Assembly: GCA_016935665.1 (NCBI GenBank)
Contig: JAFGQN010000203.1
Coordinates: 113,237-161,489 of the forward strand
Reading direction: 5' to 3'
DNA: 48,253 nucleotides
DNA from: Deltaproteobacteria bacterium
Lineage (GTDB): Bacteria > Myxococcota_A > Polyangia > JAAYKL01
Shown here piece by piece: positions 1 to 48,253 of the stretch. The stretch's first letter is position 1. Each line of letters begins with the position of its first letter. The notes under the pieces were generated by a model that made no database searches, was not told the DNA's origin, and was given only the letters and a program-made list of their open reading frames with translations. A program made the translations under genes and the position numbers.

Positions 1-214
1 GTCGCCACGTATGATCGGATCCGCGCTCCAGCCAATTGCCAAGCTCCCAATTGTATTCGATAAATCTGGGGATGCGTTTGGAAATGGATGTGACTTCCAC
101 ATCGTAATCGGAGTACTTCAATCCATTGGTTTGCATTGTTGCATAAGGGCCTGTGCACGCGACGCAAAAAACGATTGCCGCAGCAAAAAAAAGTCTGTTG
201 GCGATGTGATTCAT
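1..214 (-). CDS. Putative lipoprotein, 3' part cut off by window edge
   Basis: Open on the minus strand from ATG at 214 to the window edge (71 codons, no stop). The start has a Shine-Dalgarno-like AAAGGGG about 9 nt upstream. The N-terminus is MNHIANR followed by a hydrophobic stretch ending in VFCVAC-TGP, which looks like a signal peptide with Cys at about residue 19 as lipidation site; the -3 residue is atypical for a lipobox. The visible mature part (GPYATMQTNGLKYSDYDVEV...) matches no family I recognise. It lies 161 bp downstream of the hybrid kinase on the same strand and has its own promoter candidate. Function unknown; the remainder lies outside the window. Confidence 0.6.
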   Translation of the reverse strand, partial: MNHIANRLFFAAAIVFCVACTGPYATMQTNGLKYSDYDVEVTSISKRIPRFIEYNWELGNWLERGSDHTWR

Positions 215-246
215 TTTTTTTATCCCCTTTAGTGTGAAACAGTCCT

Positions 247-266
247 GAAATCCAAAACTGGATTTC
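247..266. repeat. Perfect 8-bp inverted repeat in lipoprotein leader
   Basis: GAAATCCA and TGGATTTC are separated by AAAC. The repeat sits just downstream of a promoter candidate for the minus-strand lipoprotein gene (-35 at 297-302, -10 at 273-278), so it would overlap the start of the transcript. There is no T-tract, so an operator or 5' UTR hairpin is likelier than a terminator. The repeat is directly visible; its role is inferred. Confidence 0.5.
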
Positions 267-272
267 AATCTC

Positions 273-302
273 ATCATAATCGGGAAACGGTAAATCGGGC
301 AA
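273..302 (-). promoter_or_regulatory. Candidate sigma70-type promoter for lipoprotein gene
   Basis: On the minus strand, TTGCCC (297-302) and TATGAT (273-278) are separated by 18 bp. The -10 matches 5 of 6 consensus positions. It points toward the lipoprotein start at 214. Based on motif spacing only. Confidence 0.35.
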
Positions 303-375
303 CCGCTTTTCCTGAGGAAATGGAAATCCGCGATAACATATTAAATCCAGAACCGATTAAACAGTGGGTCAATCT

Positions 376-2151
376 TTATTTTTTGCTGTTTTTAAGAGTT
401 TTTGACACTGCAGTGAGCAGTTCATCGGCGCTGAAGGGTTTGGAAAGAAAAGCGGTACCTTCCCTTAAAATGCCTTTATCCACAATGGCGTCTTCCGTGT
501 ACCCCGACATGAACAGAACAGGCATTTCCGGATGGCTTTGGTAAATGTGATCCGCAAGAACTTCACCGCTGATTCCCGGCATAATGACATCGGTCAGCAC
601 CAGATTGATGTGAACGTTGGCTTTACAGAAAATCTCAATGGCTTCTTCTCCACTTTCGGCCTGAAGGACACTGTAGTTTTGTCTTTTAAGTATTCGGGTA
701 ACACTGATTCGCACCATTTCCTCATCTTCCACCAGCAAAATGGTGATTTGCTCACCTTTTTTGAGCGCCTGTGGTGCTGAGGATGTCGATGGCGTCTCAA
801 ATACCCGAGGCATAACGATGCGGATAGTCGTCCCTTTATCGAGTTGAGACCAGGCGTCTATATAACCGTCCGCCTGATGAACTATACCGTACGCGCTGGA
901 TAGCCCCAGTCCAGATGCATGTTCACCATGACGAGTGGTGAAAAAGGGATCGAATATCTTCTCCATGTTCTCAGGACGAATCCCTTCTCCATTGTCGCGG
1001 ATAACAATTCGAACGTGGGGCCCCGGTGCAAGGTCTGGAAAATCCTTGAAACTGTCGGGTAATATTTCGAGGTTATCGGTCTGGATGGCGATGTTTCCCC
1101 CCAGGGGCATGGCTTCGCGGGAATTATTCACCACATTTAGAATCACCTGCTTCATCAATGATGAATCCGCCTTGATATTTCCCAAATCAGGAGACAACTC
1201 CAGCAGCAGCGATATTTGCGAACCGATTGCACTGCGGATGTCATCGTGGGCATTTTTTATAAGTTCATTCAGATTAATAATCTGTGGCCGAACAACCTGT
1301 TTCCTTCCAAATGTGAGCAATTGGGCCGTGAGCTGTGAGGCCCGTCTTGCCGCGTCAATAATCTGATCCAAATCCTGTTGTTCCTGTTGATTCTCATTTA
1401 ACGCTTCTTTTAAAAACTGCGAATAGCTTAAAATTCCAGTGAGTAGATTATTGAAGTCATGGGCAACGCCCCCCGCCAATCGGCCCAGACTTTCCAAGCG
1501 ATGCGCCGAATCAATTTGTTTCTGAAGCACACGATTTTGCTCCTGGCTGCGGCGTGTTGCCTCCCGGAGTTTCGCTTCCGTCCGGATAAACTGATCTGTT
1601 TTTTGCGCGGAAATAGACAGAAACAGGTACGCACCGGTCAATGCGATGGACACTTTTAAAAAATCGGTGAGGGTGGTGACTATTGAGGGGAGGGGAGAGA
1701 CCTCCCTGTAGCCGGTATACCAGGGAATGATTTCCAGTCGCTCCAGAATAAGCACCGTCGCATACATTGAAATTGAAAGAATCAGTGATGCACGCCGGAC
1801 CGGTGGAGAGTCCTGGATGTGATGGCCAATTAATACCAACATGTAGTAAATGGCAATTTGCGACGTGGTGCTGCCGAAAATGTGCAGGATGAAAGTAATG
1901 AAAGTGGTATCCAGTATTACAGCAAATACCGCATACGTCGTGGAACTGAAGAAACGGTGCTTAATAGTGAGAATGATCGCGGCAGATGCATATATCAACA
2001 TGGGAATCCACTGACCGCTGTCATTGTAATGAATCACAAAAAGGTACAGTGCCCAGACGCTGATAACGGATAAACGGATGACATCTGCCCATGCCCCCTG
2101 CACTGGCTTACGGGCGAAATCACCGTCAGTCGCATTCTCATTGTTTTTCAT
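376..2151 (-). CDS. Hybrid sensor histidine kinase (membrane sensor - HisKA - HATPase - receiver)
   Basis: 591 aa. Residues about 25-185 contain roughly six hydrophobic segments forming an integral-membrane input domain, followed by a coiled linker. The H-box GGVAHDFNNLL puts the phospho-accepting His at 231 (HPK4/NtrB-like). The ATPase has the N-box VNNSREAM around 341-348, DNGEGI at 386-391, and FDPFFTT/GLGLS. A receiver occupies about 470-590, with acidic pair E475/D476, phospho-acceptor D521 (TDVIMPG) and K571. All key residues are intact, so it is predicted to autophosphorylate and relay internally. Its membrane domain resembles those of the two kinases at 32-35.5 kb. No output regulator is adjacent. 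No clear ribosome site precedes the chosen ATG, so the start is less certain. Confidence 0.9.
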   Translation of the reverse strand: MKNNENATDGDFARKPVQGAWADVIRLSVISVWALYLFVIHYNDSGQWIPMLIYASAAIILTIKHRFFSSTTYAVFAVILDTTFITFILHIFGSTTSQIAIYYMLVLIGHHIQDSPPVRRASLILSISMYATVLILERLEIIPWYTGYREVSPLPSIVTTLTDFLKVSIALTGAYLFLSISAQKTDQFIRTEAKLREATRRSQEQNRVLQKQIDSAHRLESLGRLAGGVAHDFNNLLTGILSYSQFLKEALNENQQEQQDLDQIIDAARRASQLTAQLLTFGRKQVVRPQIINLNELIKNAHDDIRSAIGSQISLLLELSPDLGNIKADSSLMKQVILNVVNNSREAMPLGGNIAIQTDNLEILPDSFKDFPDLAPGPHVRIVIRDNGEGIRPENMEKIFDPFFTTRHGEHASGLGLSSAYGIVHQADGYIDAWSQLDKGTTIRIVMPRVFETPSTSSAPQALKKGEQITILLVEDEEMVRISVTRILKRQNYSVLQAESGEEAIEIFCKANVHINLVLTDVIMPGISGEVLADHIYQSHPEMPVLFMSGYTEDAIVDKGILREGTAFLSKPFSADELLTAVSKTLKNSKK

Positions 2152-2641
2152 CGTTGTTATATCTATTGCACATTCGTCTGAATGATATCAATCATAGATT
2201 CATTTTTTTTCAGAAATGCCACTCTTTGCCGATAATCGCCGCATGTGTTTGTTTTTAAACACTGGATTCTGTGCAGTGTTTTGTACAGTTGATTTTTTTT
2301 AATACATTTCCTGAACAAAATGTTTAGACACTTTTGCCCAATATGCCGTTATCATTTGTGTCTATTTGATTGAGGGACGCATATACTCAATGTATTTGAG
2401 AGTGGAAAACACTGTCTTTTTGTCAAGTGATAAAAGTTGTTGTATAACTTCTTAAGCAGCGTATAGGAAGAGAGACACGCCTGAAAAAAATGACGAATCG
2501 GAAGGCAAATTGCAATAAACTGACATTTTCACCTTGATTCGGAGTGGAAAATATGGCCTTTCGCGCTACAGATAAAGGACTTTACGTTCACTGATTTTTC
2601 ACCAGCAATCGAGTGCTTTGCTGCGGAGAATAGAAATTGAA
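2152..2641. other. Divergent intergenic region, about 490 bp, AT-rich
   Basis: Separates the minus-strand hybrid kinase from the plus-strand SGNH hydrolase. Apart from a promoter at 2420-2448 I see no gene, no RNA gene and no strong hairpin. The resulting SGNH leader would be about 185 nt. Confidence 0.5.
2420..2448 (+). promoter_or_regulatory. Strong sigma70-like promoter upstream of SGNH hydrolase
   Basis: TTGTCA (2420-2425) and TATAAC (2443-2448) are separated by exactly 17 bp, each matching 5 of 6 consensus positions. It faces the SGNH-hydrolase/zinc-ribbon gene pair. Motif evidence only. Confidence 0.6.
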
Positions 2642-4036
2642 ATGACCGAAGATGTACAGGAAGAAAAAGGTCTGAATTCCAGGTTGCTGTATCCTGAAAA
2701 ATCTGTATGGGCAGTTTTCTGGTTTGCAATTCTGGGCGCATTGGCGTTTCTCGGAAATATATACTTCCTTGGAAACCAGTGGAAGCCGCCTGTCTCCTCG
2801 CCACCCGCCAACAGGCTTTTTAACCGCCAGGCCAGCTTTAATCTCGAAACTGACGCGGATTATCTGTTTAAATATGAAAAAATAACCAATCCGCATCAAA
2901 AAATCGAATTCGCGAAAAAAGAAGATATTGCAGATTTCGCGCTGGCGTTGAGAGATTTGGCCTACGGTCGCCGGTCCAGTCCCGTGCGTATTCTGCACTA
3001 CGGGGATTCCATTTTGACGACAGATGAGTTGTCCGGTCGTGTCCGGTACGTTCTGCAGAGAAAATTTGGGGATGCCGGACATGGTTTTGTTTTATTGGCC
3101 AAACCCTGGCAATGGTACAACCATCTTGGTGTGGAACAGGGGGGCACTATAGATAAATGGGACATTCGCCCGTTTACTTCAGCTCCGGTCAAAGACGGCA
3201 TCTATGGCCTTGGTGGAGTGGCGTTTTTGGCACAACGAGGGAAAAATGCCAGAGCCTGGGTCCAGACCGCCACCGAAGGAGATCAGGGCAGAGTGGTGAG
3301 CTGGTTCGATGTTTCGTATTTGGAACAACCCGGGGGAGGAAGCTTTGACATTTTCACAGACGCGGCCACCCAGCTCACCATACAAACCGATGGTCCGGAC
3401 AAAAAGATAAAGCATCACCGTGTTCAGGTACACCTTGGGCAATCTCGGTTGCGCGTGGTCTCCAACAATGATGGAAAACTGAGACTATTTGGAATTATCA
3501 TGGAAACAGGCGAACCCGGTGTAGTGTACGACAGTCTCGCCATTAATGGCGCACGCGCCACTGCGCTGGCGCGCTTTGATGAAAAACACTGGATAGAGGA
3601 AATCCGGTATCGGGATCCGTCATTGATTATTCTGATGATGGGCGCCAATGAAGGGGCCAACCGTTATTTAAATTTAGAACAGTATCGGGCAGATTTCAGA
3701 AACATATTAACGACCATCACATCGGCCAGACCGAATGCATCATGTCTGGTGGTTGGCCCCCTGGATCAGGCGATGAAAAAGCCCACCGGAGGGCTGGGCT
3801 CCAAAAAAATGCCTGCGAAATTAAGCCGGGTGCAAAAGGAAGCGGCGTTCGAAACCGGATGTGCTTTCTTTGACACCTACAACGCGATGGGCGGAGAGGG
3901 GAGCATGGCCAGGTGGGCCACCAGTGGGCTGGGAGGCGGAGACTTCATTCATCCGACAAAAAGTGGCGCACAAACCATTGGGAACTGGCTCGCCGAAGCG
4001 TTGCTTCACGCGTATCAGTCCCATGGCAAAAAATGA
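2642..4036 (+). CDS. Membrane-anchored SGNH/GDSL-type hydrolase with inserted beta domain
   Basis: 464 aa from the ATG at 2642, with GGAG 13 nt upstream. A TTG at 2618 would add 8 residues but has no ribosome site. One transmembrane helix lies at about 22-44, so the bulk should be periplasmic. Catalytic blocks are visible: GDS with nucleophile Ser123, the NGAR Gly block near 302, Asn336 in MGANEG, and D434-F-I-H437 as the Asp/His pair. Between blocks I and II about 170 residues look like a beta-sandwich insertion (GSFDIFTD ... LRVVSNNDGKLRLFGI ... VVYDSLAINGAR). This resembles the layout of peptidoglycan O-acetylesterases of the Ape type, where a CBM35-like domain is inserted. Substrate is inferred: a cell-wall or polysaccharide ester. 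It is followed 12 bp later by the zinc-ribbon gene. Confidence 0.8.
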   Translation: MTEDVQEEKGLNSRLLYPEKSVWAVFWFAILGALAFLGNIYFLGNQWKPPVSSPPANRLFNRQASFNLETDADYLFKYEKITNPHQKIEFAKKEDIADFALALRDLAYGRRSSPVRILHYGDSILTTDELSGRVRYVLQRKFGDAGHGFVLLAKPWQWYNHLGVEQGGTIDKWDIRPFTSAPVKDGIYGLGGVAFLAQRGKNARAWVQTATEGDQGRVVSWFDVSYLEQPGGGSFDIFTDAATQLTIQTDGPDKKIKHHRVQVHLGQSRLRVVSNNDGKLRLFGIIMETGEPGVVYDSLAINGARATALARFDEKHWIEEIRYRDPSLIILMMGANEGANRYLNLEQYRADFRNILTTITSARPNASCLVVGPLDQAMKKPTGGLGSKKMPAKLSRVQKEAAFETGCAFFDTYNAMGGEGSMARWATSGLGGGDFIHPTKSGAQTIGNWLAEALLHAYQSHGKK

Positions 4037-4048
4037 TAGGGGAAAAAT

Positions 4049-4990
4049 ATGAAATTTCATTGTCCGCGTTGCCGTACCGGCTATGAGTTGCCGTTATCAA
4101 CCCTTCCTGTTCCGGGAGATGATGCAACACCCTACAAGTTAAAGTGTGTCCGATGTAAATGCATTTTTGTAATGACTGTCGAAATCGCTTCGCCGACCGA
4201 CGCAATTTCTGAAAACAAAGATGTTTATTTCGAGTTGCTCAGCCCTGCCGCGTTGCCCTCCAGCGAATCCATGCCCAAAACGGCGAACGACAGCACGCAG
4301 CGATTTAAGTACGAATTCAAACAGGCCAGCGACAAAGTTGATACATCAGGACCGGTGGTTTCCGAAGCGGAATCGTGGGAAAAGGGAAACACTCTGGTTT
4401 TGTCGGATTACGAAATCGGGTCGTTTCGCAGAGCTGCTCGCGCAAAAGCCTCTGTGGCAGCTGGAATAGCTGCGCTGGGGATTGGTTTCATTGTATATGT
4501 GGCAGGAATGAACAACTGGACCATTTCCATTAATAAATGGGACAGAGACGTCAAACGGGCTTTCTTTTTACAAAATGATGAAGAAGTTTCTGCTGATTTG
4601 GTGGAACAGATGAATGTCACACTGGGCAAGGGTTACACATTGAAACCCGCCAAAGGAAAAAAAGTGGGCATCATTCAGGGGGAAATTCAGAATAATTCAC
4701 AGATGAATGTATCAGAGGTTCTCCTGGAAGGACGCATTCTGGACGCCACTAAAAAACTTGTGACAACAGTGATTCAGCCATGCGACGTGAAAATCCCAGA
4801 TCGCCAACTTCGCAATACCCGAACTGCCAACATCCCGAAACTGTTTATAAAAGACGGCGTTCCCATAAACTGTGAAATCAAAAGCGGCTACTCTACGGAC
4901 TTTAAAATTGTATTTCACGAACTGCCCAGATACTTCAACAGTACATATATCTTCGAAGTTCACCCGTATTCGGCAAAATCATCCAGGTAA
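4049..4990 (+). CDS. Zinc-ribbon (MJ0042-type) membrane protein with DUF3426-like C-terminus
   Basis: 313 aa. The N-terminal MKFHCPRCRTGYELP motif with Cys5/Cys8 and Cys33/Cys36 is the MJ0042-type zinc ribbon. A low-complexity linker follows, then a single transmembrane helix at about 130-155. The C-terminal domain (about 205-300; IIQGEIQNNS ... VLLEGRILD) resembles DUF3426, a FxLyD-like beta-sandwich presumably outside the membrane. Such proteins are common in proteobacteria and Myxococcota; their molecular role is not established. GGGG at 4040-4043 precedes the ATG. Likely co-transcribed with the SGNH hydrolase. A short CCAGG/CCTGG hairpin overlaps the stop codon but has no T-tract. Confidence 0.8.
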   Translation: MKFHCPRCRTGYELPLSTLPVPGDDATPYKLKCVRCKCIFVMTVEIASPTDAISENKDVYFELLSPAALPSSESMPKTANDSTQRFKYEFKQASDKVDTSGPVVSEAESWEKGNTLVLSDYEIGSFRRAARAKASVAAGIAALGIGFIVYVAGMNNWTISINKWDRDVKRAFFLQNDEEVSADLVEQMNVTLGKGYTLKPAKGKKVGIIQGEIQNNSQMNVSEVLLEGRILDATKKLVTTVIQPCDVKIPDRQLRNTRTANIPKLFIKDGVPINCEIKSGYSTDFKIVFHELPRYFNSTYIFEVHPYSAKSSR

Positions 4991-5158
4991 CCTGGCGGAT
5001 GACAACATCAAAAAAAATTACTGTAATACTACTGTCTAAATGTAAAATTTGTCTAGAATTCGTTTGTAATTATGTCATAGTAAACTGGGGTCTCAATTGA
5101 CCTTTGGCGACTGCTGGAAACACCACTTGGGAAACGTAACTGGAGTGACGCTGCTCAC

Positions 5159-6991
5159 ATGAAGATTCGGACAAAGATACTTCTTTTGTTGATTCTTGGC
5201 GCAATTGTTCCACTTTCAATCAGTTACATTTTTGCGGACCAGATTCTGGTCAACGATTTTTCGAAAAGCATTCGAGAACGGGCAGAAAATGATTCGGCTC
5301 AACTGGCTGGGCGCACCAACGACAGAATCAGCTGGATGCTCGAAGTGGTGACCATGGTTGTGGACGCTGTGCCGTTTGAAAATTTTGCCAGAGAAGATCT
5401 TCCTCAGGCGCTTGGCATTTGCTACAATCAGCTGTCGTTTGCAACGGTAGTCACCATACTCGATGAGAACGGCAGGGCGATTATCGCGCCATATCGTCCC
5501 ACAAAAGAATTTGCGCTGGATGCCAGCCGACCATGGGTAAGTGATTCGGAATTAAGTGAATTTGCCAACAGCGTCCCCTTGAAAGCCGCGCTCAAAGCGG
5601 AGCTCGCTCTTGGACCAGTATATTATTCCGCAGTGGGAGATCCCCGTGTGGTTGTGGCTAAGAATGTGGTTTCAGATGACCGCAAATGGGTGCTGGCCAT
5701 CGGCGTGTCTCTGAAGGATCTGTGTTCAGTACTGGAATTATCCGAAGCCGATACCACCTATGTCTCGGAGTCGGTGCTCGCGGATGGAAAAGGGTCGTTT
5801 ATATGCGGCGGCGGATCGTTCCAAAACAATTTTGTGGCTTCGAAGATGCAAATGCCACTGAATCGACGCAGTGTAACGGAACACGAAGACGATGTTGGGG
5901 GATATTTTCTCATTCAGGAACAGATCCCTGTGACCGGGTGGCGTCTTTTCTATCGTTTTTCCAAAGAGGTGGCCTTAAAAAAATTCTATCAGATTCGCAA
6001 GGCACTGCTCGCCTGGATGGCGATTTGCCTGCTGGCTGCCATTGGTGGGGGCTTTGTCCTGGCCCGGGGCATCACTGCGCCCATCGCTCGTTTAGCCGAA
6101 GTATCAAGGACCGTGGCCGAAGGGAATTACGACAGGAAAATCGAACTGGTGAGCAACGATGAGATAGGAGCGCTCTCGACGTCGTTCAACCGAATGGTCG
6201 ATGAAATACATTCCTGGAATCAGGAACTGCATAACCGGGTGGAAGAAAAAACCAAAGCACTCAAAGAGGCCCAGGAGCAGATAGTGAAGACACAGAAACT
6301 GGCAGCCCTTGGAGAATTGGGCGCCGGAGTGGCCCATGAAATCAATAATCCTCTCACGGGCGTGGTGGGCAATGCGCAATTCCTGCTCCAGGAACTGGAA
6401 CACGATCCCACATACCGAAAGATTTTAACGGATGTGGTCAACAACTCCCGCAGAGTGGCTCAGGTAGTGGACGATTTGCTGCGTTTTTCCCAGGCCCAAT
6501 GGGGCGAGAAGATGTTACCGGTATCTCTGGAAAAGATACTGGTTCGGTCTGTGGATTTTTATTTGGAGCGTTTTAAGGAAAAAGGGGTGGAAGTCGCGTG
6601 GAAATACAAGGATGATGTAATGGTGCACGGCATTGAGCGCGATTTGCAACTGGTGACCACATCGCTCATCGACAATGCGTTGAATGCCGTGGAAATCCAT
6701 CACGGCAAAGGAGCGCAGATTTTATTCACTGTCCGAAAAATAGCGGAAGGCGCGGTCCAGATGACCATTGAAGACAACGGCTGTGGAATGGATGAAACTA
6801 CGCGACTTAAAGCGGTCGATCCATTTTTTACCACGCATCCACCCGGAAGGGGCAATCGGGGAATCGGTCTGACCACGGTGCAGCGTATCGTTGACGAGCA
6901 TGAGGCAAAAATGACTATAGAATCCGAACCTGGCCGTGGTACACTTGTCAGTATATATTTTGCTTCTGAAATCACCGTATCGAAGGCATAG
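5159..6991 (+). CDS. Sensor histidine kinase with periplasmic sensor, HAMP, HisKA and HATPase
   Basis: 610 aa. Transmembrane helix 1 at about 7-25, a roughly 250-residue extracytoplasmic domain compatible with a double Cache fold, and helix 2 at about 281-301. HAMP at 302-354, a coiled coil to about 375, then the H-box GAGVAHEINNPLTG with His393. ATPase motifs are intact: N506 in LIDNALNAV, EDNGCGM at 538-544, VDPFFTT, and a G2-type RGIGLTTV. No receiver is attached. GGAG lies 13 nt before the ATG. It is the first gene of a compact run (21, 3 and 5 bp gaps) with another kinase, a FecR-like protein and an exported barrel protein, so it probably senses an envelope condition linked to those proteins. 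Confidence 0.92.
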   Translation: MKIRTKILLLLILGAIVPLSISYIFADQILVNDFSKSIRERAENDSAQLAGRTNDRISWMLEVVTMVVDAVPFENFAREDLPQALGICYNQLSFATVVTILDENGRAIIAPYRPTKEFALDASRPWVSDSELSEFANSVPLKAALKAELALGPVYYSAVGDPRVVVAKNVVSDDRKWVLAIGVSLKDLCSVLELSEADTTYVSESVLADGKGSFICGGGSFQNNFVASKMQMPLNRRSVTEHEDDVGGYFLIQEQIPVTGWRLFYRFSKEVALKKFYQIRKALLAWMAICLLAAIGGGFVLARGITAPIARLAEVSRTVAEGNYDRKIELVSNDEIGALSTSFNRMVDEIHSWNQELHNRVEEKTKALKEAQEQIVKTQKLAALGELGAGVAHEINNPLTGVVGNAQFLLQELEHDPTYRKILTDVVNNSRRVAQVVDDLLRFSQAQWGEKMLPVSLEKILVRSVDFYLERFKEKGVEVAWKYKDDVMVHGIERDLQLVTTSLIDNALNAVEIHHGKGAQILFTVRKIAEGAVQMTIEDNGCGMDETTRLKAVDPFFTTHPPGRGNRGIGLTTVQRIVDEHEAKMTIESEPGRGTLVSIYFASEITVSKA

Positions 6992-7012
6992 CCGGCACTG
7001 GTGGAGGAAAGC

Positions 7013-7786
7013 TTGAGCAATTTTTTTCAAATACTAAAGCAACTTTCAGAAGAAGATAACGATCGCCTGCTAAAAGTCGCACGCTTTGCCGAACTTGGGA
7101 TAAATGCGTCTGCGGTCATTCATGAGTTACGACAGCCCATGACAGCGTTGTCGATGACGCTGCAAATGATTCAGGAGGGAATTGCGAACAAATCGGAAGA
7201 TGTGGGCAGTAACCTGGCTGAAGCGATGAAACTGGCATCCCGCACGGAGCAACTAATTAATCGCGCCCGGGATTTTATGAATCCGACGACCAACGTCACC
7301 GAAGTTGATTTAGTGGAAAGTATCACCAGGGTGCTTTCCGCATATCAGTGGCAGCTGGGAAAACATTCCTGTATTCAGCTTAAAGCACATGTACCCGAAC
7401 ACCTGCCCCACATCGTTGCCGACCAGACCCAGATTGAACAGATGCTCGCCAACCTGATTGTGAACAGTATGGACGCAGTCAGGAACGTGGGCCATCCGGT
7501 TATTCTTGTAGAAGTTCACAGTCAGACGGACAATGCTGTGGAATTTGTTGTGGCGGACAATGGACACGGAATGAGTGAAGAGGTTCAAAAGAAAGCGTTT
7601 GAGCCGTTTTTCTCCACTAAGGGCGATGCACAGGGGACGGGCCTTGGTCTATTCATCGTGGCTCAGATAGTCGCTCGATACGAAGGAAAAATTCGAGTCC
7701 TTGATGAGAATGAATTGAGGTTGCTTCAGGTGCCGAATTTAAAGACAGGTATAGCGCTGATATTGCCCACAGGAGTGATAAACTAG
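7013..7786 (+). CDS. Soluble histidine kinase (HisKA-HATPase only)
   Basis: 257 aa from TTG at 7013, chosen because GGAGG at 7003-7007 sits 5 nt upstream. A GTG at 7001 lacks a ribosome site. No membrane segment or sensor domain. The H-box SAVIHELRQPMTAL gives His37; N-box NLIVNSMDAV with N151; DNGHGM at 182-187; EPFFSTK and GTGLGLF close the ATP lid. All catalytic residues appear intact. A short N-terminal helix (about 1-28) is the only candidate input. Lying directly after a transmembrane kinase with no regulator between them, it could heterodimerise with it or take signals through cytoplasmic partners; this is speculation from gene order. Confidence 0.88.
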   Translation: MSNFFQILKQLSEEDNDRLLKVARFAELGINASAVIHELRQPMTALSMTLQMIQEGIANKSEDVGSNLAEAMKLASRTEQLINRARDFMNPTTNVTEVDLVESITRVLSAYQWQLGKHSCIQLKAHVPEHLPHIVADQTQIEQMLANLIVNSMDAVRNVGHPVILVEVHSQTDNAVEFVVADNGHGMSEEVQKKAFEPFFSTKGDAQGTGLGLFIVAQIVARYEGKIRVLDENELRLLQVPNLKTGIALILPTGVIN

Positions 7787-7789
7787 TCA

Positions 7790-8740
7790 ATGAAAAAACG
7801 GATTGTCATATTTGGGGGTCTGGTGCTGCTTTTGGTTGCGGTTGGGTTTTACTTTACCCGACAAATAACAGCGGAATCCACCAGCACGTCGCAGTTCAGG
7901 AAAACAAACACGACCAGGACACTTGTCGCACCCAAAGTCGCGGAGCCTGAGCAAATCAATGTGGTTGACGTTGAGGGAACCGCCGAAAAAAAGTCGAGTC
8001 GCGGGGGGGTCTGGTCCCCGATGGGCAAGGGCGATATGTTGCGGGTAGACGATTCCGTGCGAACCCGTAATCACTCCAGTGTGATACTTGGTCTGGGAAA
8101 AACATCAACAATCGAATTAAGCAATGCGTCCGAAATCGAAGTCAGGGAATTGTCCGGTGCTGTTCAGCGACTGGGACTCATCAAAGGTCGGGCGAGTGTG
8201 GACTATGGCGAAGATGGCAAGCGGGTTTTGAACATTGAAAACAGTGATGGAACTGTTGTAGCCAGAGTGGACGAAGGTAAATTTTCCATTTTAAACAACG
8301 GTCAGTTGGTTGCTGTAGCCACCGAAACTGGTTCTGTTGACTTGAGTGCGGCAGGAGAGAGTGTTACTGTAAACCCAGGAATGGAATCTGTCGTTGAAAA
8401 AGGGCAAGCACCTGCGAAACCGTATTCTGTTACACCTGAGGGGTACATGAAAACTTTCTCAAGCACATGCAAAAAACAGAACGATAATATGGCAGTAGTC
8501 CGGGGAACCGTATCCACGGGAACCACCGTGCTGGTAAACGGAACTGAGACCAAAACAAATCCGGATGGCACTTTTTTCACACATGTTCGAGTACCTGAGG
8601 GAAGTCGGAGAGTGGAACTGAAAACAACTGATATCTGGGGGAAGGAGAGGGAGCAGATGCTTATGTGCAATGAGCCCAAACCAACTGCAAAAATTGACAA
8701 TATCGACATCATCTGGGGAAACAAGGGAGAGGGAGGCTGA
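7790..8740 (+). CDS. FecR-domain protein with membrane anchor and Ig-like C-terminus
   Basis: 316 aa. One hydrophobic helix at about 5-23 (anchor or uncleaved signal). A FecR-type domain covers about 60-200: GDMLRVDDSVRTRNHSSVILGL, then IKGRASVDYG, VARVDEGKFSI, and TGSVDLSAAGESVTVNPG. Residues about 233-290 (VVRGTVSTGTTVLVNG ... DGTFFTHVRVPEG) look like a bacterial Ig/glucodextranase-B-type beta domain. Classical FecR proteins transmit signals to ECF sigma factors; no sigma factor is present, and two histidine kinases precede it. The nearest ribosome-site-like GGAG is 14 nt upstream, so translation may be coupled to the kinase gene, which ends 3 nt before. Confidence 0.85.
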   Translation: MKKRIVIFGGLVLLLVAVGFYFTRQITAESTSTSQFRKTNTTRTLVAPKVAEPEQINVVDVEGTAEKKSSRGGVWSPMGKGDMLRVDDSVRTRNHSSVILGLGKTSTIELSNASEIEVRELSGAVQRLGLIKGRASVDYGEDGKRVLNIENSDGTVVARVDEGKFSILNNGQLVAVATETGSVDLSAAGESVTVNPGMESVVEKGQAPAKPYSVTPEGYMKTFSSTCKKQNDNMAVVRGTVSTGTTVLVNGTETKTNPDGTFFTHVRVPEGSRRVELKTTDIWGKEREQMLMCNEPKPTAKIDNIDIIWGNKGEGG

Positions 8741-8745
8741 GAAGG

Positions 8746-10242
8746 TTGCGGACCGTTTTACATTTTCATGCCGGACTGATTATTCTGTTTTCGCTGGGTT
8801 TTCTGTTGAACTCGACCATATGTGTTGCGGCGGATAACAAATCACTCATTCGTGTATCTACCGAAAAAAACAGTCTTTTACTCGGAGTCGAAACGTCGCT
8901 GGAAGTCACCATGCACTTGCCAAAAAACAGCGAGTTGCACAAATTTAATTTTCAGGCGTTATATGGCACGGTGAAAGATGTTGAGGAAATGAAAACAGGA
9001 CGCAGTGTGCGTGCCACTTACATTCCTCCGCAGCAATTCTTTCCATCGGTGGATATGATTGTGGTCTCCGCTTCTGATGGTGAACAGACCCATTGGGGTT
9101 TTACGATGCTCAAGCTTTACGGGCAGGGCAAAGCCAAAATTATGACTGCGCCCAATGCCACCACACACGTGCGAATTGGCAACAAAAAATTTGGCCCGGT
9201 GACGGCTGATGCCAACGGCGCCGCATTTGTGGACGTGGAAGTGCCTCCGGGCATTACGCACGGCATCGATGACGAGGGCAATGAAGTTCCGCTGCATCTC
9301 CCCAAAAGCGATGTTGCGGCAATATTCGCGGCAAGGGGCCCCCAGATTAACATCGATGACACCACTCAGGAAGATTTGCTGTTGGTTTTCTGGACCCCCG
9401 AAGGCAATGTGGACCCAGGAATCTCAAACCCCGTCGTCCAGGCGGATCTGGGACAAGTATACAATGCAGAGCCGATCTTGGACGGCGTTTTCAAGTTGCG
9501 GTACGACGTGCACACCGCTCCCGGGTTGGTCACATTTTCGGTTCTGAGTGAGGATGAGCAATTGATTCACACTCAGAAAATTGAACTGGTCAGTACCGAA
9601 AATTTCTCCGAAACAGCTGTAACAATCAAGGAGGAGCCCAAAAAGAAGCCACAACCCCCGAAGCCGCCTCCTGTGAAAAAAGTTGTTCCCAAAGTTATTC
9701 CCAGATCCGAGTATCTATTTTTTGCATCGGCGCGCACCGGATTGGAACTGAGTTTGCCTGAGTGGTTTTCTCCCACATTGCTGCTTGATTTCTCTATGCG
9801 TCTTCCCACCAAACCGTTGCTGGGCGTTGGGCTGCAGACCGGCGTGACGTATAACAGCAAATCCGAAAACAAGCTGATTGGCAGTAACGAAAAGACCAAA
9901 ACCGTCTCGCGCATGGTTATGATTCCTGTTGAGGCGAAATTCTGGTACCGCCTTCCGGTTTTTGCAGACTGGTACCTCAGCCCCAGTGCTGCTGCGGGGA
10001 TTCTGATAGTTCGCAACAAGATAGAACTAAAGGGATTGCCGGTCGAACCCAGCACCTGGGATGCCACCTTTGTCGGCGGAATTTCAGCCGCTGTTGAACG
10101 CAATCTGGGCCCGGGGATGGTTGTCGGCGAAGTGAGTGGCACATATCGTTTTTCCCGTTTTCTTAAAGGTGTGGACGATAACCAGTTTGCGGTGATCGTT
10201 CTGGTGGGCTACCGGCTGGCATTCCTTAAACCACGCCACTAA
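8746..10242 (+). CDS. Exported protein with proline-rich linker and barrel-like C-terminus
   Basis: 498 aa from TTG 8746, with GGGAGG 9 nt upstream. A signal peptide ends near residue 29 (CVAA|DNK). Residues 30 to about 290 are beta-rich without a recognised family. About 296-320 is a Lys/Pro-rich linker (KKKPQPPKPPP) of the kind that spans peptidoglycan. From about 321 to the end, alternating hydrophobic strands (YLFFASARTGLELSLPEW ... AVIVLVGYRLAFL) resemble a small outer-membrane beta-barrel. The three-part layout suggests an envelope-spanning protein linked to the preceding FecR-like protein and kinases. Last gene of the operon; converges on the minus-strand gene ending at 10259. Function unknown. 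Confidence 0.75.
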   Translation: MRTVLHFHAGLIILFSLGFLLNSTICVAADNKSLIRVSTEKNSLLLGVETSLEVTMHLPKNSELHKFNFQALYGTVKDVEEMKTGRSVRATYIPPQQFFPSVDMIVVSASDGEQTHWGFTMLKLYGQGKAKIMTAPNATTHVRIGNKKFGPVTADANGAAFVDVEVPPGITHGIDDEGNEVPLHLPKSDVAAIFAARGPQINIDDTTQEDLLLVFWTPEGNVDPGISNPVVQADLGQVYNAEPILDGVFKLRYDVHTAPGLVTFSVLSEDEQLIHTQKIELVSTENFSETAVTIKEEPKKKPQPPKPPPVKKVVPKVIPRSEYLFFASARTGLELSLPEWFSPTLLLDFSMRLPTKPLLGVGLQTGVTYNSKSENKLIGSNEKTKTVSRMVMIPVEAKFWYRLPVFADWYLSPSAAAGILIVRNKIELKGLPVEPSTWDATFVGGISAAVERNLGPGMVVGEVSGTYRFSRFLKGVDDNQFAVIVLVGYRLAFLKPRH

Positions 10243-10258
10243 TGTTCCTGGCAACGGT

Positions 10259-10747
10259 TTACAACTTCTTTCGAAGTGAACGAATAAAAATCAGCATGTA
10301 AATCAGAATCAACGAGAGGGGGGCCGCTACAAATCCCCCAATAATGACCACTTGCGGAACCAATAGAACCGGGGACAGTACGTTGCTCTGGTAGACCCAT
10401 TGAAAAATTCCCAGTAAAAAGATGTTGACCAGCACAAGAATTGTTTCCATCAGATTTTGCAGACGAGTCACCAGCTCAGCTCGGTTCTTTTTGGATTGAA
10501 ACCAGTATTCCCGATTGGGAACGCTCAGAACCCGGTCGCTGAAGCGCGGCATTTTGACCCAAACCCAAAAGAGTGTGATGTTGGAGATAAGTACGATAAA
10601 AATCCACTCAACCGAAAAAACAAAACGGGGAAATGCAGATGAAACGGGCTCTCCCACCTGCTGCGGAAAGTAAGGAATGGTGGCGCAAAAATAGCCGGCG
10701 TGAACAACCAGCGGAATGAGCCAAAGATATCGAAGTACAAAGGTCAA
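10259..10747 (-). CDS. Small multi-pass membrane protein, DUF1648-like
   Basis: 162 aa from TTG 10747, with GGAGG 6 nt upstream. About four hydrophobic segments (5-23, 44-65, 101-118, 127-155). The segment YFPQQVGEPVSSAFPRFVF resembles the DUF1648 signature (proline-bounded helix end followed by a Gly/Ser loop), and the following VPNREYWF loop is also seen in that family. Last gene of a three-gene minus-strand run after the FHA-protease (18 bp gap). Role unknown. Confidence 0.6.
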   Translation of the reverse strand: MTFVLRYLWLIPLVVHAGYFCATIPYFPQQVGEPVSSAFPRFVFSVEWIFIVLISNITLFWVWVKMPRFSDRVLSVPNREYWFQSKKNRAELVTRLQNLMETILVLVNIFLLGIFQWVYQSNVLSPVLLVPQVVIIGGFVAAPLSLILIYMLIFIRSLRKKL

Positions 10748-10765
10748 ACTGTTCCTCCGGGGCGT

Positions 10766-12061
10766 TTATTTTACAATATCAGGTGATGCATCAATGGCCT
10801 GGAGCAGTGGCGCCACTGTATCGATTCGAATACCAAAGTTATAGCCAGTCATCATCTTTCCCTGCGCCGCATATCCACCGGCGTTGATGCCCACGACCGA
10901 ACCATCCAGATTAAACATGGGGCTTCCGGATGTGCCTTCGCTGATCATCGCGGAGTGTTGCAGTAAAATATTTTCTGAGAAATCGCCTTTTCGCTGTCCG
11001 ATAGTGGTAATACGGCCAATTTCTCCTCTGACAAAAGAAGCGACCGGTGATGCCAGATTGCTCAATCGGCCCGGAAATCCATACAGATAGACAAAGGTTC
11101 CCTGTTCCAGCGCCTTTAATTGTTCCTGATTGGCCATCTGGACATACGTTTCCAGAACCGATGAAATTTCAAGCAACCCCACATCGGGAGTTATTTCTCC
11201 AGGACTGTACAAAGGATGGCGCAGCATTTTTTTTATTTTATATCGGTTTTTGGGCGCTTCGTTCATTAGAGCCCAGACACTCTGGTAGTCCCTGTCCGCT
11301 TTCTCGACACAATGGGCATTGGTGGCCAGTAAATTGGGACCAATGGAAAAAGCGGAGCAAAATCCCTCAAAATGATCAGAATCTTTGGGTTCTGCTTTGG
11401 GTAATCCCGCCATGAGAAACACATTATAGCGATTCATTTTCGCAATTCGTTCCGCCGCATCGGACTCGCTGGCCAACAGCCGTACTGGCGGAAACTGGTT
11501 GCTGTAAAAAACAAAAATGCCAACGCCGACGCCCAGGAGCAGCAACAGCGCCAATGCGCTTATAATGAGCATACGATATTTGCGAGTGGTAATGTTCAAC
11601 CGCTCTTCAAGCATTGATTCGAAGTAGGACGTTGTTTTGGAAACCCCTTTACCCGCAGACTTCAGTGCCTGTTCAATCATCATGCCTACGGTTTTCTGCC
11701 CGTATACTTTTGCCGTTCGACGGGATGTCAATCGGGACAATCCAGATGCATTTCCCGCAACCTTTACAGTAAATCGGGGACCACCAATGCCCATCTGAAC
11801 ACTGTCGCCGGTGGACAGCTGGGTTTTGGATATCCGCTGCCCGTTTAAAAAGGTGCCGCCGGCACTGCCCATATCCTGGATATAAATGATGTCATCGATT
11901 TGGCGAATCTGCGTATGATATGCGGAAACACCTATATCCTCCGGCAGGTTAAACACCATGTCGTTGTCTTCTTTGCTCCCCAGATTCACCAGATTGCTCC
12001 CCTTGAAATCAACACTTTTATCTATTCGGGGACCGTTTTGGAATGTGAGTTTCAAATCCAT
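10766..12061 (-). CDS. FHA domain - transmembrane helix - trypsin-fold serine protease
   Basis: 431 aa. N-terminal FHA domain (about 20-98): the SxxH part (VSAYHTQI) and DMGSAGGTFLNGQRI are recognisable, but the usual GR arginine is replaced (LGSKEDND), so phosphothreonine binding may be altered. A single helix at 163-186 separates it from a protease domain that should be periplasmic. The triad is visible: His250 in NAHC, Asp293 in PDVGLLE, Ser378 in GTSGSPMF. Cytoplasmic phospho-recognition tethered to a periplasmic protease suggests inside-out control, perhaps by a Ser/Thr kinase such as the one encoded at 13986-17876 (inference). It starts 2 bp after the DsbA-like gene stops, so translation is probably coupled. 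Confidence 0.88.
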   Translation of the reverse strand: MDLKLTFQNGPRIDKSVDFKGSNLVNLGSKEDNDMVFNLPEDIGVSAYHTQIRQIDDIIYIQDMGSAGGTFLNGQRISKTQLSTGDSVQMGIGGPRFTVKVAGNASGLSRLTSRRTAKVYGQKTVGMMIEQALKSAGKGVSKTTSYFESMLEERLNITTRKYRMLIISALALLLLLGVGVGIFVFYSNQFPPVRLLASESDAAERIAKMNRYNVFLMAGLPKAEPKDSDHFEGFCSAFSIGPNLLATNAHCVEKADRDYQSVWALMNEAPKNRYKIKKMLRHPLYSPGEITPDVGLLEISSVLETYVQMANQEQLKALEQGTFVYLYGFPGRLSNLASPVASFVRGEIGRITTIGQRKGDFSENILLQHSAMISEGTSGSPMFNLDGSVVGINAGGYAAQGKMMTGYNFGIRIDTVAPLLQAIDASPDIVK

Positions 12062-12063
12062 TA

Positions 12064-12858
12064 TCAGTTTTCGTTTCGAAGATACGAGAGGATAATTCCT
12101 TCCAGTTTTCGCCAGTCCGAAACTGGCTCACCACAAATGTATACGGTAGGTGTCCCTGGGATGCAATTGGCATTCGCAATGTCCTTTTCGTGCTGTAAAA
12201 AACCAGCGTTGCGCATGCCGCTCTCATTCTGCAGGGATGTGGCCGCATCGTACAGGGACATGTCCAGTTGTAAATCGTGTTGGGCGATATCGCGGAGATT
12301 CTGATAGTCTCTGTGGATGTAAATATTCGAATAAATGATGTCGTGAAACTGCCAGAATTTCTCCATGCTTTGCTGAGATACCGCAAACGCCGCCATATGG
12401 GTGTCCAGGGCGCGGGAGAATGTGTAATGATGAAAATAGAATCGAACACGCGCATTGATTTTCGATTGTGTCGCCAGCATACTGTCCACATATGCAGCAA
12501 AGCTGGCACAGTGCGGACAATCCAATGCGGAGTAATGTTCCACCACCAGGCTGGGGGCTTCACCGCCGCCTTTGAAGGGCGAAAATCGGTTGTCCAGCCG
12601 TGGTTGTCGGTTTCCACAATCCTTAAAAACAGCGTTGGACGACTGTAGAAACGGATCGAACTGCACATAGGCCGATGTTTCTATTGGGGTAATCGCCACG
12701 TCGGCGGTGCACGTTTCATCAGAGGCATCCGTGCACCCGGCAAAATGAAATGCCGCCATCCATGTGCAAATCATTACGAATGCGTTATACTTTCGAACAT
12801 TAAAAAAATGGTGAGCGACAGTGAAAGTCATTGATTTAAATATATGTTTAGTGTTCAT
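12064..12858 (-). CDS. DsbA/thioredoxin-like lipoprotein
   Basis: 264 aa. A hydrophobic stretch ends in FHFAGC, giving lipid-attachment Cys42 if the ATG at 12858 is used; the leader is long, so translation may start later. The thioredoxin fold is of the DsbA/Thioredoxin_4 type: active site C114-P-H-C117 (ALDCPHCASF), alpha-helical insertion about 140-215, and the cis-proline loop GTP (Pro237) in IPGTPTVY. CPHC is the classical DsbA dipeptide, implying an oxidase. Extra Cys residues at 50, 81 and 232 are notable. First gene of the run with the FHA-protease and DUF1648-like gene; it may help disulfide formation in secreted Cys-rich proteins, several of which are encoded in this window. Confidence 0.85.
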   Translation of the reverse strand: MNTKHIFKSMTFTVAHHFFNVRKYNAFVMICTWMAAFHFAGCTDASDETCTADVAITPIETSAYVQFDPFLQSSNAVFKDCGNRQPRLDNRFSPFKGGGEAPSLVVEHYSALDCPHCASFAAYVDSMLATQSKINARVRFYFHHYTFSRALDTHMAAFAVSQQSMEKFWQFHDIIYSNIYIHRDYQNLRDIAQHDLQLDMSLYDAATSLQNESGMRNAGFLQHEKDIANANCIPGTPTVYICGEPVSDWRKLEGIILSYLRNEN

Positions 12859-12971
12859 GCATCATCGCCTGAAAATTGTTTCCATTGGCGAATATCATAC
12901 CATACAGTTTTGTGAAGCAAATTGGGCGATTCATTTTTATCGCGTAAAAAAATATTCGGAGGCCGAATCTG

Positions 12972-13946
12972 ATGACACAATTGACAATGCTGAAATTTCG
13001 TCCACTCCTGAAATCCATCGTTTGGGGGGGACGAAATATGGAGACGGTCCTTGGTCGTCAATTACCCACAGCAGATGCATATGGCGAATCCTGGGAGATT
13101 GTTGATTTAGAACAAAACCAATCCGTGGTGGAATCCGGCGCCTTCATCGGTAAAACCCTTGGGGAGATGCTGAGCGAATACCCCACTGAAATGTTGGGAA
13201 ACGCCCACCTCCTCGATGGCCGATTTCCGCTGCTGATGAAATTTATCGACGCCCAACAAACCCTCTCCGTGCAGGTTCATCCTGACCCTCAGGCGTGCAG
13301 GTTGCTGAAAAACGGTGCAAGACCCAAAACAGAAGCGTGGTACATCATCGATTGTATACCCGGGGCAAAACTGTATGTGGGATTGAAAACCGGTGTAACT
13401 CAGACTCAGTTCGAAAAAGCGGTACAGGATGGGACAGTGGCGGAATTATTACATCAAATCCAGGTGTCAAAAGGTGATTACGTGTACCTGCCATCGGGGA
13501 CTGTGCACGCCATTGGCGACGGAATCGTTCTGGCGGAAGTTCAGCAGTCCTCCAACACAACGTATCGTGTCTTTGACTGGAATCGGGCAGGTCTGGACGG
13601 CGCCCCCAGGCAACTGCACATAGATGAAGCACTGGCGTCCATCCATTTCAGTGAGCATGGCGCGCCCAGAATCACCGCGCCATTATCGGGCAGAAGAGGT
13701 GTTCGATGCGATTACTTTTCGATGGAGACAGTTGCGCTTGAAGATGGTGATGCTGCCACATTTGAATCAGATGGTCCCATTGTTGTTATGTGCACCGCCG
13801 GAGCTGGAACGTTGCAGTTGGCAACCGACGGTGATACCCAAACCGCCTCAACGGGTACAACGGTATTTGTCCCCGCTGTTCAAAGCAGCCATCTTGCCTT
13901 ACGCGCGACGGGGACCATTGAATGTGTGGTGACGCAGATTCCTTGA
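12972..13946 (+). CDS. manA: Mannose-6-phosphate isomerase, class I type
   Basis: 324 aa. Interconverts mannose-6-phosphate and fructose-6-phosphate in the cytoplasm, feeding GDP-mannose and glycan synthesis. Family signatures are LKSIVWGGRNM near the N-terminus, the zinc ligands Gln101 and His103 in SVQVHPD, Glu121 in KTEAWY, His179 in SGTVHAI, and Arg199 in TYRVFDWNR. Length fits short bacterial ManA proteins. GGAGG lies about 10 nt before the ATG. Transcribed divergently from the DsbA-like gene (113 bp between) and convergent with the large kinase gene, so it appears monocistronic. Confidence 0.93.
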   Translation: MTQLTMLKFRPLLKSIVWGGRNMETVLGRQLPTADAYGESWEIVDLEQNQSVVESGAFIGKTLGEMLSEYPTEMLGNAHLLDGRFPLLMKFIDAQQTLSVQVHPDPQACRLLKNGARPKTEAWYIIDCIPGAKLYVGLKTGVTQTQFEKAVQDGTVAELLHQIQVSKGDYVYLPSGTVHAIGDGIVLAEVQQSSNTTYRVFDWNRAGLDGAPRQLHIDEALASIHFSEHGAPRITAPLSGRRGVRCDYFSMETVALEDGDAATFESDGPIVVMCTAGAGTLQLATDGDTQTASTGTTVFVPAVQSSHLALRATGTIECVVTQIP

Positions 13947-13985
13947 AGGCAGTGCAGTTGACACCTGGTACAAATATGTCGTCCG

Positions 13986-16900
13986 TTACAGATCCGCACA
14001 AATGCGAAAACCCGCGGTCACATCCCGCATCTCATCAATGGGGACGATGCGATTGACCACTCGAAGCGCAGTGAGGTCAGACGCGTAACTGCCGCCGCGA
14101 AGCACGTGGCTGCCGTTTAGTACTGAAGTGGTCCATTCCTGAACATTTCCGGCCATGTCGTTCACGCCAAAAGGACTCTCCGACAGGGGGAATCCTGCAA
14201 TTTCGTTGGGCCCGAGTGCTTCGGAAATCCGATTGTAGGTGGCGACGTGGTTCGCATCACCAGGCAGCAGGTGATTGCCGTGTGGAAATACGCGTTTGTC
14301 GGCGCCACGGGCGGCGCGTTCCCACTCCGTTTCGGTGCACAGACGGGCGCCCGGGACCTCTCCGGTTTCCCTCAGCCATTGGGCGTATCGTGCGGCCTCC
14401 CGCCATGTCACCCCGGATACGGGAAGCTGCAACCAATCCTGATCTGCGTGCACAGCGCGTTTGGCGTAATGAATCTTTTGGCCTTCATCCGCTTCCAGCC
14501 AAATACGGCGCGGTTTAAACAGAAGATGCCAGTGTCCATTTTCATTTTCTTGAATTGCAACGGATTGCAAATGATTTGGGTCCACAGAATTTCGCACAAC
14601 AGGATAGAAATCGGTTGATTCTTCCTCTGGCAAATCTTCCAGAAAAGTGAGCCATTGCTCAAACGTTACTTCGGTTTTGGCAATGAGGTATCCCGGTGTT
14701 GCCCGGGCATGTACTGGCACAGTGTATAGAACCTCCCTGCGCAATGCTTCGGAATCATCGCTGCCAAATTCAAAATATCCGGCAGGGATGTACACCATAT
14801 TTCCTGGAACTGTGTTTTTATTGGGCAGTTGAAACGCAACATGCATATCCTGACCCCGACCAAGCACAAACGGATATCTCACTTCTTTCGCACCATCGGC
14901 CACAATGGCGGCCACATATGAGGCCGGTGGCAGACGTCGCTGGCGGGTTCGATTGGCCACCGTTCCCACGCGGGAAAGCACCATTTTGCCATTGTCGTCA
15001 GTAACAAACTGTCGAAGTTCAATTTTCAAGTTCTTTACATCATCCGAATGGGAAATATGAAAAGATACCGTAGCGGGTGCTTCCCACTGGGCCAGAAGCG
15101 TTCCGTCATCGTAAAGAGACATTTGCTGAATATAATCGGAGGATTCATCAAAGGCGTTTCTCTCTTCGGCCATCTGCGCCTGCTCGAAAAGCATACGGGC
15201 GTACAGGAAGCGCGCTTCTTTGTGCTCATCGGCAAGCAACAGCGCTGCTTCCAGATGTTGGGCCGCTTCGGCATACCATTTTGCAATGGGTTTGGAATAC
15301 GACTGCGAGCGCGCCCAGACGTGCTCTGCGTCCGTGAGTGCGCCTTTGTCGAACAATTGAAACGCTTTCGATTCTGCCCTGGAAACTTTTTGGGACTGAT
15401 GGTGAATTCGCGTCAGCAGTTTTTTGGCGGCAGCCACTTCTGTGGCAACTTTTCCAGCCCCCCCATTTCTTTTGTGAATGACGCCGCCAACAAACACAAA
15501 CACCATTAGCATTGGGATGAGAATCGCCAAAAGCCTGAACCCAACGGTGCGTTTAAACTGAGCCAGACGCGATGCTTTAAGAAAGCGAAGCGACAGGTCA
15601 TCCAATGCACTTTCGGGAATCTGGCAACTCTCTGCCAGATGCTTCTTTTTCCACAATACCTCGTTTGTATAATTCAGTCGCGCCCACTCCTCAGCTGCCT
15701 TATGGAGACGTTCCTGAATTAAATCCGATTCGGCATCGGCATTAAGCCAGGAGGCGAGGGTGCTCCATCCCGTCAGCAGCGAGTCATGGGCCAATTCGTA
15801 TGTGGAACCATCCTGCGTATCCCGTGCCACTATCAGCCGACCACGGGTCAAATACTGAATCGCATCACGAATATCCCGGCGTCCTTCGGGGTTGAGTTCC
15901 TGTATCGATTTTCTGCTTCTGGTCTTCTTGTCGGTGATCAGCTGTAAAATGACATGTTTGGCCGCCGCCCGGATCTGAGGAGGCAGTTGTGCATATACAT
16001 TATCTGCATGGCGCGAAAGGGCACCATCCACGCCGCCGATGGATTGCAGCGATTTCATTGAAATGATGTCGTGTTCACGCGCTTCCCACAGTTCTCTGAG
16101 GGTAAACTGCAGCAATGGAAGCCCCCCATCGGCATCAATTGTAGCATTGGTGAGTTGCTGCACCACCTCATCGGATTCGAAGGACACCCCCTTGACGCCG
16201 GCAGGTCCAACAATTGCTTCCGTCACACGATCTCGTGTCAGCGGCCGCAGGAAGAAAAGTGCCGATGCAATCTGCTCGCTCAACTGAGGCAATGCGGCAA
16301 TATTGGCAAGAAAATCCCCTCGCACAGTTGCCAGCAGTCGCATACCGGGGGTGGGTATGGAGAGCCATTTCAGCAGTTCCACCACCGCTTCGGCTTCATC
16401 GGACTTTGAGATGGTAATCAGCTCCTCCAATTGGTCGATAAAAATCACCAGTCCGCCCTCCGGACCGGAGGCCGAGCGCAGCATACGGGCAATTTCCGCC
16501 GGTTCGTTGCGAATGGCATCCTCGACCTGCTGCTCGCTCCCCTGCACATACAGGGCGAGGGATGCCGCGAATGATACAATGGGATGAAGTCCTGGAATGA
16601 TGGTGATTGAACGCCATTGTCTGTCATCACTGAGCCAGCTTTCCACACGGGGAAGGATACCAGCACGGCAAAGAGATGATTTGCCAATGCCGGAGTCGCC
16701 CACCACCATAACCATCGGCTCGGATTTGAGCTGCTCCAGAATGAGTCGAATCTCCGAATCCCTTCCAAAAAACAGATTTCGGTGTTCCTGTTCAAATGGA
16801 TAAAGCCCACGATACGGATTTCCTTCCGGGGATACTTCGGTACGCATTTCAGGCGTCAGCTGCGCCAACGCCATACGGACTTCATTTCCGTTGGCGTATC

Positions 16901-17876
16901 GTTCAGTGGGATTTCTTTTCAGGCAGCGATTGACCACCTCTGCCAGGCCAGGGTGAACACCGGGAATGATGTTTTGCAGCAATGGGGCGTCCCTGGTGAC
17001 GCATTTCTTGCCAATTTCCCGTGCGGTTTTTCCGTTGTGAGGAGACTCTCCGGAACACAGATAAAACAGCAGCGCGCCAAACGAATACACATCTGAACGA
17101 AACGTGGCTTCCTTCCCCTTCCATACTTCCGGCGCCATGTACCTTGGCGTGCCGATAGCGGTGCCTGGGCGGGTCAGCTCTTTTTCGTGAAGCGGCGTGT
17201 CGTCAGCGGGATCTGAAAACGCATCGATTTCTGCGGTCTGGGAGTCGCGCACCGGTCGATAACGAATTGAGTTGTCAAGTATCTGATTTTCCTGCGTGGA
17301 TGCCGGTGGTGTTTCAGGCTCCTTTGTGGATGCCAATTCCAATCCCGATTCCGATTCCGATTCCCTGGGCAGTGATGTACTGGACATGGATTCAAGCAGC
17401 TTGGCGATACCGAAATCCAGTATTTTGGCCTCGCCGCTGTTGGTGACCATAATGTTGCCGGGTTTGATATCCCGGTGAATCACCCCCTGCTTGTGCGCAG
17501 CTGCCAGGCCTCGGGCAATGCCGGAGGCAATCTGAATGATTTTTTTTATATCCGTATGCCTGAACGTGAATCCATCCAGCGGTTTTCCCTGCACATACTC
17601 CGATACCAGATATGGAAAACCGAGCACTTCACCCACGCGATAAATCGATACCACATTGGGATGCTGAAGCCTCGCGAACGCTCTTGCCTCCAGCAGAAAT
17701 CGCGTGCGGGCGATTTCATCGGCCCTGGCAGTGGTAATGAATTTAATGGCCACGTAACGATCGAGCAGGGTATCCAGCGCCTTGTGTACCTCTCCCATGC
17801 CGCCTTTTCCCAATCTGCGAATCAACTGGTATCCGTCGAATTCCCTTGGGGGAGAAAGCTGTTTGCCCGAACTCAT
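13986..17876 (-). CDS. Ser/Thr protein kinase - STAND-like NTPase - TM - FGE/sulfatase-modifying-factor domain
   Basis: 1296 aa from ATG 17876 (GAGG 9 nt upstream); a TTG 9 nt earlier has no room for a ribosome site. Kinase (about 15-345): RLGKGGMGEV P-loop, K45, E64, HRDIKPGN with D136 and N141, DFG D154, then an acidic roughly 70-residue insertion with a (CCGATT)3 run in the DNA before GTPRYMAPE. NTPase about 352-750: NPYRGLYPF, FFGRDSEI, Walker A GDSGIGKSS at 393-401, Walker B LVIFIDQLEEL. Transmembrane helix about 775-797. The C-terminus from about 1020 is an FGE-sulfatase fold (MVYIPAGYFEFGS ... VSGVTWREAARYAQWL ... LCTETEWERAARG ... GNVQEWT ... LRGGSY) predicted to be periplasmic. The copper-binding Cys residues of true formylglycine-generating enzymes after GGSY are absent. 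A perfect TATAAT lies at 17977-17982 upstream. Confidence 0.93.
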   Translation of the reverse strand: MSSGKQLSPPREFDGYQLIRRLGKGGMGEVHKALDTLLDRYVAIKFITTARADEIARTRFLLEARAFARLQHPNVVSIYRVGEVLGFPYLVSEYVQGKPLDGFTFRHTDIKKIIQIASGIARGLAAAHKQGVIHRDIKPGNIMVTNSGEAKILDFGIAKLLESMSSTSLPRESESESGLELASTKEPETPPASTQENQILDNSIRYRPVRDSQTAEIDAFSDPADDTPLHEKELTRPGTAIGTPRYMAPEVWKGKEATFRSDVYSFGALLFYLCSGESPHNGKTAREIGKKCVTRDAPLLQNIIPGVHPGLAEVVNRCLKRNPTERYANGNEVRMALAQLTPEMRTEVSPEGNPYRGLYPFEQEHRNLFFGRDSEIRLILEQLKSEPMVMVVGDSGIGKSSLCRAGILPRVESWLSDDRQWRSITIIPGLHPIVSFAASLALYVQGSEQQVEDAIRNEPAEIARMLRSASGPEGGLVIFIDQLEELITISKSDEAEAVVELLKWLSIPTPGMRLLATVRGDFLANIAALPQLSEQIASALFFLRPLTRDRVTEAIVGPAGVKGVSFESDEVVQQLTNATIDADGGLPLLQFTLRELWEAREHDIISMKSLQSIGGVDGALSRHADNVYAQLPPQIRAAAKHVILQLITDKKTRSRKSIQELNPEGRRDIRDAIQYLTRGRLIVARDTQDGSTYELAHDSLLTGWSTLASWLNADAESDLIQERLHKAAEEWARLNYTNEVLWKKKHLAESCQIPESALDDLSLRFLKASRLAQFKRTVGFRLLAILIPMLMVFVFVGGVIHKRNGGAGKVATEVAAAKKLLTRIHHQSQKVSRAESKAFQLFDKGALTDAEHVWARSQSYSKPIAKWYAEAAQHLEAALLLADEHKEARFLYARMLFEQAQMAEERNAFDESSDYIQQMSLYDDGTLLAQWEAPATVSFHISHSDDVKNLKIELRQFVTDDNGKMVLSRVGTVANRTRQRRLPPASYVAAIVADGAKEVRYPFVLGRGQDMHVAFQLPNKNTVPGNMVYIPAGYFEFGSDDSEALRREVLYTVPVHARATPGYLIAKTEVTFEQWLTFLEDLPEEESTDFYPVVRNSVDPNHLQSVAIQENENGHWHLLFKPRRIWLEADEGQKIHYAKRAVHADQDWLQLPVSGVTWREAARYAQWLRETGEVPGARLCTETEWERAARGADKRVFPHGNHLLPGDANHVATYNRISEALGPNEIAGFPLSESPFGVNDMAGNVQEWTTSVLNGSHVLRGGSYASDLTALRVVNRIVPIDEMRDVTAGFRICADL

Positions 17877-18047
17877 TCGTGTCAATCCTCGCTTGTTTCT
17901 GCTGTTTTTCCGAGCGCCCCCAAATCAAAGCCCGGTTTGCACCTTTTAGAACGTAGAATAAAAATACACTAACTTCATTATATTACGACTAAATCAATTG
18001 AATTTTCCATGTTTAAACAAAGGTTTGCGCATAGCGTCCAAATTTTT

Positions 18048-18551
18048 TCAACTGTGGGTGAGCAGCGCAATGCTCACGTTGAAGAATTTGTCCCCCATAT
18101 GCCCGATGTGAACATCGGTGAGTTCAAACATGACCGATATGGATGTGATATTTTTGGTATGGTACATTGTATAATTGGCGCCAAAGATGACAGCCGGCAG
18201 GGATATGGTCCTGAATTCATGGGCGGTTCCCATAAGCAGTTCCTTGAAGCGACCGGCTATCATGTTCCCGATTTCACAAAGCGCATCAATGGCATCATCG
18301 TCAAGGGCAAAAATTTCTTCTCCCATTAGTTTGCCGGCGAGATGTTTGGCGGTTCTCTCAGACAGATTGAGCGCCATGTTCCCGTTGCGTGTTTCGCCGT
18401 GTAAGCCGACTATGACAGAGATTTCCTTGTTGATGGTATTAAACTTGGATGCGCCGATAGCCTGCAATTCCACTTCTGCCATCTCAAGTCCCTCATTGGT
18501 CCCAGTGATTATGCAATCGAGCAACACGTCATCTATATTCAAACCCTTCAT
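18048..18551 (-). CDS. cheX: CheX-like phosphatase / chemotaxis protein
   Basis: 167 aa. CheX/CheC-family fold with the phosphatase signature E93-x-x-N96 in ALCEIGNMIAGRFK; MALNLSERTAKHLAGKLMGEE upstream is typical of CheX. These proteins dephosphorylate CheY-like receivers. AAAGGAG lies 8 nt before the ATG. It lies 68 bp downstream of a stand-alone receiver gene on the same strand, its probable substrate. No other chemotaxis genes are in the window, so it may serve a non-chemotactic phosphorelay. Confidence 0.85.
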   Translation of the reverse strand: MKGLNIDDVLLDCIITGTNEGLEMAEVELQAIGASKFNTINKEISVIVGLHGETRNGNMALNLSERTAKHLAGKLMGEEIFALDDDAIDALCEIGNMIAGRFKELLMGTAHEFRTISLPAVIFGANYTMYHTKNITSISVMFELTDVHIGHMGDKFFNVSIALLTHS

Positions 18552-18619
18552 TTTTCCGCTCCTTTAACAAATCCTGTCTGACAGCACGCAACACCGATTC
18601 GAAAGTCGCCTGACACCAC

Positions 18620-18988
18620 TCAAGTGCCCAGTACTTTTTCAACGATGTCGATTAGTTCTGATTTTTCGAACGGTTTTATCAGGCTGCCGTTCACGCCCAG
18701 CGTGTTGGCAATTTTAAGATAATTTTCAGCGGGAAGTCGGTAGCCTCCCGACATGGCGATAATCTTCACCGATGGACTGGTTTTCTTCAATTCAGCAATG
18801 GTTTCAATGCCTTCTTTGCGGGGCATAATCAGATCGGTAATCACCAGATCATATTCGCCCTCGTTGTATAGATGCAGACCCCTTTCACCGTCTTCTGCCA
18901 GCGAAACCGCATGCGCCACTCTTTCCAGTGTCTGCTTCAACACATCTCGAATAAAAGGATCATCATCAATTACAAGAATTTTCGCCAT
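18620..18988 (-). CDS. Single-domain response regulator (CheY-like receiver)
   Basis: 122 aa, receiver only. Conserved acidic cluster IDDD (8-10), phospho-acceptor D52 in VITDLIMP, Ser80 in AMSGG and Lys105 in IKPF are all present. No output domain, so it acts by protein-protein contact or as a relay intermediate. Paired with the CheX-like phosphatase downstream. It is the only free-standing receiver in the window and so a candidate partner for the kinases that lack receivers; which kinase feeds it cannot be told from sequence. Confidence 0.92.
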   Translation of the reverse strand: MAKILVIDDDPFIRDVLKQTLERVAHAVSLAEDGERGLHLYNEGEYDLVITDLIMPRKEGIETIAELKKTSPSVKIIAMSGGYRLPAENYLKIANTLGVNGSLIKPFEKSELIDIVEKVLGT

Positions 18989-19150
18989 GGTACGTTTCCC
19001 TATGCGTCTTCGGTTTTCATGTTAATGAAATTGTTATTCATGAATGGTGTTACGGCACAAGATGCTGAAATTAAAGGATGTCAGGATTTTTTTTTGCATC
19101 GATGCCGCGTTGACGGTTTTGGTTTCCTTCGCCTTCGGGACCGCAAAGAA

Positions 19151-19181
19151 TTGCCGTCCACCGCGGTTATTGTGCTATATT
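19151..19181 (+). promoter_or_regulatory. Candidate extended -10 promoter before PilZ gene
   Basis: TATATT at 19176-19181 is preceded by TG-N (19173-19175), an extended -10 signature. A weak TTGCCG -35 lies at 19151-19156 with 19-bp spacing. It would give an approximately 80-nt leader for the PilZ gene. Confidence 0.4.
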
Positions 19182-19266
19182 AGAGCCGGATTCATACAGC
19201 AGGGACGCCTTTTGCAGTACAAAGCAGAAAAATTGACCACCAATCGATCAAACGGAGCATGAATAA

Positions 19267-20025
19267 ATGGCACAGCGGAGTAATTATCAGCAGCTTCTTG
19301 TTCAGGTTTCCAGAGCGCGGGAAGCTCTTGGAAATGCCCTTGGATTAATTCAGGATATTCAGGTTGCCAATCTGGATTTGGAAAAAGTCACCACGTTGCT
19401 GGCCACTTCCGTAAGGTTGCTTTTCGAAGCCCAGGAAAAGCAGCTCAAAGACGCCAAACCTGTGGGAGACGCCATGCAGAATCTGAGAGATATTCTCCAG
19501 ATGATGCAGGAAATCGGTGCAGAAAACACACAGTTACAGGCAGCGATCACGACCATCGCCAGAATACTCGCGCTGTTGTTTCCAGTGTACAAAGAATTGA
19601 GCATTTCAGCAGAGCCGGAAGCGGGAAAAAGGGTATCTGCGGTACCTAAACGTTCATCTGCCGCATCCATCCCCGCCGACGACCGCCGGCTGTCACCGCG
19701 AAAAGAGATAGAGGTGGACATCGGATTGCAATCCGATTCAAATTTTTTTACAGGGTTTTCCACCGATATCTCGTCCGGGGGATTGTTTGTGGCCACATTC
19801 GATGCGCCCCAAATCGGCCATGTCGTCAATTTGAACTTTCATTTACCCGGCGGCCCTGCCATGAGTGTGAACGGCGAAGTGCGATGGGTTCGGGAATACA
19901 ATGAAACCACTCCCGATATTCTTCCCGGCGTCGGTGTTCGATTTCTGCAGTTATCTGCTCAGGATGCCCGGCATATCAATGAGTATATAAAGAACGTGCA
20001 GCCAATGTTCTTTGAAGAATCCTGA
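19267..20025 (+). CDS. PilZ-domain protein, likely c-di-GMP receptor
   Basis: 252 aa. N-terminal about 110 residues are helical and coiled-coil-like without a known family. The C-terminal PilZ domain (about 138-245) carries both c-di-GMP-binding motifs: R141xxxR145 in DRRLSPRK and D167xS169xxG172 in TDISSGG. VGVRFLQL near the end matches the TIGR02266-type PilZ found in Myxococcota and other deltaproteobacteria. GGAG lies 9 nt before the ATG. Predicted cytoplasmic. No diguanylate cyclase is nearby. A helical N-terminus on PilZ suggests a c-di-GMP-controlled interaction with a partner. Confidence 0.88.
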   Translation: MAQRSNYQQLLVQVSRAREALGNALGLIQDIQVANLDLEKVTTLLATSVRLLFEAQEKQLKDAKPVGDAMQNLRDILQMMQEIGAENTQLQAAITTIARILALLFPVYKELSISAEPEAGKRVSAVPKRSSAASIPADDRRLSPRKEIEVDIGLQSDSNFFTGFSTDISSGGLFVATFDAPQIGHVVNLNFHLPGGPAMSVNGEVRWVREYNETTPDILPGVGVRFLQLSAQDARHINEYIKNVQPMFFEES

Positions 20026-20130
20026 AGGAGTATTTTTAATCTGGCTGAAAACTGTTCTTTACCGTAATATACGTCTTTAAACTGAAACCTGAAGTTCAGT
20101 TATGGACGTTGTGAGCGAAGGAGCAGTGCC

Positions 20131-20883
20131 ATGATGAAATGCGCAATTCAAACCACCATCTTCTGGATGGGTACATTTTTCCTTCTCGGCTGTGGGGCAC
20201 CCTCACAGACCCAAACTGAAACTATACCTGTCGCTGTGCCACCGTCCGCAGATGTACCGGAAGTCACACAGCGTGATCCGGAGCCCCAGTCCGCCGACAC
20301 TGATATTGAGGAAACCAAAGAAGTTAAAGTGGATTTGACAGCACAGTTGCGTGCCCATTATCAGGAGATGGCACTGCCCGACGATGTGATTTCGGTGTTG
20401 GCAGAAGCCCGGGTGGAATTTGTCATCCCCGATCTCTTTGAAAAAGCGGCCGCAGTGAAAAACGATTTTTGGCAATATGACTATGGATTGGTCGCCAGAT
20501 CTGGAAAAGTGGAAGTCCGGTTCAAAGTACTTCCCGGCGAAAATACCGGCACCACCATGAGCGGCAACAAGGTGAACGCTGCCAACGAACTGATAAATGT
20601 GATCATTCGGCTCAATGGCGCGGAGCTTGTGGCCGACATTCAGGAACACCCAAAATCCGAAGCATCGTCGCGATTTAATGCGTCCTCATACACCACTGGC
20701 ACATTTCAGCCCGTCCCCGGGTTCTCCAGCAAGCAAATCGCGTCGGCGGGGCTTATTTACAAAGAAGGATACGGACGCGTCATCGTTGTGACCCTGATGG
20801 ATTCGATGGAAGACGACGAAGCGCGAACAGAATGGATTACCGGCGCCAACGCACTTCGTTTTGTTGAAGAACCTGTGGAATAG
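20131..20883 (+). CDS. Putative lipoprotein of unknown function
   Basis: 250 aa. GAAGGAG lies about 8 nt before the ATG. A hydrophobic signal ends in FFLLGC-GAP, giving lipidated Cys22. A low-complexity Thr/Pro/Glu-rich tether spans about 25-70, followed by a globular region of about 180 residues with no recognised family (LRAHYQEMALPDDVISVL ... TEWITGANALRFV). It lies 105 bp downstream of the PilZ gene on the same strand and ends 47 bp from the convergent DUF6178 gene. Confidence 0.75.
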   Translation: MMKCAIQTTIFWMGTFFLLGCGAPSQTQTETIPVAVPPSADVPEVTQRDPEPQSADTDIEETKEVKVDLTAQLRAHYQEMALPDDVISVLAEARVEFVIPDLFEKAAAVKNDFWQYDYGLVARSGKVEVRFKVLPGENTGTTMSGNKVNAANELINVIIRLNGAELVADIQEHPKSEASSRFNASSYTTGTFQPVPGFSSKQIASAGLIYKEGYGRVIVVTLMDSMEDDEARTEWITGANALRFVEEPVE

Positions 20884-20930
20884 CCCGGCGCATTGATCAC
20901 ATTTTTCCATTTCATTGAACAAATGATTGT

Positions 20931-22271
20931 TCACATTGATAAAAGCTGCCTAGCGCTGTCATAAAATGAGTACACGCCTGAGTCGAACGCGCGATATGGG
21001 AACGAACGGTTGGTATCAGAGCCGTTTAATTGCTTCCAGCCCAGCAGAAACAGTTTTTCCATGGAAATATCTTGAATGGCATCCTTTATGGCATCCATCG
21101 CAAACGATTTTCCCTGCTGCGTCAACGCAAACTCCAGTCCCAGCGCACAGGTCGCCGTGACCGCGGATGATGCATCCACGTTGCGCATTTGTTTATTTTG
21201 CAGCGAACACCCAGCGGCAACCAGATTGCCCAGATACATGAGTTCACTCATGCGCCTCTGATATAACGAGGCGGAGACAAGCTGTAGTTTTTGCAGCGCC
21301 AGCAGCAGCATTGTCTGGTTGTCTGCGACGTCTCCCCAAAGGTGTCCGGCAACAGAGGCAGATGGCGTTTTGTCATTACTGGAGTCATTCAACAACTCAA
21401 GCACCTCTGATATCAGTTCGGAGGATTCGCTATTCTGCTCATTATCCGGATGCCGATATGTGCGAAAATAGGCGAGGGTGATGGCGTCTCGACTATCGGG
21501 ATTCAGCAACTCCTCGACAGACATCCGATTGGCCAGCCCCAGAAAACTGCGTGCATCCAAGCTGCTCACATATCCCTGTTTTCCACGCCTTGAATCGCGC
21601 TTGTCTTCAACGGATTCTCCCATTGATTCAATTTCCGACAGCACCGAATACAATCCTTCATCTTCGGCTTCCTGGCTGCCGAGCTGCGCCAGTGAATTCA
21701 GAATACGGCAAAGCATCTCATGATTGGACTTGTCCATGTCGACGAGAATTGTCAGCAGGGTGTCCCATGTTTCAGGGTTGCGGGATATTATTTGGTATTC
21801 AAATAATTCCTCATACAGACAGCTTTCCAGTAGTGTATCCACCTGATGCGCTTCATCATCCCCGGGTTCAAAAAAACGATTCAGTTCTTCACTGGATAGA
21901 ACGAACAGCTGTGAAGACAGTGCAAACATCAGCAGCTCCTCGTCCATCTCACTCACTTTTTCCTGCGCGATGTCTTCTCCTGCTTCCAGCAGAATTTCCA
22001 GCCAGGTCACAAAGCGGTTGCTGTCGAACTGTTCCTTTTCACCCGGCGCTGCATTTTTCCACAAGTCGGCGTCAAACAACGATTCCAATTGCGAAGGCGT
22101 GGCCATGGCAACCAGCTCTCCACAATCTTCGAGGCCGATTTTCTGAATAATATCATGAAAATATGGAACCGGAAGCGCTTGTACACGCTGGACCAGTCTG
22201 GGGAGATTCAACATTTCATTGAGCAGTTGACGACGAACAAATCCCAGAGGTGCTTTTTTCATGGGAGGCAT
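20931..22271 (-). CDS. DUF6178-family protein
   Basis: 446 aa, acidic, largely helical, cytoplasmic (no signal or membrane segment). The N-terminal LPRLVQRVQALPVPYFHDIIQKIGLEDCGELVAM and the following roughly 50-residue helical units (ATPSQLESLFDADLW) match my recollection of DUF6178, a deltaproteobacterial family of unknown function. It follows lepA on the same strand with a 45-bp gap, so the two may be co-transcribed. No good ribosome site before the ATG at 22271; an in-frame ATG at 22262 is equally possible. Confidence 0.65.
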   Translation of the reverse strand: MPPMKKAPLGFVRRQLLNEMLNLPRLVQRVQALPVPYFHDIIQKIGLEDCGELVAMATPSQLESLFDADLWKNAAPGEKEQFDSNRFVTWLEILLEAGEDIAQEKVSEMDEELLMFALSSQLFVLSSEELNRFFEPGDDEAHQVDTLLESCLYEELFEYQIISRNPETWDTLLTILVDMDKSNHEMLCRILNSLAQLGSQEAEDEGLYSVLSEIESMGESVEDKRDSRRGKQGYVSSLDARSFLGLANRMSVEELLNPDSRDAITLAYFRTYRHPDNEQNSESSELISEVLELLNDSSNDKTPSASVAGHLWGDVADNQTMLLLALQKLQLVSASLYQRRMSELMYLGNLVAAGCSLQNKQMRNVDASSAVTATCALGLEFALTQQGKSFAMDAIKDAIQDISMEKLFLLGWKQLNGSDTNRSFPYRAFDSGVYSFYDSARQLLSM

Positions 22272-22316
22272 TATAGCAGATCAGAATATAGTGAAAAGAT
22301 AAAACATAATCTGTAA

Positions 22317-24122
22317 TCAGCGGTCTTCAATTTTCAGCAGAGAGAGAAACGCTTCCTGAGGGATTTCAACTTTGCCAACGGCTTTCATTCGCTTTTTGCC
22401 CTCTTTTTGTTTCTCGAGCAGTTTGCGTTTACGGGTAATATCACCACCATAACATTTAGCCGTCACGTTTTTGCGCAATGCCTTTACGTTGGTACGTGAA
22501 ATGACTCGACTGCCGATGGCAGCCTGCACAGCCACCTGATATTGCTGTCGGGGGATCAGTTCTTTGAGTTTGCGGGTGAGTTCAAGCCCAATATGATAGG
22601 CGTTATCCCGGTGAACGATGGCGAAAAGAGCATCCACTGGTTCTCCGTTTACCAGAATATCGAGACGCACAAGGTCATTGGGCCGATGTCCGATGATCTC
22701 GTAATCCATCGATGCATATCCTTTGGAAACGGATTTCAGTTTATCAAAAAAGTCAAACAGCACTTCGGCCATAGGGAGCAGGTACATCAGAATAATTCGC
22801 CCAGGTCCGGCATATTCCAGACTCTGCTGTTCACCACGACGTTCCTGACACAACTTCATGACAGGTCCCACATGCTCCTGCGGGACGTGAATGGCGGCTT
22901 TTATGTATGGCTCTTCTATTTTTGCAATGTCCCCGGACGGCGGCAGATGCGCAGGATTATCGATTTCAATCAAATGCCCGTCTTTGTGGGTGACCTTGTA
23001 TACCACCGTGGGCGCGGTGGTCACAATATCCAAATCGTATTCCCGCTCCAGGCGTTCCTGAATAATTTCCATGTGCAGCAACCCCAAAAATCCGCAGCGA
23101 AATCCAAAGCCGAGCGCTTCTGACGTTTCCGGTTCAAACACAAATGATGAGTCATTCATGATCAGCTTGTCCATGGAATCGCGCAATTCATCGTATTGCC
23201 CCGGATCGGTTGGAAATACGCCACAGAACACCATCGGCTTACTTTCCCTGAATCCCGCAAGTGGTTTGGTCACAGGTCTATCAGCTGCGGTAATCGTGTC
23301 ACCCACTTTCGTCTCATGAACCGATTTAATAGTACAGATGACATAACCCACATCGCCGCTGGAGAGCACATCCAGTTTCACCGGTTCCGGACTGAATGCA
23401 CCCACTTCAGATACTTCATAGCGTTTCTGCGTGGCCATGAAATCCACCTTCATGCCTTTGCGCAGTTGTCCGCTAAACATTCTCACCAAAACAACGGCGC
23501 CGCGATATGTGTCGTACCAGGAATCGAAAATCAGCGCCCGAACGTGATCTTCGTCTTCATGCGCGGATGGGGCCGGGATGCGTTTTACAATTGCTTCCAG
23601 GACCGCCTCAACCCCTTCGCCGGTTTTGGCGGAAATCATTAAAGCCTCTTCGGTATCCAGCCCCAGGACTTCTTCAATCTGCTGTAACGCGCTCTCCACA
23701 TCAGCGCCCTGTACATCGATTTTGTTTAGCACTGGAATTATTTCCAGGTTTGAATTAATTGCCAGATACGCATTGGCCAGCGTCTGTGCCTGAACGCCCT
23801 GTGTGGCATCCACTAAAAGTACCGCGCCTTCACATGCTTCCAGCGCCCGCTCCACTTCGTAATTGAAATCCACGTGCCCGGGGGTATCAATCAGGTTGAG
23901 CGTATAGGTTTCACCATTCGCAGCCTTGTAAGGGAGCCTGGCAGTCTGCGCCTTAATGGTAATCCCGCGCTCCCTCTCCAAATCCATCTTATCGAGATAC
24001 TGATCTTTTCGGGTTCGATCATTTACGGCGCCGGTTTGTTCAAGAATCCGGTCTGCCAGAGTGGACTTCCCGTGATCAATATGCGCGATAATGCAGAAAT
24101 TCCTGGTGTTTGATAAACTCAA
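22317..24122 (-). CDS. lepA: Elongation factor 4 (back-translocating GTPase LepA)
   Basis: 601 aa, full length for LepA. Ribosome-associated GTPase acting in translation fidelity or 30S maturation. G1 AHIDHGKST at 13-21, switch [13 protein letters not shown]3 DTPGHVDF at 79-86 with His83, and NKID for G4. EF-G-like domains follow, and the LepA-specific C-terminal domain carries [35 protein letters not shown]. The start is TTG at 24122: GGAGG is 9 nt upstream and an in-frame TAG immediately precedes it. The leader holds three consecutive hairpins (24144-24202). Confidence 0.98.
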
Positions 24123-24143
24123 CTATGATAACCTCCAAATAAA

Positions 24144-24202
24144 GTCGCTCTGGAGCGACGCGGCGACAAAGCCGCAGCGATTTTATTCATGGCCGCATGA
24201 AT
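24144..24202. repeat. Three consecutive perfect hairpins in lepA leader / divergent promoter region
   Basis: GTCGCTC-TG-GAGCGAC (24144-24159), GCGGC-GACAAA-GCCGC (24160-24175) and ATTCATG-GCCG-CATGAAT (24185-24202) lie almost back to back in the 136-bp gap between lepA and the HExxH lipoprotein gene. No long T-tract follows on either strand. They could be a mobile palindromic element or folded leader structure; all stems are perfect. Confidence 0.6.
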
Positions 24203-24258
24203 GTAAATTAATTAGTTTATGATTGTACTTATAAATGAGTCTTTGACAGCATAATTGA

Positions 24259-25449
24259 ATGATTAAAATCGAGTCGATGAAAATGCAACACCTGAAACAC
24301 CGCGTCTTTTCCCTAATTGCCATATTTTCTTTGTTGTCCTGCGGGGAAGATTCGTACGATATTGAGATGCTTGCCTACGATTTCGAAGCCGATGAAATCG
24401 TGACTAAAGTAAATACCGTCAAAACACTCGACGATTTAGGCAAACTGGAAGGGCGCGCAACACGTTTGCGCGGAGGGCTTTCCATTGAGCTCGACCAGAT
24501 TTCGGGCATGGTGCGCTGGAATCGCGTCGGCACTCCTGTTGCATTTAATGCCCTCGAGATAGATAATGTCTACCATCCAACGGATTACAATTCGTTGGCG
24601 ATGGTTTCCGTTTATTACAACATCGAAGCGATAATGTTGTATATGGAAGCACTGGGTATGCCCAAAGGAAAACTGGGAAGAATCGACACGTATTATTGGG
24701 CCGATGTAACTGACATTTACAGTTCAGGGATGGGGACTGTAGTAAAGGAGAAGAGCACCAATAACGCGTTTTACCTATCTCTATCGCAACGCGATAGGGG
24801 TTTTTATATTTTACCGTTTGACTTGTCGCCAAAGCTTCTTTCCCAGGTCGATCGCGTGCCGTTATCCATGAATCCCGGGGTAATCGCCCATGAATATTCC
24901 CATGCTGTCTTTCAGGAACTGGTTCTGGATTCGCTGCCAAAGGGTGGAGTGGAATTGGCCATTACACCATATAACTATCTGTGGGCATTAAATGAAGGAA
25001 TTGCCGATATATTTGCCGTCGCATCAACTGGAGACACTGATTTTATCACTGCATCAATAAGTGATCCCACGGCCCGTCGCGACGCATTGGATGTGGTGGA
25101 ATATAAATTCTCATACGATTCAAACATTCGAAACAAAGGAACCTATTTCGACGATCCCTATGAAATTGGTCAGTTTTTCTCCGCGACGATTTACGAAATA
25201 GCACGTCGATTTCAGGGGCTTGCCCCCAATGGGCTGACCAAGGCCGATGCACCGGCACGTCGGGAGGTGGCTCGTATCACCTACAAGGCACTCTCCGCGC
25301 TTCCGAAGTTCGGTATCCATAACTTTCGACCGGCGGATTTCTTTACTGTTTTTGTATCGCATGTCGGTCCTGGTAGACATGAAACGGTTTGTCAGGTATT
25401 GTCCGAGAGATTTCAGATTCATTATACTGAAGTGGAAGGTTGCCTGTGA
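24259..25449 (+). CDS. Lipoprotein metalloprotease-like (HExxH gluzincin type)
   Basis: 396 aa from the first ATG; in-frame ATGs at 24277 and 24283 are plausible alternatives. The signal ends in FSLLSC-GED (lipobox, Cys28). Zinc motif H211-E-Y-S-H215 in VIAHEYSHAVFQELV, followed by N-E246-GIAD at about 245-249, like the NExxxD third-ligand motif of thermolysin-type (M4) peptidases though further downstream. The rest is not obviously M4. Probable surface or periplasmic peptidase. TTGACA at 24243-24248 with TAAAAT 15 bp later is a possible promoter that would favour the 24277 start. The downstream barrel gene overlaps its stop by 4 nt, so they are translated as a unit. Confidence 0.75.
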   Translation: MIKIESMKMQHLKHRVFSLIAIFSLLSCGEDSYDIEMLAYDFEADEIVTKVNTVKTLDDLGKLEGRATRLRGGLSIELDQISGMVRWNRVGTPVAFNALEIDNVYHPTDYNSLAMVSVYYNIEAIMLYMEALGMPKGKLGRIDTYYWADVTDIYSSGMGTVVKEKSTNNAFYLSLSQRDRGFYILPFDLSPKLLSQVDRVPLSMNPGVIAHEYSHAVFQELVLDSLPKGGVELAITPYNYLWALNEGIADIFAVASTGDTDFITASISDPTARRDALDVVEYKFSYDSNIRNKGTYFDDPYEIGQFFSATIYEIARRFQGLAPNGLTKADAPARREVARITYKALSALPKFGIHNFRPADFFTVFVSHVGPGRHETVCQVLSERFQIHYTEVEGCL

Positions 25450-26171
25450 GAATAACTGCTGTTTCGCTTATTACACGTGTAAAACGGTTGCGTTCGTTTT
25501 ACTGCATAGTTGCTGTTCTGCTGTGTTATCTGTCGCCACATCGGCTTGGCGCTCAGGAGCCAGAAGCCAGGGAGGCTATCCGCATAAACAAAATCGATGA
25601 AAAAAATGACAGTAAACCGATACCGTTTGGATTCGCTGTGGCCCCATCGTTTCTCGTTGGGGGCGGATTGCACGAAAAAGCCGATGTTCGCAATAAATTC
25701 AACACGGGTGCAGCGGTAGGAGGCGGTGTCGATTTTCGATTTTTTGAAATCCGCCATTTACGTCTGGGACTGAACCTCAATTTTCTGCACTTCACATATG
25801 TTAATGATAAAGGGAACGGTACCATTGACGTCACGTCTAAAATCAATCGGCTGGCGTCGCTGGCGGTGGTGGAATTCTACCATAAGCTGTTTTTTGTGAA
25901 TGGACAGGTGGGGGCGGGGTTTATGATTATCGACAGAGATGCGACTTTTGTTCACATAGGCAACAGCGAGATAACCGAATCCAACACTGTCGGAATTGAT
26001 ACGGGATTTTCCAGTGGGCTGGAAGTGGGCATGGAATTTAAACTTGATATGTTGCCGCGAAAAAATGCCATCCGAGTGTTCGTTCATTCCGATTGGATGC
26101 GTCGAGATGAGCGCGATGATATTGTCATTCTCGCAGGCGTCAGCTTTCAGGCGTATTCAACATTTAAATAA
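25446..26171 (+). CDS. Outer-membrane beta-barrel-like protein
   Basis: 241 aa from GTG 25446, chosen because GGAAGG lies 6 nt upstream and the GTGA overlap with the preceding stop is typical of coupling. Signal peptide with hydrophobic core SFYCIVAVLLCYL and cleavage after RLGA. The mature part is built of alternating-hydrophobic strands (FGFAVAPSFLVGGG, AAVGGGVDFRFFEI, LRLGLNLNFLHFTYV, VNGQVGAGFMIID, GFSSGLEVGMEFKLD, DDIVILAGVSFQAY), consistent with an 8-12-strand barrel; it does not end in a canonical terminal Phe (last residues FQAYSTFK). Partner of the upstream lipoprotein peptidase by gene order. Confidence 0.7.
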   Translation: MRITAVSLITRVKRLRSFYCIVAVLLCYLSPHRLGAQEPEAREAIRINKIDEKNDSKPIPFGFAVAPSFLVGGGLHEKADVRNKFNTGAAVGGGVDFRFFEIRHLRLGLNLNFLHFTYVNDKGNGTIDVTSKINRLASLAVVEFYHKLFFVNGQVGAGFMIIDRDATFVHIGNSEITESNTVGIDTGFSSGLEVGMEFKLDMLPRKNAIRVFVHSDWMRRDERDDIVILAGVSFQAYSTFK

Positions 26172-26429
26172 TTTCAAATAATTAGGATAGTATGCATCAA
26201 CTGAAGCATGAATATGTGGTTGAGACTTTTTAGTTGACATAATATATCTTCTGCGACACAGGAAATATACGTCGCCGTTACCGCATGGAGCCCATTTTTT
26301 CAAAAAACAAGTGTTCCTGCAGCCCCATTATTTGTTTTGTGCAACACTTTCATGCCTGTACCACTCTTGACGTTTTTTTGACTTTTACAAAGACCTGTCT
26401 GTATTTTGACTTGGTGACAGGAGAAGAAA

Positions 26430-28907
26430 ATGAGCAAGAGATCCGCCGATACCGTGTCCGAAGAATTTGAAATCCCCGATGAGCTTGAACTGGACGTGCC
26501 ATCCAGACGCCATGAAATTACCGGCGTCATCGTTACATTGCTGGCGTTGGTGACGGCGCTGGCGTTGTTTTCCTACGACGGCATAACGGAAAATGGCGAT
26601 CCCATCCTTAATGGCAATATCGTTGGGAATGGCAATATCGTTGGGCCTGCCGGCACCTGGATAGCGTTTTTCTTTTTTTCAGCGTTTGGCGCCGCTGCGT
26701 ACATGGTGAATTTGTGCATGTGGGTATACGCAGGTTGTCTCTTCACCGGTTTTTCGCACAAAGTAACCGCCAAAGGCTCCATTGGCAGCCTGGTTATCGT
26801 TATTTTTTCTGCAATTACGTTGCATATGTTGTTGAACGAGCCTGTGGCTGGCGGCCATCCAGGCGGTGGCGTCATGGGCGCTATTCTTGGCGAATTACTT
26901 ATTTCTGTGTTATCCCGAGTGGGAACTTACATTGTGGCATTTGGTGCGATCATTCTTACACTGCTGGTCATCACTGACATTTCCCTGTTTCTGGTGGGAC
27001 GTTCCATTGGGCTACTGCTGATGTTGGCGGGCCAAAAATCGCTTCAATTTGCTTTGCGCGTCGTGGAAGCCTGGCGAACAGAACTCCCCGAAGACTTACC
27101 GGAAGCTGATGATTCCCAAACGGGATCTGTACCGGATGGCAGCGACAGCAAATCGCCCAAAATCAAACGTAACCCGTCTAAAACAAAAAAAACATCGCAA
27201 GCAGAAGAGGTTATTGCAGAAACATCCATTTGCGAACCTCTGCCATCTGCGCCGGCGGCGTCTCCATCGGAAACCGATAATAACTCTGTGCCGGTGGTTC
27301 AGCCCAAAATTGTGAAAAAGAAGATCACTTCCCCCTCCCGTTCATCGGCTTCAGACACGGATTTGCCGCCTATTGAACAGATTGTGCAAGGAGAATTCGT
27401 CCTCCCGCCGCTGGCGATGCTGGCGCCCCCCGAGGAAGCCACGTCCAATGTGGATGAAGCTTATCTCCAGGAGAACGCTTTGAAACTAATGGAGGTGCTA
27501 TCGGATTTTGGAATTACCGGCGAGGTGAAGGAAATTCATCCCGGCCCTGTGGTGACCATGTTTGAGTTTCAGCCCCGCTCCGGTACCAAATTGTCGAAAA
27601 TTGGTGGACTTTCAAATGAAATCGCCATGGCGCTGGAGGTAACGCGCGTGCGTATCGTGGCGCCCATTCCCGGTAAAAATGCGGTTGGCTTTGAACTTCC
27701 CAACCGAGTGCGGGAAATGGTGAGGCTGAGAGAGATTTTTGAAGACAACTGTTTTACAAAAACCAAAGCAAAGCTGCCCATGGCGCTGGGCAAAGATATT
27801 TCCGGGGCGCCCTTCTGTGTGGATTTGGCTAAAATGCCTCACCTGTTGATGGCAGGAACCACCGGTTCCGGTAAGTCTGTGTCGGTAAACACAATGCTGC
27901 TGAGCTTTTTGTACACTCATACGCCTGATGATTTTCGTCTTTTGCTAATCGATCCTAAAATGATCGAATTTCAGCCGTACAACCACATTCCACATCTGCT
28001 TTTGCCGGTGGTTACTGATATGAGCCAGGCATGTCTGGCGCTTAAATGGGGTGTGGATGAGATGGAGCGACGCTACCAGTTGTTTGCGGATATGGGCTCC
28101 AAAAATCTCGAATCGTATAACAACAAAGTGCTAAAGATTCTCGCAAAAGCAAAAGAAAAGGCCGAAAACCCGGAGCCCGGACAAACGGCGATTACCGCCA
28201 ATGGAACGGTAGTTGAATTTGGGGAAGCGGACCGAATGGTTGCACCTGAAAAACTGCCGGAGAAATTGCCGTTGATTGTTATTTGTATTGATGAGTTGGC
28301 AGATTTGATGATGGTCGCTGCTAAAGACGTTGAAAACTCCATTGCAAGGCTGGCGCAAAAAGCACGTGCATCCGGGATTCATTTGATTGTAGCCACCCAG
28401 CGCCCCTCCACGGACGTTGTGACCGGCTTAATTAAGGCGAATTTTCCAGCGCGCCTCAGTTGTCAGGTATCGTCGGGCATCGATTCGCGCACCATTTTGG
28501 GGACCAACGGCGCGGAACACCTGCTGGGCAACGGTGATATGCTGATTATTCCGCCGGGAACCTCCGACGCGATTCGGGTTCAGGGGGCGTTTGTGAGCGA
28601 AGAGGAAGTGAACGATGTGGTTGATTTCCTTAAAAAACAAGCGTTGCCTCAATACGATGATGAGATCCTCAAACCCCGTGAAGATGAATCCGGCGGCGAT
28701 ATTGATGACGAGGAGAAAGATGAAATGTATGATCAGGCTGTGGCTATTGTAGCCGAAGCACAGACCTGTTCCATATCCATGTTGCAGCGAAAACTGCGCA
28801 TTGGCTACAACCGCAGCGCTCGCATAGTGGAAATCATGGAAAAAGAAGGCGTTGTCGGACCGGCCAATGGCGTCAACAAACGTGACGTTCTCATTTCCCA
28901 GCTCTAA
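26430..28907 (+). CDS. ftsK: DNA translocase FtsK/SpoIIIE
   Basis: 825 aa. Septum-located motor that pumps chromosome termini and activates XerCD resolution. N-terminal membrane domain with about four helices (29-190), hydrophilic linker (about 210-330), alpha/beta motor with Walker A G476TTGSGKS483, Walker B near RLLLIDPK and the VICIDELADLMM stretch, and a C-terminal gamma winged helix (about 755-820: YDQAVAIVAEAQTCSISMLQ ... GYNRSARIVEIMEKEGVVG) that reads KOPS DNA. An extra segment of about 35 residues (KAKEKAENPEPGQTAITANG) sits in the motor before Walker B. AGGAG precedes the ATG. The first periplasmic loop carries an 18-bp tandem duplication (26610-26645). Confidence 0.97.
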   Translation: MSKRSADTVSEEFEIPDELELDVPSRRHEITGVIVTLLALVTALALFSYDGITENGDPILNGNIVGNGNIVGPAGTWIAFFFFSAFGAAAYMVNLCMWVYAGCLFTGFSHKVTAKGSIGSLVIVIFSAITLHMLLNEPVAGGHPGGGVMGAILGELLISVLSRVGTYIVAFGAIILTLLVITDISLFLVGRSIGLLLMLAGQKSLQFALRVVEAWRTELPEDLPEADDSQTGSVPDGSDSKSPKIKRNPSKTKKTSQAEEVIAETSICEPLPSAPAASPSETDNNSVPVVQPKIVKKKITSPSRSSASDTDLPPIEQIVQGEFVLPPLAMLAPPEEATSNVDEAYLQENALKLMEVLSDFGITGEVKEIHPGPVVTMFEFQPRSGTKLSKIGGLSNEIAMALEVTRVRIVAPIPGKNAVGFELPNRVREMVRLREIFEDNCFTKTKAKLPMALGKDISGAPFCVDLAKMPHLLMAGTTGSGKSVSVNTMLLSFLYTHTPDDFRLLLIDPKMIEFQPYNHIPHLLLPVVTDMSQACLALKWGVDEMERRYQLFADMGSKNLESYNNKVLKILAKAKEKAENPEPGQTAITANGTVVEFGEADRMVAPEKLPEKLPLIVICIDELADLMMVAAKDVENSIARLAQKARASGIHLIVATQRPSTDVVTGLIKANFPARLSCQVSSGIDSRTILGTNGAEHLLGNGDMLIIPPGTSDAIRVQGAFVSEEEVNDVVDFLKKQALPQYDDEILKPREDESGGDIDDEEKDEMYDQAVAIVAEAQTCSISMLQRKLRIGYNRSARIVEIMEKEGVVGPANGVNKRDVLISQL
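26610..26645 (+). repeat. 18-bp perfect tandem duplication inside ftsK
   Basis: AATGGCAATATCGTTGGG occurs twice in tandem, encoding NGNIVG twice in the loop after the first membrane helix. In-frame, so no disruption. Confidence 0.9.
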
Positions 28908-29097
28908 ACAGATCCCTTCCCAATGACAATTGCCTGCATTTACGAAAATTTCATTTCTGCATCCATGACAGAATATTGTCGGAGTATTGGAATTCATGAG
29001 GTTTCCTGGGGCTTTTTGTGGTACATTTCTATTAAATTTCGTTGCCGCAAGTCGTTATATACACGATGATACACAACATCAATTCAGAGGATGGAAC

Positions 29098-30762
29098 ATG
29101 AAAGAAAACGTGGATGTTCCGGTAGCTGTGAAGGCACCGGGCAGAGTGCTGCTGGTGGATGATGACCCTGTTATTTGCGACACATTCGCCATCTTTCTCA
29201 GGGACTGCAACTATCTTGTTACCACCTGCAACAGTGGCTCAGACGGAATGGTGGTGTTCGATAAGGAACACCCGGACGTGGTGCTGCTGGACATTCGGAT
29301 GCCAGGAGAAATCGACGGCATTGATGTCCTTAAATATATCAACGCACAGAACAGCAAAGTACCGGTTGTGATCATCTCAGGGATGGCCAGCATGGAGGAT
29401 GCGGTCAACGCCATTCGTCACGGCGCATGGGATTACTTAAAGAAGCCGGTTATGGATTTGGACATTCTGCGTCATGTGGTGGACCGGGCATTCGACAAAA
29501 CGCGTCTGGAAAAAGAAAATCGCATGCATCTGGAGCAGCTGAAGATAGCCAATGCCAGGTTGCGAAGCGTGGTCCAGGAAGCCACCGACGCACGGCTTCA
29601 GGCAGAGAAAGCCAGCAAGGCTAAAAGTGAATTCCTCAAAAAAATGAGCAACGAATTGCGAATTCCCGCCCTTGGTGTGGAGTCCATGATTGAACTGCTC
29701 CTCGATTCCAATCTGAATGAGGAGCAGCATCATTATGCCCGGGTGATTCAATCCAACATAATGAATCTGAGCAATTCGTTGACGGAACTGTTCGACTACT
29801 CGCGCTTTGAAACCGGCACCCTCGACCTGGCTCGCGTCAATTTTGATTTGCGCCATGTAATCGATACTGTGGTGGAAAAAATCCACCTGCGCAGCGACCG
29901 GAATTCCGACGTCTCTTTCGAACAGCGTATCGATCCGGGGATGGTCACGTATCTGCAGGGAGACCCGTGGCGTCTGGGTCAGCTTTTGTATATCCTTCTT
30001 GAAAACGCCTACAAATTCACCAGGCAGGGAACCATTGCAGTATTGGTCACCCGCGAAACCGAGACCGATTCCCTGATTGTTTTGAAATTTATGATAGTTG
30101 ATACAGGAATTGGTATCAATAAAGATGCACTGGCGGGATTGTTTGAGGCATTTACCCAGGCGGGTGATTTCGCTGGCGCCTATTCGGGAATTGGCCTGGG
30201 ACTGGCCCTCGCAAAACAGATTGTGAGCATTATGGATGGCCAGATTGGCGTGAGCAGCGCTGTGGGCAAGGGATCGACATTCTGGTTTACGGCCAAATTT
30301 TTCAAGCAACCTCCAAAGCAGCAATTGGATGATACCGTTGCAGGTCAAATCACATCGCAAATTACACAGGCGCATGCGGGCATATTAAAAATCCTGCTGG
30401 CGGAAAAAAACCGGGACGCTCAACTGGTGGGCAGCGCATTTTTGCGCCGGCTCGGCTGTTCGTACAAAACCGCCATGACCAGCACACAGGTGCTGGAATA
30501 CCTCGAAGAGGAGAATTTCGATGTGGTGCTGCTGGATTTGGATTTGGGTGAAATGGGGGGATTGGAAACCGCCGGTGTGATTCGCAGTCCCATCTCTGCG
30601 GTGAAAGATCATCAGATTCCCATTGTGGTCATTTCGGCGAATCTCGATCCCAATCTGCGCAACAGATGCCAACGACTGGGCATTCGGGACTGTATCCCTA
30701 AACCGTATGCGTTTTCACAATTGCTCAGCGCACTCGAAAACACGGTTGCCCCATTATCGTGA
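29098..30762 (+). CDS. Receiver - HisKA-like (His replaced by Asn) - HATPase - receiver protein
   Basis: 554 aa from ATG 29098 (GAGG 7 nt upstream); the frame stays open further upstream but without coding character. First receiver about 15-125 with DDD, phospho-acceptor D65 (LLDIRMPG) and K116. Coiled coil 130-175. The dimerisation/H-box reads FLKKMSNELRIPALGV: the canonical MSHELRTP histidine is Asn185 and Thr is Ile. The ATPase is otherwise intact (ILLENAYKFT, VDTGIGI, GIGLGLALAKQIV, GKGSTFWF). Second receiver about 428-550 with D480 (VLLDLDLGEMGG) and K535, but its acidic cluster is weakened (LLAEKNRD). It cannot phosphorylate itself on the usual His; it may be an ATP-binding scaffold or allosteric partner of another kinase. 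Soluble. Confidence 0.88.
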   Translation: MKENVDVPVAVKAPGRVLLVDDDPVICDTFAIFLRDCNYLVTTCNSGSDGMVVFDKEHPDVVLLDIRMPGEIDGIDVLKYINAQNSKVPVVIISGMASMEDAVNAIRHGAWDYLKKPVMDLDILRHVVDRAFDKTRLEKENRMHLEQLKIANARLRSVVQEATDARLQAEKASKAKSEFLKKMSNELRIPALGVESMIELLLDSNLNEEQHHYARVIQSNIMNLSNSLTELFDYSRFETGTLDLARVNFDLRHVIDTVVEKIHLRSDRNSDVSFEQRIDPGMVTYLQGDPWRLGQLLYILLENAYKFTRQGTIAVLVTRETETDSLIVLKFMIVDTGIGINKDALAGLFEAFTQAGDFAGAYSGIGLGLALAKQIVSIMDGQIGVSSAVGKGSTFWFTAKFFKQPPKQQLDDTVAGQITSQITQAHAGILKILLAEKNRDAQLVGSAFLRRLGCSYKTAMTSTQVLEYLEEENFDVVLLDLDLGEMGGLETAGVIRSPISAVKDHQIPIVVISANLDPNLRNRCQRLGIRDCIPKPYAFSQLLSALENTVAPLS

Positions 30763-30949
30763 ATCGTGCCAACTTCCCACTGCGCATTTCATTTCCCAGT
30801 CGGTCTATGGTTGTCTTTTCGGCTTGAATTGTGTAACCATCTTGCTTTCCAGGGAATATCGCAATAATCCGGTGTCTGTCTGGACGACAGATTTGACCAA
30901 AGCTGATCTTGAAACAGTCAGAACCGCAGAACAGGAGAAACGTACAGCT

Positions 30950-32116
30950 GTGAATCTGAAAATAGCATACATATCCGATGAAAGATTCCCCTCGGTTCAT
31001 ACAGATACGCAACAAGTAATGAAAACAATGGATGCCCTTGGAAAGGCCGGCGTCCAGGTGGATTTCATACAGCCCAGAATGTGGAAACACCTGTCCAAAT
31101 CCGCTGCGGAACGGAAACAGAATATCTGTGACTATTACAATGTGGACGGTCACTTTCAGATTCGCGATATTTTACTTTGGCCAGCGTCGGATTTGCGAGT
31201 GGAGAAATTTTTTCACGGCATTGCGGCGCCACTGAAGGCCGCGCTGGGGCAGTACGATGTGGTATATACGCGAAATCTGCTGCCGCTTCTCGTTGCATCC
31301 GGTTTGCGCGCTCCCATTTTATTCGAAACCTATCGTGCTTTGCCCAATACGGATCCACAGGCATTTCGTCTGGTTAAACTGGCGTCACGGGGAAGTCGGT
31401 TTGTCGGCATTTCCACCCATTCGGAGTATTCAAGGCAGATTATGATCCAAAACGGAATCCCACAGGAAATGATACAGGCCATCCCAAATGGATTTGATCA
31501 TCGGGATTTTGACATCCATATGGACATGACCAGTGCGCGCCAGGCGCTGCAGATGAGCGAAACAGAAAAAATTATCGCATATACCGGTCACATTCGCCCC
31601 GACAAAGGGGTCGATTCGCTGCTGGATGTGGCCCATGAGTGCTCCGAAGTCACTATGCTTATTGTTGGGGGCTCGGAAGGGAACGTGGCACAGTTGAAGC
31701 AAACAGTGGAGAACCGTCGTCTCACCAATGTAAAACTGGTGGGCCAGGTTCCCATTCGCGAGGTGCCCAAATATCTGGCCGCTGCGGATCTTCTCATTCT
31801 TCCCCCGTCTTCCATTCCCCTTAAAAATGCCACCGTTCTTCCAATGAAAACGTTTACGTATCTGGCGGCAGGCAAGCCGATTCTGGCGCCGGACCAGCCC
31901 GACACACAAGGGGTTCTGGTAAATGAAAGCAACTGCCTGACGGTCGTCCCGGATGTGCCGGAAGCAGCGGCCAAAGCGGTTCGACGCATTCTCAACGACC
32001 CTGCACTGTCACGCAGACTGGGAGAACAGGCGCGAAAAGACGCCTCCCTGTATACGTGGGATGGACGCGCTGCCAATGTGGTCAGGTTTGTTCGTCGTCG
32101 ATTGAGCCGGAGTTGA
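30950..32116 (+). CDS. GT4-type glycosyltransferase (GT-B fold)
   Basis: 388 aa from GTG 30950 (AGGAG 13 nt upstream); the open frame upstream overlaps the kinase gene and is not coding-like. N-terminal Rossmann domain starts KIAYISDERFPSVHTDTQQV. The C-terminal donor-binding domain has IIAYTGHIRPDKGVDSLLD, LIVGG, VKLVGQVPIREVPKYLAAADLLILPPSS, then MKTFTYLAAGKPILA and a C-terminal helix RLGEQARKDASLYTW, all typical of family 4 transferases. Cytoplasmic or peripheral. Donor and acceptor cannot be read. It is followed 3 bp later by a sensor kinase, so the kinases may share its transcript and relate to surface glycan control. Confidence 0.9.
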   Translation: MNLKIAYISDERFPSVHTDTQQVMKTMDALGKAGVQVDFIQPRMWKHLSKSAAERKQNICDYYNVDGHFQIRDILLWPASDLRVEKFFHGIAAPLKAALGQYDVVYTRNLLPLLVASGLRAPILFETYRALPNTDPQAFRLVKLASRGSRFVGISTHSEYSRQIMIQNGIPQEMIQAIPNGFDHRDFDIHMDMTSARQALQMSETEKIIAYTGHIRPDKGVDSLLDVAHECSEVTMLIVGGSEGNVAQLKQTVENRRLTNVKLVGQVPIREVPKYLAAADLLILPPSSIPLKNATVLPMKTFTYLAAGKPILAPDQPDTQGVLVNESNCLTVVPDVPEAAAKAVRRILNDPALSRRLGEQARKDASLYTWDGRAANVVRFVRRRLSRS

Positions 32117-32119
32117 CAC

Positions 32120-33844
32120 ATGTTTGGGAGCGTTGGTTTGTCAAAAGTTCCAACGAGTCCAATGGGAGACGACCCCCTGATCGTCGGGGAACGTCGTATT
32201 TGCCGGATCCGACTGGTTCTGTATTTGGTTTTTATTGCGTACTTTAGTATTCTAAATTGGCTACTGGGTGATATTCACGCGGAAAAATTAACACCCATGC
32301 TGGCTGCCGGCACAGTATGGTTTGCCTTTAACCTGCTATTGTATGCCGCGACCAGCACCAAATGGTTTCGCTCCTGGATGGCCACTGCATCCGCTTTTTC
32401 GGATGTCACGATTGTTGTACTGATGAATGTTGCCACGGTTGGATTCAGTTCGCTAAACTATGCGGACAACCTTTTTTACTCCATGTACTTTGTGGCCATT
32501 GCTCTGTCTGCTATTCGAAAAAAAGTCTGGGTGGTGAACAGTGTGGCGGGTCTGGCCGCCCTCGCCTATCTGGGAATCAGTCTGTATTTTCAACATGCGC
32601 TTGATATAAATGGATTTGATACGCTGTGGTTCAAAGGCAAACAAGTGGCCGCAGTGGCCTTGCTTGATCAGCTCACCAAAGCATTCGCATTGGCGTTGGT
32701 GGGATGGATAATCGGATACGTCACCGCCAAGATTCATGCTGCGCAAAAAAACTATGCAACCCTTTTCAACAATGTTCCAGATGGTATTGTGCTGACCAAT
32801 GCAACAGGAACCATCGAAACCATCAATCAGTCATTTGCGGATATGCTCCAGGAACCCATGCCCGCGCTGGTGGGACGGCATGTGGATACTCTGTTTAAAT
32901 CCGAATACAGTAAGCATCATAATAATGAAGCCGTCATCCGGCGGACCACTTCCACATCTGTTCCGGTAACCATCATCGAATCGGCGGTGTCCCAAAGGAA
33001 ACATGCGACACAGAAAATCCTGAGCGTCCGCAACATGTCGGTAAACGAAGAACTTCGCGAGCACATTTCTCAAGCGCAAAAGACCGAAGCACTGGGCCAG
33101 ATTGCCCGGGGACTGGCACACGATTTCAATAATCTGCTGGGCGGTATTCTGGGGGCGGTATCGTTGATTCGAAGCCGTCTTTCCCGTCTGCCGGATGCGC
33201 CGGAACACGTTAAATTGAGACGACACGCAGTTGTTATCCAGGAATGCACTGAAAATGCCAGAGATATTTTAAAGGGTCTCCTCTCCCTGTCCCGCGCATC
33301 CAGCAGGAGCACCAGTGCATTTGATCCGCGCAAGTTGCTCGGAGAGCTCAAAGCGTTTGTTCAAAAGACATTTGGCGATATGTACAAAGTCTCACTTGAA
33401 ATCAATCTCAGCAAAGCGCTCTACATAGAAGGCGATGAAAACACCATTTTCCAGTCCCTCCTCAATATTTGTTTAAACGCCAGAGAATCCATGCCCAATG
33501 GCGGTCCGATTGCCATTCGAATCGATGAGTCCCCTCCCGCAGAAGATGACGGTCTGCTTCCGGCATATTTGCAAATGGCCGTGGATTCACGCAATGTCCA
33601 CTTTGTGCAGATTTCCATTGCGGACAAGGGTCAGGGGATGGACAAACAAACCCAGCAACGATGTCTGGAGCCTTTTTTTTCAACCAAGGAGACATCCAGA
33701 CGAGGGACTGGCCTTGGCCTTTCCATTTCACACACCATTATTCGCCATCACAACGGCGCGTTAAAAATTTCTTCGGCACCGGCGCGCGGCACAACTGTTT
33801 GCATCTATCTGCCCTGCTTTTATCCGGAGGAACAGTCCAGTTGA
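32120..33844 (+). CDS. Membrane sensor histidine kinase (multi-TM - PAS - HisKA - HATPase), paralogue 1
   Basis: 574 aa. GGAG lies 7 nt before the ATG. About six membrane helices (30-205), a PAS domain about 208-310 (YATLFNNVPDGIVLTNATG), then H-box RGLAHDFNNLLGGIL with His334, N-box LLNICLNARESM, DKGQGM, EPFFSTK and GTGLGLS. All catalytic residues are present and there is no receiver. Clearly paralogous to the next gene: same length, same domain order, similar PAS start and H-box. The PAS may read a cytoplasmic ligand or act as linker. Third gene of the run GT4 - kinase - kinase. Confidence 0.92.
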   Translation: MFGSVGLSKVPTSPMGDDPLIVGERRICRIRLVLYLVFIAYFSILNWLLGDIHAEKLTPMLAAGTVWFAFNLLLYAATSTKWFRSWMATASAFSDVTIVVLMNVATVGFSSLNYADNLFYSMYFVAIALSAIRKKVWVVNSVAGLAALAYLGISLYFQHALDINGFDTLWFKGKQVAAVALLDQLTKAFALALVGWIIGYVTAKIHAAQKNYATLFNNVPDGIVLTNATGTIETINQSFADMLQEPMPALVGRHVDTLFKSEYSKHHNNEAVIRRTTSTSVPVTIIESAVSQRKHATQKILSVRNMSVNEELREHISQAQKTEALGQIARGLAHDFNNLLGGILGAVSLIRSRLSRLPDAPEHVKLRRHAVVIQECTENARDILKGLLSLSRASSRSTSAFDPRKLLGELKAFVQKTFGDMYKVSLEINLSKALYIEGDENTIFQSLLNICLNARESMPNGGPIAIRIDESPPAEDDGLLPAYLQMAVDSRNVHFVQISIADKGQGMDKQTQQRCLEPFFSTKETSRRGTGLGLSISHTIIRHHNGALKISSAPARGTTVCIYLPCFYPEEQSS

Positions 33845-35562
33845 AAAACCCGTTTAAAAGATTTGTGATGGCAGCTGGCGAGTTGCCTACGGATGTACAG
33901 AACGAACGGCAAATTGCGCTCATCCGGATATTGATTGCCACGCTGGGCATTGTGGTCGCATTGCTCTGGCGAGGTGCGGGAATCGAGTACATGCTGCGCA
34001 TGCAGCCAATTCCTGGGATTCTTTTCAGTGTGTGGACGGCGCTGAATGTGGGCGTGGCTATTTTTATGACCCGACCACGCCTTGTAAAAACAGTTTCACT
34101 GGTTACCACCCTGTCGGATATTTTTTTTGTGGCATCGCTGGATCTTGTGATTCTTCTGTTTGCCAATTTCAATTTTATCACCGGTCCCCAGGTGGCATTG
34201 TACTTCTCCATTATCGCGGCGTCATCACTCAGAAACAACGCCCGCATCGTTCGCATGACTGGCATTTTATGTGCGCTGGCGCATCTGACGATAGTGGCCT
34301 GCTGTTACTTTTCCTTTGAGATACCAGGGGTTTTTTCAGTTGTAAATATCAAGACCCTGTCGCTCCGATGGCTCTGCGCCAATGATGTTTTAATATCTCT
34401 GGCCATGGCGTTGTTCGGATACATCGTCGGTTCGGCCACCATCGAGCTCATCGAGTCGGAAAACCACTATCTTGCACTGTTTAACAGCATTCCGGACGGT
34501 ATCGTCATTGCATCATCCAGGATGCGCATACTGGCATCCAACACCACTTTTCAAAACATGGTGGGGCGAAACGAAACAGAACTGGTGGGCAAACCGCTGC
34601 AGCAGTTCTGGGCGGGAAAATCGTCCTCCTACTCTCTAAAAATGGATACGGACAGTCTGCCCAGCAGTCCGTTTACCAGGCTGTATGGAAAAACCGGCAG
34701 CATCCCTGTTCAGGTCACGCAATCGCCAATTGAGTGGAATGGCCAGAAATGCACCGAACTCAGCATCCGAAACATGAGCGATCGATACGAATTGGAACTG
34801 ACACTGGCCAGAGTGCAGAAAGTCCAAACAGTAGGCAAACTGGCGGGGGGACTGGCCCACGATTTCAATAATATTCTGTCGGGGATTTTTGGTGCGGTGT
34901 CCCTTTCAAAACGGGTTATTCAACGGGTGGAGAGCCCTTTGGCGTACCAGCCTATTACCCGATATCTTGAAACCATTTCAGATTGTGGTCAGACCGCCGC
35001 CAGTATTCTGGACCGGCTCAGCTCTTTTTCCCGCACCTCTATTGTGGAAACGGCCACTATCGATATTCTGGAAATTCTAATGGACACCGTCACCATCATG
35101 GGAAACACGCTGCCCTCCAATGTTGAAATTCAAATAAAGGACACGTTCTCCCTGCCCGTCAAGGCGGACAAAACCTCTTTGACGCAGGCCCTGCTCAATC
35201 TTTGCATTAACGCCAAAGACGCCATTGGCAATTCGCCTGGCAAAATCATACTGTCCGCATCGCCGGTATTTCGAAACTCGTTGCCAGAGAAATTCAATCT
35301 CGATGCCAATACGGATTACATCTGCATTCAGGTAAGAGATAATGGACCAGGGATGGACGAACAAACCATGCAGAAAATATTTGATCCGTTCTTTACCACC
35401 AAGTCCAAAGACCAGGGGACAGGCATTGGTCTGTCCATGGTATATAATATTGCGTTTGTACATGGTGGCGCTGTGGATGTTGAATCCGCACCCGGCAAAG
35501 GATCCACGTTCTCGCTTTATATCGAGGCTGGCCGGGACAGTCTGCTGCCAATCGAACAATAG
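33841..35562 (+). CDS. Membrane sensor histidine kinase, paralogue 2
   Basis: 573 aa from TTG 33841, which overlaps the previous stop by 4 nt (TTGA) and has GGAGG 10 nt upstream inside the previous gene. Multi-helix membrane domain (about 25-200), PAS about 207-310 (YLALFNSIPDGIVIASS), H-box GGLAHDFNNILSGIF with His340, LLNLCINAKDAI, DNGPGM, FDPFFTTK and GTGIGLSM. Intact kinase, no receiver. Tandem duplicate of the preceding gene by architecture; divergence in the PAS suggests different signals, and co-translation suggests possible heterodimers (inferred). The stop lies 34 bp before pepF. Confidence 0.92.
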   Translation: MKNPFKRFVMAAGELPTDVQNERQIALIRILIATLGIVVALLWRGAGIEYMLRMQPIPGILFSVWTALNVGVAIFMTRPRLVKTVSLVTTLSDIFFVASLDLVILLFANFNFITGPQVALYFSIIAASSLRNNARIVRMTGILCALAHLTIVACCYFSFEIPGVFSVVNIKTLSLRWLCANDVLISLAMALFGYIVGSATIELIESENHYLALFNSIPDGIVIASSRMRILASNTTFQNMVGRNETELVGKPLQQFWAGKSSSYSLKMDTDSLPSSPFTRLYGKTGSIPVQVTQSPIEWNGQKCTELSIRNMSDRYELELTLARVQKVQTVGKLAGGLAHDFNNILSGIFGAVSLSKRVIQRVESPLAYQPITRYLETISDCGQTAASILDRLSSFSRTSIVETATIDILEILMDTVTIMGNTLPSNVEIQIKDTFSLPVKADKTSLTQALLNLCINAKDAIGNSPGKIILSASPVFRNSLPEKFNLDANTDYICIQVRDNGPGMDEQTMQKIFDPFFTTKSKDQGTGIGLSMVYNIAFVHGGAVDVESAPGKGSTFSLYIEAGRDSLLPIEQ

Positions 35563-35596
35563 ACCGATGTCCAGATTTATAAACAAAGGATTTCAA

Positions 35597-37399
35597 ATGG
35601 TTAAAAAAACACAAATTATAACCAGAGACCAGGTTCCGGTGGAAGACACCTGGAATTTGACCAGAATTTTTAAAAGTCGCGCAGCGTGGAGACGTGCGTT
35701 TACAAAACTCGAAGAGCAATTTCTGCAATACGCTGATTTTAAAAAGCGAATGACCCAAAGTGCAGAAGAACTCGCAGCGTTGCTGGAATTCGATGTAAAT
35801 ATCGAGAAGCAGCTCGAACGGATTGGTTCCTACGCATTTTTAAACCAGTCGACGGATCTCGCCAGTACGGAAAATCAGGAATTGGTGTCTGTGTATTCCA
35901 ATCTGGCCACGCGCATTCAGGAGGCCTCCAGCTATATTACGCCACAGATTCTCGCCATTCCTCCAAAAAAAATGAGCGCATACCTGGAGGCGGAATGCCT
36001 GAAGGATTTTGTCATTACTTTAAAAAAAATCATACGACAGAAAAAACATGTGCTCAGCCAGAAAGAGGAACGCATACTGGCCATGCAGGGCGAAATAGTC
36101 GGCAGTGCCGGGGATATTTTTCGCAAACTGAATGACACCGATTTCAAATTCGGGCACGTCAAGGTGGACGGTCAATCGATGGAACTGAGCCAGAGCACTT
36201 ACAGCCTGTTGCTCGAATCCCCGAAACGCTCCGTACGCAAGTCGGCATTTACACAGCTGTTTGGCAAGTATGGAGAGTTTGGCAACACGCTGGCAGAGAC
36301 ATATAACGCATCCGTTTTGCAGGACGTGTATCAGTCTAAAGTTCGCAATTTTTCATCATCCCTTGAACGCTCTCTTTTTGTGGACGATGTCCCGGTTTCT
36401 GTTTATGACAATCTGATTTCGACGGTGCACGATCATTTGCATATCAATCACAGATTCCTGGCGCTGCTTAAAAAAACACTCAAACTGCGCGACCTCCACT
36501 TTTACGACACCTATGTTCCACTGGTATCCTCGATTAACTGGAAGATGCCGTACGACGACGCTGTGGAATTGATTTGCGAAGCGCTGCAGCCTCTGGGGGC
36601 GCCGTATTGCAAAGTTCTAAAAAAAGGTCTGACCAAAGATCGCTGGGTGGATCGCTACGAAAACAAAGGCAAACGCAGCGGCGCCTTTTCTGCGGGCGGA
36701 TACGAGGTCGCACCGTACATTCTGATGAACTACAAACCGGACTCGCTGCAAAGCGTGTATACCCTCGCCCATGAAGCCGGACACTCCATGCACACCTGGT
36801 TCAGTGCAAAGAATCAACACTTTTCCAATTACGATTACACCATTTTTGTGGCGGAAGTGGCGTCTACGTTCAACGAACAATTGCTCACCGAACACCTGCT
36901 GCAAACCGCCAAAGACAAACGGATGAAAGCATATATCGTTGATAGAGAAATTAATCAGATTCGCGCCACTTTGATTCGCCAGACCATGTTTGCCGAATTC
37001 GAAAAAATATCGCACGACATCGTGGAAAGCGGCGAAGCGCTTACCCTGGAACGATTGAAAAATGAGTACACTGCACTGGTCAGAGCGTACTTTGGGCCCG
37101 ACTTCGCCTTCGATGATCAACTGGCCATGGAGTGGGCCCGGATTCCCCATTTCTACAGCGCATTTTACGTGTACAAATATGCCACCGGACTCACTGCTGC
37201 CACCGCCCTGAGTCAAAAAGTGCTCCACGGCAACAAATCGGACAGAGACGCATACCTCAATTTTCTCAAGTCCGGCGCATCGGCATTTCCTCTGGAACTG
37301 CTCAAAAAAGCAGGCGCCGATTTGTCCACCCCTGCCCCGGTAATTGCCATGATGCAACGTTTTGAAACCCTGGTGCAACAGCTGGAAGAACTGCTTTAG
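35597..37399 (+). CDS. pepF: Oligoendopeptidase F (M3 family)
   Basis: 600 aa from ATG 35597 with AAAGGA 6 nt upstream; the longer open frame runs back into the kinase gene. Cytoplasmic zinc endopeptidase that cleaves oligopeptides. N-terminal helical PepF domain (DTWNLTRIF, YADFKKRM), zinc motif H392-E-A-G-H396 in LAHEAGHSMHTWF with third ligand E420 in VAEVASTFNE, and the family's C-terminal IPHFYSAFYVYKYATGL substrate-binding stretch. Length is normal for M3B. Its stop overlaps the convergent VF530 gene by 4 bp. Confidence 0.95.
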   Translation: MVKKTQIITRDQVPVEDTWNLTRIFKSRAAWRRAFTKLEEQFLQYADFKKRMTQSAEELAALLEFDVNIEKQLERIGSYAFLNQSTDLASTENQELVSVYSNLATRIQEASSYITPQILAIPPKKMSAYLEAECLKDFVITLKKIIRQKKHVLSQKEERILAMQGEIVGSAGDIFRKLNDTDFKFGHVKVDGQSMELSQSTYSLLLESPKRSVRKSAFTQLFGKYGEFGNTLAETYNASVLQDVYQSKVRNFSSSLERSLFVDDVPVSVYDNLISTVHDHLHINHRFLALLKKTLKLRDLHFYDTYVPLVSSINWKMPYDDAVELICEALQPLGAPYCKVLKKGLTKDRWVDRYENKGKRSGAFSAGGYEVAPYILMNYKPDSLQSVYTLAHEAGHSMHTWFSAKNQHFSNYDYTIFVAEVASTFNEQLLTEHLLQTAKDKRMKAYIVDREINQIRATLIRQTMFAEFEKISHDIVESGEALTLERLKNEYTALVRAYFGPDFAFDDQLAMEWARIPHFYSAFYVYKYATGLTAATALSQKVLHGNKSDRDAYLNFLKSGASAFPLELLKKAGADLSTPAPVIAMMQRFETLVQQLEELL

Positions 37400-37677
37400 C
37401 AAGACGGGTGACGCCTTATTTGAGAAGCAAAGGCACAGATTGCGTGCCTTGATACTTTGCCCAACCACATCTTGAGGTACATCTCCTCGACTTTTTTTCG
37501 AGCCCAGGGGGTTTTGCGCAAGAATTTCAGACTGGAGCGGATGCTGGGATTTTCGGTGAAACAGCGAATCGGGATTTGGGCGCCCATGGTCGGAAACCCA
37601 ACCGTTTCAACCAGATAGTTCAGGATGGATTCCAACGTTATTCCGTGCAGGGGGTCATTGCTGTTCGAATCATTCAT
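37396..37677 (-). CDS. VF530 (DUF2132) family small protein
   Basis: 93 aa from ATG 37677 (AAGG 7 nt upstream); a GTG 6 nt earlier is too close to that site. The body DPLHGITLESILNYLVETVGFPTMG ... IRCFTENPSIRSSLKFLRKTPWARKKVEEMYL is the VF530 signature, a small alpha-helical DNA-binding-like fold of unknown function. The C-terminal about 20 residues (SRHAICAFASQIRRH) extend beyond the usual domain. Overlaps the end of pepF tail to tail. Confidence 0.88.
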   Translation of the reverse strand: MNDSNSNDPLHGITLESILNYLVETVGFPTMGAQIPIRCFTENPSIRSSLKFLRKTPWARKKVEEMYLKMWLGKVSRHAICAFASQIRRHPSC

Positions 37678-37957
37678 GGACACACCTTATGATTATTCAG
37701 GCCGAATGAATAGCATCTTTTTTTCAGATGTGTCTGGCGTCATTTCTTCGGAACGGAATTTTATGGCGCGCCGTCCCCGGGTTTCCGTGCTGGCAGAAAA
37801 ACGGGCGCTATCCAGGCGCTACGTTTACACCGAGGTGAATCCGCAGAGCGTATGCTCCCAATGGAAAAGATATATCACGATTCCCCGCCTTGAACGCCAC
37901 ACGAGCTTCGCACGAAAGTGCGCCATTATCCACATCCAGTTTCCCGATTGTTCATAT

Positions 37958-37979
37958 GAGACGTTGCGTGCAACGTCTC
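37958..37979. repeat. Perfect palindrome, 10-bp arms
   Basis: GAGACGTTGC and GCAACGTCTC separated by GT. From memory, near-identical palindromes occur as dispersed intergenic repeats in many unrelated bacteria; not verified here. Confidence 0.85.
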
Positions 37980-37989
37980 TACGAAGGTG

Positions 37990-38005
37990 ACAATTGGGTA
38001 ATTGT
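37990..38005. repeat. Short inverted repeat, 6-bp arms
   Basis: ACAATT-GGGT-AATTGT, 10 bp after the previous palindrome and probably part of the same composite element. Confidence 0.6.
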
Positions 38006-38048
38006 GGGGGTTAAAATACATCGGTAATGTTTGCTGCGCAGGCGAGAC

Positions 38049-38071
38049 GGGGCCGATTCGCGAATCGCCCC
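38049..38071. repeat. GC-rich palindrome with one bulged base
   Basis: GGGGCCGATTCG pairs with CGAATCGCCCC apart from one extra C. The GGGCGATTCGCGAATCGCCC core is, from memory, another widely dispersed intergenic palindrome. With the repeats at 37958 and 37990 it looks like one MITE- or REP-like composite of about 110-170 bp. Confidence 0.8.
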
Positions 38072-38685
38072 TGCAATTTGATTTATTTGCATAAAGATTT
38101 AGGAGAAAGTGCGTTGGTTGTTTGGGGCGTTGTCGCTGCGCGGCGGGGGGTGGACGCTGCGCGCTCACCGGGGATGAAATTTTCAACAATCCAGTCACTA
38201 ATCTTTTTGTATTGCATCGCTGTGGCAGCACAAAGACATCGCCTTTCCTCCGGGGACAACATATGCCATGCGTGTGCAATTGGGTGTAAATGTATCGCCC
38301 GGATAATAAAAAGTCAGCTGACAATCCAGACGGCCTCGCAATGCATCGGTATTAGGCTCACCTGATTCTATTTGCGTGCAACGCATGATGAACGCATGGG
38401 ATCACGGGCGGCAGAACAGTCTCGCGCGCACAAAAAATTGTCAAAGGAGCAATAACAAAATTTTATTCCGGGTTTGGGCTGTTCATCCCGGGTTCGGACT
38501 ATTCGAAAAATGAAAAATGCAACTCTGGTTACAACGGCTCTGTGACCTGCGCCCTCAGATCACAATATCAGGATGGCCCCCAATATCGTTTTTAACTAAC
38601 AAGTGGAAACACAGGCATTCTTTATATCCCGTCATTGCAGAGGGATTCTCGCATTTATCCGTTTAGATATTCGCAGCAGAAACAT

Positions 38686-38701
38686 TGGCATGCTTTTAGC
38701 A
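38686..38701 (+). promoter_or_regulatory. Sigma54-type -24/-12 promoter candidate
   Basis: TGGCATG-CTTT-TAGCA preserves the invariant GG and GC exactly 10 bp apart; it differs from the TGGCACG-N4-TTGCA consensus at two positions. Predicted start near 38713, about 90 nt before the six-cysteine secreted protein gene. Confidence 0.5.
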
Positions 38702-38804
38702 GAAAGCACCGTCCGTAACTGATGCACATCGCATCAAACTTAACATGGTTATCATTGAGAAAACCAAAGACGGAAAAAAACACAACAAACGAAAGGAAAA
38801 AGAA

Positions 38805-39206
38805 ATGAAAAAATCCATTACTGTTATTCTCGTTGCATTGGGTCTATACCTGCTTCCCAGCCTGGCAGCTGCTGGTACAACAACAGCGTATATATGCGCC
38901 ATCCAACCGGTGCAAAACTTTGCCCCTTTTGGTGAGGCAGGAGGGGCGATCATGACCATATACAGCGAACCAAACTGTTCAGGAAACAATTTGGGAAATG
39001 TCAATTATTGCAGTAAGGGCGCAACGGATGTACGTTGTCCCTCCCTGCAGGTTTACCTGCCAACGACTTCCACGATGGGAGCAACATTGGAAATGTTTCA
39101 CAGTGGCGGAATTGACGGGACAAAATTTTTGTTTTATACAAGCCCTTGCACAGGAGGCAGTACCAACACGAATTGCCTTGCCGGGTTCAGTACAGAATAT
39201 CGCTAA
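38805..39206 (+). CDS. Small secreted six-cysteine protein
   Basis: 133 aa from ATG 38805 (AAGGA 8 nt upstream); the upstream in-frame ATG at 38745 would add a highly charged leader and bury the signal. Classic signal peptide MKKSITVILVALGLYLLPSLAAA cleaved near residue 23. The mature roughly 110 residues contain six cysteines (31, 58, 69, 78, 115, 124), enough for three disulfides, and are rich in Gly, Thr and Ser. No family recognised. Likely exported to periplasm or medium. Preceded by a sigma54-like promoter and isolated from other genes. Confidence 0.8.
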   Translation: MKKSITVILVALGLYLLPSLAAAGTTTAYICAIQPVQNFAPFGEAGGAIMTIYSEPNCSGNNLGNVNYCSKGATDVRCPSLQVYLPTTSTMGATLEMFHSGGIDGTKFLFYTSPCTGGSTNTNCLAGFSTEYR

Positions 39207-39786
39207 TCCCCCTTTTTGTATGAGGCACTGAATGACAGAAGTCCTGCAAGCCTGAACAAACCTTCTGCACGTAGTCAGCGCACCCCGTCAAATTTTATTT
39301 AGATATAAAACTATTGGCTGGACAATACATCTAAATCGAAGTTTTTTTAGCGAAATGGGCATCCATGGCGAAAAGTATTTTTGAAAGGAAAACAATGATT
39401 CATTCTACTGGATATTCGAAACCCCGATAAAAGAACACTCAAAGACACAAAGGTGGCAATATAGATCTGTTTGAACACTGACCTATAGGCTCCCCGTCTT
39501 CACAGTCCGAGCCACCCCGAATTCCACGTCTTGCCGCCAATTGTTGCTCCCCATACACAGTCGGCTGGGACCAATTCCATGGTACTCCGTGTCCGGGTTT
39601 CCTCACCAGCTGCGAATCCGGATTTGTTTTGGAGTAGAATCTGCCGACGCCAACGAAACGCCCTGCCATATCCATCATTCAATCCCCAAATCCCTGAATT
39701 TTTGGCATTTTATTCGTGCGCAAAGATGGTATGCTCGGTATCGTCACAACAAATAAAGATATTGTTTGTCAGGAAATGGAGACACC
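39207..39786. other. Intergenic stretch, about 580 bp, no confident gene
   Basis: Short open frames on both strands between 39439 and 39760 (for example a minus-strand frame 39678-39439 reading GRFVGVGRFYSKTNPDS) lack ribosome sites and homologues I know. It might be a decayed gene. No hairpin terminator or RNA gene seen. Confidence 0.4.
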
Positions 39787-42027
39787 ATGAAAGCAATCCC
39801 ACGAGCTCTCGGGTTCATCTGCCTGTGTGTATTGATGGCCGGGGGATGTTCAAAATCACAAAAAAAAAGTAAGCCGGAAATCGACTCCGCCACGGGAAGC
39901 GGCCACAGCAGAAACGACACGGGGGATTCCGCGGATACAGACCACGCCATGGACACCGACAATATAACGGCTATCGACAGCGACAGCGCTTCAGACCATG
40001 ACGCGGACACGGAAACACAAAGCAGTTCCAAATGCGCCGCCGGGACATTTGACGATGACCGCAACGCCGACACGCCGTGCGTACCGTGGTCGGATTGTGT
40101 CCCTGGGCAATACGTGGTGCGGGTGGGCACCTCCCTGACCGATCGCACCTGCGGCCAATGCCAGCCCCCCGCCACAACAACCGACATCAACGCGCCTTGG
40201 TGCACCATATCCCCATTTAAAAAAGTGGCCACGGGATACGACCACGTGTGCGCCATCATGGGCAGTCCCGACGGAAAACAAACCCCAAACGACGGCATGA
40301 TTTTCTGCTGGGGCAACAACGAAGCCGGTCAGGCCGTCCCGCCCGCCGACATTCGGTTTGACGATGTGGTGGCCAGTTCAAGACACACGTGCGGCATCGT
40401 GAGTGCCAGTGACCTGAATGACGATTTGCAAAGCAATGCCCTGTGCTGGGGCAGCGATGAGTACGGCGAGTCTTCGCCGCCTGTGGGCGCTCGGTTTCGG
40501 AACCTTTACACGGGACTCCACATTACCTGCGGCATTGTGGATGGCGACGCATCCAGCGCGCCGGTTGACGATGGCGAGGTGCTCTGCTGGGGAATTGGCA
40601 GCAGCGACGTCTCGGTTCCGCCCGGAGATAGCAGGTTTACGGCCCTGGGCATTGGCGGGCATCAGACCTGCGGCATCGTGGACGGCGGCGATGACGATGG
40701 CAAAGTGATATGCAACGGCGACGCGGTCACCGGGCAAACCGCACTTTACGATGACGTGCAATTTGTACAACTCAGCGCAGGAGAATACCAGATCTGCGGC
40801 ATCACGGCAGGGGAAGATGACGCCGGTCATATGATCTGCTGGTGGAGCGACACCAATGGCCGCATCACCCCGCCGGGCGATGTTCGCTTCCGCCGGATTG
40901 CCGGTCGCGGGCACCAGATCTGTGGCATTGTGGATGGGGGCGATGACGACGGCAAAGTGATATGCATGGAAGGACCAATGTTTGGCGCACCTTTGCCGTC
41001 TCCTCCGGAAAACGTGCGATTTCATCAAATCGACGTGGGCATTCACACGGTTTGCGGCATCGTGGACGGCAGCGGCGCCGACCAGAGACTGGACGGAACA
41101 ATACTGTGCTGGGGCGCCAACCGAAACGGCGAAAACATTCTGCCGGACGCGCGGTTTCGTGGATTCACCGCCGGCAGCGAGCACGCCTGCGGCATCGTGG
41201 ATATGGGCGCCAATGACGGCGATTTGGTTTGCTTTGGCGCCAACACGTGGTCTGAGTGCATCCCCCCTACTGGCGTACGCTTCGGACAAATTGCGATTGG
41301 GCGAGATCACACCTGCGGGATTGTGGATGGCGGGGATAATGACGGCACTGCCATCTGCTGGGGCCATAACACCAGCAACCAGTGCGATTTACCGGCAGAT
41401 ATGCACTTTCGCCATATCACCGCCAGCGAGACCCACTCCTGTGGCCTTATCGATGGCGGCTCGGATGATGGCAAGGTCATCTGCAAGGGGGAGGATATTC
41501 GAACCGCACTGGATGCCCCCGCAGATGTGCGGTTTCAGCAAATCGCCGGCGGCCGGTTTCACACATGCGGCATCGTGGCAGCCGGAAACAGCGCCGGACA
41601 GGTGACCTGCTGGGGCGAAACGATATATGGGGAACGCATCCCCCCCGCTCCCGCCGATATTCAATTCAGCGCCATTACCGCAGGAAGCGATCATACCTGC
41701 GGCATCGTGAGCGGCGGCAGCAATAACGGCAAAGCCCAGTGCTGGGCCAATGAAATGGACAGCTCGCTCATTCCCCCCGACACCGTCCGATTCCGCCAGA
41801 TTTCCGCTGGCACCAGCCACATTTGCGGCATCACTTTCGACGACGCCGATACCGCGGCCGAAGGAACCGTCGTCTGCTGGGGCAGCGATGAATTTGGCGA
41901 ATCGACGCCGCCTGACATGCCGTTTATGGAGATAACCGCCGGCAACCACTACACCTGCGGCATCCGCGCCACCGACGGTCAGCAGATATGCTGGGGCGCC
42001 ATCGCCCGAAACCTGTGGAAAGAGTAA
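39787..42027 (+). CDS. RCC1-like repeat lipoprotein (14 repeats)
   Basis: 746 aa from ATG 39787 with GGAG 5 nt upstream. Signal ends in LMAGGC (Cys21). Residues 25-82 are a Ser/Asp/Thr-rich tether (about 10 Asp in 30 residues). A Cys-rich motif at 83-125 (CAAGTFDDDRNADTPCVPWSDC ... DRTCGQC) is of a type seen in deltaproteobacterial surface proteins. From about 145 to the end I count 14 repeats of 34-50 residues with pattern HTCGIVDGGDDDGKVICWG...PP..VRF, each normally with two Cys. They match RCC1/BLIP-II-type propeller blades; 14 equals two seven-bladed propellers. Asp-rich DGGDDDGK turns may bind Ca2+ (inferred). Likely outer-membrane surface protein. More GC-rich than its neighbours. Confidence 0.9.
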   Translation: MKAIPRALGFICLCVLMAGGCSKSQKKSKPEIDSATGSGHSRNDTGDSADTDHAMDTDNITAIDSDSASDHDADTETQSSSKCAAGTFDDDRNADTPCVPWSDCVPGQYVVRVGTSLTDRTCGQCQPPATTTDINAPWCTISPFKKVATGYDHVCAIMGSPDGKQTPNDGMIFCWGNNEAGQAVPPADIRFDDVVASSRHTCGIVSASDLNDDLQSNALCWGSDEYGESSPPVGARFRNLYTGLHITCGIVDGDASSAPVDDGEVLCWGIGSSDVSVPPGDSRFTALGIGGHQTCGIVDGGDDDGKVICNGDAVTGQTALYDDVQFVQLSAGEYQICGITAGEDDAGHMICWWSDTNGRITPPGDVRFRRIAGRGHQICGIVDGGDDDGKVICMEGPMFGAPLPSPPENVRFHQIDVGIHTVCGIVDGSGADQRLDGTILCWGANRNGENILPDARFRGFTAGSEHACGIVDMGANDGDLVCFGANTWSECIPPTGVRFGQIAIGRDHTCGIVDGGDNDGTAICWGHNTSNQCDLPADMHFRHITASETHSCGLIDGGSDDGKVICKGEDIRTALDAPADVRFQQIAGGRFHTCGIVAAGNSAGQVTCWGETIYGERIPPAPADIQFSAITAGSDHTCGIVSGGSNNGKAQCWANEMDSSLIPPDTVRFRQISAGTSHICGITFDDADTAAEGTVVCWGSDEFGESTPPDMPFMEITAGNHYTCGIRATDGQQICWGAIARNLWKE

Positions 42028-42456
42028 ACTGCGACGTTTCTTCAACGTTCCAAAACACATCTCCAGCGTTGCCCCAAAGAACATTCCGGACCCATGGTTG
42101 ACATATTCCAGTTGCCGGTCGCCACTGTCCACATGCAGTAATTGCGATTTTTAACCCCCCCGTGCGGGCGGTGCGCGACAAATGAACGTAGCCCCTTTCG
42201 CTGAAGGCGGGAGAGTTGCTGAACCCCTATGAGAGAACCTCCCCCTGACATTTTGCCAGTCGCATTGGCCCTAATAATGAATGCTTCGCCAGTTGTAGAG
42301 CTTTTGTGTTCCTGCTATATCTAAATTTCATATTTTCCATTGGAGCTAAGGTGAAACAGCGAAGATTGCACAGTAGAAAAACCAACGCTCCCTGAGGGTT
42401 CGGTATCGGTTTTAAGAAAACTGCCAACAGGTTAACAAAAGTAGCAACCTCCCCAA
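42028..42456. other. Intergenic region with fragment of a gene found elsewhere in the window
   Basis: About 430 bp with no intact gene. Positions 42139-42180 match 47462-47501 in the helical hypothetical gene. The rest shows nothing recognisable. Confidence 0.5.
42139..42180 (-). pseudogene. Short broken copy of the 47366-48091 gene
   Basis: Aligning to 47462-47501, the last 19 bases (CGTGCGGGCGGTGCGCGAC) are identical, the first 17 differ once, and the middle differs by substitution plus 2 extra bases that shift the frame. In the intact gene this encodes SRTARTVIKNRNYL; here SRTART and VKNRNY fall in different frames. Similarity stops at both ends. A remnant of a lost paralogue is the simplest reading. 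Confidence 0.6.
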
Positions 42457-44520
42457 TTATCTCCTGCCGGGGTGTAATTCTATAAAATCCCATATCGGTA
42501 GATAGAACCCAAGGACCCCTCCAATATACCACTTCATATCTGCTGAATCGCCACTGTCGCTTCCACTTCCACCGAGATTTTCCCATCCTATGCCCCCCGT
42601 TATCCCCCAAATGACCATCAAGTCACTTTCCGGAAAAACATGGCTGAATCCAAGGGTTGCTGCTGGTTTAACAAAATCATAAGGGCTGGGGTCCAAACTT
42701 TCCTTACCGTCCTTTGGATTCATCATCAAGTATCCTCCCAAATCAAACGGCGTCAGCTCAAGATGAAGCCCAAAGCTGTTTTTAATATGTAAATCCGCGG
42801 ATAAACCAATAGTAAGGGAAAGTGGCTCCAACCAAAAATCTGTTCCACCGCCAAGTGATGAAAACATTGATGAGCCAACTGAAATAATAACCATATGCCC
42901 ATCATCCTGGCTATATCTCACGGACCGTTTCTTCTGATTGTTTATGACAGCCTTCAATAGAATCGCACTTTTCGAAGTATTTTTTGTTGCTGTTTCGTTG
43001 TCTGAAGTTGCCAGTACCACCAATGAGGCGAGGAGTTTTATTGCATTCTGCTGCCGAAGTATTTTCAACTTAATAGCTTCACCTGAATTTGCAGTATTCA
43101 TCTGTGCTTTGCCGAGATAGGAGGTAGAATATCGTTCCAAAGCATTTGATATATTGCCATTCAGAATATCTGTATATATTTCCTTGTTGATTGAGGGATC
43201 GCACGGCACGACTTCAGCATGTGTGCCTAGGCTTAAGGCATCCGCCAAAATGCTTTGGGGCGTATCCGTCGGTCCCGGAGAAAGTATTCGCAGCGCACTT
43301 TGAACGTCGCTAATTTCGCCAATGTGTTCTGTAATCGCGTTACCATCTAAACCCATATTGTCAGACTCTAAGAGAAATCTAATCCGCGAGACAGAGCACC
43401 CACCCGATAAGTGACATTCCTCGATTACTGCTTTTATACGTTTGCCAGTATCATCCTCAAGTTGATCTTTGCCATATGAAAGCAGTATTTCATATGCCCC
43501 GTCCATAACGTCGGTTAGCCTATTCTCATGCAATGCCAGTAGTGCCCTTCGTTCTGCGTCATTGCCGTCCGACAAATTAATAAGATCACTCACTATTGCG
43601 CGTTTTAGAATATCACTTTTTTCAAGCAGGACATCCAGAGGCATAAATTCCAGCAGTCTCGAAGTCTCATCAAAATGGATATTTTTCAGCTCGCGCTGAA
43701 GATATTTTCTCGCAATCCGCAAGGCCCTGGCGGATAGCTCTTCTTTTACTACTTCGGCAACAGCCTGAATAGCCTCCGTCCCCATCGAAGATGCCGCCAA
43801 AGAACGATGTCTATCTCCAAGTGTCGTAGTGGGCTTGCGTCTTGGCAAATCAGCAAGGCTAGTTGCTTCTTCTGTCTCTGTGTAGAACCTAATACACCCT
43901 TTTCCTTCTGATTCCTCCTTATCTTTTCCCTCTGATTTTTCCTTTGGATCTGTAGAACCGCTGTTCCTTGACGTGAAAAAAAGACTGCCATTACAATTTT
44001 TTATCAAGTTTGGACTACTGCTACTATATTTATCAAATTTCCAGGAATAGTCGACATCCGCATCTATTGCATGGCGCGCTGGTTCAGAATAACACCTGAC
44101 GTCATATTTCCCTCCAGGTAATGTAACATGACGAATCAACTGTTTCGGGAACAACGGGTCCCATTCCAATGTAACAGTTTCCAACGATAAACTGCTGATA
44201 TTTTCTGGAATGAAAGTGCAATATGTCCTGGTAGGCGGTGCCTCTAACAGATAAACGATAATTGTTTGCGCCTTGCACGTTTTTTGGACCATGTCATCAT
44301 TCTTGCAATTCCCAATATCCAATTGTTCCGATCTGTTTGTGCAATCGGTTGAGGAGCACTCTTCTCTCTGTGTTGATTCCCCGCTCGCTGAGGAATGGCT
44401 ATTTTTGTCATCAGCCCTTGCAATATTGCTCCCCCCAATAACAATGCTCCAAAAAAGAACGACACATAGATATGTATTTTGGCTAATATGCGGTGAAACG
44501 CCACATTTGTACGGTTTCAT
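42457..44520 (-). CDS. Large exported protein with barrel-like C-terminus, unknown family
   Basis: 687 aa from ATG 44520 (AAAGGTGG just upstream). Signal peptide cleaved near ARA|DD (36/37). N-terminal half has scattered Cys and a beta-rich region around 90-160 (IIVYLLEAPPTRTYCTF ... LPGGKYDVRCYS). A charged low-complexity linker lies about 195-215 (KEKSEGKDKEESEGKG). A long helical middle spans about 245-520. The last about 140 residues look like outer-membrane strands (PLSLTIGLSADLHI, FGLHLELTPFDLGGYL, LMVIWGITGGIGWENL, WYIGGVLGFYLPIW). The protein ends abruptly at IELHPGRR, without the terminal aromatic typical of barrels. The gene overlaps the upstream protease gene by 38 nt, implying joint expression. 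Confidence 0.7.
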   Translation of the reverse strand: MKPYKCGVSPHISQNTYLCVVLFWSIVIGGSNIARADDKNSHSSASGESTQREECSSTDCTNRSEQLDIGNCKNDDMVQKTCKAQTIIVYLLEAPPTRTYCTFIPENISSLSLETVTLEWDPLFPKQLIRHVTLPGGKYDVRCYSEPARHAIDADVDYSWKFDKYSSSSPNLIKNCNGSLFFTSRNSGSTDPKEKSEGKDKEESEGKGCIRFYTETEEATSLADLPRRKPTTTLGDRHRSLAASSMGTEAIQAVAEVVKEELSARALRIARKYLQRELKNIHFDETSRLLEFMPLDVLLEKSDILKRAIVSDLINLSDGNDAERRALLALHENRLTDVMDGAYEILLSYGKDQLEDDTGKRIKAVIEECHLSGGCSVSRIRFLLESDNMGLDGNAITEHIGEISDVQSALRILSPGPTDTPQSILADALSLGTHAEVVPCDPSINKEIYTDILNGNISNALERYSTSYLGKAQMNTANSGEAIKLKILRQQNAIKLLASLVVLATSDNETATKNTSKSAILLKAVINNQKKRSVRYSQDDGHMVIISVGSSMFSSLGGGTDFWLEPLSLTIGLSADLHIKNSFGLHLELTPFDLGGYLMMNPKDGKESLDPSPYDFVKPAATLGFSHVFPESDLMVIWGITGGIGWENLGGSGSDSGDSADMKWYIGGVLGFYLPIWDFIELHPGRR

Positions 44521-45997
44521 CTAACCACCTTTCAATTGCATCCACTCTTGTGTAGATGCCACCAGAGCCGCATGCTGCTCTGTTTGAGTTAACACCTCTG
44601 GACAAAATTCCGACCAGGCGCCAGCCGCACCAGTTTTTTTCTCCGACCAATTCATACAAAGGACCGCCACTGTCACCAAAACAGGTATCGCGACCAAGCG
44701 TGCCAGTAACAACCAGCTCAGTTTCGGGGATACATCCTGTTTCTTCCGCGCGTCCCCCATTACAACCCCAACCGGTAGCCGGATAGTCAATGAACTTTTT
44801 TGGGTATGGTCGGTGTCGCAGCTGTTTTTTTTGAAAATCCAGAGATGCAAATCTCAAGACAGACTGTACCTGTCCATGCATCTGCCGATGGCGCATTGAT
44901 ATCGGTGTTTCTTCTTGGGGACTGACTCTTAATATTGCCGCGTCTACTGGCGATTCTGCGCGTCTGTATTCCAGTACGGGAAACGCAACCTGTTCGGCGC
45001 CAACTTCGACAAGAACACGGCTGGATGGGAGGCAGTGGGCAGCCGTAAGAACTGCTTGCTCTGAAATCAGGACACCAGCGCATTTCCAGCCGTCCCTGTC
45101 ACCAACCAGAACACCCGATGGTTCAGCTGGCCGGCTTATCCCCACTTCCCAGTCTGGTTTTGCTACTTTGTCGACGAAGGACAGAAATTGCTTTTCAACC
45201 ATCGCAAGCTGTTCGGCAAAAACCGATGTGTCGGTTTCTGACAATGGGATATCATTTAGCTTTACTACGTCACATTTTCCTGATGCCCCCGTTTCAGAAC
45301 CTGACCTACATTCTTTTTCAATGAGCTCTGACATCTTTTCATGACTACAACCAAGCTCTGCCTTGAGCGGTGGCTGAAGCACGAAAAATAAGTTTACACC
45401 CTTTTCTCGTACGGCACTTATTGCTAGTTGGTTCTTGCGCTTTTCACAACTCATTGGTGTATTTTTGACACTGTGAATACCGTCAGTGATCAGAACAAAA
45501 ATATCCTGGTCCGCTTTTTCCAATTCGTCAGCGAGCGGTGTGAATTTGTTAGGTTCGCAGTTATCCTTTTCCAATTCCACAACGTCAGCCGAAAACACAT
45601 CAGGGTCTCCATTCCATGCATTCAGAAAATGAGCTCTGGCGCTTTTCAGCCATTTACGTCGACTGTCACATTTTTTTTTATTTATCCCTAGAAAACTGGT
45701 GGTCTGATCCAGTAGAAGGCGAACTCTAAATTTTTTTTTGTCAATAGGCGATACAGGAGGTGGTTTCCGGTAAGTCGGACATATAGAATTTACCGGACTG
45801 GAGTATTGTAATCGCAATGCTTCAGATAATGTCAACTCATGGAATCTTTGCCAGACAACATCAGACTGAGTCTGGTTGACGTCCGAAACAAATTCATGCT
45901 TATTTTTCTGAAGTGAATGTGGCCGATTTTGCTGAGCTACGTTTTCTGCACAACCACTAGACAAAAGCAAAAAAACCAATGAAGCATATCTGTTCAT
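44483..45997 (-). CDS. vWA-like domain fused to trypsin-family protease, lipoprotein
   Basis: 504 aa from ATG 45997 (GAGGGGG just upstream). Lipobox LLLSSGC gives Cys16. Residues about 88-275 resemble a von Willebrand A domain: LLLDQTTS (D97, a MIDAS-like DxTxS) and FVLITDGIHS with D172. From about 285 is an S1 protease: His321 in TAAHC, Asp352 in DAAILR, Ser443 in GDSGGP, and D437 six residues before the Ser, the trypsin determinant for Arg/Lys cleavage. No propeptide or activation site is evident at the domain junction (VGISRP). Predicted lipid-anchored in the periplasm or on the surface; the vWA part may bind a protein partner, possibly the barrel-ended protein encoded by the overlapping downstream gene. 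Confidence 0.88.
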   Translation of the reverse strand: MNRYASLVFLLLSSGCAENVAQQNRPHSLQKNKHEFVSDVNQTQSDVVWQRFHELTLSEALRLQYSSPVNSICPTYRKPPPVSPIDKKKFRVRLLLDQTTSFLGINKKKCDSRRKWLKSARAHFLNAWNGDPDVFSADVVELEKDNCEPNKFTPLADELEKADQDIFVLITDGIHSVKNTPMSCEKRKNQLAISAVREKGVNLFFVLQPPLKAELGCSHEKMSELIEKECRSGSETGASGKCDVVKLNDIPLSETDTSVFAEQLAMVEKQFLSFVDKVAKPDWEVGISRPAEPSGVLVGDRDGWKCAGVLISEQAVLTAAHCLPSSRVLVEVGAEQVAFPVLEYRRAESPVDAAILRVSPQEETPISMRHRQMHGQVQSVLRFASLDFQKKQLRHRPYPKKFIDYPATGWGCNGGRAEETGCIPETELVVTGTLGRDTCFGDSGGPLYELVGEKNWCGWRLVGILSRGVNSNRAACGSGGIYTRVDAIERWLDETVQMWRFTAY

Positions 45998-46033
45998 AAC
46001 CCCCTCAAATACGAACTGTACAACGGAAAGCAT

Positions 46034-46288
46034 TTACCTCAATACAGTCACACTGGACCATATTCTAATCGAAGTAAATTCCTTGATTTTCAAAGTGCGC
46101 CAGAACCACATTGACATATTTTTTTCTTCGATACTGTCCATTCCGATCCGGGTCAGCACCCCAGACACTGGCACTGCTCCTCTTCGATCCTGCTTGAAAG
46201 CCGCTGTCCACTCCCACACTGCAAAATTTCGCGAAACTTCCCTGAAGAAAATGCTTCCCCTTCGACTGCCATCAGAGATGACGAACAT
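46034..46288 (-). CDS. Doubtful small ORF upstream of the vWA-protease gene
   Basis: 84 codons from ATG 46288, ending 36 bp before the lipoprotein start. The translation (REVSRNFAVWEWTAAFK ... GVLTRIGMDSIEEKN) looks moderately protein-like, but there is no ribosome site, signal peptide or known family. It could be the tail of a decayed gene or chance. Confidence 0.25.
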   Translation of the reverse strand: MFVISDGSRRGSIFFREVSRNFAVWEWTAAFKQDRRGAVPVSGVLTRIGMDSIEEKNMSMWFWRTLKIKEFTSIRIWSSVTVLR

Positions 46289-46739
46289 CTTTCACAACCG
46301 GATTACTTATCTAGGAACTACTGCCCAGTACATTAGAGAGATAGCAGCCATATCGTTTCCATCGTCCTCACGGCAGGATTATTATTTATTAGCAGGAAAA
46401 AACGTGATCACGGTTAGGTATCGTGTCAACAATTTTGAGACATTGTTACATAAGAATGTTCTTCCCAGAACGCGCTGAGTCATCATCAGACCGAGACCGG
46501 CGGTGTCAAGTCGCGATAGCCGGAGCGTTCAAAAACCGATCCCTTCTATAAAAAAGCCTGTCAACTGGAAAAACGAGGGCATAGCTACCAAGGAATAGTT
46601 CTTTGGCAGTGCGTCCGATGTCACGAGTGCGCAGTGATTTCCTTTTGAGTTTGTGATTGCGTTTCGCTTACCTCTTTCGGTCATATTATTTTAACGCTTT
46701 CGACGAATGTTAGTTGCCATGTTTTGAGTTCAGACACGT
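46289..46739. other. Gene-free stretch between accessory module and IS remnant
   Basis: About 450 bp. Frames on both strands are interrupted or lack starts. It may contain the decayed end of the IS110 element. No inverted terminal repeats seen. Confidence 0.4.
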
Positions 46740-47141
46740 TCACCCGTCTATGAGGCTCTTGCCGCGTTGTGCGTGTTTTCGCACGAGCCGCTTACGCGGT
46801 GGAGCTTTGAAAACCGCCTTTAATGCTTTTTGACCATGAACATGTTTATATCCGTATATTTTGCCGCCGCTTATCTGACAGTGTTTAGTCAGCATGGCGT
46901 ATGAATAAAAGTGATATTTATTGGGGAATCGATGAGGACTCACAACTATTGCCACTATCTGATTCGCTCGCACCGGACCAATTCCCGGGATACTGGTAAA
47001 CCGTTTTACGTCTTTGAACTTTTTCGCATTTTCCTCAAACCGTTCAATATATTTTTCCTTCTGATGCTCAAGAACATCCAGTTGCGCACGCAGATTCTGA
47101 GCAACAAACCGGGCATAATCTGTCTGCAATTTGGCAAGCAT
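46740..47141 (-). pseudogene. IS110/IS116/IS902-type transposase remnant (C-terminal part)
   Basis: 133 codons carrying the Transposase_20 domain: a helical region (AQNLRAQLDVLEHQKEKYIERFE), the helix-hairpin motif FTSIPGIGPVRANQIVA, and SYAMLTKHCQISGGKIYGYKHVHGQKALKAVFK. The N-terminal DEDD catalytic half is missing upstream, and after KAVFK the sequence becomes basic (APPRKRLVRKHAQRG) and stops early, suggesting a frameshift. Intact IS110 transposases are about 300-450 aa. Non-functional relic marking past insertion activity in this region. Confidence 0.8.
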
Positions 47142-47365
47142 ACCCTCGTCTGTGAAAATTTCCTGTGAGTACGATTAAGATTTGGAATGGATGGTTTTGC
47201 TCAGGTAACCACGGTCTGGCGAAAGAAATTATCGCAGATTAGCGTAGATTACAACATAAGCAGAAGGGGCTGTTCATTACAGTTGAAAGGTACTGCTTCT
47301 TTTGCCAAATCAGCAACGGCGCTACCTTCGAAATGGCCCGCGAGTTTACTTTGGCCGTTTTGGAT

Positions 47366-48091
47366 TCATGCGCTGGCGGCGGTATCTTCGAGGTGATCGC
47401 TGTCCAACTCATCGGTGGTGTGGGATTTGTTTTTGGTGCTGGAGAGGCCCAGCATAATGAGGTAATTGCGGTTTTTAATCACCGTGCGGGCGGTGCGCGA
47501 CCAGTCCAGGTACCAGTCCCACATTTCGGCAATGGCCGCTTCGCGATTTTCTTTGGTGGTTTTTATTTCGTCACCGCTGGGAACAGATGCTGTTTCCTGC
47601 GCGCTGGTCACGCTTTGTATCAGTGCGGCGCCTTCGTCGAGAATCTCTTTTGACAACCCGCGCTGCTCAAGGAGCGCCAACGCCCCTTTGCTCTCTTCAG
47701 TGCCCTGTTGGGACAGCGCCTCTATGCGTTCCAAAAATGTGCGAACATTTAAAAGCACTGCGTCATCGGACGATTTTACAAGATTAAGAAACAGCGTCTC
47801 CTTTACCGCCGGAAATTTTCTCCCCAGCGCCGCGGCAGCCACATCAAACCACACGTTTTCAAAGGCATCTATTTTTTCAAGCACCACCCGATACTGCGTG
47901 GAAAATGTGCCATGGCCGGGCTGCACCGCCAAATGCCGTCCGGTCGCCCTGTCAAGCAAGTCCCAGCCCTCCTTTCGGTCCGCATCGGTAAACCCTCGCA
48001 GAGCCAGCTGTTTAGCGATTTGAGCCTCCGAAGACGCAATTAAAAACTTCATGGTCCTACCAATTCGGTTTTCAGTTGAAATTCTTGGCAT
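47366..48091 (-). CDS. Helical cytoplasmic protein of unknown function
   Basis: 241 aa from ATG 48091 (AAAGGA 9 nt upstream); an internal ATG at 48053 (MKFLIAS) has a ribosome-like AGGA too close to be favoured. No signal or membrane segment; predicted mostly helical (RTFLERIEALSQQGTEESKGALALLEQR). Ends in an AEMWDWYLDWSRTARTVIKNRNYLIMLGL module that I recall from uncharacterised deltaproteobacterial proteins, often present in several copies per genome. A broken fragment of the same module lies at 42139-42180. Function unknown. Confidence 0.75.
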   Translation of the reverse strand: MPRISTENRIGRTMKFLIASSEAQIAKQLALRGFTDADRKEGWDLLDRATGRHLAVQPGHGTFSTQYRVVLEKIDAFENVWFDVAAAALGRKFPAVKETLFLNLVKSSDDAVLLNVRTFLERIEALSQQGTEESKGALALLEQRGLSKEILDEGAALIQSVTSAQETASVPSGDEIKTTKENREAAIAEMWDWYLDWSRTARTVIKNRNYLIMLGLSSTKNKSHTTDELDSDHLEDTAASA

Positions 48092-48173
48092 AGATTCAAG
48101 TCCTTTCGTTGAGTTTCAGATTGTTGTCGATAATCAATCGTTACCCTTTACACGGCCAAAAGTAAACCCGTTA

Positions 48174-48202
48174 ATTTCAATCACACGGTAACAAAGGGTC
48201 AA
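48174..48202 (-). promoter_or_regulatory. Candidate promoter for the helical hypothetical gene
   Basis: On the minus strand TTGACC (48197-48202) and TGAAAT (48174-48179) are separated by 17 bp, about 80 nt upstream of the ATG at 48091. The -10 matches 4 of 6. Confidence 0.4.
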
Positions 48203-48253
48203 AACATAATGATATCAGCACGTTACAATTTATATAAAATCCACAAAACCCAC

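Follow-up and report, generated by a model that had tools for sequence, protein, structure and literature searches.

A conserved two-gene system of Myxococcota pairs a predicted lipid-anchored protease with an exported partner of an unnamed family

Introduction

What does an envelope-bound S1 protease act on when its gene overlaps that of a large exported protein? The question is raised by two genes, P0001 and P0002, near the end of the window analysed here, a 48,253-nucleotide stretch of a Myxococcota_A contig. The original prediction saw in them a possible surface proteolytic complex, in which a von Willebrand factor A (vWA)-like domain docks the protease on the second protein. We find that the pair is a conserved two-gene system without a name, and that its distribution points to the partner itself as a candidate target of the protease.

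Results

Both genes, and so all of their parts described below, lie on the minus strand. P0001 (44483–45997) encodes 504 aa counted from the lipoprotein start (MNRYASLVFLLLSSGC) and P0002 (42457–44520) encodes 687 aa; the 38-nt overlap noted at first sight is real, with nucleotides 44483–44520 common to both genes, and in several relatives protease and partner genes overlap by 4 nt. A purine-rich Shine-Dalgarno-like stretch can be read directly 5' of both starts. The IS110 relic reported near the pair was likewise recovered (Transposase_20, 5e-10). Since the window ends with the contig (161489), the neighbourhood on one side of the pair is cut after 2.2 kb. The window holds no gene for an MBL-fold nuclease, and P0002 has no nuclease match.

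P0001 was described as a lipid-anchored S1 protease with an intact triad and a trypsin-type aspartate, and the evidence bears this out. It carries the lipobox LLSSGC with no Asp at +2, which by the E. coli rule would make it an outer-membrane lipoprotein. Its S1 domain (residues 290–496; 44510–45130) matches Pfam Trypsin above the cut-off (7.3e-16), with complement factor D among its best PDB matches. The catalytic residues H321 (45035–45037), D352 (44942–44944) and S443 (44669–44671), together with the specificity residue D437 (44687–44689) at the position of chymotrypsin D189, are invariant in 14 relatives, and a trypsin-type pocket cutting after Arg or Lys is predicted. P0001 also falls into a partner-specific S1 subfamily, scoring 192.8 bits in a leave-one-out search in which no non-member trypsin exceeds 142; the same procedure splits all subfamily members (158–261 bits) from all non-members (≤142 bits). 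A defence-system reading of the pair was rejected, as the PADLOC matches in the window (LmuA, E 1e-4; Avs1b, E 0.06; HORMA, 0.028) are weak, those to LmuA and Avs1b reflecting generic S1 similarity.

The vWA-like region of P0001 (residues ~86–215; 45353–45742) is a different matter. Its MIDAS-like positions D97, S101, T153 and D172, within the motifs DQTTS..TPLA..TDG (D97 x T x S101, the middle position being S/T), are invariant across three independent vWA–S1 fusions; the two others (L123 and L125) also adjoin this partner and come from beyond the window's class. AU tests neither established nor rejected a single origin of the fusion (p 0.46 and 0.23). Pfam contains no vWA profile matching P0001; the best Pfam vWA score, in L123, is a weak one (VWA_2, E=0.24), as is the best PDB profile match of the region, to a collagen VI vWA domain (E=0.3). 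As Pfam does not recognise the region and AlphaFold models it with a confidence under 50, the vWA assignment holds at the level of motifs only. Most P0001 relatives with the same partner lack the region, so it cannot be the general docking element.

P0002 is predicted to begin with a signal-like segment, followed by an N-terminal beta domain (residues ~60–215; 43876–44343) with conserved P95, R98, D121 and P122, a long helical middle that forms the conserved family core (240–537; 42910–43803) and a C-terminal OmpA/OmpW-like barrel of 6–7 predicted strands (541–680; 42481–42900). With a mean pLDDT of 56.8 the model is rough, and it agrees with the exported protein, long helical middle and membrane-strand-like end first described. 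Structural matches of the barrel are weak, both to Ail (Foldseek prob 0.91, E 0.038) and to the transmembrane domain of OmpA (Z 6.1) and OmpW (Z 5.1). Resemblance of the helical domain to Cry domain I and alpha pore formers (Z ~5) is at noise level and was set aside.

Single-protein searches with P0002 returned nothing in 59 relatives, in GTDB contigs searched by peptide patterns or in plasmids, and the family was first revealed through the barrel by a class-wide search. Further members were found with a DNA pattern for the C-terminal aromatic motif Y[VI]P[FL].D[FL]N, giving 12 stretches, from which L083, L091 and L093 were left out as chance matches or because the partner was cut off. A profile built without P0002 recovers residues 26–679 with E=2.7e-37 (search space 100000), and P0002 belongs to a divergent family for which Pfam has no model. 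Across P0002 and 17 relatives, Pfam gave neither a gasdermin nor any other meaningful match, and a gasdermin identity for P0002 was discarded.

The pairing is kept well beyond this genome. Counting P0002, its branch has 22 full-length members: in 19 of them an S1 protease gene lies directly upstream on the same strand, in one a caspase-domain gene (Pfam 7e-10) lies directly downstream, and two have no adjoining protease; two contig-end fragments beyond the 22 (L127 and L137) also come with a protease. In the sister branch the partner is paired with subtilases, a C39-like peptidase or leaderless S1 proteases. Corallococcus llansteffanensis and Minicystis rosea are among the relatives available in culture. 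The protease types found beside a constant partner core thus comprise exported S1, leaderless S1, S8 (matches of 6e-24 to 8e-21 or better), C14 and C39-like enzymes. A reciprocal search of 318 genomes of the class found a P0001-subfamily protease above 290 bits in only seven, all adjoining the partner, with the next-best protease at 151 bits; this profile includes the seven members themselves, and leave-one-out served as a cross-check. The accessory distribution originally suspected also holds, with 20 of the 318 genomes. A second barrel profile (A9) brought in ~25 remote barrel proteins, five of which have a protease neighbour, so the protease link belongs to the two branches and not to every barrel relative. 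In nearly every partner-bearing genome, then, the homologues are adjacent rather than apart, and comparative genomics identifies P0001 and P0002 as a functional pair rather than chance neighbours.

The type of protease goes together with the architecture of the partner. All 12 partners of exported S1 proteases possess the N-terminal beta domain (leave-one-out E 1e-8 to 1e-28), none of the seven partners of leaderless S1 enzymes does, and an arginine corresponding to Arg239 of P0002 (codon 43804–43806) follows the same division, 12/12 against 0/7, although the leaderless cohort forms one clade on the partner tree and the contrast therefore counts as one change, not 19 independent ones. The combination of the two features is also missing from the three partners without an upstream protease. 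Arg239 lies in the linker between beta domain and helical core (RHRSLAASS), a segment modelled with pLDDT below 50 (residues 217–255), and no other column in the N-terminal half is as conserved; the motif around it is R[SGA][LMF][DGA]. This motif, which was spotted first and then tested, has a background of 1.4% of sequence windows, and the shuffle test gave 0 of 20000; L127, held out from its definition, has RSLD before the helical core. On the protease side, D437 is invariant in the same cohort whose partners carry the arginine. The beta domain is accordingly a better docking candidate than the vWA-like region. Two further arginines before the P0002 barrel, R532 and R535, are invariant in all cohorts and could be rival cut sites or structural residues. 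Signal peptides are found in partners of leaderless proteases as well, so that enzyme and partner would be kept apart in separate compartments and could meet only ahead of export or once the cell has lysed.

Discussion

What the genomes document are predicted export signals, protease residues, a conserved pairing and a protease type that co-occurs with the beta domain and the arginine. The conserved arginine suggests that P0001 cuts P0002 at one defined point, and we give even chances to a two-part envelope cassette in which P0001 is the dedicated processing enzyme of P0002. P0002, once exported, would sit in the outer membrane through its C-terminal barrel, and P0001, also exported, would be lipid-anchored on the same membrane. 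Its S1 domain would then cut behind Arg239 of P0002, where a flexible linker leads into the helical core, releasing the beta domain, which may be a cap or a docking module, and the loss of this domain would switch on or reshape the helix–barrel part. The optional vWA-like region would most likely regulate the protease in response to a ligand or to adhesion, sensed in a metal-dependent way.

We consider a standing surface complex unlikely. P0002 would serve as an outer-membrane anchor whose beta domain docks an exported protease acting on outside proteins, in feeding or predation, with the vWA binding substrate or matrix and no need for P0002 to be cleaved. Export signals on both proteins, the lipid anchor of P0001, the OmpA/OmpW-like barrel and the occurrence of the beta domain exactly with exported S1 enzymes would all suit such a complex. 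It leaves unexplained, however, both an invariant arginine in an otherwise unconserved linker and the leaderless proteases, subtilases and caspase beside the same partner core. The linker motif, together with the swapping of unrelated and often leaderless proteases, fits protease–substrate pairing better.

The partner might instead restrain the protease, its beta domain or the whole protein inhibiting or shielding the enzyme until a signal arrives, with the arginine motif as a canonical inhibitory loop in the S1 pocket. Obligate pairing with many unrelated proteases would be expected of an immunity protein, and an arginine that fits a trypsin-type pocket also suits a substrate-like inhibitor loop. 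We nevertheless regard this as distinctly improbable, as the protease gene comes before the partner gene at most loci, a long helical domain joined to a barrel would be superfluous in an inhibitor, and the constant region is the helix–barrel core, not the beta domain. Still less probable is a secretion pair in which the barrel protein helps the protease across the outer membrane in two-partner or autotransporter style. A C-terminal barrel tightly linked to an enzyme gene recalls such systems, but type V translocators have 12 or 16 strands, and the ~6–8 strands of the low-confidence P0002 model would make a barrel narrower than known type V translocation requires; Pfam finds no type V translocator, POTRA or passenger in P0002, P0001 is a lipoprotein, and proteases without a leader would have no Sec route to a translocator in the outer membrane. 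That the genes share no mechanism, proteases being merely frequent neighbours in myxobacteria with up to ~200 S1 candidates per genome, is barely credible: the scarcity of protease neighbours among remote barrel relatives (5 of ~25) would agree with it, but 19 of 22 same-strand positions directly upstream, often with a 4-nt overlap, lie far outside chance even at 2.5% S1 genes per genome, and the protease subfamily is partner-specific by leave-one-out.

The proposed processing pair has precedents in systems of other molecular make-up. In bacterial gasdermin loci, a protease directly cleaves an adjoining membrane-acting partner, and the protease families vary, caspase-like enzymes among them (PMC9612521). 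The present loci likewise place a protease gene beside its partner, with families varying by locus and a putative membrane action of P0002. P0002, however, is unrelated to gasdermin in sequence and fold, being exported, with a helical middle and a C-terminal outer-membrane-type barrel, and its family measures 600–1000 aa against the short cytosolic gasdermin; P0001 is exported, in contrast to the enzymes of gasdermin loci, and both a cut and a pore at P0002 are conjectural. In the nuclease–protease pairs of Hachiman, AVAST and Lamassu and the caspase–nuclease loci termed canu, a proenzyme is accompanied by a dedicated trypsin-like or caspase protease, and the protease type swaps along the substrate tree (PMC12799240). 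The same adjacency to one partner and the same swapping are seen here, although P0002 is a predicted envelope protein rather than a nuclease and no defence gene stands beside the pair.

Single parts of the system also have counterparts. Complement factor B and C2 resemble P0001 in joining vWA and S1 domains, in that order, in one exported chain with MIDAS-like residues and S1 similarity; P0001 differs in being bacterial and lipid-anchored, in lacking CCP modules and in a vWA region defined by motifs. As most relatives with the same partner lack the vWA region, this region was probably added by convergence. OmpA, OmpW and Ail share with P0002 a small C-terminal barrel of similar size, a weak structural match and a C-terminal aromatic motif, in P0002's family Y[VI]P[FL].D[FL]N, but in P0002 a beta domain and a large helical domain precede the barrel in one chain, with no sequence match.

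That four unrelated protease types replace one another beside a single partner speaks strongly for protease–substrate coupling of the kind known from gasdermins and pro-nucleases. More tentatively, we propose that such pairs may be phylum-wide two-component envelope switches of the Myxococcota, in which a helix–barrel protein would stay inactive until a dedicated protease cuts a fixed linker site, and in which the protease module (S1, S8, caspase or C39-like, with or without vWA) would be freely exchanged, so that an unrelated outer-membrane protein would follow the logic of gasdermins. We know of no such protease switch on the outer membrane. The proposal makes a single-residue prediction, a cut after Arg239. 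The two genes form a conserved and coherent system in a large, predator-rich phylum, centred on a protein family beyond the reach of current Pfam models, and they may offer an entry point to what the many orphan S1 proteases in myxobacteria cut.

The gene pair and its surroundings

As originally predicted, the window carries two overlapping genes on the minus strand, P0001 (44483-45997; 504 aa) and P0002, its 687-aa partner (42457-44520), with 38 nt in common. P0001 begins with a lipoprotein signal (MNRYASLVFLLLSSGC; an alternative start at 46033 lengthens the ORF by just 12 residues), and its C-terminal half is the S1 protease domain that had been claimed (Pfam, 7.3e-16), with an intact triad (H321/D352/S443) and Asp at the trypsin specificity position (D437). 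The N-terminus of P0002 is signal-like, and the protein has no match in Pfam, NCBIfam, PHROG or PDB. Each gene is single-copy in the source genome (8.16 Mb, 249 contigs), and the contig ends at the right end of the window.

Close upstream of the pair lies an IS110-family transposase remnant (46740-47141, minus strand; Transposase_20, 5e-10). A lipoprotein gene convergent with the pair (39766-42027, plus strand) encodes RCC1 repeats (1.8e-22) and a TNFR-type Cys-rich stretch that falls below the cut-off (6.5e-6); its G+C is 0.61, against about 0.45 in the pair. P0002 ends in WDF-IELHPGRR (42457-42480), where nearly all relatives stop at D[FLM]N. The final residues of an outer-membrane barrel are important for barrel assembly, so a modified C-terminus is possible in the window copy.

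A patchily distributed partner family

As sole query, P0002 was unmatched in 59 near relatives and in a close search of GTDB contigs and plasmids. Its barrel matched five large ORFs among 318 genomes of the class, all alignable along their length, and profiles built from these place the family in 20 of the 318 genomes, with further members elsewhere in the phylum. A profile made without P0002 recovered it (E=2.7e-37, residues 26-679), and Pfam gave nothing meaningful for any of 18 family members checked. Searching with a DNA pattern of the C-terminal motif picked up members in named records, including Corallococcus llansteffanensis, Minicystis rosea and an Eisenbacteria-labelled MAG. The family is missing from both other genomes of the source genus and, among twelve other genomes of the source family, is seen in one only (G006); its distribution is therefore patchy. 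In the MAG labelled Candidatus Eisenbacteria (L092, contig JADLGX010000622.1) the pair is of the exported-S1 type, which points either to a family extending beyond Myxococcota or to an error of labelling or binning.

Neighbourhoods were scored for coding sequence in a simple way and inspected visually, and afterwards searched with profiles. An S1 protease gene stands directly upstream on the same strand in 19 of 22 full-length members of the branch of P0002, frequently overlapping the partner gene by 4 nt; in one further member (L075) the adjoining downstream gene encodes a caspase (Peptidase_C14, 7e-10), and no protease neighbour was found for L067 and L072. Two contig-end members outside the 22 (L127 and L137) likewise have a protease. 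In a sister branch, the upstream gene codes for a subtilase in L080, L128 and L129, for a C39-like peptidase in L131 and for a leaderless Trypsin_2-type protease in L132-L136, L198, L199, L201, L228 and L229; about 25 remoter barrel proteins are mostly without a protease. The pairing that was first noticed in the window is real and far wider than one sequence could reveal, and since the protease type varies among family members, the partner is the constant element and the protease the exchanged one.

Other genes adjoin some members. In L068, the gene for a second protein, which joins an N-terminal domain to Trypsin_2 (1439-2446, plus strand; 4e-12), lies upstream of a leaderless-protease/barrel pair, as do same-strand genes for an ECF sigma factor and a 616-aa protein; together they may form an extended operon of conflict type. 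Similar small membrane proteins, with IPTEV or IPTEI followed by several transmembrane stretches, adjoin the barrel gene in L033 (6198-6800, minus) and L200 (2854-3279, plus) and are possible third partners in certain branches. A DsbA/thioredoxin-like gene lies directly upstream of protease-less remote barrels in L204 (5189-6109, minus), L209 (2879-3325, plus) and L224 (2739-3341, plus). In three genomes from a single genus, barrel-only versions of 187 aa without a signal peptide (L076 3201-3764, L077 1039-1602, L079 3222-3785; all minus) adjoin a glyoxalase-like gene.

A partner-specific protease and a candidate cleavage site

With leave-one-out profiles, run because members were included in the profile for the class search, S1 subfamily members score 158-261 bits (P0001, 192.8) and other trypsins tested at most 142. 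The seven top-scoring genomes of the class, by a profile that includes these members, are exactly those with the partner gene beside the protease. Two further vWA-S1 fusions (L123 and L125), each immediately preceding a P0002 relative and found in genomes from outside the class, have in common with P0001 the MIDAS-type residues D97, S101, T153 and D172 and the S1 signature WGC-N/D...GC.P...DTC.GDSGG. Most relatives bearing this signature are without the vWA region, which leaves the suggestion that vWA docks the protease on its partner unsupported as a general principle; where present, the vWA-like region is probably the input side.

A model of P0002 (10-row alignment, mean pLDDT 56.8) predicts a beta domain at 65-146 that continues to about 215, a helical region at 239-537 and, at the C-terminus, 6-7 strands forming a barrel that weakly resembles the small outer-membrane barrels Ail, OmpA and OmpW. 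Leave-one-out searches recognise the beta domain in every partner of an exported S1 protease (12 of 12; E 1e-8 to 1e-28), but in 0 of 7 partners whose S1 protease is leaderless and 0 of 3 that have no protease upstream. All 12 partners of exported proteases also carry, in the linker after this domain, an invariant Arg within R-[SGA]-[LMF]-[DGA] (RSLA in P0002, Arg239), the joint most conserved column of the entire N-terminal half. The chance frequency of the motif is 1.4% of windows, and none of 20000 shuffles matched it; L127, outside the motif-defining set, has RSLD ahead of the helical core. The exported S1 proteases bear export signals and all keep the trypsin-type pocket Asp, and no export signal was seen in the leaderless S1, S8, C14 and C39-like proteases. 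The leaderless cohort is a single clade on the partner tree, and the comparison is therefore one deep contrast, not many independent ones; the strength of the case for the candidate site lies in Arg retention among partners about 20% identical.

Proposed mechanism and precedents

At the sequence level, the neighbourhood is obligate, the protease type is exchanged and the S1 subfamily is partner-specific, and protease export and specificity match the beta domain and the candidate Arg site in the partner. We infer that P0001 and P0002 would meet at the outer membrane, where P0001 would cut P0002 after Arg239; the cut would release the beta domain, and the helix-barrel part would then change state. 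This specific cleavage hypothesis replaces the vWA docking principle.

Gasdermin-protease pairs are a precedent for pairing a protease with a partner (PMC9612521), and P0001/P0002 would work alike in the proposed logic, but the gasdermin partner is absent here. In protease-activated nucleases, the protease type likewise varies along the tree of the substrate (PMC12799240), although their defining nuclease partner is absent here. Complement factor B and C2 resemble P0001 in vWA-S1 domain order only. No paper describing such a protease-barrel pair was found in the open-access literature.

The output of the processed partner may be a pore, adhesion or signalling. Elsewhere in the family, leaderless proteases are, puzzlingly, paired with exported partners; the two might come together ahead of export or once the cell is damaged, and the latter would suit a damage-triggered switch.
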